Assembly: GCA_945873815.1 (NCBI GenBank)
Contig: CAMCEE010000015.1
Span: 1-52,879 of the forward strand
Source of the DNA: an uncultured Caryophanales bacterium
GTDB taxonomy: Bacteria > Bacillota_I > Bacilli_A > RFN20 > CAG-449
DNA: 52,879 bases
Direction of reading: 5' to 3'
Of the stretch, positions 1-52,879 are shown piece by piece. The first letter of the stretch is position 1. Each line of letters begins with the position of its first letter. The notes below the pieces were generated by a model. The model was not told the DNA's origin. It saw nothing but the letters and a program-made list of their open reading frames with translations, and did no database searches. A program made the position numbers and the translations under genes.

Positions 1-57
1 ACTTAAGACTGAATTGAGACAATAATGGGATTTTACAGTATGAATACTTCTTTTTTG

Positions 58-98
58 CCTAATTCATCTCCTACTTACAGAAGGTAGGGGACTTCTTA
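58..98 (+). mobile_element. possible right end of an IS200/IS605 (TnpB-type) element
   Basis: The sequence AATTCATCTCC, an imperfect hairpin (CTCCTACTT, loop ACAG, AAGGTAGGGG with one bulged G), then ACTTCTT resembles the hairpin ends I know from IS605/IS1341-type elements that carry tnpB. A frame ending in LKTELRQ and a stop at positions 2-25 could be the tail of an ORF outside the window. No transposase is visible here, so this is pattern resemblance only; it could instead be an ordinary hairpin downstream of an unseen gene. Confidence 0.3.
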
Positions 99-168
99 GG
101 AAGTAATGTTAAACATATTTAAAAGTTATATTTTTGATTATTTGATTCTATAGCTAGATTACCAACAA

Positions 169-196
169 TTGAAAAAAAATATTAATGTGTTAAAAT
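169..196 (+). promoter_or_regulatory. promoter for the GGDEF gene
   Basis: TTGAAA, a 16-bp spacer and TAAAAT. The predicted transcript start near 203 leaves about 9 nt before the ATG at 212, with no Shine-Dalgarno sequence, so the mRNA would be nearly leaderless. Confidence 0.5.
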
Positions 197-211
197 AATT
201 ATATATACGAA

Positions 212-1735
212 ATGGATATAGATACTATGGATAAAAAATCAGCATTATCAGAATTAGAAAAAATAAAAACAATAAAATATAATCTAGAATCATTTGATAA
301 AATAAAGGAGTTATTTCAATACTTTTTTAGGTCGAATAATCCTAAACATCTTGCAACACTTCTTTTCTATTTAATCTATTACAACAAATATGATTGGATC
401 AATGCATTACTTAATGAAAACATTATTTCTTTTGTCGAAAAAAGCGATGATCCAATGTCGAAGGTCTACTTATATAATGCAATTATCTTTGCTTCATTTA
501 GTATAGATAATCAAGAAAGAACATTATTTTATGCATATAAGCTTTTGCGTATGGATACGCTTGAATTACCATATCATACCGTTTCTTATCAATATGCAAT
601 TGTAACATTATTGCTATACGATATGTTTGATGAATCATTAGAATTCATTGAAAAAATCTTAAAACGTATTGAAAAATTTGGAATGCCTGATGAACCAAAA
701 TTCTGTGCATACATCAATGCTTTCCAAGTTTATAGTAATCTATCAAATCCTGACATAAAGAAATGCGAAGAATTGAAAGAAAAGCTTCTTGATATGCTTA
801 AAGATGAGGAATTTTCAAAGAAATATAAACATCTCTTTGAAATCATTTGTTTAGAAGCAGAATGGAAAAAAGTAAAGAAATCCGGGTCAATACAAGATAA
901 ACAGAACGTTGCTAAAAAGATGGTTAAACAAATCATTCCATTATTAAGAACAAAAGAGATTAATGTTCATGGCTCCGATTTAGTATTTGAAGTGTTACGT
1001 TTCTATTTAGATAATGGGGAATATGGTCCTTTCTTAGAATTTGAAAATGATTTATTCAATTATTATACTCAAATCAATGAAAGAATTACTTTACTTGAAA
1101 TTTATGCAAAATACTACGATACGATTGATAACAAAGAAAAATCCTTCTTATTTTATAAAGAATATTGCAAGATGATTAGTGAAAATGAAGAAAATAATGC
1201 TAAAATTAAAATCGCTCGTTTTAGAGAAATCTTTAAAGAAGCACAACTAGCAAAAGAAAATGAACTTCTCCATCAAATCATTATGTATGATGAAGCGACT
1301 GGTTGCTACTCAAGAGAATATTTAAAATCATCATTTAAGCAAATGTTTACTGGTACCCTATTTTTAATCGACTTAGATAACTTAAAAGCAATTAACGATA
1401 ATTATGGTCATTTATTCGGAGATCAATACATTGAATATTTCAGCAAAATATTAAAAGAAATTACCGAGAAAAATAATGCTTCAATATACCGTTTCGGTGG
1501 TGATGAATTCGTAATAACTCTTCCAACTACAAACAAAAATAAGGCGATAGAGTTCATTGAATCCATCTACGATGAATTCAAAAAAACATATATGATAGAA
1601 GACAAAGAAACATCATTTAAATTCTGTACAGGAATTGCAATAAGTGAAAATAAAACACTTAATATGGCATTTAATGATGCAGATACAGCGATGTACAAGA
1701 TGAAATCTTTATCAAAAAATCAATATTCATTCTAA
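212..1735 (+). CDS. cytosolic GGDEF protein (putative diguanylate cyclase) with helical N-terminal region
   Basis: The last ~150 residues form a GGDEF domain. The metal-binding stretch FLIDLDNLKAINDNYGH is followed by RFGGDEF, with GGDEF at residues 429-433, so the active-site signature is intact and c-di-GMP synthesis from GTP is plausible. The residues before GGDEF (NNASIYRF) hold no RxxD inhibitory site, so product feedback by the usual route is not expected. The first ~350 residues are all-helical and TPR-like by composition, with no signal peptide or membrane segment. The start at 212 lacks a ribosome site; an ATG at 227 is an alternative. No EAL or HD-GYP partner lies in the window. Confidence 0.85.
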   Translation: MDIDTMDKKSALSELEKIKTIKYNLESFDKIKELFQYFFRSNNPKHLATLLFYLIYYNKYDWINALLNENIISFVEKSDDPMSKVYLYNAIIFASFSIDNQERTLFYAYKLLRMDTLELPYHTVSYQYAIVTLLLYDMFDESLEFIEKILKRIEKFGMPDEPKFCAYINAFQVYSNLSNPDIKKCEELKEKLLDMLKDEEFSKKYKHLFEIICLEAEWKKVKKSGSIQDKQNVAKKMVKQIIPLLRTKEINVHGSDLVFEVLRFYLDNGEYGPFLEFENDLFNYYTQINERITLLEIYAKYYDTIDNKEKSFLFYKEYCKMISENEENNAKIKIARFREIFKEAQLAKENELLHQIIMYDEATGCYSREYLKSSFKQMFTGTLFLIDLDNLKAINDNYGHLFGDQYIEYFSKILKEITEKNNASIYRFGGDEFVITLPTTNKNKAIEFIESIYDEFKKTYMIEDKETSFKFCTGIAISENKTLNMAFNDADTAMYKMKSLSKNQYSF

Positions 1736-1741
1736 ATAAAT

Positions 1742-1780
1742 GGTCATATCAATTTAGATATGACCGTTATTTTATTTATT
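1742..1780. terminator. bidirectional intrinsic terminator
   Basis: A perfect 9-bp stem (GGTCATATC / GATATGACC, loop AATTTA) followed by a T-rich tract lies between the convergent ends of the GGDEF gene and the GH3 gene. It can serve both strands, more strongly the plus strand. Confidence 0.8.
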
Positions 1781-4273
1781 TTTTAGAAAAAATTGTGGAG
1801 GATATAATTTATTCACTTTACTATCAAGAATTTGTTTAATTATGATAGAAGCAGAAGCTTGAATTTGTTCTTTTGTAACATATCCATTTTTATACCCTCT
1901 AAGGATATTCTTTTTATATTTTCTTCCTCCAGGCATAATTAAATCATTCCCCACTGCAATAGCAATATCATCAAATCCTAATTGAGTATTCGTTGAATCT
2001 TCCTTTCCAGTCGCATACCAATCTGACATAACTAATCCATCAAACTTCCATTCGCATCTTAATACTTCATTAATAAGGTCAAATGAATTAGAGGTATAAA
2101 TACCATTTACTAAATTATAAGAAGTCATAAGCGCTTTAGGATGCGCTTCCTTAACGCATATTTCAAATCCTCGTAAATAGATTTCTCTTAATGTACGTTC
2201 ATCAATATTACTACTACACTTATTACGATTGTCCTCTTGGTTATTACATGCAAAATGTTTTATCGTTGAATATATTCCTTCATGAGATTGAATTCCAATA
2301 GTTAAACAGGAAGCAATTTTACCACTTAATACTGGATCTTCAGAGAAATATTCATAATTTCTCCCACAAAGTGGATTACGATGGATATTCATTGCTGGAG
2401 CTAGCCAATAAGTAGCATTGAATTCTACCATTTCATCTCCAATTGCTATACCTACCTTCTCTACTAATTCCTTATTCCAAGTTTGCGCTAAAGAAGTTCC
2501 AACTGGAAAGGCTGTTGCAAATTGATATAAAACCTTATCTTTCTTTGAAGGCCCTAGGATTCTTTTAATATATTTTGGAAAGAATTCCATAAAACTCATC
2601 ATATAGTCGATTAATTTCAATTTAAATATTCCTCTTTTAGAAATCGCACATCTTTTTAAAATACGAATTCCTGCAGGGCCATCGCATAAATTAACGTTTA
2701 TCAATCCTTTTTTTATTAATTTATCCGTCGTTCTTCCACAAGCACCAGGACAAGCAACATAATTGACATTAAACATTCCAGGTAATCCAGTTCCAACACA
2801 TAAATCAACCATTTCTTTAATCGATAATTTTGAAAGAATTTCTGTTACTCTTGGATCATCAACAATTGTTCTTTCTTTATATTTAATGATTTCTTTTTCT
2901 TTTCTTCTTTTGTACTTAATTTTTTCATATGAAGAAATATCTTCATAAATAATTTTTTCACTTTGTTCTAAGATTTCAAATTCCTTACTTACTGGACATA
3001 CGTTCTTTAATTTTGAAACTATAATATCATTTTCAATTTCGATAATTCCTGCGATTTGAGTTTCATTTGAGGCATTACCTACTCTAACAATATAATCTCC
3101 CTTTTCTAATACTTGAGAACTAATATCCGCGTGATATGAAGTACAATAATCCATATCAAAAGAAATCTCAATTATCTCTTCTTCATTTGGTTTTAATAAT
3201 TTAGTTTTCTTAAAACCAACTAACCTTTGATATTCTTTTTTTATTTTTGTTTGAGGGCAAGAAACATATACTTGAATAACTTCTTTTGCAGAAAAAAGTC
3301 CAACATTTCGCACTTTTATTGAGACGAACACATTATCTTCTTGCACTTTAATTCTATAATCACTAAAGGAAAAATTAGAATACGTAAGACCATAACCAAA
3401 GTGATATCTAGGTTCAATTTTAAAAGTATCGAAATAACGATAACCTACGTATATGCCCTCTTTATAATATTCTTGTGATGTATCTCCTGAACGATATGAA
3501 TAATCATCTGCATAGGGAATATCGCTATATTTCTTAACCCAGGTATCAACAAGTTTTCCTGATGGAGATACTTCCCCAGAAATAATACTAGCAAAAGCTT
3601 CTCCTCCCTGAGAGCCTTGTTGACAAAAGAAAATAATCCCTTTTACATCAACTTCATCAACAATATCAATATTCATATAAGAGCCAGAATTAATGACAAG
3701 AATAACATTTTTATATCTTTCTGATAACAATCTAATATTTGTTTTTTCAATAGGAGATAAATCAAATTCTCCTTTTTCGATTTTCTTATCTTGACCTTCT
3801 CCAGCTTGTCTAGCTACTACATATATCGCTGTGTCTGTCTGAAAGAAAAAATCTTTTTCATTAAGAATACGTCCATAAGGTAATGAAACTGAATCTAAAA
3901 GGTTCATTGAATTTATCATTTCAGGTAGAGATAATTTTTTAAAATCCTCTCCATATTGATGTTTATTCTCGTTATATTCATTTAATATATCATAAAGGTA
4001 TGGTTTAGTTAAAACTTCAAATCCTGTTTTTTCTAAACCTTCTAAAATAGACACACTATGTCTTTCATTAACTTCGCCTGAACCAGTTCCCCCTTTTATA
4101 GTACAGATAGCCCCAGTTCCATAAAGAGCAATTTTCTTGCTTTTTAATGGTAATACTCCATCATTTTTTAATAAAACAATACCTTCTAAAGCAGCCTCGT
4201 AAGCAATTCTTTTATTTCTAAGTTCTCTTTCTGATTCAACGTTAGAAAAAGAAGCACCAGATATATATTTCAT
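1772..4273 (-). CDS. GH3-family beta-glucosidase with permuted domain order
   Basis: A glycoside hydrolase family 3 enzyme releasing terminal beta-linked sugars; cytosolic, since no signal peptide is seen. The usual C-terminal GH3 domain comes first (EGIVLLKNDGVLPL near residue 30; QAGEGQDKK near 160), then a fibronectin-III-like segment (~270-400), then the catalytic barrel, with the nucleophile motif VMSDW near residue 751. The Glu of AGEGQD is the likely acid/base by analogy with Bgl3B. This reversed order is known from Ruminococcus and Butyrivibrio glucosidases. I start at the ATG at 4273, since GGATGGTGA lies 4 nt upstream of it; an in-frame ATG at 4288 has no ribosome site. It lies downstream of glgP behind a terminator. 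The exact substrate is unknown. Confidence 0.9.
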   Translation of the reverse strand: MKYISGASFSNVESERELRNKRIAYEAALEGIVLLKNDGVLPLKSKKIALYGTGAICTIKGGTGSGEVNERHSVSILEGLEKTGFEVLTKPYLYDILNEYNENKHQYGEDFKKLSLPEMINSMNLLDSVSLPYGRILNEKDFFFQTDTAIYVVARQAGEGQDKKIEKGEFDLSPIEKTNIRLLSERYKNVILVINSGSYMNIDIVDEVDVKGIIFFCQQGSQGGEAFASIISGEVSPSGKLVDTWVKKYSDIPYADDYSYRSGDTSQEYYKEGIYVGYRYFDTFKIEPRYHFGYGLTYSNFSFSDYRIKVQEDNVFVSIKVRNVGLFSAKEVIQVYVSCPQTKIKKEYQRLVGFKKTKLLKPNEEEIIEISFDMDYCTSYHADISSQVLEKGDYIVRVGNASNETQIAGIIEIENDIIVSKLKNVCPVSKEFEILEQSEKIIYEDISSYEKIKYKRRKEKEIIKYKERTIVDDPRVTEILSKLSIKEMVDLCVGTGLPGMFNVNYVACPGACGRTTDKLIKKGLINVNLCDGPAGIRILKRCAISKRGIFKLKLIDYMMSFMEFFPKYIKRILGPSKKDKVLYQFATAFPVGTSLAQTWNKELVEKVGIAIGDEMVEFNATYWLAPAMNIHRNPLCGRNYEYFSEDPVLSGKIASCLTIGIQSHEGIYSTIKHFACNNQEDNRNKCSSNIDERTLREIYLRGFEICVKEAHPKALMTSYNLVNGIYTSNSFDLINEVLRCEWKFDGLVMSDWYATGKEDSTNTQLGFDDIAIAVGNDLIMPGGRKYKKNILRGYKNGYVTKEQIQASASIIIKQILDSKVNKLYPPQFFLKNK

Positions 4274-4293
4274 ATATTCACCATCCATTATTG

Positions 4294-4318
4294 AAAAAAA
4301 GCCTTCTGAAAAGAAGGC
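4294..4318 (-). terminator. intrinsic terminator between glgP and the GH3 gene
   Basis: A 6-bp stem (GCCTTC / GAAGGC) followed by seven T residues on the minus strand, ending about 20 nt before the GH3 start. It closes the glgB-glgP transcript, or acts as a partial read-through point for the GH3 gene. Confidence 0.8.
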
Positions 4319-4325
4319 TGAGTAA

Positions 4326-6734
4326 TTATTTTATTATGATTTTATTTAAATGCCAGATATCATCAACGTATTGTTTGATTGTTCTATCTGAAGAGAAATA
4401 ACCTGCTTTTGCAATATTAACTAAGCAAGATCTAGCCCATGCGCTTCTATTTCCATACATTTTATCCATTTTTAAAGAAGCAGCAATATAACTATCTAAA
4501 TCTAATAATGATAAATATTCATCATTACGGTACATAATCTCATCAAAGATTGATCTGAATTCGTCAAAATTTTCACTCCATGTTCCATTAACCAATGAAT
4601 CCATGATTTGTTTGATATATGGTTTTTCATGATATAAGTTCCAAGGAGAATATGTTCCTGAACGCTTAATATCATTAACTTCAGGTGTCTTTAAGCCAAA
4701 GATAACATCGTTATCACTTCCAACTAATTGATCGATTTCTACATTAGCTCCATCAAGTGTACCTAATGTCAATGCACCATTAATCATGAATTTCATATTT
4801 GATGTACCAGAAGCTTCCTTTCCAGCAAGAGAAATTTGTTCAGAAATATCTGAAGCAGGTATAATGATTTCTGCAGATGATACTCCATAGTTTTCAATGA
4901 AAACTACTTTCATATATTTATTGATTTCAGGATCATTGTTAACCTTATTTGCAACGCTGTTGATAAGTTGAATAATCTTTTTAGCATGATAATAGCTAGG
5001 TGCAGCTTTTGCACCGAATATATAAGTATGTGGTGTGATTCTAAATGAAGGATCTTCTTTCATCTTAAAATAGAAATGCATGATTCTAAAGATATTCATG
5101 AGTTGTCTCTTATACGCATGTAATCTCTTAACTTGAGTATCGAAAATAGAGTCAATATCAACATCGATGTTGTTGTTCTTTTTAATATAATTTGCTAAAG
5201 CTACCTTATTATTTTTCTTGATTTCTAAGAAACGATCTTGAACTTTCTTATCATCGACATAATCCATAAATTTTGTTAAATCATCAGGATTTGAAATCCA
5301 ACTATCACCAATGCATGAAGTTACTAAATCAGCCAATTCAGGATCTGCATTTAAGAACCATCTACGATGTGTAATACCATTTGTCTTATTGTTGAATTTA
5401 TTTGGGTATAATTGATAGAATTCTTTAAATGTTTCATTACAGCAAATCTCTGTATGTAATTTTGCAACACCGTTTACACTATAAACTGTATGAATTCCTA
5501 AATTTGTCATATGAATCATACCATCTTTAATGATACGAACTTTTTGAATAAATTCATCATTATAGCCTTTTGCACGTAATTCTAAAATGAAACGACGATC
5601 AATTTCTTCGATAATCATATATACACGAGGTAATAGATTAGCTACATAAGAAACTGGCCATTTTTCTAATGCTTCAGCCATAATTGTATGGTTTGTATAT
5701 GCCATCATATGAGTAACTTGATGCCAAGCGTCATCCCATCCAAATCCATGTTCATCCATAAGTAATCTCATCAATTCAGGAATTGAAAGAATTGGGTGTG
5801 TATCATTTAATTGGAAAACATATTTTTCGCACATATTATTCAATGTACCATATTGTCTTTTATGTCCTCTAATCATTGATTGTAAACCAGCAGAAACAAG
5901 GAAATATTGTTGTCTTAAACGAAGGATACGGCCATGTTCTGTTGAATCATCAGGATATAAACCATGACAGATTTCTTTAATCGCGATTAAATAATCTTCA
6001 AAAGACATATTTGATGGTAGATTATCATCGCTTGCTTCAGCAGACCATAATCTTAATGTGTTAACGACATTATTCTTATATCCAATAATTGGTACATCAT
6101 AAGGAACCGCTTTAACGCACATTGCATTTACCGTTCTAGAACGAGTACATCCATCTACGTCTTGATATGTTTCTGCTTGACCATAGAATTTTACATCTAC
6201 TGCATGCTTTGGTTTTTTAATTTCCCAAACATATTGATTAGACAACCATTGATCAGGAACTTCTATTTGCTTTCCATCAACGATTTTTTGTTTAAAGAAT
6301 CCATATTCATAACGAATGCAGTTTCCATGTCCTGGATATCCTAAAGAAGCAATGGAATCTAAGAAACAAGCTGCTAAACGTCCAAGTCCACCATTTCCTA
6401 AACCTGCATCTGATTCTTGTTCTTCTAAATCGTGAATGTTAATTCCTAAATCTTGTAAGCCTTCTTTACAAATATTGTAAATACCTAAATTTTGTAAGTT
6501 ATTAACTAATAATCTTCCAATTAAGAATTCCATTGAGAAATAAACTAATTGTCTGTCTTCATTTTCTCTAACATAATCCTTACTTGCTTTCCAATCAATC
6601 GCAACATAATCACGAACCATACGTCCTAATACATCATATAATTCTGTAATATGGCATTTAGACATATCATTACCATATGTTCTAATGCAGCGTTTTTGAA
6701 ATTCTTTCTTAAAATTTTCTTTACTTGTAAACAT
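4326..6734 (-). CDS. glgP: glycogen phosphorylase
   Basis: Removes glucose-1-phosphate from the non-reducing ends of glycogen using PLP. The 802-residue length is typical of the family. The PLP-binding lysine is K648 in the motif GTSNMKFMINGALTLGTLDG; the glycine-rich GNGGLGRLAACFLDS and the GITHRRWF block are present. The start is supported by GGGAG 9 nt upstream. It lies 42 nt downstream of glgB on the same strand, so the two are likely one operon for glycogen branching and breakdown. Synthesis genes (glgA, glgC) are not in the window. Confidence 0.97.
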   Translation of the reverse strand: MFTSKENFKKEFQKRCIRTYGNDMSKCHITELYDVLGRMVRDYVAIDWKASKDYVRENEDRQLVYFSMEFLIGRLLVNNLQNLGIYNICKEGLQDLGINIHDLEEQESDAGLGNGGLGRLAACFLDSIASLGYPGHGNCIRYEYGFFKQKIVDGKQIEVPDQWLSNQYVWEIKKPKHAVDVKFYGQAETYQDVDGCTRSRTVNAMCVKAVPYDVPIIGYKNNVVNTLRLWSAEASDDNLPSNMSFEDYLIAIKEICHGLYPDDSTEHGRILRLRQQYFLVSAGLQSMIRGHKRQYGTLNNMCEKYVFQLNDTHPILSIPELMRLLMDEHGFGWDDAWHQVTHMMAYTNHTIMAEALEKWPVSYVANLLPRVYMIIEEIDRRFILELRAKGYNDEFIQKVRIIKDGMIHMTNLGIHTVYSVNGVAKLHTEICCNETFKEFYQLYPNKFNNKTNGITHRRWFLNADPELADLVTSCIGDSWISNPDDLTKFMDYVDDKKVQDRFLEIKKNNKVALANYIKKNNNIDVDIDSIFDTQVKRLHAYKRQLMNIFRIMHFYFKMKEDPSFRITPHTYIFGAKAAPSYYHAKKIIQLINSVANKVNNDPEINKYMKVVFIENYGVSSAEIIIPASDISEQISLAGKEASGTSNMKFMINGALTLGTLDGANVEIDQLVGSDNDVIFGLKTPEVNDIKRSGTYSPWNLYHEKPYIKQIMDSLVNGTWSENFDEFRSIFDEIMYRNDEYLSLLDLDSYIAASLKMDKMYGNRSAWARSCLVNIAKAGYFSSDRTIKQYVDDIWHLNKIIIK

Positions 6735-6776
6735 TTTATTAAACTCCCTTTTTTTACGAATAAATTTAAATTGTAA

Positions 6777-8708
6777 TTACTTTTTTACTGCTTTTTTCTT
6801 AATTTTTGGTCTTTTTTCCACGAATTCTTTAGTGATAACTTCAGGTGTTTTTTCTACTACCCTATCATTATCATTTCTTACTTTAACGTGCTTAAATATC
6901 ATTGCACCAAACGAAGGTATCTTTATTGTTATTTTATATCTTTGATTGAAACAATATCCTTCGCTTGCTTCTAAAGGAAGACCATTATATTGGTTATATC
7001 CACCATACACATCTTTGTCAGAATTGAAAAGTTCGACATACTTTCCTTCTTCTGGTACTCCTATATCATATACATCATAATAATATGGAGTCATATTAAA
7101 TACGAATATCAATGATTCATCACCAACTTGACGTTTAAATGCATAGATTGATTGATTTGCATTATCCGCCATTAACCATGAGAAATGTGTTGGATTATGT
7201 TCTTCAAAATACATTGCTTTTTCTGAACGATATATCAAATTCAAATCTCTAATCAACCTTGATATTGAATCATGTTTTGGAAATGTTTTTAAATTCCATG
7301 GCAATGATTTAGTTTCATTCCATTCATCAAATGAAGCAAGTTCATTACCCATAAAATTCAATTTCTTTCCAGGATGTGCCCATTGATAAGTGTACAAGTT
7401 TCTTATTTGAGCAAATTTTTGATCATAGTTTCCCCACATCTTATTTATAATAGTCCCTTTTCCATGAACTACTTCATCATGAGATAAAGGAAGCATGAAA
7501 TTGTCACTGAAGAAATAAGCCATTGAGAAAGTTAATTGATTATGATGATATTTTCTGTAAATTGGATCTTTTCCATAATATTTTAAAGTATCATTCATCC
7601 AACCTAAATCCCATTTATAATCAAATCCAAGTCCTCCATATTCTAATGGTCTAGTAACACCAGAATATGCGCTTGAATCTTCAGCAATTAACATTACGTC
7701 AGGATGAGCATAGTGAAGTTTACCCGTTAATCTCTTAACAAGTTCAATTGCACCAGAATTCTCACCCCTTGAGCTATCACCATGCCAATAAATAACATTG
7801 GAAATCGCATCAAATCTAATTCCATCAAAATGGAAATAAGATAAGAAAAAGTTTGCACTCGACATTAAGAATGATCTAACAGGATCCTTTCCTAAATCAA
7901 AAAGATATGAACCCCATTGTGATTTTTCCGCATCGCCGTTTCCTTCATAAAGATTAGATCCATCCCATTTGCATAATCCAAATGGATCGGTAGCAAAATG
8001 GACTAAAACGTAATCAAGAATAATTCCTATTCCAGCTTGATGTAAACGATCAACAAGTGACATCAATTGTTTTGGATTTCCATATCTTGAATCAACAGAA
8101 TAGAATCCAGTTGCTTGATATCCCCATGACCCATCAAAAGGATATTGAGTAATTGGCATTATCTCAACGTGAGTAAAACCATTATCTTGAATGTATTTAA
8201 TCAAATGATCTGCTATTTCTTCGTAGGATAGATATCTTCCATCGATTGTTCCTAGCCATGAACCAAGATGCATTTCATAAATCGACATAGGTTTATCGAA
8301 ATTTCTATCTCTTGTTTTAAGCCATTCTTCATCATGCCATTCAAATCCTTCAATATTAAAGATTCTCGAGCATTCTCCTGGCTTATATGTGCATAAGTAT
8401 CCATAAGGATCATTTTTATCAACATAATAATTATCACAAGTAAGAATATGATATTTGTATGATTGGTAATCACGAGCACCTGGAACAAATACTTCAAATA
8501 CTCCGCAATCATCAATTTTTCTCATCACATGAGTTCCTGGATTCCATTCATTGAATTCACCAATTAATGAAATCTCTTTAGCTTTTGGGGCATAGCATCT
8601 AAAGATGCAGCCTTCTTTTCCATCAACTTTAATAAAGTGACATCCGAAATATTTATATGCTTCTATTGTTTGTCCAAATAGAAAGTCATAGAGTAAGCCA
8701 TACGCCAT
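6777..8708 (-). CDS. glgB: 1,4-alpha-glucan branching enzyme
   Basis: Introduces alpha-1,6 branches into glycogen. It has an N-terminal CBM48-like domain (~25-110: IFRCYAPKAKEISLIGEFNEW) and a GH13 barrel with the catalytic set D300 (GIRFDAISN), E343 (LIAEDSSAY) and D411 (LSHDEVVHGKG), then a C-terminal beta domain. The last ~30 residues are a Lys-rich tail (KKRPKIKKKAVKK-like) without obvious function. GGGAGGAG just upstream of the ATG sets the start. First gene of the glgB-glgP unit, divergent from ackA. Confidence 0.96.
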   Translation of the reverse strand: MAYGLLYDFLFGQTIEAYKYFGCHFIKVDGKEGCIFRCYAPKAKEISLIGEFNEWNPGTHVMRKIDDCGVFEVFVPGARDYQSYKYHILTCDNYYVDKNDPYGYLCTYKPGECSRIFNIEGFEWHDEEWLKTRDRNFDKPMSIYEMHLGSWLGTIDGRYLSYEEIADHLIKYIQDNGFTHVEIMPITQYPFDGSWGYQATGFYSVDSRYGNPKQLMSLVDRLHQAGIGIILDYVLVHFATDPFGLCKWDGSNLYEGNGDAEKSQWGSYLFDLGKDPVRSFLMSSANFFLSYFHFDGIRFDAISNVIYWHGDSSRGENSGAIELVKRLTGKLHYAHPDVMLIAEDSSAYSGVTRPLEYGGLGFDYKWDLGWMNDTLKYYGKDPIYRKYHHNQLTFSMAYFFSDNFMLPLSHDEVVHGKGTIINKMWGNYDQKFAQIRNLYTYQWAHPGKKLNFMGNELASFDEWNETKSLPWNLKTFPKHDSISRLIRDLNLIYRSEKAMYFEEHNPTHFSWLMADNANQSIYAFKRQVGDESLIFVFNMTPYYYDVYDIGVPEEGKYVELFNSDKDVYGGYNQYNGLPLEASEGYCFNQRYKITIKIPSFGAMIFKHVKVRNDNDRVVEKTPEVITKEFVEKRPKIKKKAVKK

Positions 8709-8876
8709 CGTTTTACTCCTCCCATTGATAATTTAATTGTATCAAAGAAAAGAAAAAAACACTATATTTTTCATAATATATCCGATTTTTATGATAAAAA
8801 ATAATCACTTTCCTAGTTCATGAGCACAAAATAGCAAAAATATACATAATGAGAAAAAACAAAAACTGCTTATTTG

Positions 8877-8905
8877 TTTACTTTCAATTAGAATTAAAAT
8901 ATAAT
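8877..8905 (+). promoter_or_regulatory. ackA promoter
   Basis: TTTACT, a 17-bp spacer and TATAAT, with the start codon 27 nt after the -10 box and a GGAGG ribosome site between them. Confidence 0.65.
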
Positions 8906-8931
8906 AGTTTACGTAACGTGGAGGAAAGAAC

Positions 8932-10131
8932 ATGGCAAAAGTTATAGCAGTTAATGCAGGTTCTAGTTCTCTCAAATTTAAATTATTTGAGATGCCAGAA
9001 GAGAAAGTAATATGTTCAGGTATCGCTGATCGTATTGGACACGAAGATGCAATCTTCGCAATTAAACCAGCAAATGGTGAAAAGAATGAGACAATTTGTA
9101 ACATTCCGGATCACACAATCGCTGTTGAAATGCTTTTAGAAGCATTAGTTGATGAAGGAATTGTCGCTTCATTAAATGAAATTAAAGGTATAGGTCATCG
9201 TATTGTTCAAGGTGGAGCATATTTCTCACATTCTGAGGAACTTAACGATAGAACAGAAAAATTGATTGAAGAATTAATTCCATTAGCTCCATTACATAAT
9301 GCTGCTCACCTTATTGGATTCAGAGCTTTCAAAAAGGCATTACCTAATGTTAGACAAATTGCAGTATTTGATACAGCATTCCATCAAACAATGGAACCAC
9401 AAGATTATTTATATGCTTGTCCAATGGAATACTATGAGAAATACAAAGTTAGAAGATATGGCGCACATGGTACATCGCATATGTACTTAGCTCAATGTGC
9501 TCAATCATATTTAAAAAAGGGACAAAATAAAATCATCACATGTCACATTGGTTCCGGTGCTTCATTATGTGCAATTAAAGATTGTAAATGTGTTGCAACA
9601 TCAATGGGTTTAACACCTTTAGCAGGTATTATGATGGGAACAAGAACTGGTGATATTGATCCATCAGTTATGCCTTATTTAGTTAAGCAAACAGGTAAAT
9701 CCGCAGAAGAAATATATCAAGAATTTAATAAGAAATCTGGTTTATTAGGTATTTCAGGAATTTCAAATGATACACGCGATGTTGAAAAAGCTGCTCTTGA
9801 AGGTGATGAAAGAGCAAATCTAGCAATAAAATTATATGCTCGTAGAGTTGCAGACTATATCGGTCAATATTATGTACGTTTAGGTGGATGTGATTTAATC
9901 GTATTCTCTGCTGGAGTCGGAGAGAATTCTCCTTATTTTAGAAAAGCAATGATCGATGAAGTTAAAGAAGCTCTTCATATTGAATTAAATGATGAAGCAA
10001 ATAATACGATGGTTAGAGGAAAAGAAGGCATCATTTCTTCAAAAGATTCAGCAATTCCTGTTGTTGTTATTCCAACTGATGAAGAAGTTATGATTGCTCG
10101 TGATATCGTTTCAATTCTTAAACTCAAATAG
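8932..10131 (+). CDS. ackA: acetate kinase
   Basis: Converts acetyl phosphate and ADP to acetate and ATP, the energy-yielding end of fermentation. The sequence shows the N-terminal NAGSSSLKFKLFE, the substrate-site FDTAFHQTM and RRYGAHGTSH blocks, the nucleotide-binding HIGSGASLCAI stretch and GVGENSP near the C terminus. The 399 residues match the family. TGGAGG is well placed for the ATG. No phosphotransacetylase gene is adjacent. The last 21 bases overlap the end of the convergent murC gene. Confidence 0.97.
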   Translation: MAKVIAVNAGSSSLKFKLFEMPEEKVICSGIADRIGHEDAIFAIKPANGEKNETICNIPDHTIAVEMLLEALVDEGIVASLNEIKGIGHRIVQGGAYFSHSEELNDRTEKLIEELIPLAPLHNAAHLIGFRAFKKALPNVRQIAVFDTAFHQTMEPQDYLYACPMEYYEKYKVRRYGAHGTSHMYLAQCAQSYLKKGQNKIITCHIGSGASLCAIKDCKCVATSMGLTPLAGIMMGTRTGDIDPSVMPYLVKQTGKSAEEIYQEFNKKSGLLGISGISNDTRDVEKAALEGDERANLAIKLYARRVADYIGQYYVRLGGCDLIVFSAGVGENSPYFRKAMIDEVKEALHIELNDEANNTMVRGKEGIISSKDSAIPVVVIPTDEEVMIARDIVSILKLK

Positions 10132-11406
10132 TTTTAAATAATTAGTTAAATACTCTCTTTCTTTATTCAGTATCTTACTTGACATTAAAGAAATTGAGTA
10201 TTTTTTTGTTGGTAAGATTATTTCTTTTAATTCACTAATATTTTCAATATACTTTATTTTTTCACTGCATAATATCATTGAATCTTCTTTTATATTATTT
10301 TCCATAATTGCAAGTGGTAAAACATAAGCTTTATCAAAAAGTGATAGAGCTTCTATTATCTCTTTTCTAAAATATGTAATACGAGATAATCTATCTCCTT
10401 TAAATATTGCAATTTTTATATGTTTTTGATGCTTTTCCTTGCATATTTCATAATTATTGATGATTTGTGATGGATGATGAGCGTAGTCAAGATTAATAAA
10501 GTTTCCTTCTATTTCTTCTTCATTAAATCTTTGAACCGATGGAACGAATTTGTTCATATTAATCTGAACATCATTAAGAGGGATATTATGTTCATTCATA
10601 AATGCGATAGCCGAAACGAAGAGTTCAACAAAATGGTCTCCTAAATTCATTATAATAAATTCGCCTATTTTCACCGTTTCGTGCCATACGTCAATTGTAA
10701 TTGAATTCATTTTTCTTTCTTTGATTGTAGCATAATAATCTGCTTCATTATTCAATCCAAATGTAACTATATTTTGATGTTTTATCTTATTTCTATATTG
10801 ATGATTGATATACACTTTATTTGCATTTTTAATGAAATGATTAAAACTTGATATATACTCTATTTCACTCTTAAAATAATCGACATGATCATATTCAATG
10901 TTTGTAATAAGTACTTCCTTTGGATTATAAGTCCAAAAATGATTCTTATATTCACATGATTCTAAAAAGAAGAACTGATCATATTCTTTTTTTCTTCCTT
11001 TTCCATCTCCAGAAAGATATGAAGTATTTGGAACTATCTCTTTTAAAATATTAACAAGCGTAGTTTTTCCATGAGATCCACAGATAGATACTAATTTATT
11101 ATCATCAATATAGAAATCTAAAAATTCATTGTACTCAAACCACATCATGTGATTATCATCCAACTCTTTTAATAAATCTTTATTCATAAAGGAATGACCA
11201 ATAATAACTACATCACTTTTTAAATATTCTTTACTATTTTCTCCATCAATCACTACTCCCCTTTTTCTTAGATTAGAACTATAAAGATCATCAAACTCCT
11301 TATCTAATCCTCTAACATTATATTCATCATCAAGGAGTAAATGAGCAAGACCAGCCATACCAGAGCCTCTAATTCCAATTAAATAAAATCTCAAAAAAAT
11401 CACCAC
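10111..11406 (-). CDS. murC: UDP-N-acetylmuramate--L-alanine ligase
   Basis: A Mur ligase that adds the first peptide residue to UDP-MurNAc in peptidoglycan synthesis. N-terminal dinucleotide-like fold (IGIRGSGMAGLAHLL), ATP loop GSHGKTT, central block ITNIEYDHVDYF, and DYAHHPSQI in the C-terminal domain. These are MurC rather than MurD/E/F signatures, and 431 residues fits. The start is a GTG. It aligns with an ATG in a duplicated copy of this 5' end (13360-13449), which supports it; a TTG four codons later with GGTGA upstream is an alternative. A terminator hairpin overlaps the 5' end. Expression may rely on read-through from the AbiE pair. Confidence 0.85.
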   Translation of the reverse strand: MVIFLRFYLIGIRGSGMAGLAHLLLDDEYNVRGLDKEFDDLYSSNLRKRGVVIDGENSKEYLKSDVVIIGHSFMNKDLLKELDDNHMMWFEYNEFLDFYIDDNKLVSICGSHGKTTLVNILKEIVPNTSYLSGDGKGRKKEYDQFFFLESCEYKNHFWTYNPKEVLITNIEYDHVDYFKSEIEYISSFNHFIKNANKVYINHQYRNKIKHQNIVTFGLNNEADYYATIKERKMNSITIDVWHETVKIGEFIIMNLGDHFVELFVSAIAFMNEHNIPLNDVQINMNKFVPSVQRFNEEEIEGNFINLDYAHHPSQIINNYEICKEKHQKHIKIAIFKGDRLSRITYFRKEIIEALSLFDKAYVLPLAIMENNIKEDSMILCSEKIKYIENISELKEIILPTKKYSISLMSSKILNKEREYLTNYLKLFEFKN

Positions 11407-11418
11407 TTAATTATATGC
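11357..11418 (-). repeat. 62-bp direct repeat, murC-proximal copy
   Basis: Covers the first ~17 codons of murC plus 12 bp upstream. It matches 13400-13461 at 56 of 62 positions in the same orientation. Similarity stops sharply on both sides, so the two copies bracket the 1.98-kb segment that carries the AbiE pair. Confidence 0.9.
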
Positions 11419-11428
11419 AAGTGGTGAT
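11393..11428 (-). terminator. intrinsic terminator overlapping the murC start
   Basis: On the minus strand, a perfect 10-bp stem (ATCACCACTT / AAGTGGTGAT, 10-nt loop) is followed by seven T residues. The distal arm and T tract contain the murC GTG start. The hairpin arises where the AbiE segment meets the murC repeat copy and is absent from the other copy. Confidence 0.7.
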
Positions 11429-11570
11429 GTTTATATTTGAAATTAAGTTTATTAATTTATCTAAATCTTTAATATTTTTTAATATCATGATTAGTTCTAA
11501 CAACAATTACTTTAGATGTATAATTGTTTCCATTAAAACCTGTGAACAAAATTTTATATATTTTATTCAT
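11411..11570 (-). pseudogene. small frameshifted ORF after abiEii
   Basis: An ATG at 11570 overlaps the end of the AbiEii gene (AAAGATGAATAA) and opens a 33-codon frame (MNKIYKILFTGFNGNN...) ending at 11469. Removing one A from an A6 run near 11475-11480 would extend it to 52 codons (ending ...NINITTCI) with a stop at 11411. I do not recognise the product. It is either the remnant of a third gene in the inserted segment or a small ORF with homopolymer frameshifting; chance is possible. Confidence 0.3.
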
Positions 11571-12537
11571 CTTTCTTATTTTGTAAAGATTGTTTCCATT
11601 TAATCATTGGATGATTTTTCACATTATTATCGACTAAATCACTTCCAAAAAGATTAATAGAAGAAATATTAGGGAAACTTTTTATAAAAGTCAATTCACT
11701 ATCAGTAATACTATATATAATTGTGTCTAAGAGAATATTAATATTATCCACTGCATTAGTTATATCAAACTTTTCATTTAATTTTAGTGTTGATGTTAAA
11801 TATTGAGGAACTGGTTTATCTATAAAAGCACACATTCTTTTTTTACACTCATTAAATAATGTTTTAATATCTACATTATCTTCAGAAGATAACAGGAAAT
11901 AGAAAATTACACTCTTTTTGAATACAATAAATTCTTCATCTAGTATAGTATTGTTTTTAATCATATTATAAACATCATAAATATCTCTAATAGTTGTTCT
12001 GTATATTAAAGCACAAGTTTTTGATGCAAATAAATCAATTTTATTTAATGATAAAACTTCTATATGATCTTTCGAAGGTAAAGTAATTGTTCTTTTCTTA
12101 CAATCAAACAAATGAATTCTATTCATATAATTTATTTCAACTTTTATCATATCTATAGCATTAAACATATTTGAATAATTAAAAACAAAAGAATCTAAAG
12201 CATGAGTCTTCTTTGTTTTATCACTACGATATTGCATTTTAGATTCTTGCATATAGTTTAATATTTTTGTTTCAATTATTCTTCTATCTATTATCATTTG
12301 TTCTTTATCAATAGAACCAACATAATCCAAGTCAATATCAACACTTAATCTTAAATAATCATAAAATGTTAAATTAATTGCAGTACCGCCTTTTAATACC
12401 AATTTATCTTTTAAATATATATCTGTATTGATAAATTCTAAAACATCAATTAATCTTAGTACTCTCTCAAGAGTTTGCTTTTGAACATTTAATTCTTGTG
12501 CCAGTATGATGATTTCTTTTTTTGTATATGAAAACAT
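11563..12537 (-). CDS. AbiEii/AbiGii-family nucleotidyltransferase toxin
   Basis: Toxin half of a type IV (AbiE) toxin-antitoxin/abortive-infection pair; the family carries a DNA polymerase beta-type nucleotidyltransferase fold, and characterised relatives modify tRNA or bind GTP. Visible motifs: LKGGTAINL (GG at residues 50-51), then SVDIDLD with the D67/D69 metal pair, and downstream KIDLFASKTCALIYRTTIRDIYD, the conserved Lys and RDxYD region. 324 residues is normal for the family. Start and stop overlap the antitoxin gene as TAATG, so translation is coupled. Ends in a Lys-rich tail. It lies between duplicated murC ends. Confidence 0.85.
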   Translation of the reverse strand: MFSYTKKEIIILAQELNVQKQTLERVLRLIDVLEFINTDIYLKDKLVLKGGTAINLTFYDYLRLSVDIDLDYVGSIDKEQMIIDRRIIETKILNYMQESKMQYRSDKTKKTHALDSFVFNYSNMFNAIDMIKVEINYMNRIHLFDCKKRTITLPSKDHIEVLSLNKIDLFASKTCALIYRTTIRDIYDVYNMIKNNTILDEEFIVFKKSVIFYFLLSSEDNVDIKTLFNECKKRMCAFIDKPVPQYLTSTLKLNEKFDITNAVDNINILLDTIIYSITDSELTFIKSFPNISSINLFGSDLVDNNVKNHPMIKWKQSLQNKKDE

Positions 12538-13265
12538 TAAAATACCTCCATATCCTTATAAACATACAAACGCCATTTTGCATTAAATATTAATACATCT
12601 TTCGCTTTTAAATTATAGTATCCAACTGTATTTCCACCTCTTTTATTGCATTCACTAAAAAATTCATCTTTTATATTAAGTGTTTCTTTAAATTTTTCTA
12701 GAACATAACCTACTTTTTTATATAATAATTTGTTATTTAAACTTTCTAAGTATTTCATTATTTTTATTTCATCAATTATATTAATATTATTTATGCACTC
12801 CAATAGTTCATAATATTCAAAATTAGCACTATCTTTAATACAATCCACAATAGCTCTTTCAATGCTACTAATCATTATGCCTGTTAATTTATTCACTTGA
12901 ATTAAATTATCACTTTTGTGATATTTATATAAAACATTATCAAAAACAAAATCACGTTTAAATGTATTTGTTGTGACATCTACAATATTATAAACTTGAT
13001 TATTTAATCCATAAAATTCGAAAACACTATGATGTGAAATAAAATCATTATCTCCATTCCCACATGCGATTTCATATTTATTTGCAGCAGGCGTATCATT
13101 AACTAGATCATTAATAACGAAATAATCTTTTTTTATTTTTGTTATATAACCTTTATCTATATATGATTTTAAAACATAATTAGCATTATGAATGTTTCCA
13201 CATACGCTTATTACATCTTTTCTATTAAACATTTTCAAACTTGATAATTCTTTTAAATACTTCAT
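12537..13265 (-). CDS. AbiEi-family antitoxin/transcriptional regulator
   Basis: The first gene of the pair; AbiEi antitoxins repress their own operon through an N-terminal winged helix. Here residues ~1-65 (MKYLKELSSLKMFNRKDVIS... to KIKKDYFVIND) look like that winged helix, followed by the larger AbiEi C-terminal region (DFISHHSVFEFYGL, SSIERAIVDCIK). I start at the ATG at 13265, preceded by TTGAGGT. The longer frame back to 13313 would begin with TTG inside the -35 box of the promoter, which makes it unlikely. Length from this start is 242 residues. Confidence 0.8.
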   Translation of the reverse strand: MKYLKELSSLKMFNRKDVISVCGNIHNANYVLKSYIDKGYITKIKKDYFVINDLVNDTPAANKYEIACGNGDNDFISHHSVFEFYGLNNQVYNIVDVTTNTFKRDFVFDNVLYKYHKSDNLIQVNKLTGIMISSIERAIVDCIKDSANFEYYELLECINNINIIDEIKIMKYLESLNNKLLYKKVGYVLEKFKETLNIKDEFFSECNKRGGNTVGYYNLKAKDVLIFNAKWRLYVYKDMEVF

Positions 13266-13283
13266 AAGTATAACCTCAATATT

Positions 13284-13313
13284 ATTATAATTCTTTTTTG
13301 AAAAATTAATCAA
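13284..13313 (-). promoter_or_regulatory. abiE operon promoter
   Basis: TTGATT, an 18-bp spacer and TATAAT on the minus strand, about 20 nt before the AbiEi start. Confidence 0.7.
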
Positions 13314-13329
13314 CTAAATTGTTTAATTT
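13303..13329. promoter_or_regulatory. 27-bp palindrome, candidate AbiEi operator
   Basis: AAATTAA-n-CAA-5 nt-TTG-n-TTAATTT: 10 of 11 paired positions are symmetric around a 5-bp centre. It overlaps the -35 box of the abiE promoter. AbiEi of Streptococcus agalactiae represses its operon by binding inverted repeats at the promoter, so this is the expected place for an operator. Confidence 0.5.
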
Positions 13330-13359
13330 TTTTGCTTGTTATTTAGTTTTATTTGTATA

Positions 13360-13449
13360 TTATGTTAATTTTTTTAAACTTTTTTCCGGATAAAATGCAA
13401 TACCAGAGCCTCGAATTCCAATTAAATAAAATCTTAAAGAAATCACCAT
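13360..13449 (-). pseudogene. duplicated murC 5' fragment
   Basis: A 29-codon frame reading MVISLRFYLIGIRGSG before it leaves the homology and stops. The first 18 codons match the start of murC (10111-11406) almost exactly, with an ATG where murC now has GTG. It is separated from the murC body by the AbiE segment, so it appears to be the old chromosomal start left behind, or one arm of a duplication. Confidence 0.75.
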
Positions 13450-13461
13450 TAAAATATATGC
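13400..13461 (-). repeat. 62-bp direct repeat, eno-proximal copy
   Basis: Second copy of 11357-11418, with six mismatches. It sits in the spacer between the AbiE promoter region and the divergent enolase gene. Confidence 0.9.
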
Positions 13462-13623
13462 GATTAAAGAAATATATAGTATTCTTACAAACAAAATCTA
13501 TACAAATATTTTTACAGGAAAGTAATGTATGATTTATTTCCTTAATGCAAAAAATAAAATATAGCGAATAGATTATTACAATATTCAACCATAGAGAAGA
13601 TTATATAGTGAAAGGAACAGGCA

Positions 13624-14922
13624 ATGACAATAGAAAAAATATACGCACGTGAGGTAATTGATTCAAGAGGAAATCCAACAATTGAAGTAGAAGTAACGCT
13701 TAAGGATGGAACCATAGGGAAAGCAATTGTTCCAAGTGGAGCATCAACAGGCAAAAATGAAGCTTTAGAACTAAGAGATAACGATAAAAATAGATATTTA
13801 GGAAAAGGAGTTCTTAAAGCAGTATATAACGTCAATAATATAATAGGTCCTGCCATCAGAGGAATGAATGTAGAAAACCAATTGGAAATTGATAATATGA
13901 TTATCGATTTAGATGGGACTTCTTTTAAAAAAAAATTAGGTGCAAATTCAACATTAGGAGTATCTCTTGCAGTTGCTCATGCTGCAGCAAATTATTTAAA
14001 AATGCCATTATATCGGTATTTAGGAGGAATAAACGCTCATATTCTTCCTTCACCATTAATGAACGTTATAAATGGAGGAGTTCATGCAGATTCATCGATT
14101 GATTTCCAAGAATACTTTATTATCCCTGTTGGATTTAATACATTTAAAGAAGCATTAAGAGGTGGTATTGAAACATTTCATCATCTAAAAATGATTCTAA
14201 AAGAAAAAGGGTATTCTACTAGTGTAGGAGATGAAGGTGGGTTTGCTCCAAGGTGTAGAAATGGTAATGAAGAGCCTTTAGAATTGATTATTGAAGCAAT
14301 AAAAAAAGCCGGTTATACGCCTGGAAAACACATATTTCTAGGTATCGATGTCGCCTCTAGTGAATTTTATAATGGTGATGGTACATACTCATTAAATAAA
14401 TCAAAACAAGGTGTAAAAACATCTTCTCAAATGATAGATTGGTATAAAGAAATGTGTAATAAATACCCTATAATAACTATAGAAGATGGAATAGGAGAAT
14501 CGGACTGGGAAGGTTGGAAGGAATTAACAAAAGAATTAGGCAATAAAATACAGTTAGTTGGAGATGATCTATTCGTAACAAACAAAGAATTCCTTAAAAA
14601 AGGAATAATGAAAGGAATTGCCAATTCCATATTAATTAAATATAATCAAATCGGAACTTTAAGTGAAACCTTAGAGACGATATCACTAGCAAAAACAAAT
14701 GGATATACTTGTATTATTTCACATCGATCAGGAGAAACTGAAGATACTACAATTGCTGATCTTTCTCTTGCAGTCAATTCATCTCAAATCAAAACCGGTT
14801 CTGCCTCAAGAACAGATAGAATTGCAAAATACAATCGCCTATTAAGAATCGAAGAGGAATTAGGTAAAAATGCTTTATTTATTGGTATTAGAGCGTTTAA
14901 AAAATACGAATTTGAAGAGTAA
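13624..14922 (+). CDS. eno: enolase
   Basis: Interconverts 2-phosphoglycerate and phosphoenolpyruvate in glycolysis. Motifs: N-terminal [27 protein letters not shown], the metal ligand stretch [24 protein letters not shown], catalytic [13 protein letters not shown], and the signature [15 protein letters not shown]. Full family length (432). GAAAGGA precedes the ATG. It may lie divergent to the original murC promoter. The other glycolytic mutase in the window, gpmI, is unlinked. Confidence 0.97.
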
Positions 14923-14930
14923 TAAATATA

Positions 14931-14955
14931 AAAAAAGCCTTAATCAGGCTTTTTA
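14931..14955. terminator. bidirectional terminator between eno and ytpR-like gene
   Basis: AAAAAAGCCT, loop TAATC, AGGCTTTTTA: an A-run and T-run flank a GC core, so it can stop both convergent genes. Confidence 0.8.
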
Positions 14956-15570
14956 ATTTAATTGTAAGGAAAAGAAATCTTCACCAACTTTTACTTTACC
15001 CTCTTCTAATTCTAATAAGTGATGTGGAGGATATTCGATATTTAATCCTAATTCCTTAGGTGAACAACACATTCCATACGATTCTTCACCAAGGAGATTT
15101 CCTTTAACAATCGTCGTTCCATCCATCATCATTGTTCCAATAGTAGCAACTACTACAAGCATATTCTCCTTAACATTTCGTGCACCACAAACTATATCAA
15201 GTATTTCACTTCCTATATCAACTTTTAATAGATGTAAATGGTCGCTTTCAGGATGTTCTTGAACGCTTAATATTCTACCTATTGTAAACCCCGTTTTTTC
15301 AACATAATCAATTTTACCAACATTAAATGAAGCAATCTTATCGTTAATTACATCAATTAATGTTTTCGATGGAAGAGTGATTCTTCCTTCTGCTTTAAAT
15401 TTAATTACTTCTGAAATGTTGAATATATTAATCCCAATCAATTCATTGTGTGAATATATTAAAGTGATATCATCATGATTCTCATAATGAGTCATTGGTA
15501 AATCATTATTAATAATTACTAATAATACATCTCCAATCAATTTACGATTATAGAAAAAGTTTGCCTTCAT
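14953..15570 (-). CDS. ytpR: YtpR-like protein with tRNA-binding domain
   Basis: Residues ~1-90 match the DUF4479-type N-terminal region of YtpR, and ~95-200 form an EMAP/Trbp111-type OB fold like that of PheT (TIGRILSVQEHPESDHLHLLKVD, IVCGARNV, SYGMCCSPKELGL). It probably binds tRNA or other RNA; the precise role is not known. AAAGGAGA gives a clear start. It follows trmB by 4 nt in the same operon. Confidence 0.85.
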   Translation of the reverse strand: MKANFFYNRKLIGDVLLVIINNDLPMTHYENHDDITLIYSHNELIGINIFNISEVIKFKAEGRITLPSKTLIDVINDKIASFNVGKIDYVEKTGFTIGRILSVQEHPESDHLHLLKVDIGSEILDIVCGARNVKENMLVVVATIGTMMMDGTTIVKGNLLGEESYGMCCSPKELGLNIEYPPHHLLELEEGKVKVGEDFFSLQLN

Positions 15571-15574
15571 AATC

Positions 15575-16213
15575 TTATTCTCCTTTTTTTGTTGCGATGA
15601 ATCTCTTTATAGGAGTACCGATTTCTCTAAATCTAGCTTCATACTCTGTTTTAGCATCATATTCATCGTTACCATCATAATCATATTCTATTACATCTAA
15701 TTTGAAATTAGATTCGTCAATATATTCAATTGAATCTTTAAATAGATCATCATTATCTGTCTTAAATATCAATTGCCCATCATCCTTCAATATTCTATCA
15801 TATTTTGCAAGCATAGTAGGATATGTAAGTCTTCTTTTATGATGACGTTTCTTTGGCCATGGATCAGAATGATTCAAAAACACTGTATTAACTGTTTTAT
15901 CCTTAATTTGATCAAGTAAATACGTGCCATCACAATTAATGAATAAAACATTATCTAATCTTTCATCTTGAATTTTTCTAACTGCATACGCAAGTGCCAT
16001 ACTTTGCATCTCTATCGCAAGAAATGCGATATCTGGATATTTTTTTGCCATTTGAATAATGAAATCACCCTTACCAGATCCAATTTCTATCACTAAATCA
16101 TCATGCGAAATAAAATCAGTAAAACTCTCTTTTTCAAAATCATTTCCTGATAATACTATATCAATATTTTGAGATAATACTTTATCTCCCCAAGGTCTCT
16201 TTTTTAATCTCAT
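15575..16213 (-). CDS. trmB: tRNA (guanine-N7-)-methyltransferase
   Basis: SAM-dependent methylation of G46 in the tRNA variable loop. SAM motif VIEIGSGKGDFIIQMAKKYP, and the TrmB signature DPWPKKRHHKRRL followed by TYPTML; C-terminal TEYEARF. 212 residues fits. The start codon overlaps the stop of the upstream dipeptidase gene (ATGA), so the two are translationally coupled. Confidence 0.95.
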   Translation of the reverse strand: MRLKKRPWGDKVLSQNIDIVLSGNDFEKESFTDFISHDDLVIEIGSGKGDFIIQMAKKYPDIAFLAIEMQSMALAYAVRKIQDERLDNVLFINCDGTYLLDQIKDKTVNTVFLNHSDPWPKKRHHKRRLTYPTMLAKYDRILKDDGQLIFKTDNDDLFKDSIEYIDESNFKLDVIEYDYDGNDEYDAKTEYEARFREIGTPIKRFIATKKGE

Positions 16214-17574
16214 TCGTCTAAATTTCCTAATTCATATATTGCACGTGCATAAATACTTTGTGATGTAATAAAATCGCTGATATGGATTTCTTCATCTGGT
16301 GAATGAATTTTATCATTACGATTAGGGAAAGCAGAACCAAATGCGATTGTATTCTTACTTTCTTTTGCATATGTTCCTCCACCAATTGTTTTTATTGGAG
16401 TATCGTAATCTCCTGTTTCTTCTTGATATGTTTTTAATAATGTTTGAATCATCTTTGATTTTGGATCAACTAATAATGGTTCTCCATATCCATTAAATTT
16501 AATCTCTCCTAACCCTAGTGAATTGAGTTTCTTTTCAACTTCTCTCGGATTACAGTTTTCAGGATGTCTAAAATCAACATATAAAGTCAATTCTTCTCCT
16601 TCATAATTCATTAATCCAACATTATAAGTTGTCGTATGAAGATACTCGCTTTCATAGAAACATCCTAAATTTTTTCCCGTGGTTTCCAAATATGAATCCG
16701 CAAGTTTATTTAGAAGCATATCTTTTTTATACCAAGCTAAGAATTTAAGTAAATGCAATCCAGCATTAACTCCACATTGAGGAATTGAGCCATGCGCAGT
16801 TTTACCATAAACAATCAATTCGTCATTTCCATCATTCTCCATTACTTTGAATTTAGTTCCGCAAAGCGAGAAGAAAATACTACATAATCTAGTTAGTTCA
16901 CCATCATGCTCCAATATTGCATGTGCTTCATCAATAACTGCATTTCTGACAAATCCACCACTAATCGATTTAACTCCTGGAATCTTATGATTTAGCTTAT
17001 GAACATATCCAGATATACCTTTTTCTCCATATATCAATGGGAAATCAGCGTCTGGAGTAAAACCATATTTTGGATAAGGTTTATGCATTACATTAAAATA
17101 ATGATCTAAACAAGCTCCACCTTTTTCTTCGTTTCCTCCAAAAACTAAAGATACTTTGTAACCTTTAATAAGATTATTATCCTTTAAAGCTTTAAGAGCA
17201 TAGAATGCGGCAATACCAGGCCCTTTATCATCGCTTGTTCCACGTCCATACATAATTTCATTTTCTATTTCCGCTCCAAATGGTTCATGTTTCCAAGTTC
17301 CAGAAACTGGAACAACATCAGCATGAGCGAATATTGAGATCAATTTTCCTTCACCGAAACTGATTTCAGTGCAATAATTATCGCATCTATCAACATTAAA
17401 ACCATTTTCCTCACCTAAACGTGCAATAAAATCTAAAGCATCATATACGCCTTTTCCAAATGGCATCTTATTAGTGATTGTACTATCATCATGTATTGAA
17501 TTTATTCTTACAAATTCTTGAAGAGTTTTAATTGATTCTTCACGGTAAGGTTTTAACATCATCTTAAAATCCAT
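16210..17574 (-). CDS. pepV: M20-family dipeptidase, PepV-like
   Basis: Zinc peptidase cleaving dipeptides and short N-terminally unsubstituted peptides. Visible: SIFAHADVVPVSG (first metal His and Asp), GRGTSDDKGPG (bridging Asp), GGNEEKGG (general-base/metal Glu pair), DADFP, and a C-terminal IHSPDEEIHI carrying the last metal His. Length 454 is close to PepV. GGAG lies upstream of the ATG. It heads the pepV-trmB-ytpR unit, with a promoter and an 18-bp palindrome upstream. Confidence 0.88.
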   Translation of the reverse strand: MDFKMMLKPYREESIKTLQEFVRINSIHDDSTITNKMPFGKGVYDALDFIARLGEENGFNVDRCDNYCTEISFGEGKLISIFAHADVVPVSGTWKHEPFGAEIENEIMYGRGTSDDKGPGIAAFYALKALKDNNLIKGYKVSLVFGGNEEKGGACLDHYFNVMHKPYPKYGFTPDADFPLIYGEKGISGYVHKLNHKIPGVKSISGGFVRNAVIDEAHAILEHDGELTRLCSIFFSLCGTKFKVMENDGNDELIVYGKTAHGSIPQCGVNAGLHLLKFLAWYKKDMLLNKLADSYLETTGKNLGCFYESEYLHTTTYNVGLMNYEGEELTLYVDFRHPENCNPREVEKKLNSLGLGEIKFNGYGEPLLVDPKSKMIQTLLKTYQEETGDYDTPIKTIGGGTYAKESKNTIAFGSAFPNRNDKIHSPDEEIHISDFITSQSIYARAIYELGNLDE

Positions 17575-17593
17575 ACTACTTTAACTCCTTCAT

Positions 17594-17611
17594 ATAAACT
17601 ATATAGTTTAT
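17594..17611. promoter_or_regulatory. 18-bp perfect palindrome, candidate operator
   Basis: ATAAACTATATAGTTTAT lies just after the predicted transcript start of the pepV-like operon and ahead of its ribosome site. The position suits a repressor site; no regulator is adjacent to name one. Confidence 0.35.
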
Positions 17612-17624
17612 CTTCGCCTTAAAT

Positions 17625-17654
17625 AGTATATCATATACGAAGTAATTTCCACAA
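17625..17654 (-). promoter_or_regulatory. promoter of the pepV-trmB-ytpR operon
   Basis: TTGTGG, an 18-bp spacer and TATACT on the minus strand, about 50 nt before the dipeptidase start. Confidence 0.5.
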
Positions 17655-17794
17655 AATACGTTATTTCTTACATTTTTTTGGATATATAAAGTCAAAAAAC
17701 ACTTATTCACTCAATTTATTTAAATATAAAAATGGTACAAACAATACAATTCTTAATCAATACCACTCCATAATTTTAAATCAGTTATTTTTCA

Positions 17795-18385
17795 TCACAA
17801 TGAAAATCCTAGATTTCTATTTTTTGAAAGAATTCTTACAAGATATGCAATCACTGGTGAAAGAATAGAAACAATGCAGACTTCAACTAATAAATTTGTG
17901 GTGAATATTGCTGCAAATAAACCTCCAGCATTTCCATAGATTGGTAGGAAATAAACTAAAACCCCAACGATAAATATTCCTGTGTTAATAATAGGAATTA
18001 AAAGTGTAGAAGCGATTGAAGCAAATGTAAAATTAAATTTCTTGAGCACTTTAAATACATATCCTGAAACTAAACCTGCTATACCAGTTTTTGCTAAACA
18101 AAGGACAATTGTAATAATTATTGAAATCCAAGGATGAACGGTATCAAATAACATAAAAAATTGGATAGTTGCAGGTGAAACGCAAATGACCACACCAACA
18201 ACAATACCGATAATCATTCCATATAATGGACCATAAAGAAATCCTCCAATCGCAATTGCAATTAATCCCAAATTGATTTCTAATGGACCGAATTTAACAT
18301 AAGTTGCAATAAATTGTAAAATTATTGCAACAGCAATAAGAATAGCCATTCCTGCCATTCTTCTAATCTTTATACTATTATTCAT
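17795..18385 (-). CDS. ECF transporter S component, probably for pantothenate
   Basis: A 196-residue integral membrane protein with five to six hydrophobic helices, an N-terminal KIRRMAGMAILIAVAIIL and the FGPLEINLGLIAIAIGGFLYGPLYGMIIG stretch typical of ECF substrate-binding subunits. ECF S components bind a vitamin and work with a shared EcfA/A'/T module, not present here. The start overlaps the stop of coaX (TAATG), so coupling to pantothenate kinase suggests pantothenate as substrate; this is inference from context, and folate or another vitamin is possible. Confidence 0.75.
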   Translation of the reverse strand: MNNSIKIRRMAGMAILIAVAIILQFIATYVKFGPLEINLGLIAIAIGGFLYGPLYGMIIGIVVGVVICVSPATIQFFMLFDTVHPWISIIITIVLCLAKTGIAGLVSGYVFKVLKKFNFTFASIASTLLIPIINTGIFIVGVLVYFLPIYGNAGGLFAAIFTTNLLVEVCIVSILSPVIAYLVRILSKNRNLGFSL

Positions 18386-19161
18386 TATTTATTATCTCCA
18401 ACATTCTTTAAGTAAATTTGATACAATCCTTCTAAAATTAAATCTGCATCAAACACAAATCTTTTATCAATATGATTTTTAACTATTTCTGCGTATCCAC
18501 CGGTAAGAACTCTTTTAAAATTATATCCGAATTCTTTTTCAATCTTCTCACATAATCCTTCAACCATTGCAATTGTTCCGTATATCAATCCTGAATTAAT
18601 TGAATCCGCAGAATTCTTTCCGATGATACTTTCAGGTGCGATTAATGAAACATCCATCAATTGTGCTGCTCCATTAGATAAAGCTTTCATAGAAAGATTG
18701 ATACCAGGCGAAATTGTCACTCCAACAAAATTACCATTCTTGTCAACTGCCATTATTTTTGAGGCTGTTCCTAGATCTGCAATAAGTACTGGAGTTCCAT
18801 AACGATGTTTTGCTCCAATTGCATCACATACTAAATCAGAACCTAGTTCACTAGGATTATCAATACGAATTGATAAACCAGTCTTTAATTTGTTACCTAC
18901 AACCATGCATTTAAAACCAAACAATTTCTCAATGCTGTTGCAGATGGTCAAGGTTAAGGAAGGAATAACACTCGATAGGATTGCGCCTTCAAAATCACTC
19001 CTATGAAGATCATTCGCATGTAAAAACTCCTTGATGATAGTCTTGTACTCATCAGAAGATTTGTTGACATCGCTATACGTTCGATAGTCGTAAAGCAATT
19101 TGTCACCTCGGTATACCCCAACATAAAGATTGGTGTTACCTAAATCAAGTAATAAAACCAT
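18385..19161 (-). CDS. coaX: type III pantothenate kinase
   Basis: Phosphorylates pantothenate in the first step of CoA synthesis. The protein begins MVLLLDLGNTNLYVGVY, the ASKHA-fold phosphate loop; further motifs are SELGSDLVCDAIGA, VLIADLGTASK and SPGINLSMKAL. I start at 19161, where AAGGAG precedes the ATG by 7 nt; an in-frame upstream start at 19197 lacks such a site and adds 12 residues foreign to the family. Paired with an ECF S component. Confidence 0.93.
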   Translation of the reverse strand: MVLLLDLGNTNLYVGVYRGDKLLYDYRTYSDVNKSSDEYKTIIKEFLHANDLHRSDFEGAILSSVIPSLTLTICNSIEKLFGFKCMVVGNKLKTGLSIRIDNPSELGSDLVCDAIGAKHRYGTPVLIADLGTASKIMAVDKNGNFVGVTISPGINLSMKALSNGAAQLMDVSLIAPESIIGKNSADSINSGLIYGTIAMVEGLCEKIEKEFGYNFKRVLTGGYAEIVKNHIDKRFVFDADLILEGLYQIYLKNVGDNK

Positions 19162-19246
19162 AAATTTTCTCCTTGCTATAGTCCATAAAGGTACCATGCG
19201 TTTTTATTATAATCTCAATTTTCATTTATATATATTATTTTTGATC

Positions 19247-19278
19247 AAAAAAAACACAATTATTAGCAAATTGTGTTT
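19247..19278 (-). terminator. terminator of the GT8 gene
   Basis: A perfect 10-bp stem (AAACACAATT / AATTGTGTTT) with a 7-nt loop and a run of T residues on the minus strand, directly after the glycosyltransferase stop. Confidence 0.85.
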
Positions 19279-19283
19279 ATAAA

Positions 19284-20279
19284 CTAAGAAATTGCATTCT
19301 TAAATGTTGAAACAATCTTTTTTAATATTTTCTTTATTATATTAATATGGACATCTTCAACAAATAAATGATAATAATTCTTTTCGTCATTAGCTTCTTT
19401 TAGGCATAGTTCTTTAAGTTTTTCTCCCCCTAATAAATCAATTCTTTTCATTTCTTCTGTAAACGAAGCTTTCATTTCAAGAATATCTTTTTCTAAAGAA
19501 ATTTCTTTTACATTTTGATAGAAGTATTCTTCATACATAATATCATCATATTTCCATGGCTTAAAAGTTAGATTGAAATGAATCAAATTAGGATTTTCAA
19601 TCTTTTCTCCAAGTGGCATTGTATTCCATGATTCATCAATAAAATATACATCTCCGTGGCAAAGTACATTCAAATAATCTTGATCTTGTGCTACTTCAAA
19701 CTTATATTTCTTAAGTAGATCGATGAAATGTTCTTCAAAATCAATGTCTCTCATCTTCTTTAGATTCATAAGTAAAATTCCAGCATTGAAATAATCTTCA
19801 TGTTTAATTCCTAAAGCTTTTTCAACATATTCGATAAACTCTGGAACGATTTGAACAGAAGCATCTGGAATAGCTCCAACCAAGTTACTCCCAATATCTG
19901 TTCTATATAATTCAGAAATATCTCCATTTATAATGGTATCTGAATCCAAATATAAGATCTTATCAAATTGTGGAAATAAACTAGCGATGAATAATCTATA
20001 ATACGTAGTTTTTGTATAATAGTCTCTCGTTAGTAATTCAGAAGATATTCTATCGAGATTCTCACGTACATTTACAAAACTAATACTAAATTTATTATTT
20101 TCTAATGATTTAATTAAGCTGATTGATTTTTCATTCAATCCAGTATTTAAAACTACGACTTCATAGTGATATTTTGTAGATGCATTCTTGATGATAGAAT
20201 GTAAGGAAATTGTTAACAATTTTGCATAGTTATCATCTACAGAAAAGAATATAGGGATAATGTTTTTTTCTTTTTTCAT
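19284..20279 (-). CDS. GT8-family glycosyltransferase
   Basis: Retaining glycosyltransferase of the LgtC/general-stress type: N-terminal IIPIFFSVDDNYAKLLTISL, the metal-binding DxD in ILYLDSDTIINGD, YFNAGILLMNL, and AQDQDYLNVLC. No signal peptide or membrane helix; the basic, hydrophobic C terminus (INIIKKILKKIVSTF) could dock on the membrane as amphipathic helix. I start at the ATG at 20279 with AAAGGAGA upstream; a frame opening at 20318 has no ribosome site. Acceptor unknown; monocistronic. Confidence 0.85.
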   Translation of the reverse strand: MKKEKNIIPIFFSVDDNYAKLLTISLHSIIKNASTKYHYEVVVLNTGLNEKSISLIKSLENNKFSISFVNVRENLDRISSELLTRDYYTKTTYYRLFIASLFPQFDKILYLDSDTIINGDISELYRTDIGSNLVGAIPDASVQIVPEFIEYVEKALGIKHEDYFNAGILLMNLKKMRDIDFEEHFIDLLKKYKFEVAQDQDYLNVLCHGDVYFIDESWNTMPLGEKIENPNLIHFNLTFKPWKYDDIMYEEYFYQNVKEISLEKDILEMKASFTEEMKRIDLLGGEKLKELCLKEANDEKNYYHLFVEDVHINIIKKILKKIVSTFKNAIS

Positions 20280-20568
20280 AATGCTCATTCTCCTTTGAAC
20301 AATCATATTGTAATGCATGTATTAAAAAATATATACCTACTTATATTATCACATCAAATAGATTTTTATAAACAAAATCTACTACTTTGTTTATTATATC
20401 TACTAATAGTAGAAATCCGAATAATTCGCCATTTTTTTATTCATTTATCAGAATTTTTGATAATAATCGACTATTTTCTTCATATCTCGTTTTCTTTTGC
20501 AATCATATTCAATACTATTTATTTATTTTTTCTCTTACTTTATAATCAAAATAATGGAGGTATAAAGA

Positions 20569-21129
20569 ATGAAAACTAAAATAAGTAAAACAAATTTATT
20601 CTTATCAATTCCCTCTATTGTATTAGGAATTCTATTTTTCATCATTCCTAATCAAGTGCTTGATATAATGTTCTATATCATTGGTGGATTGATTATTCTT
20701 TTTGCTTTATATAGAATTACAGGATTATTCATCAATCATAAGAACGAATTATCTGAATATTGTAATGTTTTATTTTTCTATATAATTCTTCTATTAGTTG
20801 GAGTCACATTTGAAACAATTGCAATAATATTTGTATATGTATTCATCATAATATTCGCAATATCCATTATTATATTTGGAGCTTATAGAATATATGCTCT
20901 CTACTTAAGAAGATCATTATCTCTATCAAATAGAATAATCAATACTTTATTAAATTCATTAATTATCCTTATCGGTATTCTATTAATTGCAAATATTGGA
21001 GGAACTATTAATGTATTGATGTATGTACTAGGTTCATTATTCATAGTATGTGGAATTATTGAATTGTTAACTTATATCAAAGAATATAAAGAAGCAAAAA
21101 AGGAAAACGATAATATAATAGATTTATAA
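20569..21129 (+). CDS. DUF308/HdeD-like membrane protein
   Basis: 186 residues with about six hydrophobic helices in the repeated two-helix pattern of DUF308 proteins (SIPSIVLGILFFIIPNQVLD; IIGGLIILFALYRI). GGAGG precedes the ATG. Function unknown. A second protein of similar size and architecture lies at 34475-35020, so this family is expanded here. The C-terminal tail is charged (KEYKEAKKENDN) and probably cytosolic. Confidence 0.7.
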   Translation: MKTKISKTNLFLSIPSIVLGILFFIIPNQVLDIMFYIIGGLIILFALYRITGLFINHKNELSEYCNVLFFYIILLLVGVTFETIAIIFVYVFIIIFAISIIIFGAYRIYALYLRRSLSLSNRIINTLLNSLIILIGILLIANIGGTINVLMYVLGSLFIVCGIIELLTYIKEYKEAKKENDNIIDL

Positions 21130-21162
21130 ATCAAAAAGTAAAAGCGTTTCATATTAACATAA

Positions 21163-21200
21163 AAACGAGCGAAGATAATATCTCGCTCGTTTAATTTTTC
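21163..21200 (+). terminator. terminator of the DUF308-like gene
   Basis: A 10-bp GC-containing stem (AAACGAGCGA / TCGCTCGTTT) followed by TTTAATTTTT on the plus strand. Confidence 0.8.
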
Positions 21201-21243
21201 GATAGATTCAAACATATTCGCTAAATATAGTTAGAATATTCAT

Positions 21244-21288
21244 TAAAAAAATTAAGCGCACTACCTTGACTACAAGGAATAGTGCGCT
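21244..21288 (-). terminator. transketolase terminator
   Basis: A long two-part stem on the minus strand: AGCGCACTA / TAGTGCGCT outside, CCTTG / CAAGG inside, followed by TTAATTTTTTT. Confidence 0.8.
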
Positions 21289-21336
21289 ATGCTTACGTTT
21301 TTATCAATCAATATGTAAGAGAAACATTTACTTACA

Positions 21337-23304
21337 TTAAATTGCTTCTAAAACTCTTCTTACTACTTCATCAACTGTGAATTTGTAATCTCTAATTACA
21401 TCATCTGCAGGTGCAGATTTACCAAATTCATCAATACCCATTACATTAGGAGCAAATCTATGCCATCCAAATGTTGATAACATTTCGATTGCAAGACGTT
21501 TTTCATATTGATCACCAAGAACATTCTTAATGTAGTTTCCATCTTGAGCTAAGAATAATTCTTGACATGGAATAGATACTACTCTAACATCAATATTTTG
21601 CATTAATAGTTTTTGTTGTGCTTCAACAGCAAGTGCAACTTCACTACCAGTAGCGATTAATGTAAAATCTGGTTTTTCACCACGTTCTTTTGAAATAATG
21701 TATCCACCTTTATATACATCATCGCTTCTTGAGCCTTCAATAAGAGGAAGGTTTTGTCTTGTTAAAATTAAGCAAGAAGGATGATTTGTTGATTCTAATG
21801 CTAATTTCCAAGCAGCAGCTAATTCGTTTACATCACATGGACGATATACATAGTTATGTGGAATAGAACGAAGCATTGCTAATTGTTCAATTGGTTGATG
21901 TGTTGGTCCATCTTCTCCAACTGCAATAGTATCATGGCTGAATAAATAGATTGCTGGAAGGTGACTTAATGAAGCCATTCTAATTGCTGGTTTCAAGTAA
22001 TCAGCAAATACTAAGAAACATCCTACGTATGATCTAATTCCTCCATGTAATAAAATACCATTTTGAATAGAAGCCATCGCAAATTCACGAATACCAAAAT
22101 TTACATTTCTTCCTCCGCGATTTTCAGGAGTGAAATCAGTTTCTCCTTTAATCGCAGTTTTAACAGAACCAGCAACGTCTGCAGAACCACCAATTAAGTT
22201 ATATACTGACTTATTTAAAATATTTAATAATGCTTGTGAAGAATTTCTTGTTGCATCTTTAAATCCTGGTTCAAAATAAGGTCCTTTATCATAGACTAAT
22301 GAAGAAACATCGTTATTCATAGTTGAAACGAATTTCTTAGCTTCTTCTGGATATTTTTCAGAATAAACTTGGAATTTATCTTTCCATTCTTCATATGCTT
22401 TCTTTCCACGTGCTGCGAATGTTTTCTTAAATTGGTTATAAACATATTTTGGCATTGTAAATTCTGGATAATCAAATCCATAACTTACCTTTGCATTCTT
22501 TCCATCTTCGACACCTAATGGAGAACCATGTACCTTACTTGTTCCTTGATTTTTAGATCCATAACCAATCACTGTATGAACGATGATTAATGTTGGTTTA
22601 TCTTTTGATAATTTTGCTTTGCAAATTGCTTTATCAATTGCATTGATGTTATTTCCATCTTTAACTTCAAGAACATTCCAGTTTGATGCTTCAAATCTTT
22701 TCTTTTGGTCTTCAATATTTGACATAGCAAGCGGACCATCAAGAGTAACATTATTTGCATCATAAAATAAGATTAATTTATTGAACTTTTGTACTCCTGC
22801 AAAAGAGATTGCTTCTTGAGAAATACCTTCTTCTAAACATCCATCACCACATAAAGCATAAGTATAGTGGTCGATGAAATCGTATCCTTCTTTGTAGATT
22901 CCTCTTAAAGATTGTTCAGCCATTGCAAATCCAACTGCTTGAGCAATACCTTGTCCTAATGGTCCTGCAGAAGCATCAACTCCTGGAGTCAATCCGACTT
23001 CTGGATGTCCTGGAGTAATAGAATCTAATTGTCTGAATCTTTTAATATCCTCTATTGATACCTTGTATCCTGCTACGTGTAACATCGCATAAAGCAACAT
23101 CGATGCATGACCTGCAGATAAAACAAAACGGTCACGATTAATCCAATTTGGATTCTCAGGATTTGCTACTAAGTGCTTTGTAAATAAAGTGTATAGGATA
23201 GGGGTACTTCCTAATGCCATTCCTGGATGGCCTGAATTAGCTTTGTTAATTCCATCAATTATCAAAGATCTAATTGCAGCAATACATAAGTTGTCTTTTT
23301 TCAT
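21337..23304 (-). CDS. tkt: transketolase
   Basis: Thiamine-diphosphate enzyme of the non-oxidative pentose phosphate pathway. Motifs: N-terminal SGHPGMALG, GDGCLEEGISQEAISFAG with the metal site through DANNVTLDG, the catalytic Glu in NFGIREFAM, and DGPTHQP. About 655 residues from the ATG at 23304, chosen because GAAAGGA precedes it; the frame extends upstream through a TTG without support. A 6S-like RNA and its U-run terminator end only about 20 nt upstream, so transcription either reads through or starts very close. Confidence 0.96.
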   Translation of the reverse strand: MKKDNLCIAAIRSLIIDGINKANSGHPGMALGSTPILYTLFTKHLVANPENPNWINRDRFVLSAGHASMLLYAMLHVAGYKVSIEDIKRFRQLDSITPGHPEVGLTPGVDASAGPLGQGIAQAVGFAMAEQSLRGIYKEGYDFIDHYTYALCGDGCLEEGISQEAISFAGVQKFNKLILFYDANNVTLDGPLAMSNIEDQKKRFEASNWNVLEVKDGNNINAIDKAICKAKLSKDKPTLIIVHTVIGYGSKNQGTSKVHGSPLGVEDGKNAKVSYGFDYPEFTMPKYVYNQFKKTFAARGKKAYEEWKDKFQVYSEKYPEEAKKFVSTMNNDVSSLVYDKGPYFEPGFKDATRNSSQALLNILNKSVYNLIGGSADVAGSVKTAIKGETDFTPENRGGRNVNFGIREFAMASIQNGILLHGGIRSYVGCFLVFADYLKPAIRMASLSHLPAIYLFSHDTIAVGEDGPTHQPIEQLAMLRSIPHNYVYRPCDVNELAAAWKLALESTNHPSCLILTRQNLPLIEGSRSDDVYKGGYIISKERGEKPDFTLIATGSEVALAVEAQQKLLMQNIDVRVVSIPCQELFLAQDGNYIKNVLGDQYEKRLAIEMLSTFGWHRFAPNVMGIDEFGKSAPADDVIRDYKFTVDEVVRRVLEAI

Positions 23305-23323
23305 ATAATTCCTTTCATAACAC

Positions 23324-23509
23324 AAAAAAAATTGATCTAGAGGCCATTCGAATTCCTGTTGACCAGGTGGGTGTTTATGTCTTATATGTCCGGATTCCGA
23401 AGTGAAATGAATAAATCAATATATAATTTAAACCAACGGCCTTCAACTCGATATAAGTTAAAAAAACTCCCGAAATTCATATGTAGGAAACGCTATAGAG
23501 CCCCTAGAC
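23324..23509 (-). ncRNA. ssrS: structured RNA, probably 6S RNA
   Basis: A ~186-nt unit with its own promoter and a U8 run at the end. The 5' TCTAGGGGC pairs with the 3' GCCTCTAGA (one G-U), closing the whole molecule, as in 6S RNA; the interior holds GAATTTC/GAATTC pairing, a small CCTG-CAGG hairpin and a long AU-rich middle. Size, closing stem and terminator fit 6S RNA, which binds sigma-70 holoenzyme. I cannot confirm the central bubble without folding. A cis leader of tkt is the main alternative. Confidence 0.5.
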
Positions 23510-23515
23510 ACTTGT

Positions 23516-23544
23516 ATTATATCATAATATGTTTTACTTGACTA
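23516..23544 (-). promoter_or_regulatory. promoter of the 6S-like RNA
   Basis: TAGTCA, a 17-bp spacer and TATAAT on the minus strand. The start about 7 nt later coincides with the beginning of the closing stem. Confidence 0.6.
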
Positions 23545-23652
23545 GATGGAGAAATTCATTATTAATTCAGTTTCATTACCATAAGCATATCTTTTCACAA
23601 ATAAATAATATTTTTTAAAATTATTTTATAATTTTATTTCATTCTTTCTCTC

Positions 23653-23681
23653 TTAACAAAAAAAATTTATAGTGATAAAAT
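23653..23681 (+). promoter_or_regulatory. promoter of the HtrA-like gene
   Basis: TTAACA, a 17-bp spacer and TAAAAT, about 35 nt ahead of the start codon. The rest of 23545-23652 is AT-rich and shows nothing else I can name. Confidence 0.6.
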
Positions 23682-23715
23682 AAATATAATATATGTAATT
23701 ATCTTGGAGGCAAAT

Positions 23716-24930
23716 ATGAAAAGCAAAAAAATCTTATTATCGTTATGTATTTCTACTCTACTCTTATTCTCTTTTTCCAGTTGTAAATCTAATTCTACTA
23801 GTTCTTCAATAAATACAAGTAGTATCAATTATCTTGAAACAAGTGATCTTCAAAAAGAAATCGTCAATGTCAATTATAATGACACAACTACTTATTCTTC
23901 TCTTGCAGATGTGATAGTTGATATCAAACCAACCGTTGTTGATATATATTCATATGGGACTAATTTTTCTAGTGCAGGATCAGGAGTAATAGTTGGAAAA
24001 TCAGAATCATATTATTATGTTATTACTAATCACCATGTAGTTGATAATGCCTTATCATTCGATGTAGTCACATACTCAAGTGAAGACAAAAATACAACTT
24101 ATGAAGGAAGACTAATTGGAAGTTCTCCTAAAAATGATATTGCAGTATTACAAATCGCTAGTGATCAAGAACTAAATATTGCAACTGTTACTAGTGATTC
24201 TTCTAAAGTTCGAGTAGGCGATGAAGTGATTGCAATCGGTAATCCATTAGGAATATTAGGTGGTTCAGTTACTCATGGTATAATCTCAGCTAAAGAAAGA
24301 GAGGTATATATCGATTCAATTGGCTATATGTCTTTATTTCAAACTGATGCGGCGATTAATTCTGGAAATTCAGGAGGAGCGTTATTTAATAAAGAAGGCT
24401 TATTAATTGGAATCGTCAATTCAGGTTATTCAAATTATGAAGGATTAAATTTTGCGATTCCTTCGAACAATGCATTTTCTTGTTTTAATTCAATTATTAC
24501 AACTTACCACAATAATGGAACTAATCTAGGATACATGGAAGGAGAAACAAATCCAGGATTGAATCTATCCTCTGCGACAATCTATGCCAATAGTTCCCTA
24601 TCAAGTCAAAAGGAAATCATCTATGTATCTTCGATTGATAATAATAGTGATTGTATAAATAAAGGAATCAAAGATTTTGCTTCGTTTACCGAAGGAAAGT
24701 ATAATTCGTTCTATGCTTTAGAAAAGATTAATGATGTTGAAATTTCTTCCCTTGATAATGCGAATAGGATATTGCAAAATTTATCCGCAAATAATAAGGT
24801 CAAATTCACATTTAAGGAAGTATTGTATTCTAGAAGTGGAGGAATATTTGGACAAAACATCTATTACTTATCAGATAACATCATTGAAATTGAAGTAACA
24901 TTAAGCCAATTCATTTATGTTATTAATTAG
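23716..24930 (+). CDS. HtrA-like serine protease lipoprotein
   Basis: A trypsin-fold protease of the DegP/HtrA family, tethered outside the membrane. From the ATG at 23716 (GGAGG just upstream) there is a lipoprotein signal with C23 as the likely lipidated residue, a Ser-rich linker, then the catalytic set H107 (TNHHVV), D141 (KNDIAVL) and S219 (GNSGG). The C-terminal ~110 residues take the place of a PDZ domain but are degenerate (VSSIDNNSDCINKGIKDF). Role inferred: surface protein quality control. The four-residue longer frame starting with TTG is less likely. Confidence 0.88.
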   Translation: MKSKKILLSLCISTLLLFSFSSCKSNSTSSSINTSSINYLETSDLQKEIVNVNYNDTTTYSSLADVIVDIKPTVVDIYSYGTNFSSAGSGVIVGKSESYYYVITNHHVVDNALSFDVVTYSSEDKNTTYEGRLIGSSPKNDIAVLQIASDQELNIATVTSDSSKVRVGDEVIAIGNPLGILGGSVTHGIISAKEREVYIDSIGYMSLFQTDAAINSGNSGGALFNKEGLLIGIVNSGYSNYEGLNFAIPSNNAFSCFNSIITTYHNNGTNLGYMEGETNPGLNLSSATIYANSSLSSQKEIIYVSSIDNNSDCINKGIKDFASFTEGKYNSFYALEKINDVEISSLDNANRILQNLSANNKVKFTFKEVLYSRSGGIFGQNIYYLSDNIIEIEVTLSQFIYVIN

Positions 24931-24959
24931 GATTAATAGATAATAATCTTCTTAATAAG

Positions 24960-24985
24960 AAAAATAGCAAAAATAGCAAAAATAT
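24960..24985 (+). repeat. short AT-rich tandem repeat
   Basis: AAAAATAGCA repeated nearly two and a half times, between the protease gene and the infC promoter. A short simple repeat with no evident role. Confidence 0.6.
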
Positions 24986-25007
24986 TATAAAATTGAGATT
25001 TTTTCAC

Positions 25008-25036
25008 TTGACTATTCATATAATAACTTGTAGAAT
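25008..25036 (+). promoter_or_regulatory. infC operon promoter
   Basis: TTGACT, a 17-bp spacer and TAGAAT, ahead of a ~150-nt leader. Confidence 0.7.
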
Positions 25037-25175
25037 AAATTCGCAAATAAAATTTGTGGAAAGAAGAGGCGCTCAGACTTCTCACCAGATTTAGTTACTA
25101 AATTGGTAAATTGCTACATTCTAAGTTTATAGTATGTATTATGATGGGCGCAGGATTCTGTACCCATTTTTATTT
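25037..25175 (+). ncRNA. L20-type leader of the infC-rpmI-rplT operon
   Basis: The leader contains GGCGCTCAGACTT, then GATGGGCGCAGGATTCTG and a hairpin ATGGG / CCCAT with a TTTTTAT tail (25143-25173). This layout matches the Bacillus L20 leader, in which ribosomal protein L20 binds the RNA and promotes premature termination. The match is from memory of the family pattern. Confidence 0.65.
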
Positions 25176-25195
25176 CATATAAGGAGGATTCTATT

Positions 25196-25744
25196 ATTAT
25201 TAAAGGAAAGCAAGTTCAAAAGAACGCAAATGACGATTTAGTCAACTATGATATCCGTTTCCCTCAAGTTCGTGTTGTAGGATCAAATGGAGAACAATTA
25301 GGCATTATGCCAAGATTCAAAGCAATGCAATTAGCAGAATCTCAAAATCTCGATCTTCTATGTGTTGCAAAAGAAGCTAACCCACCAGTCTGCAAAATTC
25401 TAGACTATGGTAAATATCGCTTTGCTCAACAAAAGAAAGCTCACGATATGAGAATTGCTCAAAAAGCAAAAGAGATCGAAACAAAGGAAATTCAACTTTC
25501 TCCAGTTATCGGTATCCATGACTTTGAAACAAGAGTAAAACAAGCAACAAAATTCCTTAATAATGGTGATAAGGTAAAAGTCACACTTCGCTTCAGAGGA
25601 AGACAACTATCTCACACAGAAGTTGGTGAAGAAGTTATGAATCGTTTCATCGAAAATGTAGCTGAATTATGTACAGTTGAAAAGAAGCCAAATTTAGATG
25701 GAAAAATCTTATATTGCGTTTTAGCATCGAAAATAAAAAAATAG
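25196..25744 (+). CDS. infC: translation initiation factor IF-3
   Basis: Binds the 30S subunit and controls start-site choice. The frame runs upstream of the first ATG (25307) without a stop: KGKQVQKNANDDLVNYDIRF, then VRVVGSNGEQLGIMPRF, the conserved N-terminal domain, so the gene starts at a rare ATT. Three in-frame ATT codons stand at 25193, 25196 and 25199 after AAGGAGG; the middle gives the best spacing and ~182 residues, the usual IF-3 size. Rare ATT starts on infC are known and give IF-3 autoregulation. C-terminal domain: KEIQLSPVIGIHDFETRV. Confidence 0.93.
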   Translation: MIKGKQVQKNANDDLVNYDIRFPQVRVVGSNGEQLGIMPRFKAMQLAESQNLDLLCVAKEANPPVCKILDYGKYRFAQQKKAHDMRIAQKAKEIETKEIQLSPVIGIHDFETRVKQATKFLNNGDKVKVTLRFRGRQLSHTEVGEEVMNRFIENVAELCTVEKKPNLDGKILYCVLASKIKK

Positions 25745-25756
25745 GAGGACAAAATC

Positions 25757-25951
25757 ATGCCAAAAATGAAATCAAAACGTGCTTTATTAAAAAGAATGCA
25801 CGTAACAGGCTCAGGAAAGGTTAAAATTTTCCATTCACACGTTTCCCATTTAAGCCACAACAAATCAACAAAGCAAAAAAGACATTTAAGAATGCCAAAC
25901 ACTCTTTCAAATTCAGACTTAAAGAGAGTTAGCGCATTAATTCAAAAGTAG
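25757..25951 (+). CDS. rpmI: 50S ribosomal protein L35
   Basis: 64-residue basic protein with the L35 start MPKMKSKRALLKRMHVTGSG and the HNKSTKQKRHLR region. AGGAGG lies upstream and the gene follows infC by 12 nt in the operon. Confidence 0.97.
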   Translation: MPKMKSKRALLKRMHVTGSGKVKIFHSHVSHLSHNKSTKQKRHLRMPNTLSNSDLKRVSALIQK

Positions 25952-25963
25952 GAGGACAAGAAG

Positions 25964-26320
25964 ATGAGAGTAAAAGGCGGAACAGTTACACACGCAAGAA
26001 GAAAAAAAGTTCTTAAAAGAGCTAAAGGTTACTTCGGTTCAAAGCACTTATTATTCAAAACAGCTCATGAACAAGTAATGCACTCAATGCACTATGCATA
26101 TGTATCACGTAGAAAAATCAAATCCGACTACAGAAAGCTTTGGATTGTTAGAATCAATGCTGCTGCACGTAATTATGATTTATCTTATTCACAATTAATG
26201 CATGGTATAAAACTTGCAGGAATCAACATCAATAGAAAAATGCTTTCAGAAATGGCAATCACAGATGAAGCAGGTTTCAAAAAGATTGTTGATGCAGCTA
26301 AAAAACAATTAGCTAAATAG
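25964..26320 (+). CDS. rplT: 50S ribosomal protein L20
   Basis: 118 residues beginning [20 protein letters not shown], with [10 protein letters not shown] and the [10 protein letters not shown] helix of L20, an early assembly protein of the 50S subunit. It is the probable ligand of the operon leader. Last gene of the operon. Confidence 0.98.
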
Positions 26321-26326
26321 TTAATT

Positions 26327-26350
26327 AACCTTCCTATCGGAAGGTTTTTT
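26327..26350 (+). terminator. rplT terminator
   Basis: An 8-bp stem (AACCTTCC / GGAAGGTT, loop TATC) followed by a T7 run. Confidence 0.9.
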
Positions 26351-26405
26351 TATGTAAATATTTCTATCAATTTTCTCATTTTAAAATAGAAAAAAATAAT
26401 AAAAC

Positions 26406-26516
26406 AAAAAAAGCCCTTACGGACTTCTTTTGCATAATATTATCTATGCTCGGTTGTTTAGAGTATTAAGGGGGTAGAATCTAAACATACACGGTCAGAG
26501 TGCTCTCACACTCGAC
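26406..26516 (-). ncRNA. candidate small RNA with C-rich loop
   Basis: A ~110-nt promoter-to-terminator unit without an ORF on the minus strand. In order: hairpin GTC-GAGTG / CACTC-t-GAC; hairpin GTTTAGA / TCTAAAC with a 17-nt loop containing CTACCCCCTT; a GCATA / TATGC hairpin; and an AAGTCC-GTAA-GGGCTT terminator with a T run. The exposed CCCCC loop would pair with Shine-Dalgarno sequences, as in RsaE/RoxS-type sRNAs. The first hairpin plus T6 also makes a plus-strand terminator, so the opposite strand cannot be excluded. It matches no Rfam family I recognise. Confidence 0.5.
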
Positions 26517-26522
26517 TTTTTT

Positions 26523-26551
26523 ATATTAACAAAACACAATATTTAAATCAA
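26523..26551 (-). promoter_or_regulatory. promoter of the small RNA candidate
   Basis: TTGATT, a 17-bp spacer and TAATAT on the minus strand, with the predicted start at the first hairpin. Confidence 0.55.
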
Positions 26552-26619
26552 TTAATTTTTTATTATTTTTCCTATTTTTTTAATAATTCGAAATATGCTT
26601 TATGATTGTAAAATTATCG

Positions 26620-27006
26620 TTATTTTCTCATTTTAAGAGTATTTTGCAAAAATTCTATCAATGTCTTATAAATGTCGTTTTTCTCATTATTTTTTATCAT
26701 TTTCACATTCCCTTTTTGAATTACAAGAAAAGCTTCAGGAGTCATATTTATTCCTAAAAGAGTTCCTCCACCAAATGGATAAGATTCATTTGCGCTTTCA
26801 AAAAGAAGATTATTATCTTTTTCTTTTTCGTTTCCTAATTTAAATTCACTTCCACCACTTCCAAGGCCATAAGTCATTCTAGTAAGAGGGATAATTGTTG
26901 TTTCTTCATCTACCTTTATCATTTCTCCGATGATTTTTTTTGAATCTAATAATCCATTTATACTCTCAAATGATATATCTAATATTTCACTTAATGTTTT
27001 CTTCAT
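26620..27006 (-). CDS. GerW (YtfJ)-family protein
   Basis: 128 residues with the GerW pattern: VDEETTIIPLTRMTYGLGSGGSEF then YPFGGGTLLGINMTPEAFLVI. In Bacillus, YtfJ is linked to spore germination, but the family also occurs in non-sporulating bacteria; no other sporulation gene is in the window. GAGGTATAAGA precedes the ATG, which lies inside the end of the upstream DUF2953-like gene (20-bp overlap), matching the ytfI-ytfJ order. Confidence 0.8.
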   Translation of the reverse strand: MKKTLSEILDISFESINGLLDSKKIIGEMIKVDEETTIIPLTRMTYGLGSGGSEFKLGNEKEKDNNLLFESANESYPFGGGTLLGINMTPEAFLVIQKGNVKMIKNNEKNDIYKTLIEFLQNTLKMRK

Positions 27007-27496
27007 TCTTATACCTCAATTTGATTTTTATTATATTAAGAATAATGATTCCAATATTGAATCGTATTTTCGCTTTTATTCTAAACATATTCTTATTATT
27101 AACTCTTAAATGAAAATTATACTTTTTCACGTATTTTGAAAGAAGATATTTTATTATATCAAGATTCCCATTAACTAGTGATGTTACTAGAATATAAGAA
27201 TTATATGATACAAATTCCATCATGTTTTCTAAATAATCAATATGGATTAGATAAATTAGTCTTGAATAATCGATATCTTTTTCAAGCATCTTTCGATTTC
27301 TTGGGATAGAATTATATATAAGATTAAACAATTTTTGGTTTCTAGCTTCATAAATCTTAATAAAAAATGTTCTAATGACTAATGAATCATTTTCAATTAG
27401 AATAATCATTCTAAAATCATAAACAAATAAAAACCAAAGAAGCAATAAAAAAACTAATAAGATGCAATATAGAACTATCATATAGTTATTATTCAC
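26987..27496 (-). CDS. DUF2953 (YtfI)-like protein
   Basis: 169 residues: one N-terminal membrane helix (IVLYCILLVFLLLLWFLFVY) and a basic soluble region. The call rests on its position directly before a GerW-family gene, as ytfI precedes ytfJ, on size, and on the C-terminal IRFNIGIIILNIIKIKLR. Function unknown. Confidence 0.6.
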   Translation of the reverse strand: MNNNYMIVLYCILLVFLLLLWFLFVYDFRMIILIENDSLVIRTFFIKIYEARNQKLFNLIYNSIPRNRKMLEKDIDYSRLIYLIHIDYLENMMEFVSYNSYILVTSLVNGNLDIIKYLLSKYVKKYNFHLRVNNKNMFRIKAKIRFNIGIIILNIIKIKLRYKNEENIK

Positions 27497-27515
27497 ATTC
27501 TTATCAGTTTTATAT

Positions 27516-28715
27516 CTAAAATAGATTATTTATTGAATCGTCAAGCGCTTCATAGTTTTCATCAATATTAATAACTCTTAAATTGTTTGCACACTCTTCA
27601 ACTAGACTTTGCCAATCAAACGAATCTTCAATCTTCTTAATCTTTTCCATATTTGGTTGAGTAGTTGGATTCTTTGGATCAAAAATTGTGCAGCAATCTT
27701 CATATGGTCTAATAGAGATGTCATATGTTCCAATCTTTTTTGCAATCTTAATGATTTCAACTTTATCAAAAATTGCAAGTGGTCTAATAACTGGTAGCGA
27801 ACAAACATTCTCAATCGATTTCATGCTTTGTAATGTTTGAGAAGCAACTTGTCCAATTGATTCTCCATTACAAACTACAAGTGCATTTCTTCTATTTGCA
27901 ACTATCTCTGTGATACGATACATCATTCTACGCATAATAGTAATTGCATAACTTTCCTTCGCATATTTATAAATTTGTTCTTGTAAATTAGTAAACGGAA
28001 CGATAAAAAGTTTAACATTACCTTGATAGAAAGAAAGGACTTTACAAAGATCAGTAATCTTAGTTATCACTGCTTCACTCGTATATGGAGGTGCAGCAAA
28101 ATGAATACACTCCAAACGAATTCCTCTTTTCATCATTAAATAAGAAGCAACCGGAGAATCGATTCCTCCAGACATCATCATCATTCCTTTTCCAGCAACT
28201 CCTAAAGGATAGCCTCCTGTTCCTTCAATGGAATTAAGATAAATGTACGTTTCATTTTGTCTTACAATTAATGATATTAATAAATCAGGATTATGAACAT
28301 CAACCTTGTATGAAGAATTTTTCAAAATATAAGAAGCAATCGTGCGATTAATCTCATCACTTATCATTGGAAAAGATTTTTCTGCTCTTCGCGCTTTAAT
28401 TTTAAAAGTATGTTTATTCTCTTCTTCTGCGAGTTTTAAGCAAGCTTCCTTCATTATATCAATATTATTTTCAACCTTATATACAAGAGAAAAACTCGAT
28501 AAACCTGAAACGTCTTTTAATAATTCTTTTATTTCTTCAAATGGTTCATCATTTAAATGAATATAGATATGATCTCGTCTAACTTCATAAGTAAGTTTTG
28601 TATAAGATCTAAGCATCCTTTTAATATTCAATCCTAATTGATTGATAAAATTCATTCGGTTCTTACCTTTTGTTGATAATTCCCCGAATCTAACCATAAT
28701 TAATTCTTGTTTCAT
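27516..28715 (-). CDS. thiI: tRNA 4-thiouridine synthase
   Basis: Transfers sulfur to U8 of tRNA, in some bacteria also to ThiS. Order: NFLD-like start (MVRFGELSTKGKNRMNF), THUMP domain (~55-165), and the PP-loop pyrophosphatase MMMSGGIDSPVASY near residue 180. 399 residues means no C-terminal rhodanese extension, as in other Firmicutes; a partner cysteine desulfurase is not adjacent. CCTI near IRPYEDCCTIF carries cysteines typical of the family. Confidence 0.95.
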   Translation of the reverse strand: MKQELIMVRFGELSTKGKNRMNFINQLGLNIKRMLRSYTKLTYEVRRDHIYIHLNDEPFEEIKELLKDVSGLSSFSLVYKVENNIDIMKEACLKLAEEENKHTFKIKARRAEKSFPMISDEINRTIASYILKNSSYKVDVHNPDLLISLIVRQNETYIYLNSIEGTGGYPLGVAGKGMMMMSGGIDSPVASYLMMKRGIRLECIHFAAPPYTSEAVITKITDLCKVLSFYQGNVKLFIVPFTNLQEQIYKYAKESYAITIMRRMMYRITEIVANRRNALVVCNGESIGQVASQTLQSMKSIENVCSLPVIRPLAIFDKVEIIKIAKKIGTYDISIRPYEDCCTIFDPKNPTTQPNMEKIKKIEDSFDWQSLVEECANNLRVINIDENYEALDDSINNLF

Positions 28716-28724
28716 ATTACTCCT

Positions 28725-30242
28725 TTAAAATATTAGAAGATTTAATAATTCATCTTTCTTATGTTCATCAATAAAATTGACATGTATAACATTAGTCATA
28801 TTATTCGTTCGAATATGGATACGGTAAGAGAATATTCCCTTTTCTTTTCTCCATTTTGTAGTAACATCCTCAATAGCAATAACATTATGCCTTTGGATAA
28901 TTGTAGTTCTACGAATAATTCCTCCATGATATATAATCAATCGATTATCATCAATGATGATATCTTGATTATTCCTATCGAATAAGGATACAAATAGAAC
29001 GATGATATTTACTAATAAGTATGTTGCTCCAACAATTGAAGAAATAATCCATAAATCATTAATCAAGTTATAATTAAGAAGAACCATTACTCCAAATAAA
29101 TATGGAATAATAAGTGCAAATAATAAGATGATATTGGTCCAAGTAAAATATGAAATAAATGATTTAGCTTTTCCTTGTTGTGCTTTAGGGACATATGAAG
29201 GTGAAACAGATTCAATAATAGAATTTACTTCACTCTCCTTACATAAAGGAACAAGAACTCCAATAGTAGCTTGATTGCCATTACCATTATTTGATGATTC
29301 AATATAGCCAATAACTTCAAGCTTTATCGTCGCATATTTAAACATTCTTTCAAGAAGTCCTCTTTCAACTTTAATCGCTTTTATACGATTTAATTTCATA
29401 GTATTCTTAACTTTAACAAGCAATCCATATTCGATAATTAAAGAATCATTTTCTTTATATAATTTAAATCCATAATATCTAATAAATGAATAAGCAAATG
29501 CAATAACATAAGAACCAATGATTAAAATGATAGAACAAATAATTAATACAAATGCAATTTCACCAAAGCTATTTGGTTCAGAAGAAAGATTCGATATAAC
29601 GTAAGATAATATCATTGTAAACGCAATAGAGAAAAATAGTACTAACGCAAAAACTGTGCCATATATCAACCCATATATCACTTTTCTTTTCGAAGTAAAG
29701 TTATATAGTGAATTATTCTCACTATGTTCATTTTCTAAATAAGAAGTTGAGTTAGATGATTCTACCCTCTTTTTTCCTTTTAAAACATCGATTAATTCAT
29801 TAACGACATTCTCATCTTCAATTATCGAAGCTTCTGCTTGATGAGAAGTATTAGTTGAACCAGAATCAATTAATAAAGTAGAAATCTTAAATAGTTTTTG
29901 AATGATACCTTGTTTTGAATTGACAGAATGGACATTTTCTAAATCAATAACCGTCTTTCTTTTAAATAAGACACCTCTTTTTACAATCACTTGCTTATCA
30001 TTAATCTCATATCCTGATAATTTATAGTACAAGTAAGAAAAAATTGTAATTATAGCATATAAAACAACATATCCAATTGCTACATATAAAAGATAACGAG
30101 ATTCAATAACAACATTATCTCCATCTGTTTTTTCTAAAAAGGCTTCAAATATTGAAGTAACAAATAAAAATAGCACGAATAACGTATAAATTAAATTGAT
30201 GAAACAACGATAAGCAAAATATTTCTTAGTGAAGTTTTTCAT
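28725..30242 (-). CDS. YdbT-like membrane protein with bacterial PH domains
   Basis: 505 residues with paired N-terminal helices, then bPH2-type domains (YEINDKQVIVKRGVLFKRKTVIDLENVHSV; LIIEYGLLVKVKNTMKLNRIKAIKV; LIIYHGGIIRRTTIIQRHNVIAI) separated by further membrane helices. Three PH-like repeats are visible. The start overlaps the end of the ydbS-like gene by 17 bp. In Bacillus ydbS/ydbT confer resistance to the bacteriocin amylocyclicin; a membrane-protection role here is inference. Confidence 0.82.
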   Translation of the reverse strand: MKNFTKKYFAYRCFINLIYTLFVLFLFVTSIFEAFLEKTDGDNVVIESRYLLYVAIGYVVLYAIITIFSYLYYKLSGYEINDKQVIVKRGVLFKRKTVIDLENVHSVNSKQGIIQKLFKISTLLIDSGSTNTSHQAEASIIEDENVVNELIDVLKGKKRVESSNSTSYLENEHSENNSLYNFTSKRKVIYGLIYGTVFALVLFFSIAFTMILSYVISNLSSEPNSFGEIAFVLIICSIILIIGSYVIAFAYSFIRYYGFKLYKENDSLIIEYGLLVKVKNTMKLNRIKAIKVERGLLERMFKYATIKLEVIGYIESSNNGNGNQATIGVLVPLCKESEVNSIIESVSPSYVPKAQQGKAKSFISYFTWTNIILLFALIIPYLFGVMVLLNYNLINDLWIISSIVGATYLLVNIIVLFVSLFDRNNQDIIIDDNRLIIYHGGIIRRTTIIQRHNVIAIEDVTTKWRKEKGIFSYRIHIRTNNMTNVIHVNFIDEHKKDELLNLLIF

Positions 30243-30726
30243 CTTTTAATTCCTCCAAGCGTTTACGTAGATTTGCTTCTAAAGATTCTATCATCTTTTC
30301 ACTATCTTTTCTTGATAAGCCTTTAATAATGTAATTGCTTCCTGCAGTAGAAATAATAATTCCATCAAGTTTCATAATTTGCATTAATGGTCCTTCATAG
30401 ATATGCAAATCTTGAATTTGACAAACTGGAACAACTATATGATGTTTAAAGAAAACACCTTTATTAATGATGATTCTATCATCGTTATAATAATACGAAT
30501 ATGATCTATAAAGTAAAGAAGGATACCCATATAATAAAACGAGAAATACAAAAGATAAAACGCCACCAATAATGACTGATGGAATAGTTATAACAATCGT
30601 ATCACTGTCATTTGCAAATAAGCATATCCCCCATATTGAAACTAAAGATAAAATAAATAAGATAGTAGAAATCACATACCATAATTTAAGAATCTTTTTT
30701 TCTAATTTAATAAACTCAATATTCAT
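30226..30726 (-). CDS. YdbS-like PH-domain membrane protein
   Basis: 166 residues: two membrane helices (~15-75) then one bPH2 domain (YYYNDDRIIINKGVFFKHHIVVPVCQIQDLHI), ending in a charged helix. AGGAGAATG lies upstream. It is the small partner of the YdbT-like protein next to it. Confidence 0.82.
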   Translation of the reverse strand: MNIEFIKLEKKILKLWYVISTILFILSLVSIWGICLFANDSDTIVITIPSVIIGGVLSFVFLVLLYGYPSLLYRSYSYYYNDDRIIINKGVFFKHHIVVPVCQIQDLHIYEGPLMQIMKLDGIIISTAGSNYIIKGLSRKDSEKMIESLEANLRKRLEELKDEKLH

Positions 30727-30748
30727 ATTTCATTCTCCTAACTGAATA

Positions 30749-30769
30749 TGGAGTAGTAAAACTACTCCA
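30749..30769 (-). other. stem-loop without U run between gpmI and ydbS-like gene
   Basis: A perfect 9-bp stem (TGGAGTAGT / ACTACTCCA, loop of 3) but followed by ATATTC, not T residues. More likely an mRNA processing or stability element than a full terminator. Confidence 0.5.
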
Positions 30770-30774
30770 CATCT

Positions 30775-32346
30775 TTATTTAATAATTGATTCTTCCCAAG
30801 ATTCTGGTTTTTCAATACCTAATAGTTTTAAGATTGATGGGGCTTCATTAGCTAAACCGAATTCTCCATCCTTTAATTCTACTTTAATATCATCGTCAAC
30901 AACGATAAATGGAACAGCATTCAAAGAGTGTGCAGTTCTTACTTGAACAATTCCTTTTTTATTCTTTTCAAGCATTTCATCTGCATTTCCATGATCTGCG
31001 GTAACAACCATTGTATATCCTTCTTCTTTACATACTTTATAAAGACGAGCTAAACCTAAATCAACTGCTTCCATCGCACAGATTGTTGCATCTAATGAAC
31101 CTGTATGTCCTACCATATCTCCATTTGGATAATTCAAACGTAAAAATTGATATTTGTGAGATTTTAATGCATCAATCATCACATCTGTAATTTCTGCAGA
31201 TTTCATCCAAGGTCTTTGGTCAAACGATACGTTATCAGAAGGAATCTCAACCCAAGTTTCTAATTCTTCTGATACTTTTTCTGATCTATTACCATTCCAG
31301 AAATATGTGACATGTCCGAATTTTTGCGTTTCTGATAAAGCAAATTCATTGATGTTATTCTCGACTAATACTTCTGTTAATGTACGTTTGATTTCTGGTG
31401 GATTTACCAAGAATCTCTTAGGAAGTTTTAAATCTCCATCATATTGTAATAATCCAGCATAACATACATTTGGAACTACAATTCTATCAAATTTATCAAA
31501 ATCTACTTGATCAAATGCCATAGAAATCTCAATTGCACGATCACCACGGAAATTGAATAAAATCACTGAATCATTATCGACAATTTTTCCAATAGGTTCG
31601 TTATTTTTAACTACGACAAAAGCAGGTAAATCTTGGTCGATGATTCCAGGATTTTCATTTCTAAATGTTTCAATTGCTTCTTTTGCACTTCCAAATCCTC
31701 TAGCATCACCAAGAACATGAGCATGCCATCCTCTTTCAACCATTGCCCAATCTGCTTGGTAACGATCCATCGTAACTTTCATACGTCCACCACCTGATGC
31801 GATTGCTCCATCAAATGTATCATCGTTTAATTCTGATAAAGAATTTTCTAATTGATCAACGTAGGTTAATGCGCTAGTTGAAGGAACATCTCTTCCATCT
31901 AATAAGATATGAGCTCTAACTTTTTTAACGCCATCTTTCTTAGCTTGTTTAATCATGTTGATCAAATGGCTAATATTTGAATGAACATTACCATCGCTTA
32001 ATAGACCGATAAAATGCAATGTTGAATTATGATTTTTAGCATTTTCAATTTCTTCTTTCCATGCTGAAGAATCATACATCTTACCAGATTCAATTGATTC
32101 ATTGACAAGTTTTGCTCCTTGAGAATAAATTTGACCACACCCTAATGCGTTATGACCTACTTCAGAGTTTCCCATATCATCATCGCTTGGAAGACCAACT
32201 GCTGGTCCATGTGCTTTTACTCTAACATTTGGATATGTTTTTAAAAAATGATCTAAAGTTGGTGTGTTTGCAAGTGTAACTGCGTCTCCTAAGCCAGTTT
32301 TGGAGAACCCAACTCCATCCATAATAACTAATAGTACAGGTTTCAT
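30775..32346 (-). CDS. gpmI: 2,3-bisphosphoglycerate-independent phosphoglycerate mutase
   Basis: Interconverts 3- and 2-phosphoglycerate with two Mn ions. The phosphoserine nucleophile is S61 in GNSEVGHN; other metal-site blocks are LLVIMDGVG, LLDGRDVPSTS, RYQADW and VVTADHGNADEM. 523 residues is normal. A ribosome site (GGAGG) precedes the ATG. Together with eno it covers lower glycolysis in this window. Confidence 0.96.
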   Translation of the reverse strand: MKPVLLVIMDGVGFSKTGLGDAVTLANTPTLDHFLKTYPNVRVKAHGPAVGLPSDDDMGNSEVGHNALGCGQIYSQGAKLVNESIESGKMYDSSAWKEEIENAKNHNSTLHFIGLLSDGNVHSNISHLINMIKQAKKDGVKKVRAHILLDGRDVPSTSALTYVDQLENSLSELNDDTFDGAIASGGGRMKVTMDRYQADWAMVERGWHAHVLGDARGFGSAKEAIETFRNENPGIIDQDLPAFVVVKNNEPIGKIVDNDSVILFNFRGDRAIEISMAFDQVDFDKFDRIVVPNVCYAGLLQYDGDLKLPKRFLVNPPEIKRTLTEVLVENNINEFALSETQKFGHVTYFWNGNRSEKVSEELETWVEIPSDNVSFDQRPWMKSAEITDVMIDALKSHKYQFLRLNYPNGDMVGHTGSLDATICAMEAVDLGLARLYKVCKEEGYTMVVTADHGNADEMLEKNKKGIVQVRTAHSLNAVPFIVVDDDIKVELKDGEFGLANEAPSILKLLGIEKPESWEESIIK

Positions 32347-32421
32347 ACTTTTTATTTTCCTCCTCTATACCTATCAAATTATAACAAATCACATTGATAA
32401 TTGATAATAAATTATCAACAA

Positions 32422-33072
32422 TTACATCAATTCACCAAAATCATTAATGTATATATCAGAAATGTTTTTCTTTTCGTTTTCATTCCCACATGTAGAGTCA
32501 TAGACTCCACAAGTGATAAATCCGGCTTTTTTAGCCGTTTCTAAAGCGACAACACTATCTTCAAATACCATAATCTCATTTGGCTTTAAGTTCATTCCTT
32601 CTGCACATTTAACAAAGATTTCCGGATTTTTCTTTCCGTCTTTGAAATTTCTTACATCGTATGCTCCGATAAAATATTTCGTAATACCTAATCTATCGAT
32701 ACAAGGAGCATAACATTCGCTTGTATTGGCCGTTGCAATAACAAGTGGAATTCCATTTTCATTTAATTTCTTTAAATATTTTCTCGCATTATTTTTCAAT
32801 TTAACTTCATGTTCATATTTCTTTTGCACATCGTTTAGCCATTCATTCATAATGTCTTCAATAGAATCATCTAAACTATATGTTCTTTTTGTATATTCTG
32901 CAGATTCTTTTAGTCCCAATGCCATTATGGCTTTAGCATAATCCGATGGTACTTCCATATTTCTCTTTTTAAAGAAATTCTTATCTACTTCACTCCAGAT
33001 TGAGCAAGAATCTAGTAGCGTTCCATCTAAATCAAAAATACAACCCTTTATCTCAAAATCTCTTATTTTCAT
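32422..33072 (-). CDS. HAD-superfamily phosphatase, beta-phosphoglucomutase-like
   Basis: Motif I FDLDGTLLDS, motif II around VIATANTSE, Lys in KKNPEIFVKCAEGM, and motif IV FEDSVVALETAKKAG. The four-helix cap is of the beta-PGM/GPH type. A sugar phosphate or phosphoglycolate is a likely substrate, but not decidable from sequence. The ATG at 33072 lies 4 nt after the acyltransferase stop, so it is probably coupled; a GTG at 33087 in frame is less likely. Confidence 0.82.
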   Translation of the reverse strand: MKIRDFEIKGCIFDLDGTLLDSCSIWSEVDKNFFKKRNMEVPSDYAKAIMALGLKESAEYTKRTYSLDDSIEDIMNEWLNDVQKKYEHEVKLKNNARKYLKKLNENGIPLVIATANTSECYAPCIDRLGITKYFIGAYDVRNFKDGKKNPEIFVKCAEGMNLKPNEIMVFEDSVVALETAKKAGFITCGVYDSTCGNENEKKNISDIYINDFGELM

Positions 33073-33076
33073 ACTA

Positions 33077-34333
33077 TTATTCTTCACTAGCTTTATCGAA
33101 TAAACATTCTACTGCCAAATGAATCTTAGTTAAAACTCTATCATTAGTTTGAGGATAGATAAACCAAGTATCATTCTCTGTATTTATATCGATTGCTTGA
33201 CCTCTAATCTTTGTTCCTTTCTTCTTAAAATTATATTCGACATGGATAGAAGGAGTATTAATTGGAGCGTTATCAAAGTCAAAATTCGTTCCATCATCCA
33301 ATTTTCCATGTAAATGAATTCCATCCATATCGTGCGTAAATTTAATATGTCCAAGTGTTCTAAATCCAAGTTTAGCATTATCTAGATGTTCAATTCTAAC
33401 AATATCATCAAAATGATATGTTCCTTCCTCAATTTCTTTTCGAACTTCATCTCTTTCCCATCGATACCAATCTGGAACGTGTTCAAATTTAGTTTCTCCA
33501 TTTGTCGCATGAAGACGGCTATATTCATCCATATGGTAATTTATTCCGCAATTAGTGCAAAATAATTCTGTTAAAGAAGAATTCATCGAATAATCCTTTA
33601 AACAATGAGGACACTTATATAGAGCATTATGAATATTATTTGCTCTCAATTTCGATTTGATTTTAATTTTATTATCATATTGCCATTTAAAATCATCATA
33701 TACGAATTCTTTTTCAATCCTAGATTGGATTTCTTCAGCAGTTAGAGTCTTAATTTCATCCATATCAACAATACATTTAAATTCAGCGTAATGTCTTAAT
33801 TTTCTAGGATGTTTTTGATCCCAATGTGGACAAGAAAGGAAATTTCCATGACACATCAAGGTAACTACCGGAACTCCTGCGATTTTTGCAAGTTTTCCCA
33901 TCGCATGATCGATTCTTTCATTGATACCGCATATTGTATATCTTGCTTCCGAATAGATAGTAACGCTATTTCTCAAATTCTTTATACAATGCAATGTATT
34001 CTTAACGACTCTTAAATCTTTTGTGTATTTTCTTTTTGGAAATGCTCCAATTCCCCTCATCAGCCATTCTCTACCAACAAATTCTTCAATGGAGCAAATA
34101 TATGAAGTATTGTGTGGGAAAGTTGCTAATTCGTTAACTTCAAAATCTAGAAATGAAGCATGGTTTGCAACGATTAAATAAGGCCATTTAAGATTCTTAC
34201 AATTAATCTTTTCAATTTTACATCTGTTTCTTATAGTATCAAAAATCGAACCTAGATAAATGATTGGTCTTAGAAACCATATTGCCTTTCTAGGTTTCCT
34301 TTTCATGTCTATTGGAGTTATTTTACTATACAT
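33077..34333 (-). CDS. 1-acyl-sn-glycerol-3-phosphate acyltransferase-like protein with zinc ribbon
   Basis: PlsC-fold acyltransferase: HX4D motif NHASFLD (H58, D63), a substrate-site equivalent IYSEARYT around residue 129, and GVPVVTLMCHG. After the catalytic domain comes an unusual C-terminal extension of ~190 residues with a four-Cys zinc ribbon (C241, C244, C259, C262) and a beta-rich tail (~280-410). No membrane span is evident. Phosphatidic acid synthesis is the usual role of the fold; the extension hints at another acceptor or nucleic-acid or protein contact. Confidence 0.8.
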   Translation of the reverse strand: MYSKITPIDMKRKPRKAIWFLRPIIYLGSIFDTIRNRCKIEKINCKNLKWPYLIVANHASFLDFEVNELATFPHNTSYICSIEEFVGREWLMRGIGAFPKRKYTKDLRVVKNTLHCIKNLRNSVTIYSEARYTICGINERIDHAMGKLAKIAGVPVVTLMCHGNFLSCPHWDQKHPRKLRHYAEFKCIVDMDEIKTLTAEEIQSRIEKEFVYDDFKWQYDNKIKIKSKLRANNIHNALYKCPHCLKDYSMNSSLTELFCTNCGINYHMDEYSRLHATNGETKFEHVPDWYRWERDEVRKEIEEGTYHFDDIVRIEHLDNAKLGFRTLGHIKFTHDMDGIHLHGKLDDGTNFDFDNAPINTPSIHVEYNFKKKGTKIRGQAIDINTENDTWFIYPQTNDRVLTKIHLAVECLFDKASEE

Positions 34334-34452
34334 AATACTTCTCTCTTTTCTTAATTAACTCTACTATATTTTGGAAAGAAAAAGAATAGCATAAAGAAAA
34401 AAACATAGAAAAAAACTAAAATAATAATATTTATATTATTTATTTCAAATGA

Positions 34453-34458
34453 TATAAT
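34453..34458 (+). promoter_or_regulatory. -10 box of the second DUF308-like gene
   Basis: TATAAT six bases after which the predicted transcript begins, between the two possible ATG codons at 34460 and 34475. That supports 34475 as the real start. I see no good -35 box. Confidence 0.45.
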
Positions 34459-34474
34459 TATGAAGGTGAGAAAA

Positions 34475-35020
34475 ATGGATGTATTAAAGAACAAAAAAAG
34501 TGAAAAATTATTTGAAAGTGTAATATTTTCTATTGTAGGCATTATATGCTTTACATTATCTTTCTTTGATATCTGTATTTTATGCAATGTTCTTGCAGGG
34601 ATATGTCTTATAATTGGATTATTCTATTTATTCGGATTCTTTTACATGTTAAAGGATAACAATCAATCTCTTCTAACAAGAAGCATTATCCTTATCTTGC
34701 TATCACTTATAATTGTATTATTCCAACAACAATTCATACAAATTATCCCAATTGTAATTTGCGTGTTCTTAATATATTTCGCGATTCAGCACTTCTCGTT
34801 TACTCTAGATATAAAAACGATAAATGAGCATCATTGGATTGTGGACTTAATCTATTCATTAATAATATTTCTAGGAGGAATCGTAATTATAATCATTGGT
34901 TCAACCGATATTATAAATACTACTCAATTACTTAAAATAGGAGGAATTCTCTATTTAGTCGCTGGAATAACTAAAATCCTCTTAGTATTAAAATTACATC
35001 CATCATACTCCAACATTTAA
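34475..35020 (+). CDS. DUF308-like membrane protein, paralogue of 20569-21129
   Basis: About 181 residues with six hydrophobic segments (SIVGIICFTLSFFDICILCNVLAGICLIIGL... style) in the same layout and length as the protein at 20569. AAGGTGAG precedes the ATG at 34475; the upstream ATG at 34460 would lie before the predicted transcript start. Function unknown. Confidence 0.6.
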   Translation: MDVLKNKKSEKLFESVIFSIVGIICFTLSFFDICILCNVLAGICLIIGLFYLFGFFYMLKDNNQSLLTRSIILILLSLIIVLFQQQFIQIIPIVICVFLIYFAIQHFSFTLDIKTINEHHWIVDLIYSLIIFLGGIVIIIIGSTDIINTTQLLKIGGILYLVAGITKILLVLKLHPSYSNI

Positions 35021-35024
35021 AAAA

Positions 35025-35072
35025 ATATCTTTTACTGAGGCAATAAGTCGCTTTATAAAAGATATATTTTTT
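35025..35072. terminator. bidirectional terminator
   Basis: ATATCTTTTA / TAAAAGATAT flank a 21-nt loop with A and T runs outside, between the convergent DUF308-like and pseudouridine synthase genes. Confidence 0.7.
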
Positions 35073-36079
35073 TATTTACAAAATAATTCTTCAAATTCCT
35101 TTGGCATTCTAGTTTTAAATTTATATTTTTTTCCATTCAATGGATTTAAAAATTCTAAAGAATACGCATGTAATCCAAGTCTATTTAATGGATCATTAGT
35201 GGACCCATACATTTCATCTCCTATAATCTTATGTCCGAGATCTTTCATATGAACTCTAATTTGATTTTTTCTTCCTGAATCGATATGAACATCAAGTAAG
35301 GAATAATCATCGTTTTCTTTGATAACTTTATAATTCGTTATCGAAAGTTTTCCATCACCTTTTTTCCTTGCAGAATACATTAGATTTGTTTTTTCCGCTT
35401 TTCTTAACCAAGATTTAATCGTACCTTCCTTCTTTTCAAGTTTTCCTTCGATAATTGCATAATATCCTCTATCCTTAACTAAATCATTCCAGGAATCTTG
35501 CAATGCATCTCTTAATGATTCATTTTTACAAGCGATCAAAACTCCTGATGTTTCTTTATCAATACGATGAACGACATATATTCTATTTCTTGGATTCAAC
35601 TTTCTAACATGATCCGTCATCAAGCGATATGCAGTATATGAAGTCTCATTATCAGATGGAATAGATAATAATCCACTAGGCTTATTTATCGCGATAATAT
35701 CATCATCTTCATAGATAATATCTATCTTGCTTTTTTCTCTATCAATCTTTCTAACTGGAGTAGGAGAAATAGATATCTCATCACCTTTTGCAAGTAAAAA
35801 ATCAAATTGAGAGATTGGAGTTCCATCAACTAATACTTGATAATGAGAAAGAAGAGATTTAATATTATTTCTCGATTTTCCTTTTAAAGTTTCTAATAAA
35901 AATTCTAATAATCCTACACTTCTATTCACCTTATATTTAGGCATTTCAATTGGTCTTTTTTTATATTCTCCATGCTTAAAAGAAGAACTTTTAGTTTTCT
36001 TAGCATTATTATCTTTTTCTTTAGTCATTTTCTTATTATTATTCACGTTTTTTACGTTATTCTTTTTCTTCTTAATCAT
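35072..36079 (-). CDS. RluA/RluD-family pseudouridine synthase
   Basis: Converts uridine to pseudouridine in rRNA or tRNA. The first ~45 residues are a Lys/Asn-rich tail (KKKKNNVKNVNNNKK), likely RNA-binding and disordered. An S4 domain follows (~55-110: VGLLEFLLETLKGKSRNNIK), then the catalytic domain with D in HRIDKETSGV and VHIDSGRKNQIRVHM. The target position cannot be told from sequence. It follows the deformylase-like gene with one base between stop and ATG. Confidence 0.9.
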   Translation of the reverse strand: MIKKKKNNVKNVNNNKKMTKEKDNNAKKTKSSSFKHGEYKKRPIEMPKYKVNRSVGLLEFLLETLKGKSRNNIKSLLSHYQVLVDGTPISQFDFLLAKGDEISISPTPVRKIDREKSKIDIIYEDDDIIAINKPSGLLSIPSDNETSYTAYRLMTDHVRKLNPRNRIYVVHRIDKETSGVLIACKNESLRDALQDSWNDLVKDRGYYAIIEGKLEKKEGTIKSWLRKAEKTNLMYSARKKGDGKLSITNYKVIKENDDYSLLDVHIDSGRKNQIRVHMKDLGHKIIGDEMYGSTNDPLNRLGLHAYSLEFLNPLNGKKYKFKTRMPKEFEELFCK

Positions 36080-36080
36080 C

Positions 36081-36494
36081 TTAAATCAACTTTCCAAACA
36101 AATGATCAATTTCGTGTTGAATAATTTCAGCAGTAAAACCTGAATATGTTTTAACTAATACTTTAAAATCTTCATTTTGAAATTGTACTTGAATTTTCTC
36201 ATATCTTTCGACATTTTTCTTTCCTTCATGCGATAAACATCCTTCGTAAACTGAATACTTCTTTCCATAATATCTAATGATTCTCGGATTATACATTACT
36301 ACGTATTTGTTTTCATCAATAAAAGCGATAATCGCTTTATTTACTCCAATCATATTCGCAGCCATCCCAACGCATGAGGAAGCATTATCCATTAGCGTAT
36401 CTAATAAATCTCTACCATACACTATATCGTCCCTTGTTGCATTAGTGGAAGGAAGAGAAAGGAAATTATTATCTCTACAAATTTTTCTAATCAT
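36081..36494 (-). CDS. peptide deformylase-like protein
   Basis: 137 residues with the three deformylase motifs: VGMAANMIG (motif I), EGCLSHEG (motif II, metal Cys) and QHEIDHLFG (motif III HExxH). In motif I the usual Gln of GxGxAAxQ is replaced by Met and the protein is shorter than classical Def. I know the same AANMIG form from other gut Firmicutes, so it is a divergent subgroup; activity on formyl-Met peptides is plausible but unproven. ATG lies one base after the upstream lipoprotein stop. Confidence 0.8.
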   Translation of the reverse strand: MIRKICRDNNFLSLPSTNATRDDIVYGRDLLDTLMDNASSCVGMAANMIGVNKAIIAFIDENKYVVMYNPRIIRYYGKKYSVYEGCLSHEGKKNVERYEKIQVQFQNEDFKVLVKTYSGFTAEIIQHEIDHLFGKLI

Positions 36495-36495
36495 A

Positions 36496-37452
36496 TTATC
36501 TTTTACTATATGGCCATCCTTTTAAGCCAATTTCATTGATCGCATATGTATACCATTTTGTACCCGAGTATTCAACGCTATTACCATATTCAATATCAAA
36601 GGAATACATTCTATTATTATATACATCTAATTTCAATGTATAGAATTCTCTATCCGAACTTGGAATTTTACTCTTTGTTATCTCTATTTCTTCACTACCT
36701 ATTTTATTTCTATTCTCGTCGTAGCAAGAAACAATTAATTGAGGTTTATTTTTGATTGTCTTATACGCTGTACTTGAACGAGGAACAAATCTCATCTTAA
36801 TATTGATCTCAACTTTTTCCCAAGGATAAAAGGTTGGAGAACATAATCTTTGTTTATCTTTATTTAAATCTACTCCGTATTTGTCTCCTCTAACTACATT
36901 ATTAGGATTCTTGCTCGTATTATAGTAATAAGTCCATTCAGAATTCATCTCACTATAATCTCCATCATGGAATAAATAATTCTTCCATTCTGATAAGTCG
37001 ACATATGCCTTTTCGACATTGCTTATTGATGTACTAAGAGAAGAAAGTGATGAAGAAACAATTGATTCATTCAAAGATGATGATGCAATATTACTACTAG
37101 ATAATGAGCTAATAGATGTAGAAAGTATAGAATCACTAGAAGATATACTTTCACTACCTTCATCATTTGATGAAGTACTTATTGATGAAGAAACAATTGA
37201 TTCACTCAAAGACGATGATGCAATATTACTACTAGATAATGAGCTAATAGATGAAGAAAAGATAGAATCACTAGAAGATATATTTTCACTACTTTCATCA
37301 CTTGATGAAGTACTTATTGATGAAGATATATTGTTTTGACTTAGTTCAATACTCGAAGAATAAGATTGAGAAGAAGAACTAGATACTTTGTTTACCTTAC
37401 AAGAAGATAATAGTAATAAAAAACCACCTAATAAAAGAAATTGTTTACGCAT
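36496..37452 (-). CDS. Ser-rich lipoprotein with tandem repeats
   Basis: Signal peptide with lipobox LSSC (C18), then a Ser-rich stalk (~20-145) containing two consecutive 45-residue repeats (43-87 and 88-132, about 85 % alike), then a ~170-residue C-terminal domain (AYVDLSEWKNYLFHDGDYS..., rich in beta-strand and aromatic residues) that resembles a carbohydrate-binding fold in composition but matches nothing I can name. The stalk probably spaces the domain from the membrane. Exported; start ATG with GGAGG upstream. Confidence 0.75.
   Translation of the reverse strand: MRKQFLLLGGFLLLLSSCKVNKVSSSSSQSYSSSIELSQNNISSSISTSSSDESSENISSSDSIFSSSISSLSSSNIASSSLSESIVSSSISTSSNDEGSESISSSDSILSTSISSLSSSNIASSSLNESIVSSSLSSLSTSISNVEKAYVDLSEWKNYLFHDGDYSEMNSEWTYYYNTSKNPNNVVRGDKYGVDLNKDKQRLCSPTFYPWEKVEINIKMRFVPRSSTAYKTIKNKPQLIVSCYDENRNKIGSEEIEITKSKIPSSDREFYTLKLDVYNNRMYSFDIEYGNSVEYSGTKWYTYAINEIGLKGWPYSKR
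37057..37326 (-). repeat. two 135-bp in-frame tandem repeats
   Basis: 37192-37326 and 37057-37191 encode the two 45-residue Ser-rich units of the lipoprotein. Both keep frame; expansion or loss would change stalk length by 45 residues. Confidence 0.85.
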
Positions 37453-37512
37453 AATAAAACCTCCACAATAGATAATATCACATTCATAAACAAATTACCC
37501 AAAAATCTTTCA

Positions 37513-37542
37513 TTGGAGCAATATTTAACATATTTTTATAAA
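37513..37542 (+). promoter_or_regulatory. promoter of the small membrane protein gene
   Basis: TTGGAG, an 18-bp spacer and TATAAA, about 46 nt before the ATG at 37589. Confidence 0.4.
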
Positions 37543-37588
37543 ATTAACCTTTAATAATTTTTAAACGAGTAATCTCATAAAATATTAT

Positions 37589-37957
37589 ATGGCCGAAACC
37601 ACTCTTGAAGAAATAAGAAGATTGAATTTTGAGGATCTTTTATGGGTTATTTTTATTATCCTTGCAATATTAGATATTGTTGGTGATAGGAAGCAAAAAG
37701 AATACCTACGTTCATCAAATATCCAAAAGGCCAAAGATGCAAAAAGAATCTATATAACAATAGTTGTTATCACCGTTCTTCTTTATCTATACTTCGTAGC
37801 AAGAAATTATTATTTCTATAAATTATCCATACATACAGAAGATGAAAGAATTGAATTCATTCGATATATAGGTAGTATAGCGTTACTTGGTGGCTCGTTT
37901 CTCCTTTTATACTATCAAGTAAATACTAAAATATCAGAAGGAGGAGCAGTAATATAA
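37589..37957 (+). CDS. hypothetical membrane protein
   Basis: 122 residues with three membrane helices at about 15-31, 53-70 and 92-108, charged loops and no recognised domain. No clear Shine-Dalgarno sequence before the ATG. It ends 14 bp from the convergent nuclease-like gene. Not recognised. Confidence 0.6.
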   Translation: MAETTLEEIRRLNFEDLLWVIFIILAILDIVGDRKQKEYLRSSNIQKAKDAKRIYITIVVITVLLYLYFVARNYYFYKLSIHTEDERIEFIRYIGSIALLGGSFLLLYYQVNTKISEGGAVI

Positions 37958-37970
37958 TTACTTGAATTAA

Positions 37971-38717
37971 TTAAACACGAAATACGCATTTAGCATTTTC
38001 CATATCCGCAAGAAAATAATGCCATTTTACTTGGACAAAATCTCTTTTAAATGTATTTTTCGAATTATGATTAACATCCCTAAGATATGGTTGAATAGTC
38101 ATTGGACCAATATGGATTGTGTTAAAAGAATAATGCTTCTTGCGTAATATAAAACTTAATAACTCTTCTTTGCTAGTATACACTCCATACTCAGCATTTC
38201 CATAATAGAAATAATCTACTCCATTTGATCGATATTCATTCCCTTTTATCGCCGAACGATAGAACATTTCTGTGATTATTTTTGATGAATTTAATTCTTC
38301 ATTTGCTTTCTTTATTTGATTTTTCATTTCGTTGATTAATTCTTCATAAGGTTTTCTCACCTTTCCTTCTCCAGTTAAAGTTCCATCACCATAATGAAAT
38401 AGTAATATCGTCTTTTGCGTTTCTTTACTTACACCTAATTCTCTTAAAAATAGAATAAAATCCTTAATTCTCTCAAGATGCATGGCATCAGTTTTCCCAG
38501 ATTTGACACTAATAAACTTTATTCGATTCTTGTATGTGATATAGATATCTGGTTTTGCAGTACGAGTAAATAAACTTGCATTAAATGGCACTTCTTCATC
38601 GATATTACCAAATAATTCTTTCAAGAAAGAACGAATATTACTATTAACTTCTAATATTGTTTTTCCGTTTATTTCTTCAACTAATCTTTTTTCATTGCTT
38701 ATTCCATTATTTTTCAT
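37971..38717 (-). CDS. PD-(D/E)XK nuclease-like protein
   Basis: 248 residues. The central stretch KPDIYITYKNRIKFISVKSGKT...MHLE has a PD, a beta-strand ending in xVK, and a following HLE, the layout of a PD-(D/E)XK core in which the middle acidic residue is Ser and the trailing Glu may replace it. I know similar short proteins (ISIKSG motif) from Firmicutes next to restriction genes. No methylase or other defence gene is adjacent. AGGAGA lies upstream of the ATG. Function is inference. Confidence 0.5.
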   Translation of the reverse strand: MKNNGISNEKRLVEEINGKTILEVNSNIRSFLKELFGNIDEEVPFNASLFTRTAKPDIYITYKNRIKFISVKSGKTDAMHLERIKDFILFLRELGVSKETQKTILLFHYGDGTLTGEGKVRKPYEELINEMKNQIKKANEELNSSKIITEMFYRSAIKGNEYRSNGVDYFYYGNAEYGVYTSKEELLSFILRKKHYSFNTIHIGPMTIQPYLRDVNHNSKNTFKRDFVQVKWHYFLADMENAKCVFRV

Positions 38718-38802
38718 ATATTAATTCATCTCCTACTAATATAATTCGTAGAAAAACAAAAAAATTCTTTTAAATAATTAAATAAATATTAATATGTGGG
38801 AT

Positions 38803-38831
38803 TTGCAATATATATCTTATTCATTTAAAAT
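38803..38831 (+). promoter_or_regulatory. promoter giving a leaderless mRNA
   Basis: TTGCAA, a 17-bp spacer and TAAAAT. Seven bases after the -10 box is the A of the ATG at 38838. Confidence 0.55.
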
Positions 38832-38837
38832 CAAAGT

Positions 38838-40145
38838 ATGAAAAGAATCATCTTGCTATTACAATTATTTCTACTTATTTTGTGTTCTTGCAGTTTTATT
38901 ACGTCTAATTCGAAGGCAAGCAGCACACTTTCTTCATCTATTAATAATATGAATACTATTTCTTCTTTTGAAATTAGAAGAAAGAGCGCTGAGAATAAAA
39001 TGAATGAGAATCTAATTTTTACTAATGGTGGATTTAATTCATTTGAAGTGGTTGCAAAAAGCAATAGTGGTGATGTCATTAACATTTCATCATCAAGTGT
39101 TTCCTGGAAAAGTTCCAATAAATCAATATTTGATGTGGATTCATCTGGTAATGTTACAGGAAAATCAAATGGAGAAGCTATATTATCCGCGACATATAAT
39201 TCATATGAAGCTTATCTATTATTAAACGTAAAAACGATAGCCAAAACATTTAATAAAAAAGAAAATGAAATAGAATATCGAAAAGGATCTACATATTCTT
39301 TTCCGTTAGAGCTAACTCCACAGAATGCTTCTTTATCAATTGAAATATCTAATCCTAATATTATCAAATTATCTTCAAATAACAATTCTTTCACCGTCAT
39401 TGGAGTAGGAACATGTAATATATCTATTACCGCATATACTTCTTATCATGGAGATACAAAAACATATGACTACCAAATCACAACAAATGATTATTATGCA
39501 CCGGTATTCTATCATAATAACCAAAAAACAAATAAAGGAGTAATTACTTTTGCAATTAATAAATACACTTCATTTTCCTTTTCATCTTGGGGGATCAAAG
39601 CGATAAGTTTTGATGAAAAAGATTTATCGTCCTCGATAGAATATTATTCTGGAGAATATGATTTTACTAATGTAGGAGAATATAGCATCATGTTAATAGC
39701 AAAAGACTTAACTAAAAATGCTTGTTCATTCTTTAATTTGATTATGATTATTACTGAATACGAGGAAGTCGCAGTACAATCACCAAATAAAGCATTTGAA
39801 ATATCCATCACTTCTTACGAATTCATTAATGTAAGTGATGAATCATATTTAATCAATGGAATTATCTTCTCCATCGATATTACTCTTATTTCCGATTATG
39901 AATATGCAATTGGAACAATTTATTGGGACATATGCTTCTATATAGAAGAAGCATCAAACGGAAAACCTCTACCATACAATGAAAAACCATTTACTTATAC
40001 CATCAAATGCGATAAGGATACACCAAAAACTCAAACATTAACTGCGCGTTTTGATTATAAATTAAAACTAAATCCGGATACATTTTCGATGATTAGTTCT
40101 AGTGTATATCTAAGTGGAAATGCGTATTATTATAGCTACTATTAA
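38838..40145 (+). CDS. lipoprotein with bacterial Ig-like (BIG2) domain
   Basis: Signal peptide with lipobox LCSC (C18), Ser-rich linker, then a BIG2 domain near residues 70-135 (VSWKSSNKSIFDVDSSGNVTGKSNGEAILSA), a second, degenerate Ig-like segment (~140-210: SIEISNPNIIKLSSNNNSFTVIGVGTCNISITA), and a C-terminal ~200 residues I do not recognise. Surface adhesion or cell-envelope role by family. No ribosome site; the predicted transcript start falls on the ATG. Confidence 0.8.
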   Translation: MKRIILLLQLFLLILCSCSFITSNSKASSTLSSSINNMNTISSFEIRRKSAENKMNENLIFTNGGFNSFEVVAKSNSGDVINISSSSVSWKSSNKSIFDVDSSGNVTGKSNGEAILSATYNSYEAYLLLNVKTIAKTFNKKENEIEYRKGSTYSFPLELTPQNASLSIEISNPNIIKLSSNNNSFTVIGVGTCNISITAYTSYHGDTKTYDYQITTNDYYAPVFYHNNQKTNKGVITFAINKYTSFSFSSWGIKAISFDEKDLSSSIEYYSGEYDFTNVGEYSIMLIAKDLTKNACSFFNLIMIITEYEEVAVQSPNKAFEISITSYEFINVSDESYLINGIIFSIDITLISDYEYAIGTIYWDICFYIEEASNGKPLPYNEKPFTYTIKCDKDTPKTQTLTARFDYKLKLNPDTFSMISSSVYLSGNAYYYSYY

Positions 40146-40270
40146 TATAAAATTATATTATCTCATAAACCAATATTTCTTATTAGAGAGGATGTCAAAA
40201 TTGAGATAATCAAGTAGCAGTAATAATCATATCAAAATTAAATAAAATCACTAATGTTCAAGAAACTATC

Positions 40271-40313
40271 ATTCGAACCACAAACCTAGTAGTTCGAATC
40301 TTGCCACCCCTAC
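40271..40313 (+). pseudogene. tRNA-Trp 3' fragment, inverted
   Basis: GTTCGAATCTTGCCACCCCT (40292-40311) matches the T-arm and acceptor 3' half of the neighbouring tRNA-Trp at 19 of 20 positions, but on the opposite strand. An ATTCGAAC at 40271 pairs with GTTCGAAT. A tRNA remnant, or part of a recombination scar. Confidence 0.6.
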
Positions 40314-40327
40314 AATAACCCGTAAGA

Positions 40328-40359
40328 ACAAAAAAAACGATATTTTGAGCAATATCGTT
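40328..40359 (-). terminator. terminator after tRNA-Trp
   Basis: A 9-bp stem (AACGATATT / AATATCGTT) followed by eight T residues on the minus strand; it closes the yqeY-tRNA-Trp transcript. Confidence 0.85.
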
Positions 40360-40373
40360 ATTAGTACCCTGCA

Positions 40374-40447
40374 TGGCAGGGGTGGCAAGAATCGAACTCG
40401 CATCAGCGGTTTTGGAGACCGTTGTACTACCACTGTACTACACCCCT
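40374..40447 (-). tRNA. tRNA-Trp (CCA)
   Basis: Acceptor AGGGGTG / CACCCCT, discriminator G, encoded CCA, T-loop GTTCGATTC, and anticodon loop CTCCAAA with anticodon CCA. It lies just downstream of yqeY on the same strand. TGG, not TGA, is the tryptophan codon, consistent with the standard code. Confidence 0.93.
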
Positions 40448-40459
40448 AGTGTGTGATTA

Positions 40460-40876
40460 CTAAATTGATTTAGCAATCTTACTAACTAAGCCCATATCAA
40501 CTTTACCAGCAAAGTTAGTTTTAAAATGTTTCATAACTGATGGGATAGATTTATCATCTAATTTTAAGATTTCCTCTTTAATTTCTTCTTCAGTTAACAT
40601 CTTTGGTAAGTATTTTTGAAGTACTTCTTTTTGATGAATGAAGGATGATACATCTCTTCCTGCTGCTTCGAACGATGATTTTTCATCATCCAATTCTTTA
40701 ATAGTTTTTTGAATGATTTTTAGCATATCAACATCAGAAATTTCTGTTCCTTTTTCTCTTAGTTCAATTGAAGCAAGAAGATACTTATTTGCAATGATAT
40801 CATAGATTGCTCTTGCATCTGAATCTTTCTCTTTCATTGCGATCATTTTAGCTTTTTTGATTTCATCAATTAACAT
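40460..40876 (-). CDS. YqeY/GatB-related protein
   Basis: 138 residues matching the YqeY family, related to the C-terminal tail domain of GatB/aspartyl-tRNA amidotransferase. Motifs: AMKEKDSDARAIYDIIANKY, KTIKELDDEKSSFEAAGR, and IPSVMKHFKTNFAGKVDMGLVSK. Function unknown; possibly tRNA-binding. Confidence 0.9.
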   Translation of the reverse strand: MLIDEIKKAKMIAMKEKDSDARAIYDIIANKYLLASIELREKGTEISDVDMLKIIQKTIKELDDEKSSFEAAGRDVSSFIHQKEVLQKYLPKMLTEEEIKEEILKLDDKSIPSVMKHFKTNFAGKVDMGLVSKIAKSI

Positions 40877-40936
40877 ACTTTCTCCCTCGACGCATTTACA
40901 ATATTAGCACACTTATTTTTATACTTCAAGTATTTT

Positions 40937-42793
40937 TTATTGTCTCGATAGATATTCTATTTCAAGTTTTTCTAACTCGTTTGTTAAGGAAATAATCTCT
41001 TCTTCTATCGCTTTCATTTTCTTTAAATCTAAATAATTTTCTTCTTCAAATTGCGATTCTTTTAATTCTTTAATCTTTCTTTCAATTCGTTCGATTTTAT
41101 CTTCCAATTTACTAGTTGAAATATATTGTTTCTTTTCTTTTATTTTAGGAGCAACTTCATTTTCCTTCTTCTTATCATCTAAAATGAATAATTGTTGTTC
41201 CTTTTCTTTAAAAGTCTCATAATTACCATCATGATAAAATGATTGATGAGAAGTAAAATATAATACCTTATTTGCAATTTCATCAACGAAGAAACGGTCA
41301 TGAGAAACAAAGATGATTGTTCCTTCATAATCATCTAATGCTCTAACAAGAGCTTGTTTAGTTAATAAATCCAAATGGTTTGTAGGTTCATCTAGTAATA
41401 GTAAGTCATATTCTCTTAATATGATTTTTGCAAGCAATAGTCTCATCTTTTCTCCACCAGAAAGCATATCTAATTGCTTAAAGAAATCATCATCATGAAA
41501 ATTAAATTTACCTAGATGATTATAGATTTCTTTTTCACCCATTAAAGGAAACTCTTCTAACATATTTTCAGTCATTGTTTCTTTTCCTTTAATATCTAGA
41601 TGATGTTGATCGATATAACCAATTTTACAACTACGATAACGAACAATATTACCATCAAGTGGTTTAATGTTTCCTAATATACAATTCAATAATGTAGTTT
41701 TACCAGTTCCATTATCGCCCATAATCGCAAGACGATCTTTTCCAAATACTAAAGCATTAATACCAGTGATCAAAGGATTATCATTAGCGTACCCAATTGA
41801 AAGATTCTCTAGTCCAATAACTTTTTTCCCTTCTAATGCTTCTCCTTTAAAAGAAATATTAATAGTTCTTTCCTCACCTTTTGGCTTATCTATTTTTTTC
41901 ATATGTTCTAGTTTCTTTTCTCTATCATGAACACGAGAAACAAATCTAGGTTTATAACGATAGAATTCGATAAATCTCTGCATTCTTGCAATCTCTCTTT
42001 GTTGAACATTAAAAGCCTTTAATTGTGACTCATATCGGGTTTGTTTTTCTTTGACATAATAATCGTAATTACCTTTATACGTTTCAATATGATAATCCTC
42101 TACTTCAATAATCTTCGTAGCAAGAGAATTAATAAAGTATTTATCATGTGATACAAAGACTAGTGTGCCTTCATAACTTTGCAAATAATTTTCTAACCAT
42201 TCAATAGTCGATAAGTCTAAATGATTAGTAGGTTCATCTAATATCAATAAATCTGGTCTTGTAAGAAGTAATTTTACAAAACTCATCTTCGTTTTCTCTC
42301 CACCAGAAAAAGAACTAATTGGTCGAGAAAACTCTTCTTTGGAAAATCCAAACTTAGATAACATCATTTCAATTAAATATTGATAATCATAACCATGATT
42401 GATTTCATAGTAATGTTGTTTCTTACCATATTCATTCATAAGAGAAATATCACTAGGATTATTCGCAAGAGCAATCTCCATCTTTTCTAATTCTTTTCCT
42501 AATTTAATAACATTATCAAAGACTAATAATGCTTCCTCATATAAAGTATTATTAATATCAGTAATCACTTCTTGTGAAAGATACCCAATAGAAATACTCT
42601 TTGATAAAGCAAGAACTCCCTTATTAGGTTTTTCTTTTCCTAATATTAGTTTCAATAAAGTAGATTTTCCAGTACCGTTCGCACCAATAATTGCTAGACG
42701 ATCTTTTTCATATACATTAAATGAAATTCCATCAAAGATATTTTGAGTAGGAAATCCAAACACTAAATCTTGTACACTTAAAATAGTTTGCAT
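40937..42793 (-). CDS. ABC-F family ATPase
   Basis: Two cytosolic ABC ATPase domains with no membrane part: Walker A GANGTGKST (~42) and GDNGTGKTT (~355), signatures SGGEKTK and SGGEKMR, Walker B LLILDEPTNHLD twice. The central linker (ARMQRFIEFYRYKPRFVSRVHDREKKLEHM) is the tRNA-facing arm of ribosome-acting ABC-F proteins, and the last ~100 residues are a Lys/Glu coiled coil. Ribosome rescue or antibiotic protection is inferred. I start at the ATG at 42793 after GGTGA; the frame opening at 42808 begins with TTG. Confidence 0.92.
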   Translation of the reverse strand: MQTILSVQDLVFGFPTQNIFDGISFNVYEKDRLAIIGANGTGKSTLLKLILGKEKPNKGVLALSKSISIGYLSQEVITDINNTLYEEALLVFDNVIKLGKELEKMEIALANNPSDISLMNEYGKKQHYYEINHGYDYQYLIEMMLSKFGFSKEEFSRPISSFSGGEKTKMSFVKLLLTRPDLLILDEPTNHLDLSTIEWLENYLQSYEGTLVFVSHDKYFINSLATKIIEVEDYHIETYKGNYDYYVKEKQTRYESQLKAFNVQQREIARMQRFIEFYRYKPRFVSRVHDREKKLEHMKKIDKPKGEERTINISFKGEALEGKKVIGLENLSIGYANDNPLITGINALVFGKDRLAIMGDNGTGKTTLLNCILGNIKPLDGNIVRYRSCKIGYIDQHHLDIKGKETMTENMLEEFPLMGEKEIYNHLGKFNFHDDDFFKQLDMLSGGEKMRLLLAKIILREYDLLLLDEPTNHLDLLTKQALVRALDDYEGTIIFVSHDRFFVDEIANKVLYFTSHQSFYHDGNYETFKEKEQQLFILDDKKKENEVAPKIKEKKQYISTSKLEDKIERIERKIKELKESQFEEENYLDLKKMKAIEEEIISLTNELEKLEIEYLSRQ

Positions 42794-42857
42794 ATACATC
42801 ACCAGCAATTATTCTACGATATATAAAAGAATAATGAAACAAATAGTAAAAAAATAA

Positions 42858-42886
42858 TTGATTTTAGAAAACAGGTTTGTTATACT
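42858..42886 (+). promoter_or_regulatory. promoter of tRNA-Cys
   Basis: TTGATT, a 17-bp spacer and TATACT, about 28 nt before the tRNA. Confidence 0.7.
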
Positions 42887-42914
42887 AAAATACGCGTTAA
42901 GAAAAGAGCGGAAT

Positions 42915-42989
42915 GGCTCCTTAGCCAAGTTGGTAAGGCAACTGACTGCAACTCAGTGATCATCGGTTCAAATCCGGTAGGAGCCTCCA
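42915..42989 (+). tRNA. tRNA-Cys (GCA)
   Basis: Acceptor GGCTCCT / AGGAGCC, T-loop GGTTCAAATCC, anticodon stem ACTGA / TCAGT with loop CTGCAAC (anticodon GCA), encoded CCA. Confidence 0.95.
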
Positions 42990-43022
42990 AAAAAAATAGT
43001 AAGAGATTTTTTTAAAAAAAAC

Positions 43023-43051
43023 TTGCAAAATCAGTTGAAAAGAATTATATT
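43023..43051 (+). promoter_or_regulatory. promoter of the tRNA-Arg/Pro/Ala run
   Basis: TTGCAA, a 17-bp spacer and TATATT, 12 nt before tRNA-Arg. Confidence 0.5.
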
Positions 43052-43062
43052 ATATTAGCGTT

Positions 43063-43139
43063 GCGCTAATAGCTCAACTGGATAGAGTGTCAGACTACGA
43101 ATCTGGAGGTTGCGAGTTCGATTCTTGCTTAGCGCGCCA
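43063..43139 (+). tRNA. tRNA-Arg (ACG)
   Basis: Acceptor GCGCTAA / TTAGCGC, T-loop GTTCGATTC, anticodon loop CTACGAA (ACG, normally edited to ICG by TadA), encoded CCA. Confidence 0.95.
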
Positions 43140-43140
43140 T

Positions 43141-43217
43141 CGGGAAGTAGCACAGCTTGGTAGTGCACCTCGCTTGGGACGAGGGGGTCGCAGGTTCGAA
43201 TCCTGTTTTCCCGACCA
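43141..43217 (+). tRNA. tRNA-Pro (TGG)
   Basis: Acceptor CGGGAAG / TTTCCCG with a G-U pair, anticodon loop CTTGGGA (TGG), T-loop GTTCGAATC, encoded CCA. One base after tRNA-Arg. Confidence 0.95.
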
Positions 43218-43223
43218 TTATTT

Positions 43224-43299
43224 GGGGCTGTAGCTCACCTGGGAGAGCGCCTGATTTGCATTCAGGAGGTAGAGAGTTCGATCCTCTTCAGCTCCACCA
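43224..43299 (+). tRNA. tRNA-Ala (TGC), copy 1
   Basis: Acceptor GGGGCTG / CAGCTCC (one mismatch-wobble), anticodon loop TTTGCAT with TGC, T-loop GTTCGATCC, encoded CCA. Identical to the copy at 45556. Confidence 0.95.
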
Positions 43300-43333
43300 A
43301 ATTATTAATATCCGATCAATCGGTGAAAATATT

Positions 43334-43367
43334 GTCGTCACTAATATAAATTGGACGACTTTTTTTA
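43334..43367 (+). terminator. terminator of the tRNA run
   Basis: GTCGTC / GACGAC stem with a 14-nt loop, then a T8 run. Confidence 0.8.
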
Positions 43368-43442
43368 TGTTTATTTATCTATTCAAAAATATTTTAAATC
43401 GAACAAGTTGGTTCAAATTTACTTCTTCCAATAATATCTAAT

Positions 43443-44420
43443 TCAGTTTTGTTCATTAATATTCTCTTTATTCGCTAACGAATAAGTAAACAATTTATCA
43501 CTTTCAAGATTTACTTTATTCATATCGATTTTATTAATTTGATGATTATCATAACAAGTATAATAGTAAATCCCTTTTGAAGCATTACAACATGATGTAT
43601 AAATAGTAATCTCATATTCATCTTCTCTCACTTCTACACAGCCTCTTTGTTGATCCACACTATTTAAAATATGAAAGAATTGACTTACACTAGATTCTTC
43701 ATCACCCTTTGAAAGCGAATGAAGTTTAACAAACGAAGCGCGAATAAATCTTGATTGACTCGATAAATCACCTGGAAGTCCAATAGCCCCCATCCCTCGA
43801 CTATATTCATTCAATTCATATACTCCAAAAGATTTTGAAGAAGTTCTTTTCGAAGAAAGATTAATGTAATTATTAAGAGAAAAAAGTTGAATATCAAAAG
43901 GAGGATTATTTGTTAAAACTCCAACAGGATTGTCATAAACTTTTAATCCATCCGATGTAGATTCTAAAGTAATTGATTTATCTTTATCTGCAATTATCCA
44001 GTGTAAATATGCAATTGGAAACTCCGAATTATAAGGAGTATCAACTATATTAATACTTTTAATAGCCTCCATCACTTCAGAAACTGTTTGAAATCTTGAT
44101 AAAAAATATGGAATAACCTCAAAATGCGTTATATTGTTTCTTCCGTTTTCTTTTTTATTATTGTAAACAGCATTATTCACAAAATTAAGTCCTGCAATAC
44201 AAAGACCTTTTTCATTCACTGCTTCATAAAACAATGGATAATTATCATGAATATGCGCCATTCCAATCATTGCAAAATGCGTTTTCATTTCATCAATGAA
44301 TCTAAACTTTATGCAATAATTTCTTGGAACAATCGTAACCTTTTCTCCGAATGATGACTCATAATCTAATGTTCTCCCAAAATAAAAATCATTTGTTTTA
44401 TAAGTAATTGCTGTGCACAT
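43443..44420 (-). CDS. choloylglycine hydrolase family (bile salt hydrolase or penicillin V acylase)
   Basis: An N-terminal nucleophile hydrolase of linear amide bonds. From the ATG at 44420 (GGGGGG 5 nt upstream) the protein starts MCTAIT, exposing Cys2 after Met removal. The family's catalytic and binding set is intact with the usual bile-salt-hydrolase numbering: C2, R16, D19, N79, N171, R224 (GDLSSQSRFIR). 325 residues fits. Deconjugation of taurine/glycine bile salts is the likely role and implies a gut host; penicillin V acylases share these residues. Any longer frame would hide Cys2. Confidence 0.9.
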   Translation of the reverse strand: MCTAITYKTNDFYFGRTLDYESSFGEKVTIVPRNYCIKFRFIDEMKTHFAMIGMAHIHDNYPLFYEAVNEKGLCIAGLNFVNNAVYNNKKENGRNNITHFEVIPYFLSRFQTVSEVMEAIKSINIVDTPYNSEFPIAYLHWIIADKDKSITLESTSDGLKVYDNPVGVLTNNPPFDIQLFSLNNYINLSSKRTSSKSFGVYELNEYSRGMGAIGLPGDLSSQSRFIRASFVKLHSLSKGDEESSVSQFFHILNSVDQQRGCVEVREDEYEITIYTSCCNASKGIYYYTCYDNHQINKIDMNKVNLESDKLFTYSLANKENINEQN

Positions 44421-44650
44421 ATTAACCCCCCCTACTACATATAGTATATTACATAAAATCAAAATCATAAATACTGATTATTTCCTTATATCATATATTG
44501 AAAATATCGAAAATAATATGTAACCAAATCAACAAAAAGAGTAATATAACGACTCTAAATAATATATTAGAAAGAACTTCCATTTCTATTATCTAATGTA
44601 GAATCATCTATCGAAAAAAAGCATTATTTAACAGTTATTTTAAAATAATA

Positions 44651-44677
44651 TAAAAGTGAATCAAAATTTGATTCACT
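44651..44677 (-). terminator. terminator of the GNAT gene
   Basis: A near-perfect palindrome with 11-nt arms (AGTGAATCAAA / TTTGATTCACT), followed by TTTTAT on the minus strand. The rest of 44469-44650 is AT-rich with nothing else I can name. Confidence 0.7.
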
Positions 44678-44722
44678 AAATGCTACATTCACATTAATAT
44701 TGGAAAATAAAAATAATAACCC

Positions 44723-45283
44723 CTAATTCAAATCCAAATCTCTAAAATCAGACTTTTCTAATTCATAATAACGATACATTATTTCTTTATCGCCTTTTGT
44801 GATAAAAATATCTTTAACATGTTTAAATCCGCATCTTCTCATAACTCTTCCAGAATGAGCATTATCTATTGGATGTTTTGCAGTTACAACATTAACTCCA
44901 ACAACATTAAACAAATAATCTAGTACTGCATGTAAGGATTCGGTAGTGTAGTGATGATTCCAAAAAGACTTTCCAGTGCAATACTCAACCTCAATAGTAG
45001 AATACTGTTCATCAATGGATATAACTCTTACATACCCAAATAACTCATTTGATTTTTGTTCAACCAATCCCCATAAGTAATAATCTTTATTATTTCTATA
45101 CTTATTATATTTATTGATCATTTGATAAGTATCTTCGATTGAATTATGCCTGTTCCAAGGCAAAAAAGATGCAACTTCACTATCACTAGCAAAATTTTTA
45201 AAAATCATTGTTGCATCATCAATGCACATTTTTCTTAAAGTTATACGATTTGTATGCAATTCTACTGTACCTGTATGTTTCAT
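44723..45283 (-). CDS. GNAT-family N-acetyltransferase, RimJ/RimL-like
   Basis: 186 residues: TNRITLRKMCIDDATMIFKNFASDSEV at the start, the acceptor-side strand YLWGLVEQKSNELFGYVRV, and NAHSGRVMRRCGFK at the CoA-binding end, as in RimJ/L and ribosomal or small-molecule acetyltransferases. Acetyl-CoA donor; acceptor unknown. GGAG 8 nt before the ATG. Confidence 0.85.
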   Translation of the reverse strand: MKHTGTVELHTNRITLRKMCIDDATMIFKNFASDSEVASFLPWNRHNSIEDTYQMINKYNKYRNNKDYYLWGLVEQKSNELFGYVRVISIDEQYSTIEVEYCTGKSFWNHHYTTESLHAVLDYLFNVVGVNVVTAKHPIDNAHSGRVMRRCGFKHVKDIFITKGDKEIMYRYYELEKSDFRDLDLN

Positions 45284-45514
45284 AAATAATTCTCCATATA
45301 TTCGATATATATAAGTTAAGTATATAATACAAAATTATATTTTTTACTATTTATTTACTAATTTAATACTTTTTTCAGTTCTAAAAATAATTATTTCTCA
45401 TATTTTCTATCATTTTGAGATTATTTCTATCATATGTTTATCATTTACAATACTATATCATTTTCTGTTTTAATTACTTAATTAATAATTTCATTAATAA
45501 TTTTATTAAATATA

Positions 45515-45543
45515 TTGACAGAGTCATCATTATCATATAATAT
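45515..45543 (+). promoter_or_regulatory. promoter of tRNA-Ala copy 2
   Basis: A consensus TTGACA, a 17-bp spacer and TAATAT (or TATAAT at 15 bp), 13-15 nt before the tRNA. The remainder of 45284-45514 is AT-rich with no gene. Confidence 0.7.
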
Positions 45544-45555
45544 TATTTTTGCTTT

Positions 45556-45631
45556 GGGGCTGTAGCTCACCTGGGAGAGCGCCTGATTTGCATTCAGGAG
45601 GTAGAGAGTTCGATCCTCTTCAGCTCCACCA
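45556..45631 (+). tRNA. tRNA-Ala (TGC), copy 2
   Basis: The same 76-nt tRNA sequence as copy 1, plus three identical upstream bases (TTT) and one downstream (A), with its own promoter and terminator. Confidence 0.95.
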
Positions 45632-45644
45632 ATAAAATATAATT

Positions 45645-45672
45645 AAGGGATCAGAATATGATCCCTTTTATT
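45645..45672 (+). terminator. terminator of tRNA-Ala copy 2
   Basis: AAGGGATCA / TGATCCCTT stem (9 bp) then TTTATT on the plus strand. Confidence 0.8.
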
Positions 45673-45707
45673 AGATTTTGCATTATTATCTAAGTTCTTA
45701 ATGTTAT

Positions 45708-45896
45708 TCAATAGTCTTTTTTAGATATTTCTCTATTACTTCCATAATAATGATATTTGGAGGGAAAAATATTATATTTCTTTGCTTCCTCAACATCGTC
45801 TTTATTACAATTTACACTTTCAGTTGAAACATTAATTTGATTTTTACCTGAATTATCTTCATCTCTTAAATAGATATAAGAATTGTCATCTCGCAT
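45708..45896 (-). pseudogene. orphan ORF fragment
   Basis: 62 residues from an ATG (MRDDNSYIYLRDEDNSG...) in a frame open for ~24 more codons upstream (NICIDKIRKKKDIFYFD) without a start codon or ribosome site. It looks like the end of a truncated gene. Polar and unrecognised. The flanking stretch 45672-46068 otherwise holds only a hairpin. Confidence 0.3.
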
Positions 45897-45972
45897 ATCA
45901 AAATAGAAAATATCTTTCTTTTTTCGAATTTTATCGATGCATATATTTTTAGAAATCGTATATACCTAGCTG

Positions 45973-46007
45973 AATCCATTTTTTCCTTTTAATGAATGGA
46001 TTTTTTT
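45973..46007 (+). terminator. plus-strand hairpin with T run, no assigned gene
   Basis: AATCCATT / AATGGATT then T7. No plus-strand gene ends here, so it may be left from a lost gene next to the ORF fragment. Confidence 0.5.
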
Positions 46008-46068
46008 GCTATTTGATAAATAAAATGGATAAAACAAAATAGAAGATGGATAATTATATAATGTATAA

Positions 46069-46746
46069 TTAATCTTCTTCATCAAATTTGAAAAGATCCT
46101 TCATTGCATTTGAAAATGTATTAACAACAATCTTATCATTATTAGCTAAATATGCAATTAATCTTTCGATTTTATCCCAATCATTATTAACTTCAAATTC
46201 ATAGGAATGACCAACAATAATAAAAACCGAATGATCGTTTAAATTATTTGAAAAATCTTCAATTTTTTCATATATTTTTTCGTCATAATACCATGCATTT
46301 GGGCAAATATGGTATCTATCATGAGGAACATATGAATCAGTAAATGATGGTATTCTTAAATACTTAATTTTAGTGTATTCCTTTATCCATTTTATAATTT
46401 CCTCATTACATCGATCCATAGGCACTGCAAACGAAGAAACTTCTTTATTAAAAATTGATTCTAGTGCATTCACATCATCGTTTATTTCAGCTATTAATTG
46501 CTCCTTTGTAAGTGACGTTAAATAAGGGTGAGTCACTGTATGTGATGCAACTTCATGATTCTTATAAATTTCCTTATTCTCTAACAAATTTAATCTTTCA
46601 ACAGGGAATGAATCCAAATACCATACATATTCTCCCAAACCAGAATTAAGATTAAATGTTGCTTTTAGACAATATTTATCTAATAATTCGATAAATCTTT
46701 TATCGTATATTGTTCCATCATCAAATGATAATACAACACTTCTCAT
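46069..46746 (-). CDS. polysaccharide deacetylase family protein (CE4)
   Basis: 225 residues with the NodB core: SFDDG (motif 1, base Asp and metal Asp), HEVASHTVTHP (motif 2, metal His residues), a central FAVPMDRCNEE in place of the usual RxPxG motif, and VGHSYEFE near the end. GAGGT precedes the ATG. There is no signal peptide or membrane anchor, so unlike peptidoglycan or chitin deacetylases it would act inside the cell. A peptide or sugar substrate is unknown. Confidence 0.8.
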   Translation of the reverse strand: MRSVVLSFDDGTIYDKRFIELLDKYCLKATFNLNSGLGEYVWYLDSFPVERLNLLENKEIYKNHEVASHTVTHPYLTSLTKEQLIAEINDDVNALESIFNKEVSSFAVPMDRCNEEIIKWIKEYTKIKYLRIPSFTDSYVPHDRYHICPNAWYYDEKIYEKIEDFSNNLNDHSVFIIVGHSYEFEVNNDWDKIERLIAYLANNDKIVVNTFSNAMKDLFKFDEED

Positions 46747-46851
46747 ATTTTACCTCTTTTCAAAATATTCAATATCCAAATATTAATAGAATTTATTAAA
46801 ATTATAACTCTCAACAAAGAATAATTGCATATCTCATTCATCATTGAAAAC

Positions 46852-46903
46852 AAAAAAACCTAGCGTTTTGAACTTAATTTATATTTCGTTCATTACACTA
46901 GGT
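46852..46903 (-). terminator. terminator of the rubrerythrin fusion gene
   Basis: ACCTAG / CTAGGT outer stem with an inner GAAC / GTTC pair and a T7 run on the minus strand. Confidence 0.75.
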
Positions 46904-46922
46904 AAAAATATTCTACTAATAA

Positions 46923-48095
46923 TTAATAATTCTCAGCATTAACTTCAAAATAGCTCTTAGGATGTGCACAAACTGGGCATACTTCAGGAGCCTTAGTTCC
47001 TACAACAATATGTCCGCAATTTCTACATTCCCATACTTTAACTGTGCTCTTTTCAAATACCTCATTATTTTCAAGATTCTTTAGTAATGCTCTATATCTT
47101 TCTTCATGATGTTTCTCAATTGCAGCAACGCCTCTAAATTTTGCAGCTAACTCAGTAAACCCTTCTTCTTCGGCTTCTTTTGCAAATGTTTCATACATAT
47201 CAGTCCATTCATAGTTTTCTCCATCCGCAGCAGATTTAAGATTTGCCGCAGTATCACCTAATCCTGCTAATTCTTTAAACCATAATTTTGCATGTTCTTT
47301 TTCGTTTTCTGCTGTTTTTAAGAACAATGCTGCCATTTGTTCAAATCCTTCTTTTTTTGCAACGCTTGCAAAATATGTATATTTGTTTCTAGCTTGAGAT
47401 TCACCTGAGAATGCTGCTTGTAAGTTTTTTTCTGTTTTTGTTCCTTTGTATTTGTTTTCCATCGTTTTTTCCTCCTTATTAATTTCTATTTTTTCAAAAT
47501 CCGATGCTGGATGCTTACATAATGGACAAATGAAGTCTTCAGGTAATTCTTCACCCTCATATTCATATCCACAAATCGTACATCTCCAAACTGTCTTTCC
47601 TTTACTTACTGTATTTTCTTTTTTAGGCTTAATGTTACTTTGATAATAAGCATAAGTTGCAGAAGGAACATTGCTAATAACTTCCATATCTTGTACTTCA
47701 CCAATAAACATCGTATGTGATCCTAAGTCCTCTACCTTAGTAATCTTAACTGAAAAATACGCATTAACTCCTTCTGTAATATAACTAATGCCATTCATTG
47801 CTCTTTTATAATTTGTATAATTTTCAAATTTATTCACTTCTTTTCCGCTATGAAATCCAAAACGTTGAAATAAATCAAAAGTAGCATTCTCAGCAATTAC
47901 TGAAACATTGTATTCATGCGTACGTAATAAAACATCATGCGTATAATTTGCTTTATTTACAGAAATACACATGTTATTTGGAGAAGATGAAACTTGTATT
48001 GCAGTATTTATAATGCAACCATTATCTTTTCCATTTTCACATACGGTTAAAACAAATAAACCATAACTAAGATTATACAATGCTTTTTTATCCAT
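46923..48095 (-). CDS. flavin reductase-rubredoxin-rubrerythrin-rubredoxin fusion (Hrb-Rbr)
   Basis: One 390-residue protein with four parts: FMN-binding flavin reductase-like split barrel (~1-155), rubredoxin 1 (C172/C175, C190/C193), rubrerythrin four-helix bundle (~212-345; ENEKEHA and EKHHEERY supply diiron ligands) and rubredoxin 2 (C357/C360, C373/C376). The first two together are high-molecular-weight rubredoxin, which passes electrons to rubrerythrin; fusion would link NAD(P)H-flavin to peroxide reduction in one chain. An ATG at M212 (47462) sits 8 nt after a perfect AAGGAGG, so a separate 179-residue rubrerythrin is probably also made. Oxidative defence in an anaerobe. Confidence 0.92.
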
Positions 48096-48112
48096 AATAT
48101 TTTCCCCCCCTT

Positions 48113-48137
48113 CATATATATTTTGGAAATATATATG
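48113..48137. promoter_or_regulatory. 25-bp perfect palindrome, candidate operator
   Basis: Two 11-bp arms (CATATATATTT / AAATATATATG) around TGG, just ahead of the fusion gene's ribosome site. A possible redox-regulator site; it does not match the PerR box I know. Confidence 0.4.
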
Positions 48138-48279
48138 TACTATTATGATAACACAAAATACTAATTTATATAAGTAGAATATGAATCAAAAAAACAATTT
48201 ATTGTTCCTATCTTATAGATAATATTTAGTAACAATGCATAAAAATGGATAGCAAGAAACTATCCATTTATAAAATCAA

Positions 48280-50199
48280 CTATTTTCTTTTTTCAATCAA
48301 ATCATTAACCATTGCAACAAATTCTTCTATAGAAACTGTAACTTGTTCTTTTTTTCCATGTTCTCTATATGTTACTGTTCCATTTGTAACTTCATTGTCA
48401 CCGATAACTAATTGATATGGTATCTTCTTTGTTTGGGCACTTCTAATCTTATATCCAAGTTTTTCATTACGATAATCTTTTTCAAATCTAATCTTATTCT
48501 TCCTTAGTATTTTTGCTAAAGACTCGCAATACTCACTATGCGCATCTAAATTTACTGGAATAATCTCGACTTGTACAGGAGCAAGCCATACTGGAAGAAC
48601 ACCTTTTGTTTCTTCAAGTAAGAAAGCAACGAATCGATCTAAAGATCCTAAAATAGCTCTATGGATAACAACTGGTCTAGCTTTTTCACCATTCTCATCG
48701 ATATAAACCAATTCAAATCTTTCTGGCAATTGATAATCTAATTGGATTGTTGATAAAGTGACATCGTGACCGATTGCACTTCTTACTTGAACATCAAGTT
48801 TTGGACCATAGAATGCTGCTTCACCTTTTGCTTCATAATAATCAACACCTAAATCATTCAATACACTTCTTAATTCAGATTCACTCTTCTCCCATAAAGC
48901 ATCATTACCAAAATATTTTTCTGTATCTTCTGGATCACGTAAAGATAATCTAAATTTATAGTTTTCAAATCCAAAATCCTTATATACATCAAGAATCAAT
49001 TGGACAACATTCTTAAATTCTTGTCCAATTTGACTTGGAAGACAGAAAATGTGTGAATCATTTTGAGAAAAAGCTCTTGTTCTTTCAATACCAGTTAAAG
49101 CTCCACTAGCCTCAAAACGGAAATCATTTGCAATCTCAGCAAGTCTCAATGGCAAGTCACGATATGAATGCAATTCAGATTTATACATAACCATGTGATG
49201 AGGACAGTTCATAGGTCTTAAAACATATGATTCATCTTCAGCTTCCATTGCAGGGAACATATCATCTTTATAATGTGCCCAGTGACCACTAGTTTTATAA
49301 AGATTGACATTACCTAAAGAAGGTGTCATAACATGCTTATAACCAAGATCATATTCTTTATCCATAATATAATCTGCAAGTAATCTTCTAACTAAAAAAC
49401 CATTTGGAAGCCACATTGGCAAGCCTTTACCAACTAAATCATCAAACATAAAGATACCCATTTCTTTTCCAAGTTTACGGTGATCTCTTTGTTTTCTATC
49501 TTCAAGAATTAGTAAATATTTTTCTAAATCTTCTTTTGAGAACCAGCATGTACCATAAATTCTTGTAAGCATTTCATTTTTTGAATCGCCTCTCCAATAT
49601 GCACCAGCAACATTTAACAACTTAAAGAATTTAATTGAACCTGTAGACATCACATGAGGTCCACGACAAACATCGCTGTATTCACCTTGTCTATAAACCC
49701 CGATCTTTTCCCCTTTTGGAATTGCGTCTAATAATTCTAATTTATATTTATCATTCTTAAATTCTTCTTTTGCATCATCCAAAGAAACATATTCATGAGT
49801 AATCTTCAAATTCTCCTTAACAATTCTATTCATTTCTTCTTCAATCTTAGGTAAATCTTCATTACTAATTGAAGTTGGTAATGATAAATCATAATAGAAT
49901 CCTTCTTCAATTGAAGGTCCTACACCACATAATGTACCATTATACAATCTCTTTACTGCTTGAGCTAATAAATGTGCACAAGAATGGTTGATAACTTCAA
50001 ATGCTCTTGGATCAGTAGAATCAATAAATTCAACTACTGCATCTTCATTTAATGATGAAGATAAATCGCATAAAACACCATTTACGCTTCCAACAACGCT
50101 CTTTTTTGCTAAAGAAGGATCAATCGCTTTTGCAATTTGAATAAGTAAACCTTCTTCAACTTCGTGGATACTTCCGTCTTTTAATGTAACTTTTATCAT
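48280..50199 (-). CDS. thrS: threonyl-tRNA synthetase
   Basis: Charges tRNA-Thr. TGS domain (~1-62), the editing domain with HSCAHLLAQAVKRLY and the later Cys site, the class II core with FRFEASGALTGIERTRAF and RPMNCPHH (zinc site), ARPVVIHRAILGSLDRF, and the anticodon domain from ~540. 639 residues is normal. GGAGG precedes the ATG. Controlled by a T-box leader. Confidence 0.98.
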   Translation of the reverse strand: MIKVTLKDGSIHEVEEGLLIQIAKAIDPSLAKKSVVGSVNGVLCDLSSSLNEDAVVEFIDSTDPRAFEVINHSCAHLLAQAVKRLYNGTLCGVGPSIEEGFYYDLSLPTSISNEDLPKIEEEMNRIVKENLKITHEYVSLDDAKEEFKNDKYKLELLDAIPKGEKIGVYRQGEYSDVCRGPHVMSTGSIKFFKLLNVAGAYWRGDSKNEMLTRIYGTCWFSKEDLEKYLLILEDRKQRDHRKLGKEMGIFMFDDLVGKGLPMWLPNGFLVRRLLADYIMDKEYDLGYKHVMTPSLGNVNLYKTSGHWAHYKDDMFPAMEAEDESYVLRPMNCPHHMVMYKSELHSYRDLPLRLAEIANDFRFEASGALTGIERTRAFSQNDSHIFCLPSQIGQEFKNVVQLILDVYKDFGFENYKFRLSLRDPEDTEKYFGNDALWEKSESELRSVLNDLGVDYYEAKGEAAFYGPKLDVQVRSAIGHDVTLSTIQLDYQLPERFELVYIDENGEKARPVVIHRAILGSLDRFVAFLLEETKGVLPVWLAPVQVEIIPVNLDAHSEYCESLAKILRKNKIRFEKDYRNEKLGYKIRSAQTKKIPYQLVIGDNEVTNGTVTYREHGKKEQVTVSIEEFVAMVNDLIEKRK

Positions 50200-50213
50200 A
50201 CTTTCCTCCTAAA

Positions 50214-50424
50214 AAAAGAGCCCATCCTATAAGGACGAACTCTCGTGGTACCACCTTAATTTTAGATTTTATCAATCTAACACTCAAACATTCTTAACGC
50301 GAATTAAACGATTATGTTTCCATAATATCTCCATGGTAGTAATTCATCATCTATCATAAGTTCTTTCACCAAACAAACTCTCTCTATAATGAATCAAAGA
50401 TAAATCGTGTCCATTTCATCGACT
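50214..50424 (-). ncRNA. T-box leader of thrS
   Basis: Contains the T-box core AAGGTGGTACCACG (antiterminator, around 50244-50257), followed by the terminator GAGTTCGTCC / GGATGGGCTC and T7 (50211-50242). Upstream lies a long stem I region; GAATTACTACC near 50335-50344 presents ACT and ACC, both Thr codons, as specifier. Uncharged tRNA-Thr would favour the antiterminator and raise thrS expression. Ends about 15 nt before the thrS start. Confidence 0.92.
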
Positions 50425-50430
50425 AAAAAT

Positions 50431-50460
50431 ATTTTATTCACTATTCTTTCAAAAAGTCAA
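50431..50460 (-). promoter_or_regulatory. promoter of the T-box/thrS transcript
   Basis: TTGACT, an 18-bp spacer and TAAAAT on the minus strand. Confidence 0.7.
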
Positions 50461-50498
50461 TAAATCTAATAAAACTAATTAAATAAATAGTATTCTTT

Positions 50499-51536
50499 CT
50501 ACTTAATTGCATGCATTGCTAATCCAATCACTACTGAAACAAGGATTAGTAAAGCAACGATAAGAGCATATTTTTTATCCAATTTAAATTTTCTAAGATA
50601 TAAAACATAAAGGAAATAAGTAACGATCTGATATAAAAATAAAAGAACATTCACTTCACTTACATTTATCGAGATTGCAATTGCAAATATTGGAATAAAC
50701 AATCTGTATCCAAATAATGAAGAAGAAATTTGTTGTGAATACTCACTCTTTTCTTTCTTAATGTGGTAATAAGAAAGGAAGAAAGCCCCAAAAGATAATA
50801 ACACAAATACAATAATTGCAATCGTATTATTGATTTCCCAATTATAATAATTTTTATAATCTTTTCCTAACAAAGGAGCTATACCATTATATATTGAAAT
50901 CAAAGGGGAGATGAGAAAATAATCTTCCGGTAGTACAAATTTAAATTTGTAATCAAATAATTTAAATGACAATATATTAAACGCAGAAACACTTATCGCA
51001 AGAACAACAAAGACAAAAAACGAATTCACGACTCCATCGATTTCAGTATTTTGATGAATGAAAGCACAACTTGATATAAGTGTAACCCCAATAGAACACA
51101 CAGTAAGTAACAAAAAGAAGGGAATGAACATTGCAAGGTTATACATATGTTCCATACTCATAATAACAAAGATGGAAATAAGACTGCCGATTATAAAAGG
51201 AATAACAATTTCACATAAACAAATTAGGAATTTAACTAAATATAGTTTTTCTCTTTTTATCGGTAATGAATACATTTGATCTATACCTCTTTTTTTCATC
51301 TTAAATGAGAATTCAAAAGAAGGCACAAAGAAAGCAAGAAAAAATAGAATAATTGGATAAACAACTAATACATATAGATTAGGCCCAGTAATCGTATCAC
51401 GGATCGTAGTATCATATTGTTGAATCACTAATCTTGATGTACCAATAATTACCGCAAAAGCAACAGTTACAATAACAGATAAAGCGATTAATACATTAAT
51501 TCTTTTTTTAAAGAAATACTTAAATAAATTAAACAT
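50499..51536 (-). CDS. ABC-2 type permease
   Basis: 345 residues with six or more membrane helices (starting at ~14-32: VLIALSVIVTVAFAVIIG), cytosolic FKMKKRGIDQMYSLPIKREKLYLVK coupling loop, and no recognised substrate domain. It partners the ATPase encoded upstream with an 8-bp overlap. In YtrA-type operons such exporters handle lantibiotics or envelope stress; substrate here unknown. Confidence 0.85.
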   Translation of the reverse strand: MFNLFKYFFKKRINVLIALSVIVTVAFAVIIGTSRLVIQQYDTTIRDTITGPNLYVLVVYPIILFFLAFFVPSFEFSFKMKKRGIDQMYSLPIKREKLYLVKFLICLCEIVIPFIIGSLISIFVIMSMEHMYNLAMFIPFFLLLTVCSIGVTLISSCAFIHQNTEIDGVVNSFFVFVVLAISVSAFNILSFKLFDYKFKFVLPEDYFLISPLISIYNGIAPLLGKDYKNYYNWEINNTIAIIVFVLLSFGAFFLSYYHIKKEKSEYSQQISSSLFGYRLFIPIFAIAISINVSEVNVLLFLYQIVTYFLYVLYLRKFKLDKKYALIVALLILVSVVIGLAMHAIK

Positions 51537-52413
51537 TTTTCAAATACCCCCTCGATTCTACTTCAATAATGAATAACTCTTCAAAATCGATTGCGATTTC
51601 ATCAATAATCAAAGGATTATATTTTTTAAATTTTTCTATAACACAATCGTATTCATCTTCTAAAACTATAGTGATAATCCTCTTATCTTGTTTATAGGAA
51701 ATGAAGTTGATTCCCTCAAACATTTCTTTTTCTGGGATCGAATCAAATGCAATTTGATATTTATGCATTTTATTAATACTTTGATTAATATTACCAGAAG
51801 AAGTAATCTTCTTATCATCTAATAAAGCAAAAGAATCACAAATATCTTCAAGTTCCCTCAAAGAATGAGAAGAAATAATAACCGTCATTTCTTTTTCTTC
51901 TTGAATCTTCATCAAAGTTCTTTTTAATGAAAGACGAGCTAGAGGATCAAGTCCATCAAATGCTTCATCAAGAAATAAGTACTTAGGTTTTATCGCAAGT
52001 GCTAGAGAGACAAAAACTTGTCGTTTCATCCCTTTAGAAAAATTCTTCATCGTTGATTTTAATGGTAACTTAAATCCATTTATATAATCAAAATATGCTT
52101 TTTCATCTATATCATAAAATGCCTTATAAAGATCAATTAATGTAAGAGGAGTAGTTGAACGATCGTAATATGGATCATCAGGCAAAAAGAAAATGTTTTT
52201 CTTTACCTTTTCATTTTCATATACTTCTTCTCCATCAAATTTAATAGACCCAGCATCTTTATTATAAACACCACTTAATAAACGAAGTAACGTCGACTTT
52301 CCTGCACCATTAATACCTACTAATCCAAAAATAGAATTATCTTCAATAGTTAAATCTACATCCTTTAATACCTCTTTATCAAAAGATTTACACAATCCAC
52401 TAATTTCTATCAT
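51529..52413 (-). CDS. ABC transporter ATPase
   Basis: 294 residues: Walker A GINGAGKST near residue 35, Q-loop FLPDDPYYD, signature FSKGMKRQV, Walker B YLFLDEAFDGLDPLAR, and a C-terminal half of DUF-like beta structure (~205-294). Starts with ATGA overlap at the end of the GntR gene. It drives the ABC-2 permease encoded downstream. Confidence 0.93.
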   Translation of the reverse strand: MIEISGLCKSFDKEVLKDVDLTIEDNSIFGLVGINGAGKSTLLRLLSGVYNKDAGSIKFDGEEVYENEKVKKNIFFLPDDPYYDRSTTPLTLIDLYKAFYDIDEKAYFDYINGFKLPLKSTMKNFSKGMKRQVFVSLALAIKPKYLFLDEAFDGLDPLARLSLKRTLMKIQEEKEMTVIISSHSLRELEDICDSFALLDDKKITSSGNINQSINKMHKYQIAFDSIPEKEMFEGINFISYKQDKRIITIVLEDEYDCVIEKFKKYNPLIIDEIAIDFEELFIIEVESRGYLKNV

Positions 52414-52751
52414 TTGTTCTCCTTTCCATAGACCTCTTCAATTGCACATAATAATACTTCTTTTTTCATTCCATCATTCCTAAGTTTATTTATTATGTCA
52501 AATGCATAAGATTTATCTCTATCCATATTGTCTTTTACAAAATACCCTTTCTTTGGAATACTTTCTACTAAACCAAAATTAATCAATTCATTATATGCTC
52601 TTTCAACTGTTTTTAGATTAACTCCTATTTCAATTGCAAGCTCACGACAAGAAGGTAATTTTTCTTTTGGTTTTAATACTCCAAGTGAGATATATTTTTT
52701 AAAATGAGCAACTATTTGTTCGTATACACTACTTTGTCCATTTATAATCAT
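52410..52751 (-). CDS. GntR-family regulator, YtrA subfamily
   Basis: About 113 residues: winged helix with SSVYEQIVAHFKKYISLGVLKPKEKLPSCRELAIEIGVNLKTVERAYNELINFG and a short C-terminal helical tail, with no ligand domain, as in YtrA-type repressors that control ABC exporters. I start at the ATG at 52751 with AAAGGAGA just upstream; the frame open to 52856 lies before and over the promoter. Likely represses this operon through the 9-bp repeats at 52767-52793. Confidence 0.88.
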   Translation of the reverse strand: MIINGQSSVYEQIVAHFKKYISLGVLKPKEKLPSCRELAIEIGVNLKTVERAYNELINFGLVESIPKKGYFVKDNMDRDKSYAFDIINKLRNDGMKKEVLLCAIEEVYGKENK

Positions 52752-52766
52752 ACATTCTCCTTTCTC

Positions 52767-52793
52767 TGTACCATCTATACCAACTGTACCATC
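52767..52793. promoter_or_regulatory. three tandem 9-bp repeats, candidate GntR operator
   Basis: TGTACCATC, TATACCAAC, TGTACCATC in direct tandem, touching the -10 box of the operon promoter and preceding the ribosome site. Binding here would block transcription start. Confidence 0.5.
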
Positions 52794-52822
52794 ATTATAT
52801 GATACGATTCCGAATAATACAA
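52794..52822 (-). promoter_or_regulatory. promoter of the GntR-ABC operon
   Basis: TTGTAT, a 17-bp spacer and TATAAT on the minus strand, 43 nt before the regulator's ATG. Confidence 0.6.
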
Positions 52823-52879
52823 CAAAAAAAGGGGCTGTAAAGAAATAAATCGCCATTGATTATTTCTTTCAGTCCTTTT

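Follow-up and report, generated by a model that had tools for sequence, protein, structure and literature searches.

Organization of the murC-eno locus

The window, i.e., the complete stretch of 52,879 nucleotides that was analyzed, corresponds to contig C15 of a genome of 1.80 Mb in 39 contigs. Between murC and eno it contains a pair of genes assigned to the AbiE toxin-antitoxin family, and the features of this locus are as follows:

10111-11406, minus strand: murC, encoding a UDP-N-acetylmuramate--L-alanine ligase-like protein of 431 aa; the presumed rebuilt target gene (ORF; likely start TTG at 11397)
11357-11418, minus strand: murC-proximal repeat copy, read as a replacement leader with 5' codons that is fused to the murC body (repeat comparison, alignment with relatives)
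11399-11428, minus strand: palindromic murC leader with 10-bp arms, TATAAT in the loop and GGTGAT in the 3' arm (fold -14.2 kcal/mol, z -4.95; present at the murC genes of relatives)
11429-11531, minus strand: tail separating the AbiE block from the murC leader (similar DNA precedes murC in congener G006, though not in contig C81)
11532-13411, minus strand: cassette block common to the window and contig C81 (96.1% over 1868 bp, reaching into the remnant of murC codons 10-14)
11563-12537, minus strand: abiEii, encoding a DUF1814 nucleotidyltransferase toxin of 324 aa with intact catalytic motifs (PF08843 and PADLOC matches)
12537-13313, minus strand: abiEi, encoding an antitoxin of 258 aa from TTG, with the ATG at 13265 being the more likely start (ORF, PADLOC)
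13266-13396, minus strand: stretch preceding abiEi, a presumed promoter/operator (also conserved in C81)
13395-13411, minus strand: right arm, a putative cassette-borne remnant of murC codons ~10-14 (same in kind in the window and C81 although the murC genes differ)
13400-13461, minus strand: eno-side repeat copy, read as what remains of the native murC 5' end, a stub in which the conserved start is lost (TTA) (repeat comparison; leader like the empty site in congener G002)
13624-14922, plus strand: eno (enolase), flanking gene (ORF and domain match)

The first-pass annotation had described 62-bp direct repeats on both sides of abiEi and abiEii, composed of some 17 murC codons plus 12 bp of upstream DNA, with one copy joined to the murC body and the other forming a 29-codon stub beside eno. 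Alignment of positions 11357-11418 with 13400-13461 confirmed direct repeats identical at 56 of 62 bases, while the next best match of the 62-mer within the window reaches 35/62, and a search of the window's own genome returned the repeat at these two places only, the second at E = 2.5e-18. The ORF layout is also as described, the eno-side copy constituting an open frame of roughly 29 codons that adjoins eno, and the segment between the repeats is indeed devoid of an integrase ORF. The derivation of the repeat from the murC 5' end likewise stands, yet its extent is refined: with murC starting at the TTG at 11397, the repeat comprises about 14 codons and a leader of about 21 bp.

The best NCBIfam match of the window murC product is TIGR01082 (murC; E 5e-52), which falls under the curated cut-off of that model and thus marks the protein as a divergent MurC. 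The TTG at 11397 aligns with the ATG of the murC genes of relatives, whereas the GTG at 11406 does not, and the latter is, judging by this alignment, probably part of a GGTGAT ribosome-binding stretch rather than the murC start. In the eno-side stub the triplet that aligns with the murC start codon reads TTA, and the conserved start is lost. The palindrome of the murC-proximal leader is perfect across its 10-bp arms; this palindrome, TTGCATATAATnnAGTGGTGATT, was considered as a candidate element-specific site and was rejected, as it represents the native murC leader and is also found at uninterrupted murC genes.

The AbiE toxin-antitoxin pair

The abiEi and abiEii genes touch at position 12537 on the same strand, with the antitoxin gene first, and both are strongly matched by PADLOC AbiE models (8e-63 for abiEi, 1e-78 for abiEii). 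Residues G50, G51, R63, D67, D69, K173 and R180 of AbiEii are conserved across five homologues, the motifs (hG[G/S]..DhD and the motif III lysine) being those defined in PMC3985639. AbiE has been characterized as a type IV toxin-antitoxin system encoded by an overlapping abiEi-abiEii operon (Dy et al. 2014, PMC3985639); the window pair exhibits the same overlapping arrangement and has kept the catalytic motifs of AbiEii, and differs from the characterized systems in its location only. The window pair is predicted to be an intact AbiE type IV toxin-antitoxin system.

The empty site in relatives of the window genome

The eno and murC genes of congener G002 are divergent and 155 bp apart, with a single murC 5' end and no interruption, while the ackA-glgB synteny downstream is the same in G002 and in the window. 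The uninterrupted junction identifies the window arrangement as an insertion, and this comparison of the murC-eno junction in relatives, a check that the first-pass annotation had proposed, gave the single murC 5' end that an insertion implies. The leader of the eno-side stub, TTTTAATGGTGATT, resembles that of G002, and the murC-proximal leader and its adjoining DNA match a second congener, G006, at 93% over 105 bp. The two window repeat copies share unusual Arg codons that are absent from other murC starts, and accordingly the replacement 5' end of the window could have come from a close relative or could represent a true duplication.

Duplication is central to one alternative, according to which AbiE entered murC at codon ~13 and repair duplicated a target of ~62 bp, both copies being native. 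Such a long target duplication is consistent with the rare Arg codons shared by the two window copies, with an addiction-type cargo that lacks a mobility gene and is flanked by a ~60-bp direct repeat of its target, and with precedent (PMC3874152, PMC1643837). A transposon-borne version of this idea was also considered, as G006 contains a decayed IS1182-like transposase fragment upstream of murC; it was set aside, since the window tail shares only the unclassified, AT-rich distal part of the G006 piece and the AbiE block ends elsewhere.

Two further insertions at murC

A second insertion is located on contig JALFBO010000072.1 (C81) of the metagenome-assembled Erysipelotrichaceae bacterium SUG531, the genus placement of which is the same as that of the window. 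The AbiE proteins of C81 are 95-96% identical to those of the window and the cassette DNA is 96.1% identical over 1868 bp, while the C81 murC is only 29% identical to the window murC, has other neighbours and is accompanied by its own murC 5' stub. On the stub side, C81 and the window remain similar as far as murC codon ~10, a span that takes in 16-17 bp derived from murC; past this codon the native stubs are different, and the similarity accordingly drops to about half. The binning of C81 is uncertain, its murC grouping with that of the order of SIG222 (see below) and its CDF gene being nearest to the window's genus; when the corresponding empty site was sought through the nearest CDF homologue, which lies in G001, no murC was found nearby.

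The third insertion, SIG222 (locus L112), lies on the 410-kb contig SVBG01000001.1 of a metagenome-assembled assembly, where a third murC is immediately preceded by genes for AbiE proteins with 73-75% amino acid identity to those of the window. On the far side of AbiE from murC, a stub at positions 4960-5037 comprises the leader and 13 codons before it breaks off, and beyond it lie a gene for an XRE-DUF3990 protein, an ORF of 270 aa and a Fic gene. The first-pass annotation had suggested looking for the repeat joined to other cargo, and SIG222 provides such a case, with XRE-DUF3990 and Fic preceding a murC 5' copy. Furthermore, a fragment between AbiE and murC in C81 resembles the N-terminus of the SIG222 XRE-DUF3990 protein (13/24 identical, pairwise E 5e-08).

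An empty-site relative of SIG222 is available in G290, with the order gltS, 60 bp, murC. Starting with the leader TGCATATAATGTAGTGGTGATTTTTTTT, the SIG222 stub is identical to G290 through codon 8, a match that covers the leader and 26 coding bp, after which the two diverge. In the full-length SIG222 murC, by contrast, mismatches to G290 number 6 among the first 39 bases and 43 among the following 1230 (Fisher p = 0.003). This concentration of mismatches in the murC start places a crossover at coding nucleotides ~20-33. By sequence comparison, the SIG222 stub is the native start, and the native body carries a foreign stretch of the first ~11 codons; this foreign start resembles that of C81.

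A long target duplication, in which both copies are native, is at odds with the foreign functional copy and native stub of SIG222. It also sits poorly with the codon 10-14 arm that the window and C81 have in common despite their differing murC sequences, and with the use of one target three times. We therefore regard it as improbable.

A shared target point reached independently

Among the 42 full-length murC starts that were surveyed, an upstream stub is present in three, i.e., those of the window, C81 and SIG222. These three genes fall into three separate clades of the murC tree, which indicates at least three independent insertions, and the surveyed members of those clades carry no AbiE module. 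All three insertions, which belong to different lineages of gut bacteria, break murC at codons 9-11, within the GI(K/R)GSGM motif, and the gene orientation abiEi-abiEii-murC is the same in each. On the abiEii side the cassette does not represent a single fixed unit, given that a different tail separates abiEii from the murC leader in each of the three insertions. The evidence base consists of these three cases, one of which is on the contig with doubtful binning.

The region upstream of murC was also considered as a general toxin-antitoxin hotspot, an idea that was rejected: at 37 other murC loci the neighbours are ordinary and lie 38-794 bp away, with only a handful of single-gene matches to defence models. 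Among the viral contigs searched, neither AbiE relatives nor the murC 5' pattern were detected.

The 90% identity of the repeats could reflect an old tandem duplication, and would be compatible with vertical inheritance of the arrangement or with a local duplication in which AbiE was enclosed by chance. For each of the three murC genes, however, the closest relatives are devoid of both AbiE and the stub, and the window and C81 are incongruent, with 95% identity for AbiE against 29% for murC; this explanation is accordingly considered very improbable. The first-pass annotation had offered two readings, namely that a module had entered murC at its start and restored the gene, or that AbiE had been captured by a local duplication. 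The former is supported by the empty G002 junction and by the module being located at murC, with stubs, in two other lineages with different neighbours, while the latter is disfavoured by the same cassette at three independent murC loci and by the foreign murC 5' end of SIG222.

A proposed cassette that rebuilds its target gene

The reading that we favour, with a probability of roughly 70%, is that the segment represents a small mobile AbiE cassette which integrates at one point in the murC 5' end and rebuilds the gene. One arm of the cassette would bear a murC leader and 5' codons of its own, the other the fragment of murC codons 10-14, and the cassette may move as a circular or equivalent intermediate. 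Upon a crossover with the resident murC, the native 5' end would persist upstream, reduced to a dead stub, while the native murC body would be joined to the replacement leader and start, so that the essential gene would stay intact. Strand exchange may be performed by an enzyme encoded outside the cassette, or may proceed by recombination at short conserved homology, and AbiE would presumably act as an addiction or abortive-infection module that retains the insertion. The rebuilt 5' end would explain how the segment can enter an essential cell-wall locus without the death of the host.

The search for an enzyme acting in trans was directed at tyrosine integrases (PF00589), and in seven genomes it returned none linked to murC. 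The whole window genome has two PF00589 matches only, to frames of 305 and 308 aa on other contigs, and these are probably XerC/XerD-like recombinases. Two related candidates were rejected: the tail as an integrase remnant, as a 43-bp DNA match to an integrase gene of G003 vanished at the protein level; and a Xer/dif site in the murC repeat, which has 11-12/28 mismatches to the Bacillus-type dif, equal to background.

A second route departs from the favoured cassette model in the enzyme only. Donor DNA bearing AbiE and a murC 5' end would recombine, by homology or microhomology, at the most conserved murC stretch, ATTAAAGGNNCNGGNATG, either through a Campbell-type single crossover or upon uptake of a donor fragment. 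The cassette does not encode a recombinase, its breakpoint lies within the most conserved murC 5' codons, the tails vary as though donor DNA had been joined at different places, and the window repeat copies look like congener DNA, all of which agree with this route. Against it, the murC genes of C81 and the window share little DNA identity, far below that which is normally used by RecA; the breakpoints of three independent events lie only a few bp apart; and other murC loci have ordinary neighbours. In our judgement homology-directed recombination is a serious contender that falls somewhat short of an even chance.

The segment could also be what is left of a larger, integrase-bearing island at murC that decayed to att-like repeats and AbiE. 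The flanking repeats, the tandem cargo of SIG222 and the cargo remnants of C81 fit accretion followed by decay. On the other hand, a compact block of ~1.87 kb recurs at 96% identity in two lineages, indicating that the small form itself moves, and an integrase remnant was found beside none of the three insertions; decay from such an island is thus rather unlikely.

Relation to known elements

How toxin-antitoxin and abortive-infection pairs move without an integrase or transposase of their own is a long-standing question. At murC, both the empty site and the edge beside the stub are known, as is the 5' end that was exchanged, in enough detail for site-specific integration in trans to be tested against short-homology recombination.

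Genomic islands at dusA supply this gene with a new 5' end, the old one being retained at their far side, and have semi-conserved direct repeats as flanks (Farrugia et al. 2015, PMC4482086); their only universal gene encodes a tyrosine integrase, and they excise as circles (PMC4482086). The murC segment is similarly flanked by direct repeats of the 5' end of its target gene, and in SIG222 the element appears to supply the new 5' end, with the native end at the far side. It differs from the dusA islands in that the 2-kb AbiE segment encodes no integrase and in that the target is murC.

Inserted restriction-modification units are flanked by duplicated target DNA, on the order of 100 bp in length (PMC3874152, PMC1643837), as described by Nobusato 2000 and Furuta 2010 and reviewed in PMC3874152. 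Such insertions resemble the murC case in being an addiction-type pair without mobility genes, bracketed by a target repeat of ~60-100 bp; their targets are varied and their copies plain duplicates, whereas the murC case involves one point three times and, in SIG222, a foreign copy.

With cis-mobilizable elements (CIMEs; PMC5704250) the segment shares cargo between att-like repeats (their att role being presumed), the lack of an integrase and of transfer genes, and possible tandem accretion. A partner ICE or IME with an integrase for the murC site was not found in the seven genomes searched with PF00589, a possible difference from a CIME. In dif/pdif modules, toxin-antitoxin modules are moved by XerC/XerD (PMC6449649), i.e., by a recombinase acting in trans; the murC repeat differs from these and has no dif-like site. 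A literature search, which mostly covered papers outside subscription, yielded no description of a murC 5' site.

Possible stacking of cassettes in SIG222

A broader proposal can be made only tentatively, at odds clearly below even: a family of integrase-less toxin-antitoxin cassettes, comprising AbiE and probably XRE-DUF3990/Fic, may share the murC 5' attachment site, rebuild murC, stack in tandem and cross bacterial orders by means of a trans-acting recombinase. The order in SIG222 is gltS, a decayed leader-like sequence, the XRE-DUF3990/ORF/Fic group, the stub, AbiE and murC, and from this layout the array probably represents two successive insertions. The decayed sequence just after gltS was matched in 0/1000 mononucleotide shuffles, although a terminator of similar shape could account for it, and it lies at about the same distance from gltS as does the murC leader of G290.

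The murC leader palindrome

A terminator-like palindrome forms the murC leader in the window (11399-11428) and in the relatives G003, G006, G007, G279, G287 and G290, with a GGTGAT ribosome-binding stretch located in its 3' arm and a TATAAT-like stretch in its loop. This palindromic leader may have a dual role, both terminating transcription of the upstream gene and gating translation of murC. A leader-like palindrome with a T-run is also present directly 3' of gltS at the SIG222 locus (L112:2055-2110), the third case of AbiE at murC; it may be no more than the terminator of gltS, or possibly a second stub of murC, older than the first.

Probable additional cargo at the SIG222 locus

The interval between gltS and the murC stub of SIG222 (L112:2167-4936) encodes an XRE-DUF3990 protein, a 270-residue ORF with a weak pyrophosphatase-like match, and a Fic protein, a group which probably constitutes toxin-antitoxin or defence cargo.

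murC in related genomes

The murC of C81 (L060, the G007 contig carrying the second AbiE case) groups with a different order, whereas the CDF transporter of the same contig is nearest to the window's genus, a mismatch reflecting either a binning error or horizontal replacement of murC. G288 possesses two murC homologues, at L183 (contig C4) and L184 (contig C3), one of which is partial, lies at a contig edge and is 64% identical to SIG222 murC. The murC of G006 adjoins clpB rather than ackA/eno, and in the clpB-murC interval (L052:9987-10250) lies part of an IS1182-like transposase gene, now decayed, together with a hairpin resembling an IS end.

Tyrosine integrases

Tyrosine integrases of ~360-380 residues are encoded at L226 (G003:C56) and L227 (G002:C31), with one neighbour common to both. 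Rep-like and Zot-like genes, as judged by eye, also occur in G003; together, these genes suggest integrated filamentous (inovirus-like) phages in the window's genus.
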